NCBI GenBank assembly: GCA_030633225.1
Contig: DAOVTF010000024.1
Location: 1-11,794, forward strand
DNA from: Flavobacteriaceae bacterium
GTDB lineage: Bacteria; Bacteroidota; Bacteroidia; Flavobacteriales; Flavobacteriaceae
DNA length: 11,794 nucleotides
Direction of reading: 5' to 3'
Below, one piece after another: positions 1 to 11,794 of the stretch (positions within the stretch are counted from its first letter, which is position 1; the number at the start of each line of letters is the position of its first letter). The notes beneath the pieces were generated by a model, which saw only the letters and a list, made by a program, of their open reading frames with translations, did no database searches and had not been told where the DNA came from. A program made the translations under genes and the position numbers.

Positions 1-198
1 TAATAGAATATTTGCACAATTTATGATGACAAAATAGTCCAATTTTAGTCCAAGTAGGCAGGCGGCCAAACATTTATTTAAAATAATTCAAAATATTCCG
101 TTAAACTATTGATATTAAATTTATTATAAGTTTAATAAACCAACAATCTCAGTGCAGCTAATTATAAAAAATGAAATATTTTATCAAGAAATAAGTTC

Positions 199-226
199 AA
201 ATAAAACCCCGTAATAAACGGGGTTT
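199..226 (-). terminator. Rho-independent terminator after tRNA-Arg
   Basis: AAACCCCGT (204-212) and ACGGGGTTT (218-226) form a 9-bp stem with a 5-nt loop. Read on the minus strand it is followed by a T-rich tail. It begins about 10 nt past the tRNA 3' end. The stretch from 1 to 198 left of it shows no gene or other structure I can support. Confidence 0.82.
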
Positions 227-236
227 CAAATAATTG

Positions 237-310
237 TGATCGCGACAGGATTCGAACCTGTGACCGTCTGCTTAGAAGGCAGATGCTCTATCCAGCTGAG
301 CTACGCGACC
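237..310 (-). tRNA. tRNA-Arg, anticodon TCT
   Basis: Read on the minus strand this 74-nt stretch folds as a full cloverleaf. The acceptor arm GGTCGCG pairs with CGCGATC with one G-U pair. The D arm is GCTC...GAGC, the anticodon stem is TCTGC/GCAGA with loop CTTCTAA, and the T arm is ACAGG TTCGAAT CCTGT. The anticodon TCT reads AGA arginine codons. The discriminator base is A and the 3' CCA is not encoded, so it must be added after transcription. The gene has its own promoter and terminator, so it is separate from the nos genes, which run the other way. Confidence 0.97.
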
Positions 311-337
311 AATAACTAAATATCGCCTAAGCGGCTG

Positions 338-368
338 CAAATATAAAATTGTAACTATTATAAAACAA
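338..368 (-). promoter_or_regulatory. Bacteroidota-type promoter for the tRNA-Arg gene
   Basis: On the minus strand TATATTTG (345 down to 338) matches the Bacteroidota -7 consensus TAnnTTTG exactly. A TTG (368 down to 366) lies 20 nt upstream of it, where the -33 element is expected. Transcription would start near 331, about 20 nt before the tRNA 5' end at 310. This is the best sequence evidence in the window for the phylum. Confidence 0.8.
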
Positions 369-615
369 GATAAAATGTTTAAAATTTAAATACTAATCAT
401 TAAATAAAAACATAACCATTTTAATTATTCAAGCACAACTATTTTATTATTATAAATTCATTAAATATTTATGCTGTTTTTTAAGAATAATATTTTTTAC
501 TTTCTATTAAAATTAAAGTAATTGAAATATATTTTTAAAGAGTTAAGCAAATAATGTCCAAACGAGAAAATGAATTCTCTTTTATAATAAAAATGGCAAC
601 ATTTTTTTATTTAAT

Positions 616-629
616 ATTGGTTTACCAAT
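616..629. promoter_or_regulatory. 14-bp inverted repeat ATTGGT-TT-ACCAAT
   Basis: A perfect 6-bp inverted repeat around a 2-bp centre, about 155 bp before the first nosZ-like start. It could be a distal operator or a chance palindrome. The two arms are too short and AT-rich to act as a terminator, and no T tract follows. Confidence 0.22.
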
Positions 630-678
630 TATAAAATATTCTTATTAAACTGACTATATCATATGTAATTAGTACACT

Positions 679-706
679 CTTAGTGACTAAGGTAACATTA
701 AATGTT
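679..706. promoter_or_regulatory. Two adjacent 13-bp palindromes, candidate operator
   Basis: CTTAGT-G-ACTAAG (679-691) and AACATT-A-AATGTT (694-706) are both perfect 6-1-6 inverted repeats, separated by two bases, with centres 15 bp apart and 74-95 bp before the first nosZ-like start codon. The second reads TAACA-N5-TGTTT, loosely like a Crp/Fnr-family half-site pair. Assignment to a regulator is inference; AT-rich DNA makes some palindromes by chance. Confidence 0.35.
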
Positions 707-779
707 TTATTAATCATAAAGCTACGATATAATTATTGCGTAATTTTATACAATATCTAAAATTATAATTATTTATAAA

Positions 780-2972
780 ATGAAGAAATCCAATTGGTTT
801 ATCAGAGCTTTTGTTGGGATCGTTTTAGTAACTCTAGTTGTTACTGATGCTTATTCACAACAAACTCTTGACAATGTAAAAACAGCACGAGGTCTTAATG
901 ATCAAGATGTGTTGTCAGCTGTTAAAACGTTCATGCCACGAGGTGGTCGTGACGAGTATTTTTCGATTGTAGGAACTGGGAATTCCGGAACTATGATTGT
1001 TTATGGTTTACCATCAATGCGAATCTATAAATATGTAGGTGTTTTCTCACCTGAACCATGGCAAGGTTATGGTTTTGATGATGAGAGTTCGTTGATGTTA
1101 AAAAAATCATCGATGGATAATCGAATTAGTACCTATGGAGATATGCGTTTCCCTGCTTTTTCTGAAAAAGATGGAAATTACGACGGGCATTTTGCCTTTT
1201 TCTCTGATGGAGCTAATTCCAGAATTGCACTGATGGGATTGGATGATTTTGAAACTAAACAGGTATTGTCAAATCCTCTTTATATTAGTACTTATCCAGG
1301 TGTAGCTGTAACCCAAAACACAGACTACATAATACAGTCTAGTCAATATCCCGCTCCTTGGGATTCTAAGACTGCTGAATTAGGGTCAGATAAATTCAAA
1401 TCAGGAGTTACTTTCTGGAAATTTGTAGAAGGTGAAAATATCCATAAAAGTAGAATGATTAAAGAAAAATCTTTTACACTTGAATTGCCACCATATATAT
1501 TAGATTATTTTGATACAGGTAAAAAAGTAAGTGATGGCCTTATGGTTGGTCTGGCTGAAAAAGATGGTAAAAGTTATGTTTATGTGATCAACTATGATAA
1601 ACTATCAAAATCAGCAACTAAAAAAATAAATGATTTTAATGTAGTCTCTTTTGAGGAAGGTAAAAAAGATAATGTTGTTGGATTTATTGCGTTACCTGCA
1701 ACTGCTAAAACAGTGAAAGTTACACCCGATGGTAAATATTTTGTTGTTGGAGCCGATAATACATTGGTTTTTGATTTTGGCAAAGTAAAAAATGCTTTAA
1801 GTAAAGGTTCAACTATTGATGCAAGTAGTGTACAAAAAGCAAGTATAGCAATTGGAAAAAATGTAATTGATATTGCATTTGACCAACGTAAAAATACTGC
1901 TTATGCTTCGGCACATGGAGATAGTAAAATTGTTCGTTTTAACTATGAAACTGGTAAAACTGAAACGGAATTGAAATTGAGTTTTCAACCTAGTTATTTA
2001 ATGACTCCACAGGGAATGTCAGTTTCACCTCATTCAAATTATTTGACTGTTGTGAATAAAGAAGGTTTATATGACAATTATCCAAATGTAGGCCCTGTTC
2101 GTCCAAGTTTCCAACATTTAATTGATATTTCATCGGATAATATGGCCGACATTTATACAATGAGTTTACCTCAGGCAAATATGTATGGGTCAGTTGCAGT
2201 ATTACGTACTACAATTAAACCTATTATTCGTTATCCATTAGGTACCAATACACGTACAGGTGAGATTTCTCGTTACAAAACAGTAGCTGGGCAAGAAAAA
2301 ATTGAAAGAGAAGGTAATAGGGTTCATATATTTGGAACCTTGATTCGTTCTCATATTACTCCGGAAATTGTTACTGTTAATGAAGGTGATGTCGTTACTT
2401 TTCACTTAACTAATTTAGAACGTGCGGAAGATGAAACTCACGGGTTTACTGTTGATACTTATGGCGTTCATGGTAGTTTTGAACCAGGTAAAACAGCTTC
2501 TGTTACTTTTACAGCTGACAGACCTGGTATTTTTCCATACTACTGTACTGAGTTTTGTTCTGCTTTGCACTTAGAGATGGAAGGTATTTTATTAATACGC
2601 CCAACAGGATATGTAGATATTGAGCAAAAAGAAGTAGTACTTACCAAAGAACAATTAGAAGAATACAAGGTACTTTACGAAGAGAAATTAGTGGTTATTG
2701 ATCAAACTCAGGATATTATCAATGGAGTTGTTACTTGGTTGAAGGAGAATAATTTTGGTGATTATCCTTATGTAGCAGCCTTGGTTGATGATGCATTTGA
2801 CCAATTGAAACAAGCCGAAACATCTAAAGCAAATCACGAGAGATATGCCAAAGAAGGTAAATATAAAGATGCGTTCTTATGGGCAGAACAGTACTGGCAA
2901 TATCAGGTAAAAACTGCAGATGTTGGTTTACGTGCTAAGAAACTCTTAAGTGAAAAAGTTAATGCAGAATAA
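780..2972 (+). CDS. nosZ: NosZ-family CuA subunit lacking the CuZ site (periplasmic)
   Basis: A NosZ homologue of 730 aa, collinear with its downstream neighbour over the propeller and cupredoxin domains. A Sec signal peptide spans residues 1-26 (cleavage likely AYS/QQ). The degenerate seven-bladed propeller (about 30-500) has lost all seven CuZ histidines: R123-F124 stand for the HH pair, followed by Y172, K310, D364, Y406 and R441. It also lacks about 30 residues of a loop present in the neighbour. The cupredoxin domain (about 510-615) has a complete CuA site: H554, C589, E591 (backbone ligand), C593, H597 and M600, in the motif CTEFCSALHLEM. A charged, mostly helical tail follows (620-730). 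The protein should therefore carry electrons but cannot form CuZ. I infer that it is the electron-transfer partner of the next gene, 29 bp away in the same transcript. ATG start without Shine-Dalgarno, as usual in Bacteroidota. An automated annotation would probably just call it nitrous oxide reductase. Confidence 0.93.
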   Translation: MKKSNWFIRAFVGIVLVTLVVTDAYSQQTLDNVKTARGLNDQDVLSAVKTFMPRGGRDEYFSIVGTGNSGTMIVYGLPSMRIYKYVGVFSPEPWQGYGFDDESSLMLKKSSMDNRISTYGDMRFPAFSEKDGNYDGHFAFFSDGANSRIALMGLDDFETKQVLSNPLYISTYPGVAVTQNTDYIIQSSQYPAPWDSKTAELGSDKFKSGVTFWKFVEGENIHKSRMIKEKSFTLELPPYILDYFDTGKKVSDGLMVGLAEKDGKSYVYVINYDKLSKSATKKINDFNVVSFEEGKKDNVVGFIALPATAKTVKVTPDGKYFVVGADNTLVFDFGKVKNALSKGSTIDASSVQKASIAIGKNVIDIAFDQRKNTAYASAHGDSKIVRFNYETGKTETELKLSFQPSYLMTPQGMSVSPHSNYLTVVNKEGLYDNYPNVGPVRPSFQHLIDISSDNMADIYTMSLPQANMYGSVAVLRTTIKPIIRYPLGTNTRTGEISRYKTVAGQEKIEREGNRVHIFGTLIRSHITPEIVTVNEGDVVTFHLTNLERAEDETHGFTVDTYGVHGSFEPGKTASVTFTADRPGIFPYYCTEFCSALHLEMEGILLIRPTGYVDIEQKEVVLTKEQLEEYKVLYEEKLVVIDQTQDIINGVVTWLKENNFGDYPYVAALVDDAFDQLKQAETSKANHERYAKEGKYKDAFLWAEQYWQYQVKTADVGLRAKKLLSEKVNAE

Positions 2973-3001
2973 TCTTAGGTCAATCTAAAAACGAATAGAA
3001 A

Positions 3002-5710
3002 ATGAAAAATATATTAAATAAAAAATACAGCTCAATTTTAATGATGAGCTTGTTTGTTGCTACTTTAGGCTTATTTACAGTAAGTTGTGGTGACAAGGAT
3101 AAAAAAGGAGATGACTATGCAGGTGGGACAAATATTTCCGGAAAACCTTACGGAAAAGAATCTTTTGGAGATGTAGTAAAACGTAGAGGATTGAATGCTG
3201 AAGATGTATTATCAGCTGCTAAAACCTATACTCCTGATAATTTAAAAGATGAATATGTAGCTTTAAATTCAGGAGGTCAAGAAGGTAACTTACCTATGTA
3301 TACAGTACCTTCAATGCGTATGTTAAAGTATGTTCCTCTTAATACACGTCAACCATATTCTGGTTTTGGATATAGTGAAGAAACTTATGGCTTAATGGAA
3401 GATGGCTTTATTGAAGGTCAAGAAATTTTATGGGGAGATACGCATCACCCTGGTTTCTCTGAAACTGATGGTGTTTATAATGGAAAATGGGGTGTAATTA
3501 ATGATAAAGCAAACCCAAGAATGTATGTTTATGACTTGAATGACTGGCATGTTAAACAGGTGGTAAATAGTAAAATATTCCGTTCTAATCATGGTGGAGC
3601 ATTTTTTACTCCTGACTCTCGTTATGTTATGGAAGCTTCACAATATCCATCTCCAATGGATTGGAAATACCATGAATTAAGTGAAGCTAACTTCGAGAAA
3701 TATTGGAGAGGTGGTCTAACTTACCATAAATTTGATAATGAAAAAGGAAGAATTATTGAAGAAGAGTCTTTTACATTTGAATTTCCTCCTTATACGCAAG
3801 ATTTATCAGATGCTGGTAAATTAGATTCTTATGGTTGGGGATTCACTAATTCATTTTGTACAGAAATGTATTATGGTGGTATAGAAAGTGGTCGCCCTCC
3901 TTTTGAAGCAGGATGTTCTTCCAGAGATGTAGATTATTTGCATGTAACCAATTGGAAAAAAGCTGAAAAACTATTGAAAAATGGAACTATCAGACCAAAA
4001 ATGGTTCGTGGTCATAAAGTAATTACAATAAAAGATGCTGTTAAACATAGTCTGTTTTTCTTGATTCCTGAACCAAAATCACCTCATGGTGTTGATGTTG
4101 ATCCAACTGGACAATATATTGTAGTAGCAGGTAAATTAGACTCTCATGCTTGGGTTTATAAATTTGATAAGATAATGGCTGCTATTGATAGTAAGAATTT
4201 TGAAGGAACTGATAGGTATGGTATTCCTATTATTAAATTAGAAGATGCTTTACACGGTAGTGTTGAGGTTGGATTAGGACCATTACATAATCAATATGAT
4301 AGTAAAAAAGGTGTAATCTATACTTCAATTTATGTTGATTCACGTATCACAAAATGGGATTATATCAATTTAAAAGTATTGGGTCATGTACCATCTCATT
4401 ATAATGTAGGTCACTTAGTTGCAGCTTCTGGAGATACTCAAAAACCTCATGGTAAATATTTGATCTCATTAAATAAATTATCTATTGACCGTTTTAATCC
4501 GGTAGGACCACTTCATCCACAAAATCACCAATTAATAGATATAAGTGGTGATGGAGATCCAAAAGTTATTTATGATTTACCATTACCAATGGGGGAACCA
4601 CATTATACTGGCTTAATTCATTTAGATGAATTTAGTTCAATTGATGTTTATCCAATTGGAACTAATATTGCAACAAGTAACAAGTCTAAATATTTTACGG
4701 CTTTAGGTGCTGAAAAAGAAGTTGTAAAAGGTAATACTGTGCGTATTTATGGTACAATTAAAGATGGAAAAGTAACACCGGCTAATATTAATATTACACA
4801 AGGTCAAACAGTGTATTTACACTTGAGTAATCACGGGGAAACTAAATTAGATCATTATGTTTACCAAATTTCATCTTACGATAAAATGTATCATTATAGC
4901 CCTGGTGAAACAGCAACAATTAAATTTAAAGCTGAAAAGGCAGGTATGTATCCGTTATTATTAGATTCTCAAAACAGTCCAGACAAACGTCAGCTTATTG
5001 GATATATGGCTGTTAATTACAATCAAAAAGCTGAAACAGATCGTGTATTAGCTTATACAGATAGAATTAATGCTGATATGAAAATGCAATCGTTTAAACC
5101 ATCAGCTATAGAGTTAGAAAATTTACTACCAGGTGAGCTTGAATTCTTAAACTATGGCTGTAGTGCTTGTCATAAATTTGCAGAAGAATTTAACGGGCCT
5201 GATTTATTTATGATTGATAAACGTAGAGATGATAAATGGTTGAAAGAATGGATTATGGATCCTGAATCTAAAATGAAAGATGCTGATATTGAAGCAATGC
5301 GTCAACATTATAAATTAGCGATGCCTAATCAAAATGTTTCTGAACAAGATGCAAATAAGATTATTGCTTTTATGAAAGCTAAAACTGAGCAAATATCTAA
5401 AGAGAAATCTAGCGATACTCCAGTTGTAACTTCAGGTGGTGATTTTGGAAATGGTAAAGCTACTTATGACACAAAATGTATGGCTTGTCATGCTACCGGT
5501 GTTACAGGTGCACCTAAATTAGATGAAAAAGAGCGTTGGGCAACTATTGCTGGTCAGGGTATGAATGTTATACAAGATCATGCTGTTAAAGGATTCCAGG
5601 GTAAACAAGGAGTGATGCCTCCAAAAGGTGGATTTACTGATTTATCTGACGATGATATTAATAATGCTATTAAATATATGTTACACCAAGCAGGTGCAAC
5701 TGCAAATTAG
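3002..5710 (+). CDS. nosZ: NosZ-family CuZ catalytic subunit fused to two cytochrome c domains (lipoprotein)
   Basis: Predicted catalytic subunit of N2O reductase, reducing N2O to N2 in the periplasm. The leader ends in a loose lipobox with C29, so it is probably membrane-anchored. The propeller (about 45-565) has every CuZ histidine in its family motif: H148-H149 (DTHHPGFS), H197 (NHGG), H362 (SPHGVDVDP), H429 (GLGPLH), H471 (VGHL) and H505 (VGPLHP). The cupredoxin-like domain (about 575-675) aligns without gaps to the CuA loop of the upstream protein but has L654, S656, N658, K662 and L665 where the ligands belong, so CuA is lost. Two class I cytochrome c domains follow: C720-C723-H724 with likely axial M774, and C826-C829-H830 with M872 in a MPPKGG motif of c5/c555 type. 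At 902 aa it is far longer than the roughly 600-680 aa of a plain NosZ. Known haem-fused NosZ, as in Wolinella, has one haem and keeps CuA. Confidence 0.95.
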   Translation: MKNILNKKYSSILMMSLFVATLGLFTVSCGDKDKKGDDYAGGTNISGKPYGKESFGDVVKRRGLNAEDVLSAAKTYTPDNLKDEYVALNSGGQEGNLPMYTVPSMRMLKYVPLNTRQPYSGFGYSEETYGLMEDGFIEGQEILWGDTHHPGFSETDGVYNGKWGVINDKANPRMYVYDLNDWHVKQVVNSKIFRSNHGGAFFTPDSRYVMEASQYPSPMDWKYHELSEANFEKYWRGGLTYHKFDNEKGRIIEEESFTFEFPPYTQDLSDAGKLDSYGWGFTNSFCTEMYYGGIESGRPPFEAGCSSRDVDYLHVTNWKKAEKLLKNGTIRPKMVRGHKVITIKDAVKHSLFFLIPEPKSPHGVDVDPTGQYIVVAGKLDSHAWVYKFDKIMAAIDSKNFEGTDRYGIPIIKLEDALHGSVEVGLGPLHNQYDSKKGVIYTSIYVDSRITKWDYINLKVLGHVPSHYNVGHLVAASGDTQKPHGKYLISLNKLSIDRFNPVGPLHPQNHQLIDISGDGDPKVIYDLPLPMGEPHYTGLIHLDEFSSIDVYPIGTNIATSNKSKYFTALGAEKEVVKGNTVRIYGTIKDGKVTPANINITQGQTVYLHLSNHGETKLDHYVYQISSYDKMYHYSPGETATIKFKAEKAGMYPLLLDSQNSPDKRQLIGYMAVNYNQKAETDRVLAYTDRINADMKMQSFKPSAIELENLLPGELEFLNYGCSACHKFAEEFNGPDLFMIDKRRDDKWLKEWIMDPESKMKDADIEAMRQHYKLAMPNQNVSEQDANKIIAFMKAKTEQISKEKSSDTPVVTSGGDFGNGKATYDTKCMACHATGVTGAPKLDEKERWATIAGQGMNVIQDHAVKGFQGKQGVMPPKGGFTDLSDDDINNAIKYMLHQAGATAN

Positions 5711-5720
5711 TCAATGTTAC

Positions 5721-5760
5721 AAGCAAAATGGTATTGAAATCAATACCATTTTGCTTTTTT
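5721..5760 (+). terminator. Strong Rho-independent terminator after the nosZ pair
   Basis: A 16-bp perfect stem (5721-5736 with 5741-5756), loop AAAT, continuing into a run of six T (5755-5760). It begins 10 bp after the catalytic-subunit stop codon. It should end or thin out transcripts from the nosZ pair, so the two structural genes can be made in excess over the maturation genes downstream. Confidence 0.92.
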
Positions 5761-5813
5761 ATATGAAATAAAATCTAAAAAAATCAATTTTAACTATTCT
5801 AATTATTATTTCA

Positions 5814-6638
5814 ATGAATGATCATGCAAAAAAATTCGGACTTTTCTATAAACTTTTCGCTATAGTTGGGTTATTGTTGATGATTGCAGTATATTTTATG
5901 CCTATATGGTGGGTAGCTTTACAAAGTCATCAATATCCAAAATCTATGTACCCAAAAGGTATTCGTATTGAATTCAAATATGATGGAGTTTATAATGGTT
6001 GTGAAGGAGTTCAAGAAAGAGCAGAAATAACAACAAATGAAGGAGCGGATTGTTTGATGGAAATGACAGCAATTAATCATTATATTGGTATGTATCCAAT
6101 AGTACAAGGTGTCAACAGTCGAGTGTTTGATGAACTAAAAGAAGGGCAAATAAAACCTGTGCCAGAATACTATGTTTTTGATACTGAAAAAGATGGAGAA
6201 GGTGAAGATGTTATTGATCCTAAAACAGGTAGTCCGTTACAAGTAGATGTAACACCACAATATTTAAAAGTATTGAATGGAATTTTGGTCTATTCAAGGT
6301 ATATTTTTATTTTTTTCGGAGTATTAATAATTATTTTTATTGTTACTCCTAAAAAGAAGAATGCAATATTTGCCATACTACCAGCACTATTGCCTTTTTA
6401 TTTTCTTTTTCTGTATATGTATTCTATGTATTGGTATGGACATCATTTAGATTTACATGGAGGTGGAGCTTTTGCAGGGATTAAACCATTTATGCCGACC
6501 GTTTTCGGACTTGGCAAAGTAGCTCAATTTGAAACAGTATCTTATCCTTATTATGGGTTTTATATTGCACTTTTAGTGTTTGTCGTTTTAATTTTCTCCA
6601 TTTTATTTAAAAGAAAATATATAGAATTACAAAAATAG
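5814..6638 (+). CDS. nosB: NosB-like polytopic membrane protein of the nos cluster
   Basis: An integral membrane protein of 274 aa with about four membrane segments: 11-33, 161-178, 184-207 and 247-265. A large loop (about 36-155), likely periplasmic, holds C63, C80 and the motif NHYIGM (88-93). A second loop begins with HH at 210-211 and H215 followed by GGG. The position directly behind nosZ and before nosD matches the membrane protein called NosB in clade II nos clusters; that name rests on position, topology and my memory of the NHYIGM motif, not on an alignment. Its role is unsettled in the literature; electron transfer or cofactor assembly are the usual suggestions. The His, Met and Cys residues near the membrane face would suit copper handling, which is inference. 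It follows a terminator by 53 bp, so it may depend on read-through or its own weak promoter. Confidence 0.6.
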   Translation: MNDHAKKFGLFYKLFAIVGLLLMIAVYFMPIWWVALQSHQYPKSMYPKGIRIEFKYDGVYNGCEGVQERAEITTNEGADCLMEMTAINHYIGMYPIVQGVNSRVFDELKEGQIKPVPEYYVFDTEKDGEGEDVIDPKTGSPLQVDVTPQYLKVLNGILVYSRYIFIFFGVLIIIFIVTPKKKNAIFAILPALLPFYFLFLYMYSMYWYGHHLDLHGGGAFAGIKPFMPTVFGLGKVAQFETVSYPYYGFYIALLVFVVLIFSILFKRKYIELQK

Positions 6639-6658
6639 TTAAGCTAGTAAATTCACAC

Positions 6659-6740
6659 AAAACTGTCTCTTAAGATAATTTCATATTTAGTTAGTTTGTA
6701 TTATTTTAATATAGTTCAGTTTATTTTTTGAGACAGTTTT
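6659..6740. repeat. 82-bp inverted-repeat structure between nosB-like gene and nosD
   Basis: AAAACTGTCTC (6659-6669) is the exact reverse complement of GAGACAGTTTT (6730-6740). Extending inward, 17 of 20 positions pair, leaving a short AT-rich middle. The right arm ends in TTTT, so it could act as a long-loop terminator for the membrane protein gene. The symmetrical ends also look like a tiny non-autonomous transposable element, but I see no clear target-site duplication. Confidence 0.5.
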
Positions 6741-6763
6741 ATTAATTTTAAGAATTTTATACT

Positions 6764-8065
6764 TTGAGAAGTTATTTCCTAATAATAGTTATCTTTTTGC
6801 AATGGAGTGTGTTTTCACAAGAAAACAACTCCAATGGTGCTGGTTTACAAAATAAAATTACACCATTTAATTCTGAAGAGAATCAGGTATTTCTTAATAC
6901 TTTACTTAAAAATTTAAAACCTGGTGATACTTTAAAACTAAAACCAGGATTTTATACTGGTCCTGCAACTATTAAAGTGCCTAATATAGTAATTGATGGT
7001 GGTGGTAAAGCTACCATTTCAGGTATGGATAATGAATCAGTTATCTATGTTAAAGCTGATAGTGTTACCATTAAAAATTTACATATTACTAATTCAGGTG
7101 ATTCTCCTGACAGGTTGGATGCAGGTGTAAAAATTATTGAAGCAAATCATACCATTGTTAAAAATAACCTAATTGATGAATGTTTGTTTGGAGTTGATAT
7201 TTTTAAATCTGATAATTGCATTGTAGAACATAATGATATTTCATCCATCAGTACAAAACCTTTAGCATTAAAAGGTGATGCAATTCGTCTTTGGTACTCA
7301 ACCAATAATAGAATAATGTTTAACTACTGGCACAAAGTGCGTGATATGGTAGTTTGGTATTCCTCTGAAAATCATTTTGAAGGCAATAAAGGAGTAGGGA
7401 ATAGGTATAGTATTCATTTTATGTATGCTCATAATAATCGTATTCATAAAAATGAATTTTATGGTAATTCGGTAGGAGTATTTCTAATGTATAGTGAACA
7501 AACAATACTTTCTGAAAATTTAATTCAAGGCTCAGTTGGTTCAACAGGTATGTGCTTAGGATTAAAAGAAACTTCATCTAATCAAATATTAAATAATCGG
7601 TTTTTGTATTCTGCCTATGGTATTCATTTTGATGTATCACCTTTTGTACCCGAAAAAATTAACACAGTGGTTGGTAATGAAATAGCATTTTGTAATGTAG
7701 GAATGCTTTTTCACTCTGATCTTGAGGGTAATTTAGTACAAGAAAACTATTTACACGATAATTTAACCCAGGTATATACACGTGGTAATACTGCAAATGG
7801 GAATAAGTTTGATGGTAATTACTGGAGTGATTATCAGGGATTTGATAAAAATGGTGACAATGTAGGTGATGTACCTTATAAATTATATAGTTATAGTGAA
7901 CATTTATGGGCATTCAATAAAAATATAAAATTCTTTTATGGTGCTCCAATATTAGAAGTTTTAGATTTTTTAGAACGATTAGCACCATTTTCTAAACCAA
8001 AGTTTGTTTTAAAAGATAAGAATCCAATTTATAAATGGGAACGTAATAAAGAACGAGATTATTAA
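6764..8065 (+). CDS. nosD: NosD, periplasmic beta-helix maturation protein
   Basis: NosD is needed, together with the NosF/NosY transporter, to build the CuZ cluster, probably by supplying sulphur or copper in the periplasm. This 433-aa protein has the normal NosD length. A signal peptide (residues 1-19, likely cleavage VFS/QE) is followed by the repeated N- and I-rich turns of a right-handed parallel beta-helix, for example IVIDGGGKATISG, TIKNLHITNSGDSP and NRIHKNEFYGNSVG (CASH-domain type). The late segment DGNYWSDYQGFDKNGDNVGD is a recognisable NosD signature. The start is TTG at 6764: an in-frame stop at 6749 leaves no upstream ATG, and starting later would cut the signal peptide. It opens the maturation and electron-supply block and ends 11 bp before nosG. 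Confidence 0.93.
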   Translation: MRSYFLIIVIFLQWSVFSQENNSNGAGLQNKITPFNSEENQVFLNTLLKNLKPGDTLKLKPGFYTGPATIKVPNIVIDGGGKATISGMDNESVIYVKADSVTIKNLHITNSGDSPDRLDAGVKIIEANHTIVKNNLIDECLFGVDIFKSDNCIVEHNDISSISTKPLALKGDAIRLWYSTNNRIMFNYWHKVRDMVVWYSSENHFEGNKGVGNRYSIHFMYAHNNRIHKNEFYGNSVGVFLMYSEQTILSENLIQGSVGSTGMCLGLKETSSNQILNNRFLYSAYGIHFDVSPFVPEKINTVVGNEIAFCNVGMLFHSDLEGNLVQENYLHDNLTQVYTRGNTANGNKFDGNYWSDYQGFDKNGDNVGDVPYKLYSYSEHLWAFNKNIKFFYGAPILEVLDFLERLAPFSKPKFVLKDKNPIYKWERNKERDY

Positions 8066-8076
8066 ATTTCAACAGT

Positions 8077-8910
8077 GTGAAAAAAACAGATCCAGAAATT
8101 AATAGACGGCAGTTTCTAAAAAACGGAGCCTTTGCAGTAGCTGCAATAGGTGCTGTTGGAGTAGGAGTAAATTATTTAAGGAAACCTAACGAAGAAAATA
8201 CATTAACCTTATTGCGTCCCCCAGGAGCAATACTTGAAGATGAATTTATTTATGCATGTATCAAATGTGGACTTTGTGTTCAGATATGCCCGATAGAGGC
8301 TGTTAAGTTAGCTGGTATTTCTGATGGCCTTTCTTATGGCACCCCATATATTGATCCGCTTGCGCAAGCTTGTGATTTTTCATGTGATGCCATGCAATGT
8401 GTTGAAACTTGTCCAACTGCAGCTTTAGATTTTGTTCTATTTAAAAAAGCAGGAGAAGGTGCTTTAATTGAATATCAAAAAGCCAATCCAACTCCAGGAC
8501 CTGATTATAATCCATTTGTTGTTCAATCTCAAGCCATGAAGGCAACTACAAAAATGGGCTTAGCAGTTATTGATAATTCTACTTGTTTGGCTGTAAAAGG
8601 AAAAGGATTTAAAGGAGTTCCAAGAGAATCTGGATTTGAAGGTGTATATCGTTCGCCTAATCCAAAGCGTGAAGAAAGAAAAGCTTCACTTGTAAATAAT
8701 CATCAGTTTGATCGTGAAATTTGTGATTTATGTGTTACCGAATGTCCTATTGGAGAAATAGCTATTATTTTAGAAGAAAAAACAGGAGCTAACGGTAGTA
8801 AACTATGGCAACCAAAAGTTTTAGATGCTTGTACAGGATGTGGGGTTTGTGTTATGGTTTGTCCAACAACACCAAGTAGTATTATTATTGAAAAATTAGA
8901 AATGGTTTAA
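8077..8910 (+). CDS. nosG: NosG, NapG-like ferredoxin with Tat signal
   Basis: A NapG/MauM-type iron-sulphur protein, which together with NosH is thought to form a menaquinol dehydrogenase feeding electrons to periplasmic carriers. A twin-arginine leader (RRQFLKN at 10-16, then a hydrophobic stretch to about 31) targets it folded across the membrane. Four [4Fe-4S] sites are visible: C61/C64/C67/C71, C99/C103/C108/C112, C216/C219/C223 with the displaced C170, and C252/C255/C258/C262. The gap between C170 and C216 is unusually long (about 45 residues) compared with NapG as I recall it. The start is GTG at 8077; it gives the correct Tat leader. It lies 11 bp after nosD and 11 bp before nosH, so they are surely co-transcribed. 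In this context the substrate system is N2O, not nitrate, reduction, since no nap genes are seen. Confidence 0.9.
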   Translation: MKKTDPEINRRQFLKNGAFAVAAIGAVGVGVNYLRKPNEENTLTLLRPPGAILEDEFIYACIKCGLCVQICPIEAVKLAGISDGLSYGTPYIDPLAQACDFSCDAMQCVETCPTAALDFVLFKKAGEGALIEYQKANPTPGPDYNPFVVQSQAMKATTKMGLAVIDNSTCLAVKGKGFKGVPRESGFEGVYRSPNPKREERKASLVNNHQFDREICDLCVTECPIGEIAIILEEKTGANGSKLWQPKVLDACTGCGVCVMVCPTTPSSIIIEKLEMV

Positions 8911-8921
8911 AATATTTTCTG

Positions 8922-9854
8922 ATGATAAATTTAAAAAAATTAACACCAATACCTGCAAAACGTAGAGAAGAAATGCCTAATTCTAAATTGGGGATCACCT
9001 TTAAAGAATGGAAGGCCAATAATCCTAACAAAAACAAATGGCGTAATTTACGTTGGGGAGTTTTACTTTTTTTTAATTTCCTATTTTGGGCGTCGTTTGC
9101 TTTTGATATAGGAGTTTTGGAAGGTTCACTTAGTGGGTCTAGATTTTTAGGTATTTACCTTATGGATCCTTTTAACGCTCTACAAGAAATGTTTATTGGT
9201 AGTAGAACCGGATATTTTGCAATGTTAACCATGAATTTTTTTATTGGTTTTTTTATCATTTTAATATTTTATTTTTTATTGGGTGGTCGTACTTTTTGCT
9301 CATGGCTTTGTCCATATCACTTTTTAGCAGAAAATGCCGAAAAACTACATAATTATCTTGTAAAAAAGAAGAAAATCAAAGAACACACTTACAGTATCGG
9401 AATCAAATACATTTTTTGGGTAGGATTCTTGTTACTGGCTATTTTAACCAAGAATTTAGTCTTTGAAAATCTAAATCCAGTAGGAATTATTTCAAGAGCA
9501 ATTATTTATGGTCCGGGTTTAATATTATTGTGGATCTTTGTTTTATTACTTTTTGAAATTGTATATTCCAAACGTTTTTGGTGTAGATATGTTTGTCCTA
9601 TAGGAGTTACTTATAGTTTTATTGGTAAATTATCACCAACGGCTATAAAATTTGATTTATCAAAATGCGGGCATTGTAGAGATTGCCAGGATGTTTGTTT
9701 GGTTCCACATGAATTATGGTTTGTAAAGCGTGGTGAAGCTACAAAAGAAATCCATTTTGCTGGTGCAGATTGTACCAGATGTGGTTTATGTGTAGACATT
9801 TGTTATGGAGATGCTTTATCGTATTCCATAAGAGGTTTTGATAAAATAACATAA
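8922..9854 (+). CDS. nosH: NosH, NapH-like membrane quinol dehydrogenase
   Basis: The membrane partner of NosG: it is thought to oxidise menaquinol and pass electrons through iron-sulphur centres. The 310-aa protein has four membrane segments (about 45-62, 98-120, 162-180, 195-214). Two family motifs of the form CxxxCP are present: C126/C130 and C221/C225. Two [4Fe-4S] ferredoxin motifs follow at the C-terminus: C249/C252/C255/C259 and C284/C287/C290/C294. This is the NapH pattern. With no NosR gene in the window and NosG just upstream, it is the best candidate for the quinol-linked entry of electrons. It ends 50 bp before nosF. Confidence 0.92.
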   Translation: MINLKKLTPIPAKRREEMPNSKLGITFKEWKANNPNKNKWRNLRWGVLLFFNFLFWASFAFDIGVLEGSLSGSRFLGIYLMDPFNALQEMFIGSRTGYFAMLTMNFFIGFFIILIFYFLLGGRTFCSWLCPYHFLAENAEKLHNYLVKKKKIKEHTYSIGIKYIFWVGFLLLAILTKNLVFENLNPVGIISRAIIYGPGLILLWIFVLLLFEIVYSKRFWCRYVCPIGVTYSFIGKLSPTAIKFDLSKCGHCRDCQDVCLVPHELWFVKRGEATKEIHFAGADCTRCGLCVDICYGDALSYSIRGFDKIT

Positions 9855-9904
9855 AATTATTTTATAAATACAAACTAAAAAAAGATTAAAAACATTTTAA
9901 AAAA

Positions 9905-10564
9905 TTGATATTGGAAGATTCAGAAATTTTAATTACAGTTGACCAGCTTACAAAATCATTTAAAAAAACTACTGTAATTGAGAACTTAACGCATAGTTTT
10001 AAAGCTGGTGAACGAATAGCATTAGTAGGTCAGAATGGAGCCGGAAAAACAACATTAATTCGTTGTCTTTTAGGCTTATATAAATATAAGGGTACTATTG
10101 AAGTTCTTGGTATGAATCCTCGGAAAGAACGAGAATTAATTCTTCAAAACATTGGTTTTGTACCTCAGATTCCTCCACCTATAAAAATGACCGTTGGGGA
10201 AATGTTAGATTTTTTCGGGAAACTTACCAATACAGATAAACAAGAATTTATTGATATTAGTGAAAATTTAGGTTTAGATGTAAAAGGTAATCTCAATAAA
10301 CCTTTTATGAAACTATCTGGTGGAATGAAGCAAAAACTTTTAGTATCTTTTGCTTTAGGTAGAAAACCAAAAATATTATTGATGGATGAACCTGCTGCAA
10401 ATTTAGATCCAAAGGCCAGATCCATTTTATTTGATTATTTACATAATTTTGATAAAAATGCTTTGATGATTATTAGTAGTCATCGAATTGATGAGGTTGA
10501 AGATCTTGTAAATCGTTTAATAGAAATGGATATGGGTAAGATTGTAGTTAATAAAGAAGTATAA
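9905..10564 (+). CDS. nosF: NosF, ABC transporter ATPase for CuZ assembly
   Basis: The ATPase that powers NosY. All ABC motifs are in order: Walker A GQNGAGKTT (42-50), Q-loop Q88, signature LSGG (137-140), Walker B ILLMDE (157-162) with catalytic E162, D-loop NLD, and switch H193. At 219 aa it is a compact, bare nucleotide-binding domain without the C-terminal extension of longer NosF proteins. No ATG precedes the domain. The start is TTG at 9905, though TTG at 9911 two codons later is equally possible. It is followed by nosL after 27 bp, with nosY beyond, which places the ATPase and its permease in the same transcript but not adjacent. Confidence 0.92.
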   Translation: MILEDSEILITVDQLTKSFKKTTVIENLTHSFKAGERIALVGQNGAGKTTLIRCLLGLYKYKGTIEVLGMNPRKERELILQNIGFVPQIPPPIKMTVGEMLDFFGKLTNTDKQEFIDISENLGLDVKGNLNKPFMKLSGGMKQKLLVSFALGRKPKILLMDEPAANLDPKARSILFDYLHNFDKNALMIISSHRIDEVEDLVNRLIEMDMGKIVVNKEV

Positions 10565-10591
10565 AATCAGTATGTCATAAAACTTTAAACA

Positions 10592-11143
10592 ATGAAAAAA
10601 CTAGCAATAATTTTTACCTTTTTATTAATCTTTAGTTCATGTAAACAAAATGTAACTTATGAAGCTCGTGACATTAATTTTGATCGTGATATTTGTTATG
10701 TCTGCCTGATGGGGTTGACAGATCAACGTTATAATGCGCAATCTATTAACGAATATGGAGAGGTTCACTGGTATGATGATATTGGATGTTTGGCTGAAGA
10801 AATGAGAGATACCTCAACATGGAATCAATGGAAAGGAGAAACAGTAAAATTTTGGATTGGAGATGCCAGTAAAGGAAATGATCCTTCAAACTGGATTAAT
10901 GCAGAAACAGCATTTTATGATTATGGTAAACATACACCTATGGGTTATGGTTATTCTGCTTATTCTGAAAAACCAAGTGTAGATAGTGTTTTTACTTTTG
11001 AACAGGTTTTACAACGAATTAATGCGGGTAAAACAATGCGTGAAAATTTTATTCAGGAAAAGATGCTCATGATGAAAGATAATCCTGAAAAATTAAAAAA
11101 GTTAGAGGAAAAGTTAAAGAAAGAACAAAATAAAAATAACTAA
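10592..11143 (+). CDS. nosL: NosL, copper chaperone lipoprotein
   Basis: NosL binds Cu(I) at the outer face of the membrane and supplies it for CuZ maturation through NosD and NosFY. The 183-aa precursor has a lipoprotein signal with lipobox FSSC (C17). The mature protein begins with the family copper motif C35-x-x-C38-x-M40 (ICYVCLMGL), followed by the conserved segment around HWYDDIGCLAEEM and the WIGDA and TAFY...TPMGYGY regions typical of the family. The last 30 or so residues form a highly charged, lysine- and glutamate-rich helix. ATG start, no Shine-Dalgarno. It sits between nosF and nosY, 27 and 40 bp away. Confidence 0.93.
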   Translation: MKKLAIIFTFLLIFSSCKQNVTYEARDINFDRDICYVCLMGLTDQRYNAQSINEYGEVHWYDDIGCLAEEMRDTSTWNQWKGETVKFWIGDASKGNDPSNWINAETAFYDYGKHTPMGYGYSAYSEKPSVDSVFTFEQVLQRINAGKTMRENFIQEKMLMMKDNPEKLKKLEEKLKKEQNKNN

Positions 11144-11183
11144 ACCCCAATTTATTAATAACTATTAAATATTAGTTAATTCA

Positions 11184-11794
11184 ATGAAAAGTTTTGAAAG
11201 TTTAAAAGAGATTATTTATTCAGATATTCGCCAAAGTTTACGATCTCGTTGGTTTTGGGCGTATAGCATCTTATTTGGTGGTTTTGTTGCAATCATGTTT
11301 ACTTCTGGCATTACCGAATCTCAAATTATTGGGTTTGTTGGTCTAAGTCGACTTATGGTAACCTTTATGCAAATAAGTATGGCAATTCTGCCAATTTATG
11401 TACTTATTTCAACGGTACGTTCTGTTGTAGGAGATCGAGAAAACAGTGTAATGGAGTATATACTTTCTTTACCAATTTCTTTTAGCAGTTATTTTTGGGG
11501 AAAACTTATCGGAAGGTTTATAATTATTTATACACCAGTTTTTATTGCATTGCTCGGTGCTGTATTATGGGCTTTATTAACAAATATTGAAGTGCCATGG
11601 GATCTTTTCTTTTTATACAGTATTTTATTAGCTTCCTTAGTGATTTTATTTCTGGGGTTATTTATGTATATTGCAGCTATAGCTTCTTCACAAGATATTG
11701 CTGTAAGTACTGCATTTATCATTTGGTTATTTCTAGTGGCATTTATTGATTTGATTTTAATAGGAATAATGTTGAGAATGCGTGGTAATCCTGA
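11184..11794 (+). CDS. nosY: NosY, ABC transporter permease (3' end cut by window)
   Basis: The reading frame opens with ATG at 11184, 40 bp after nosL, and stays open to the last base, giving about 203 residues of a normally 260-280 aa protein. Visible are an amphipathic start (SLKEIIYSDIRQSLRSRWFW), five hydrophobic segments, and the NosY-type motif VVGDRENSVMEYILSLPI (about 79-96) in the cytoplasmic loop after the second segment, which is typical of ABC-2-like permeases that dock with their ATPase there. With NosF it should form the transporter that works with NosD in building CuZ. The C-terminal membrane segment and stop lie beyond the window. Confidence 0.92.
   Translation, partial: MKSFESLKEIIYSDIRQSLRSRWFWAYSILFGGFVAIMFTSGITESQIIGFVGLSRLMVTFMQISMAILPIYVLISTVRSVVGDRENSVMEYILSLPISFSSYFWGKLIGRFIIIYTPVFIALLGAVLWALLTNIEVPWDLFFLYSILLASLVILFLGLFMYIAAIASSQDIAVSTAFIIWLFLVAFIDLILIGIMLRMRGNP

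What the first reader, a model, noticed from the sequence alone, without database searches (positions are those of the whole stretch)
780..5710. Two tandem NosZ homologues with reciprocal loss of CuA and CuZ: a possible obligate two-subunit N2O reductase
Aligned by eye, the two proteins are collinear homologues, yet each keeps exactly the copper site the other has lost. First protein: CuA intact (H554, C589, E591, C593, H597, M600) and all seven CuZ histidines replaced (R123, F124, Y172, K310, D364, Y406, R441). Second protein: all seven CuZ histidines present (H148, H149, H197, H362, H429, H471, H505), with CuA ligands replaced by L654, S656, N658, K662, L665. Known NosZ is a head-to-tail homodimer in which CuA of one chain faces CuZ of the other, so this division is structurally feasible as a heterodimer. 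Both frames are intact, which argues against decay. I know of no described example but could not search.
Basis: partly seen in the sequence, partly recalled or inferred. Interest (0 to 1): 0.96.

Follow-up and report, generated by a model that had tools for sequence, protein, structure and literature searches.

The report
Two-part nitrous oxide reductase
Two neighbouring genes encode relatives of the enzyme that destroys the greenhouse gas nitrous oxide, each keeping the binding residues of only one of its two copper sites, and the same pair recurs in dozens of uncultured bacteria, where the two proteins are predicted to join into one working enzyme.

Summary
Protein A (780-2972) keeps every CuA ligand and no CuZ histidine; protein B (3002-5710) keeps all seven CuZ histidines and no CuA ligand.

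The split is conserved. It recurs in 79 A-type loci of uncultured Bacteroidota, Chlorobiota, Melioribacteraceae and Cloacimonetes; B follows A in all 71 loci where it could be seen, in a nos operon, under purifying selection. Undivided relatives with both sites and A's C-terminal tail sit in the same operon, pointing to duplication and reciprocal loss.

The known subunit interface splits likewise: B keeps the CuZ side with its Ca2+ clamp loop; A keeps the CuA side and lost the loop in 74 of 74. This supports an A-B heterodimer with one active site. Pairing and activity are untested.

Against "obligate": this genome also has a canonical nosZ in its own operon, cut only by the contig start. In 47 of 49 other pair genomes examined none was found, their completeness untold.

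The parts
780..2972 (+). Protein A: NosZ homologue with CuA only (Sec-type N-terminus by eye, degenerate propeller about 50-500, CuA cupredoxin about 508-608, C-terminal helical tail about 620-728)
   Evidence: NosZ_Gp score 434 against a cut-off of 625
2439..2579 (+). CuA site region of A (H554, C589, E591, C593, H597, M600; F592 and L598)
3002..5710 (+). Protein B: NosZ homologue with CuZ only (conserved Cys29, likely lipoprotein; propeller about 75-560, degenerate cupredoxin about 570-672, two c-type haem domains)
   Evidence: NosZ_Gp score 632.5 against a cut-off of 625
3443..4603 (+). CuZ ligands of B, H148 to H534, with K492 and E532
3836..3931 (+). Ca2+ clamp loop of B (residues about 279-310; E288 and D309), deleted in A
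   Evidence: function of the loop from PMC11573801
5159..5707 (+). C-terminal part of B with haem motifs CSACH (720) and CMACH (826)
5814..6638 (+). Membrane protein conserved in these nos operons, no named family above cut-off
6764..8065 (+). NosD (maturation)
   Evidence: TIGR04247 364.5 against 300
8077..8910 (+). NapG-like ferredoxin (below the family cut-offs)
8922..9854 (+). NapH/MauN-type membrane ferredoxin
   Evidence: TIGR02163 232.9 against 213
9905..10564 (+). NosF-like ABC ATPase (name by position in the operon)
10592..11143 (+). NosL-like protein (17.9 bits, below the Pfam cut-off of 24)
11184..11794 (+). Start of a membrane permease running off the contig end, likely NosY by position
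   Evidence: no NCBIfam match

Best explanation
A and B are predicted to be the two subunits of one nitrous oxide reductase that arose by a likely tandem duplication of an undivided nosZ, after which each copy lost the opposite copper site. Shown: the ligand split, its conservation, the fixed A-B gene order, the nos operon, purifying selection on both genes, and undivided relatives holding both sites and A's tail. Inferred: A and B pair head to tail as NosZ homodimers do, so that CuA of A faces CuZ of B and forms one combined active site per dimer. Also inferred: electrons pass from the haem c domains of B, or from the neighbouring NapG/NapH branch, to CuA of A and then across the interface to CuZ of B, where N2O is reduced to N2. 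The second, reciprocal interface (A propeller with B cupredoxin) would be structural only. NosD and the NosF-like and NosL-like proteins of the operon would load CuZ in B.
For: (1) Ligand split: in 79 A-type loci, all 72 that cover CuA have five of five side-chain ligands, and the 76 that cover CuZ have 0 (62) or 1 (14) of seven histidines. Of 68 B, all 63 that cover CuZ have seven of seven, and all 62 that cover CuA have none of five. (2) B follows A on the same strand in 69 of 79 loci, and in two more its start lies in the last 333-410 bases of the contig; seven contigs end at or inside A, and one (L083) is uninformative (the part that ran). (3) In the 42 pair loci with at least 5 kb after B, the membrane gene is found in 42, NosD in 41, NapG-like in 38, NapH-like in 37, NosF-like in 30, NosL-like in 22 (a recount without L078; contig ends may explain part of the fall). 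(4) Undivided NosZ with both sites and an A-type tail in 12 genomes (L092-L103), in the same operon order in the five examined (L078, L124-L127). L078 is 45% identical to A and 42% to B, while A and B are 28% identical to each other. The tree sets A, B and the undivided type apart from ordinary clade II (98%), and a tree holding A and B as one clade fits better by 12.8 log units (p-AU 0.74). (5) Interface halves, read against the Marinobacter structure paper PMC11573801 (passages, sections): B keeps in 65 of 65 the Ca2+ clamp loop that grips the other subunit, Glu488 (E532) and the clade II residue at the K+ site (Q507); A lost the loop in 74 of 74, has Asn467 in 74 of 74, and S, G or N at the K+ position. 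Phe617 of the cupredoxin is F592 in 73 of 73 A and mostly replaced in B; position 623 is L598 in 73 of 73 A and Arg in 61 of 63 B (the A and B counts include the window's own). (6) dN/dS 0.058-0.125 for A and 0.094-0.134 for B against eight loci. (7) 47 of 49 pair genomes examined show no other NosZ. (8) The B model matches solved NosZ (TM 0.80-0.84 by target among the 50 rows shown).
Against: No complex was modelled and nothing was expressed. The A model was poor (mean pLDDT 63). Correlated divergence of A with B (r 0.88 in 38 loci) is no higher than between other operon genes (0.83-0.90); the partial correlation of 0.43 is only suggestive, and A with NapH reaches 0.36. K450, a lysine beside CuZ with a suggested catalytic role, is also kept in A (K427, 74 of 74), and 41 of 74 A still align an Asp at the second Ca2+ carboxylate although the loop is gone. 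This genome has a canonical NosZ, and so do the pair carriers of its genus in the sample, so the pair is not the only route there. Carriers are rare among well-sequenced genomes: 1 of 395 in the phylum sample, the window's own. The haem domains of B leave open direct transfer to CuZ without A.
Confidence: 0.78

Rival explanations
1. B alone reduces N2O, taking electrons directly from its own haem c domains to CuZ; A is a separate CuA electron carrier or an assembly factor and is not part of the active dimer.
For: B has one haem motif in 42 and two in 11 of the 53 loci counted, and an ORF with a CxxCH motif follows within 1.6 kb in 28 of the 42 (two of these ORFs, in L038 and L081, are only 75-80 aa and may be chance). 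B keeps CuZ with K492 and E532.
Against: B keeps the clamp loop and the interface residues that in Marinobacter touch the CuA cupredoxin of another chain, while its own cupredoxin lost the matching residues. A lies directly upstream in all 71 loci where the pair could be seen, with an extremely conserved CuA domain (mean 0.93 against 0.75 for its propeller).
Confidence: 0.13
2. The pair is an A-B complex, but reduces another substrate than N2O; the canonical NosZ, where present, does the N2O step.
For: The window's genome has a canonical NosZ with its own operon, and so do the pair carriers of its genus in the sample.
Against: CuZ ligands, K492, E532 and a nos maturation operon are kept; 47 of 49 other pair genomes examined show no canonical NosZ; the undivided L078 protein passes the NosZ model well (848 against 625).
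Confidence: 0.07
3. One or both genes are decaying duplicates, or the pair is an assembly artefact.
For: Ligands are lost in each copy.
Against: dN/dS 0.06-0.13, the same replacements across phyla (A D364 and Y469 in 120 of 120 listed homologues), and 79 separate contigs.
Confidence: 0.02

Closest known systems
Clade II (Sec-dependent) NosZ, homodimer
   Same: Homologous over the whole chain, same CuA and CuZ ligand columns, nos operon; B just passes TIGR04246 (632.5 against 625)
   Different: One chain carries both sites in clade II; here each chain lacks one, and A falls below the model (434)
Cytochrome-c-fused NosZ (cNosZ, as in Wolinella succinogenes; recalled)
   Same: C-terminal haem c on the CuZ-bearing chain
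   Different: As recalled, cNosZ keeps CuA in the same chain; B has none
Undivided NosZ with helical tail (L078, L092-L103)
   Same: Nearest group to both A and B in the tree, same operon order in the five examined
   Different: Single gene with both copper sites
DPANN nosZ-like proteins (PMC10936187, passages read)
   Same: NosZ-like proteins with CuA and without CuZ; in two MAGs a short cupredoxin-like protein with five conserved histidines lies directly upstream and groups with clade II NosZ
   Different: Shorter proteins (56-617 aa), mostly among acyl carrier protein genes; only two of the MAGs have the second protein, and it was not in their complementation test
Clade III lactonase-type NosZ (L-NosZ, NF052460; PMC11033732 passages)
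   Same: Another divergent NosZ type beside nos genes
   Different: Single protein with a lactonase-type propeller; A and B score 72 and 100 against a cut-off of 700

Membership tests
Clade II NosZ (protein A alone) | Seven CuZ histidines | tested here: not met
   0 of 7 in A; at most 2 in 120 listed homologues
Clade II NosZ (protein A alone) | CuA ligand set H-C-C-H-M | tested here: met
Clade II NosZ (protein A alone) | TIGR04246 score over cut-off | tested here: not met
   434 against 625
Clade II NosZ (protein B alone) | Seven CuZ histidines | tested here: met
   7 of 7; 120 of 120 listed homologues
Clade II NosZ (protein B alone) | CuA ligand set H-C-C-H-M | tested here: not met
   0 of 5
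Clade II NosZ (protein B alone) | TIGR04246 score over cut-off | tested here: met
   632.5 against 625
NosZ (the A-B pair taken together) | CuA and CuZ brought together across a head-to-tail dimer interface | tested here: inconclusive
   Complementary interface residues and clamp loop; no complex was modelled
NosZ (the A-B pair taken together) | nos maturation genes in the operon | tested here: met
   NosD above cut-off; NosF-like and NosL-like by position and weak scores
NosZ (the A-B pair taken together) | N2O reduction | not testable with these tools
   needs an assay
L-NosZ (clade III) | NF052460 score over cut-off | tested here: not met
   72 and 100 against 700
cNosZ (cytochrome c fusion) | CuA, CuZ and haem c in one chain (recalled) | tested here: not met
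   B has CuZ and haem c, no CuA

The most novel reading that the evidence does not exclude
A true two-subunit nitrous oxide reductase: after tandem duplication each copy gave up one copper centre, so that neither can work alone, and this heterodimer with a haem c lipoprotein subunit is the only N2O reductase of many uncultured Bacteroidota and allied bacteria.
Probability: 0.7. Interest if true: 0.92.

Novelty: new variant of a known kind. Interest (0 to 1): 0.88.

Why it matters
The structure paper read here describes the typical NosZ as a head-to-tail homodimer in which CuA of one chain meets CuZ of the other (PMC11573801). A natural version with the two sites on two proteins would let each centre be studied and mutated alone, including whether one active site per dimer suffices and which electron route is used. 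It would be a clear case of a homodimer turned heterodimer by reciprocal loss of active-site halves, with undivided relatives still present in other genomes. It matters for gene surveys too: the window's B passes the NCBIfam NosZ model and A does not, so such organisms may be counted as ordinary N2O reducers on a protein that lacks CuA.

Tried and rejected
Pseudogene decay and assembly artefact: rejected. Chance alignment of ligand columns: rejected. Canonical NosZ absent from the genome, as the strong form of the claim needs: rejected; it is on C235, and G002 carries a canonical gene and the end of its pair operon on one contig. Correlated divergence as proof of contact: tried with operon controls and found not specific. 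Structure: the A model was too poor to use; the B model is usable. No A-B complex was attempted. Branching order of A, B and the undivided type is unresolved in the quick tree, though the tree with A and B together fits better. My first count of operon genes included L078 among the pair loci; it was recounted without it. In one search L078 also stood among the B rows; one search counts without it. Seven paper searches (one search returned nothing) listed no paper whose title or abstract start tells of a split or two-protein NosZ. Only listings were seen, plus passages or sections of four papers. No preprints and few subscription papers are held, so this is not proof that it is unpublished.

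Full report
What is in the window. The contig holds a nos operon on the + strand: protein A (780-2972), protein B (3002-5710), a membrane protein, NosD, a NapG-like and a NapH-like ferredoxin, a NosF-like ATPase, a NosL-like protein and the start of a permease that runs off the contig. A and B lie 29 bases apart. Upstream of A no + strand ORF of 30 aa or more was listed.

The ligands. Against the NosZ found on contig C235 of the same genome, which has both sites, A has every CuA ligand and no CuZ histidine; B has all seven CuZ histidines and no CuA ligand.

How widely it occurs. A scan of GTDB species genomes with an alignment of 22 A proteins gave 89 loci, of which 80 were kept. 79 are A-type and one (L078) is not. 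By record title the 79 are MAGs or uncultured genomes of Flavobacteriales, Saprospiraceae, Bacteroidales, other Bacteroidota, Melioribacteraceae, Chlorobiota and one Cloacimonetes; L008 and L009 share one genome, as do L054 and L076. B directly follows A on the same strand in 69 of 79; two more show the start of B before the contig ends; seven contigs end at or in A; L083 is uninformative (the part that ran). The rest of the nos operon follows. In a sample of 395 phylum genomes, 370 of them at least 90% complete and at most 5% contaminated, only the window's own genome has an A-type match, while 128 others have a single NosZ match. So the pair is rare among well-sequenced genomes, and all carriers found by title are uncultured.

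Is the pair the only NosZ? I asked this for 50 of the 80 loci (the tool takes 50 at a time; my choice). Of 49 pair genomes, 46 have exactly two matches at the places of A and B, one (G005) has two pairs, and two (G001, G002) have a canonical NosZ as well. Their completeness is not told. The window's genome (67% complete) also has a canonical NosZ on C235, followed by its own membrane protein, a likely NosL, NosD, an ABC ATPase and a permease. Among the 149 genomes, both A and B are found in the own genome, G741 and G746 of the same genus (G741 has the same coordinates as G002) and G812 of the same order; G727 of the genus has an A piece only. These genus members all have a canonical NosZ too; G812 does not. 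But three MAGs titled Lutibacter (G003, G004, G005) show the pair without a canonical gene, so within this neighbourhood the pair is an addition in some genomes and seemingly alone in others.

Origin. L078, a deltaproteobacterial MAG, has a single NosZ with both sites and the C-terminal tail otherwise found in A. Searching its phylum gave 120 of 282 genomes with a match, many weak. Of the 30 loci fetched, L092-L103 (12 genomes, L078's own included) have both sites and the tail (129-133 residues from the CuA methionine on); L104 and L105 have both sites but their frames end soon after CuA; L106-L121 have both sites without the tail. The five operons examined keep the order NosZ, membrane protein, NosD, NapG, NapH, NosF, NosL, and L078 has two ORFs with haem motifs between NosZ and the membrane protein. 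In a tree of 67 rows chosen by me (21 A and 21 B, from the window and 20 of the 79 loci; the 12 undivided; 13 canonical) A and B are each one clade (100%), and A, B and the undivided type are set apart from the canonical ones (98%). The order among the three was open; holding A and B together gave a better likelihood by 12.8 and was not rejected. Both A and B sit on long branches, so this is not proof. Tandem duplication of an undivided gene followed by reciprocal loss is the simplest account; it is inferred.

Selection. Against eight close loci, dN/dS is 0.058-0.125 for A and 0.094-0.134 for B (pairwise counting method, dS up to 1.2). In A the CuA cupredoxin is the most conserved part (mean 0.93) and the propeller the least (0.75); in B the propeller is more conserved (0.82) than the cupredoxin (0.75).

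A test of pairing by sequence. The Marinobacter structure paper (sections 9 and 12 read) names features by which the propeller of one chain meets the cupredoxin of the other: a Ca2+-bound loop of blade IV that contacts the partner's cupredoxin, a K+ site at the interface, Glu488 which bonds to Phe617 of the partner, and Phe617 and Met623 which control access to the substrate site. If A and B pair with one live interface, B should keep the propeller half and A the cupredoxin half. That is what is seen. I dropped rows of 550 residues or fewer, which left 74 A and 65 B with the window's own, 14 undivided and 19 canonical. The loop with both Ca2+ carboxylates stands in 65 of 65 B, 14 of 14 undivided and 19 of 19 canonical (37 instead of 44 residues in three of the canonical), but is deleted (23 instead of 44 residues) in 74 of 74 A. 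Glu488 is kept in B and Asn in A, 65 of 65 and 74 of 74. Phe617 is kept in A (73 of 73) and mostly replaced in B. The Met623 position is Leu in A as in the undivided type, and Arg in 61 of 63 B. Against the pattern, Lys450 is kept in all four groups, and 41 of 74 A still align an Asp at the second Ca2+ position. The matching to Marinobacter numbering was done by counting residues from the ligands, using the Shewanella and Pseudomonas chains printed, and not by superposing structures.

Electron entry. B starts with a lipoprotein-like signal whose cysteine is invariant (68 of 68). Of 53 loci in which I counted haem motifs, 42 B have one and 11 have two; an ORF with a CxxCH motif follows within 1.6 kb in 28 of the 42 and in none of the 11 (two of the 28 ORFs are only 75-80 aa). 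In the window the second haem domain is thus likely a fusion of that gene. Haem c to CuA of A to CuZ of B is the likely route; it is inferred.

Structure. The B model (pLDDT 72) matches solved NosZ, TM 0.80-0.84 by target in the rows shown. The A model (pLDDT 63) was too poor for conclusions, though NosZ was its best match (TM 0.46-0.49). No complex was computed.

Literature. Seven searches listed no description of a split NosZ. The nearest idea seen in print is in DPANN archaea, with nosZ-like proteins that have CuA and lack CuZ and, in two MAGs, an upstream histidine protein (PMC10936187, passages).

Verdict. A real, conserved two-gene form of NosZ, not described in what I searched. The heterodimer is the best reading at about 0.78. 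It is a new variant of a known kind, of high interest, and directly testable.

Noticed in passing
G000 contig C235 (L128 1-6290): A second, canonical nos operon in the same genome: nosZ with both sites (cut at the contig start), membrane protein, likely NosL, NosD, ABC ATPase, permease.
   Followed up: yes
G005 (L008 and L009): One Lutibacter MAG carries two A-B pairs; one B has one haem motif, the other two.
   Followed up: partly
28 loci, for example L015 5321-5740: A separate ORF with a haem motif follows B where B has one haem; in the window's type it is likely fused to B.
   Followed up: partly
L092-L103: A NosZ type with both copper sites and a conserved C-terminal tail of about 129 aa of unknown role, in the phylum of a deltaproteobacterial MAG.
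   Followed up: partly
window 780-5710: Annotation effect: sources name A relatives cytochrome C or nitrous-oxide reductase and B relatives Sec-dependent nitrous-oxide reductase; nosZ surveys may count such genomes once or twice.
   Followed up: no
window 5814-6638: Membrane protein without a named family above cut-off, present in 42 of 42 pair loci with at least 5 kb after B; role unknown.
   Followed up: no
A residues R123, D364, Y469: The lost CuZ site of A is filled partly by nearly fixed residues rather than random ones (R 119, D 120 and Y 120 of 120), perhaps a salt bridge that stabilises the empty propeller hub.
   Followed up: no
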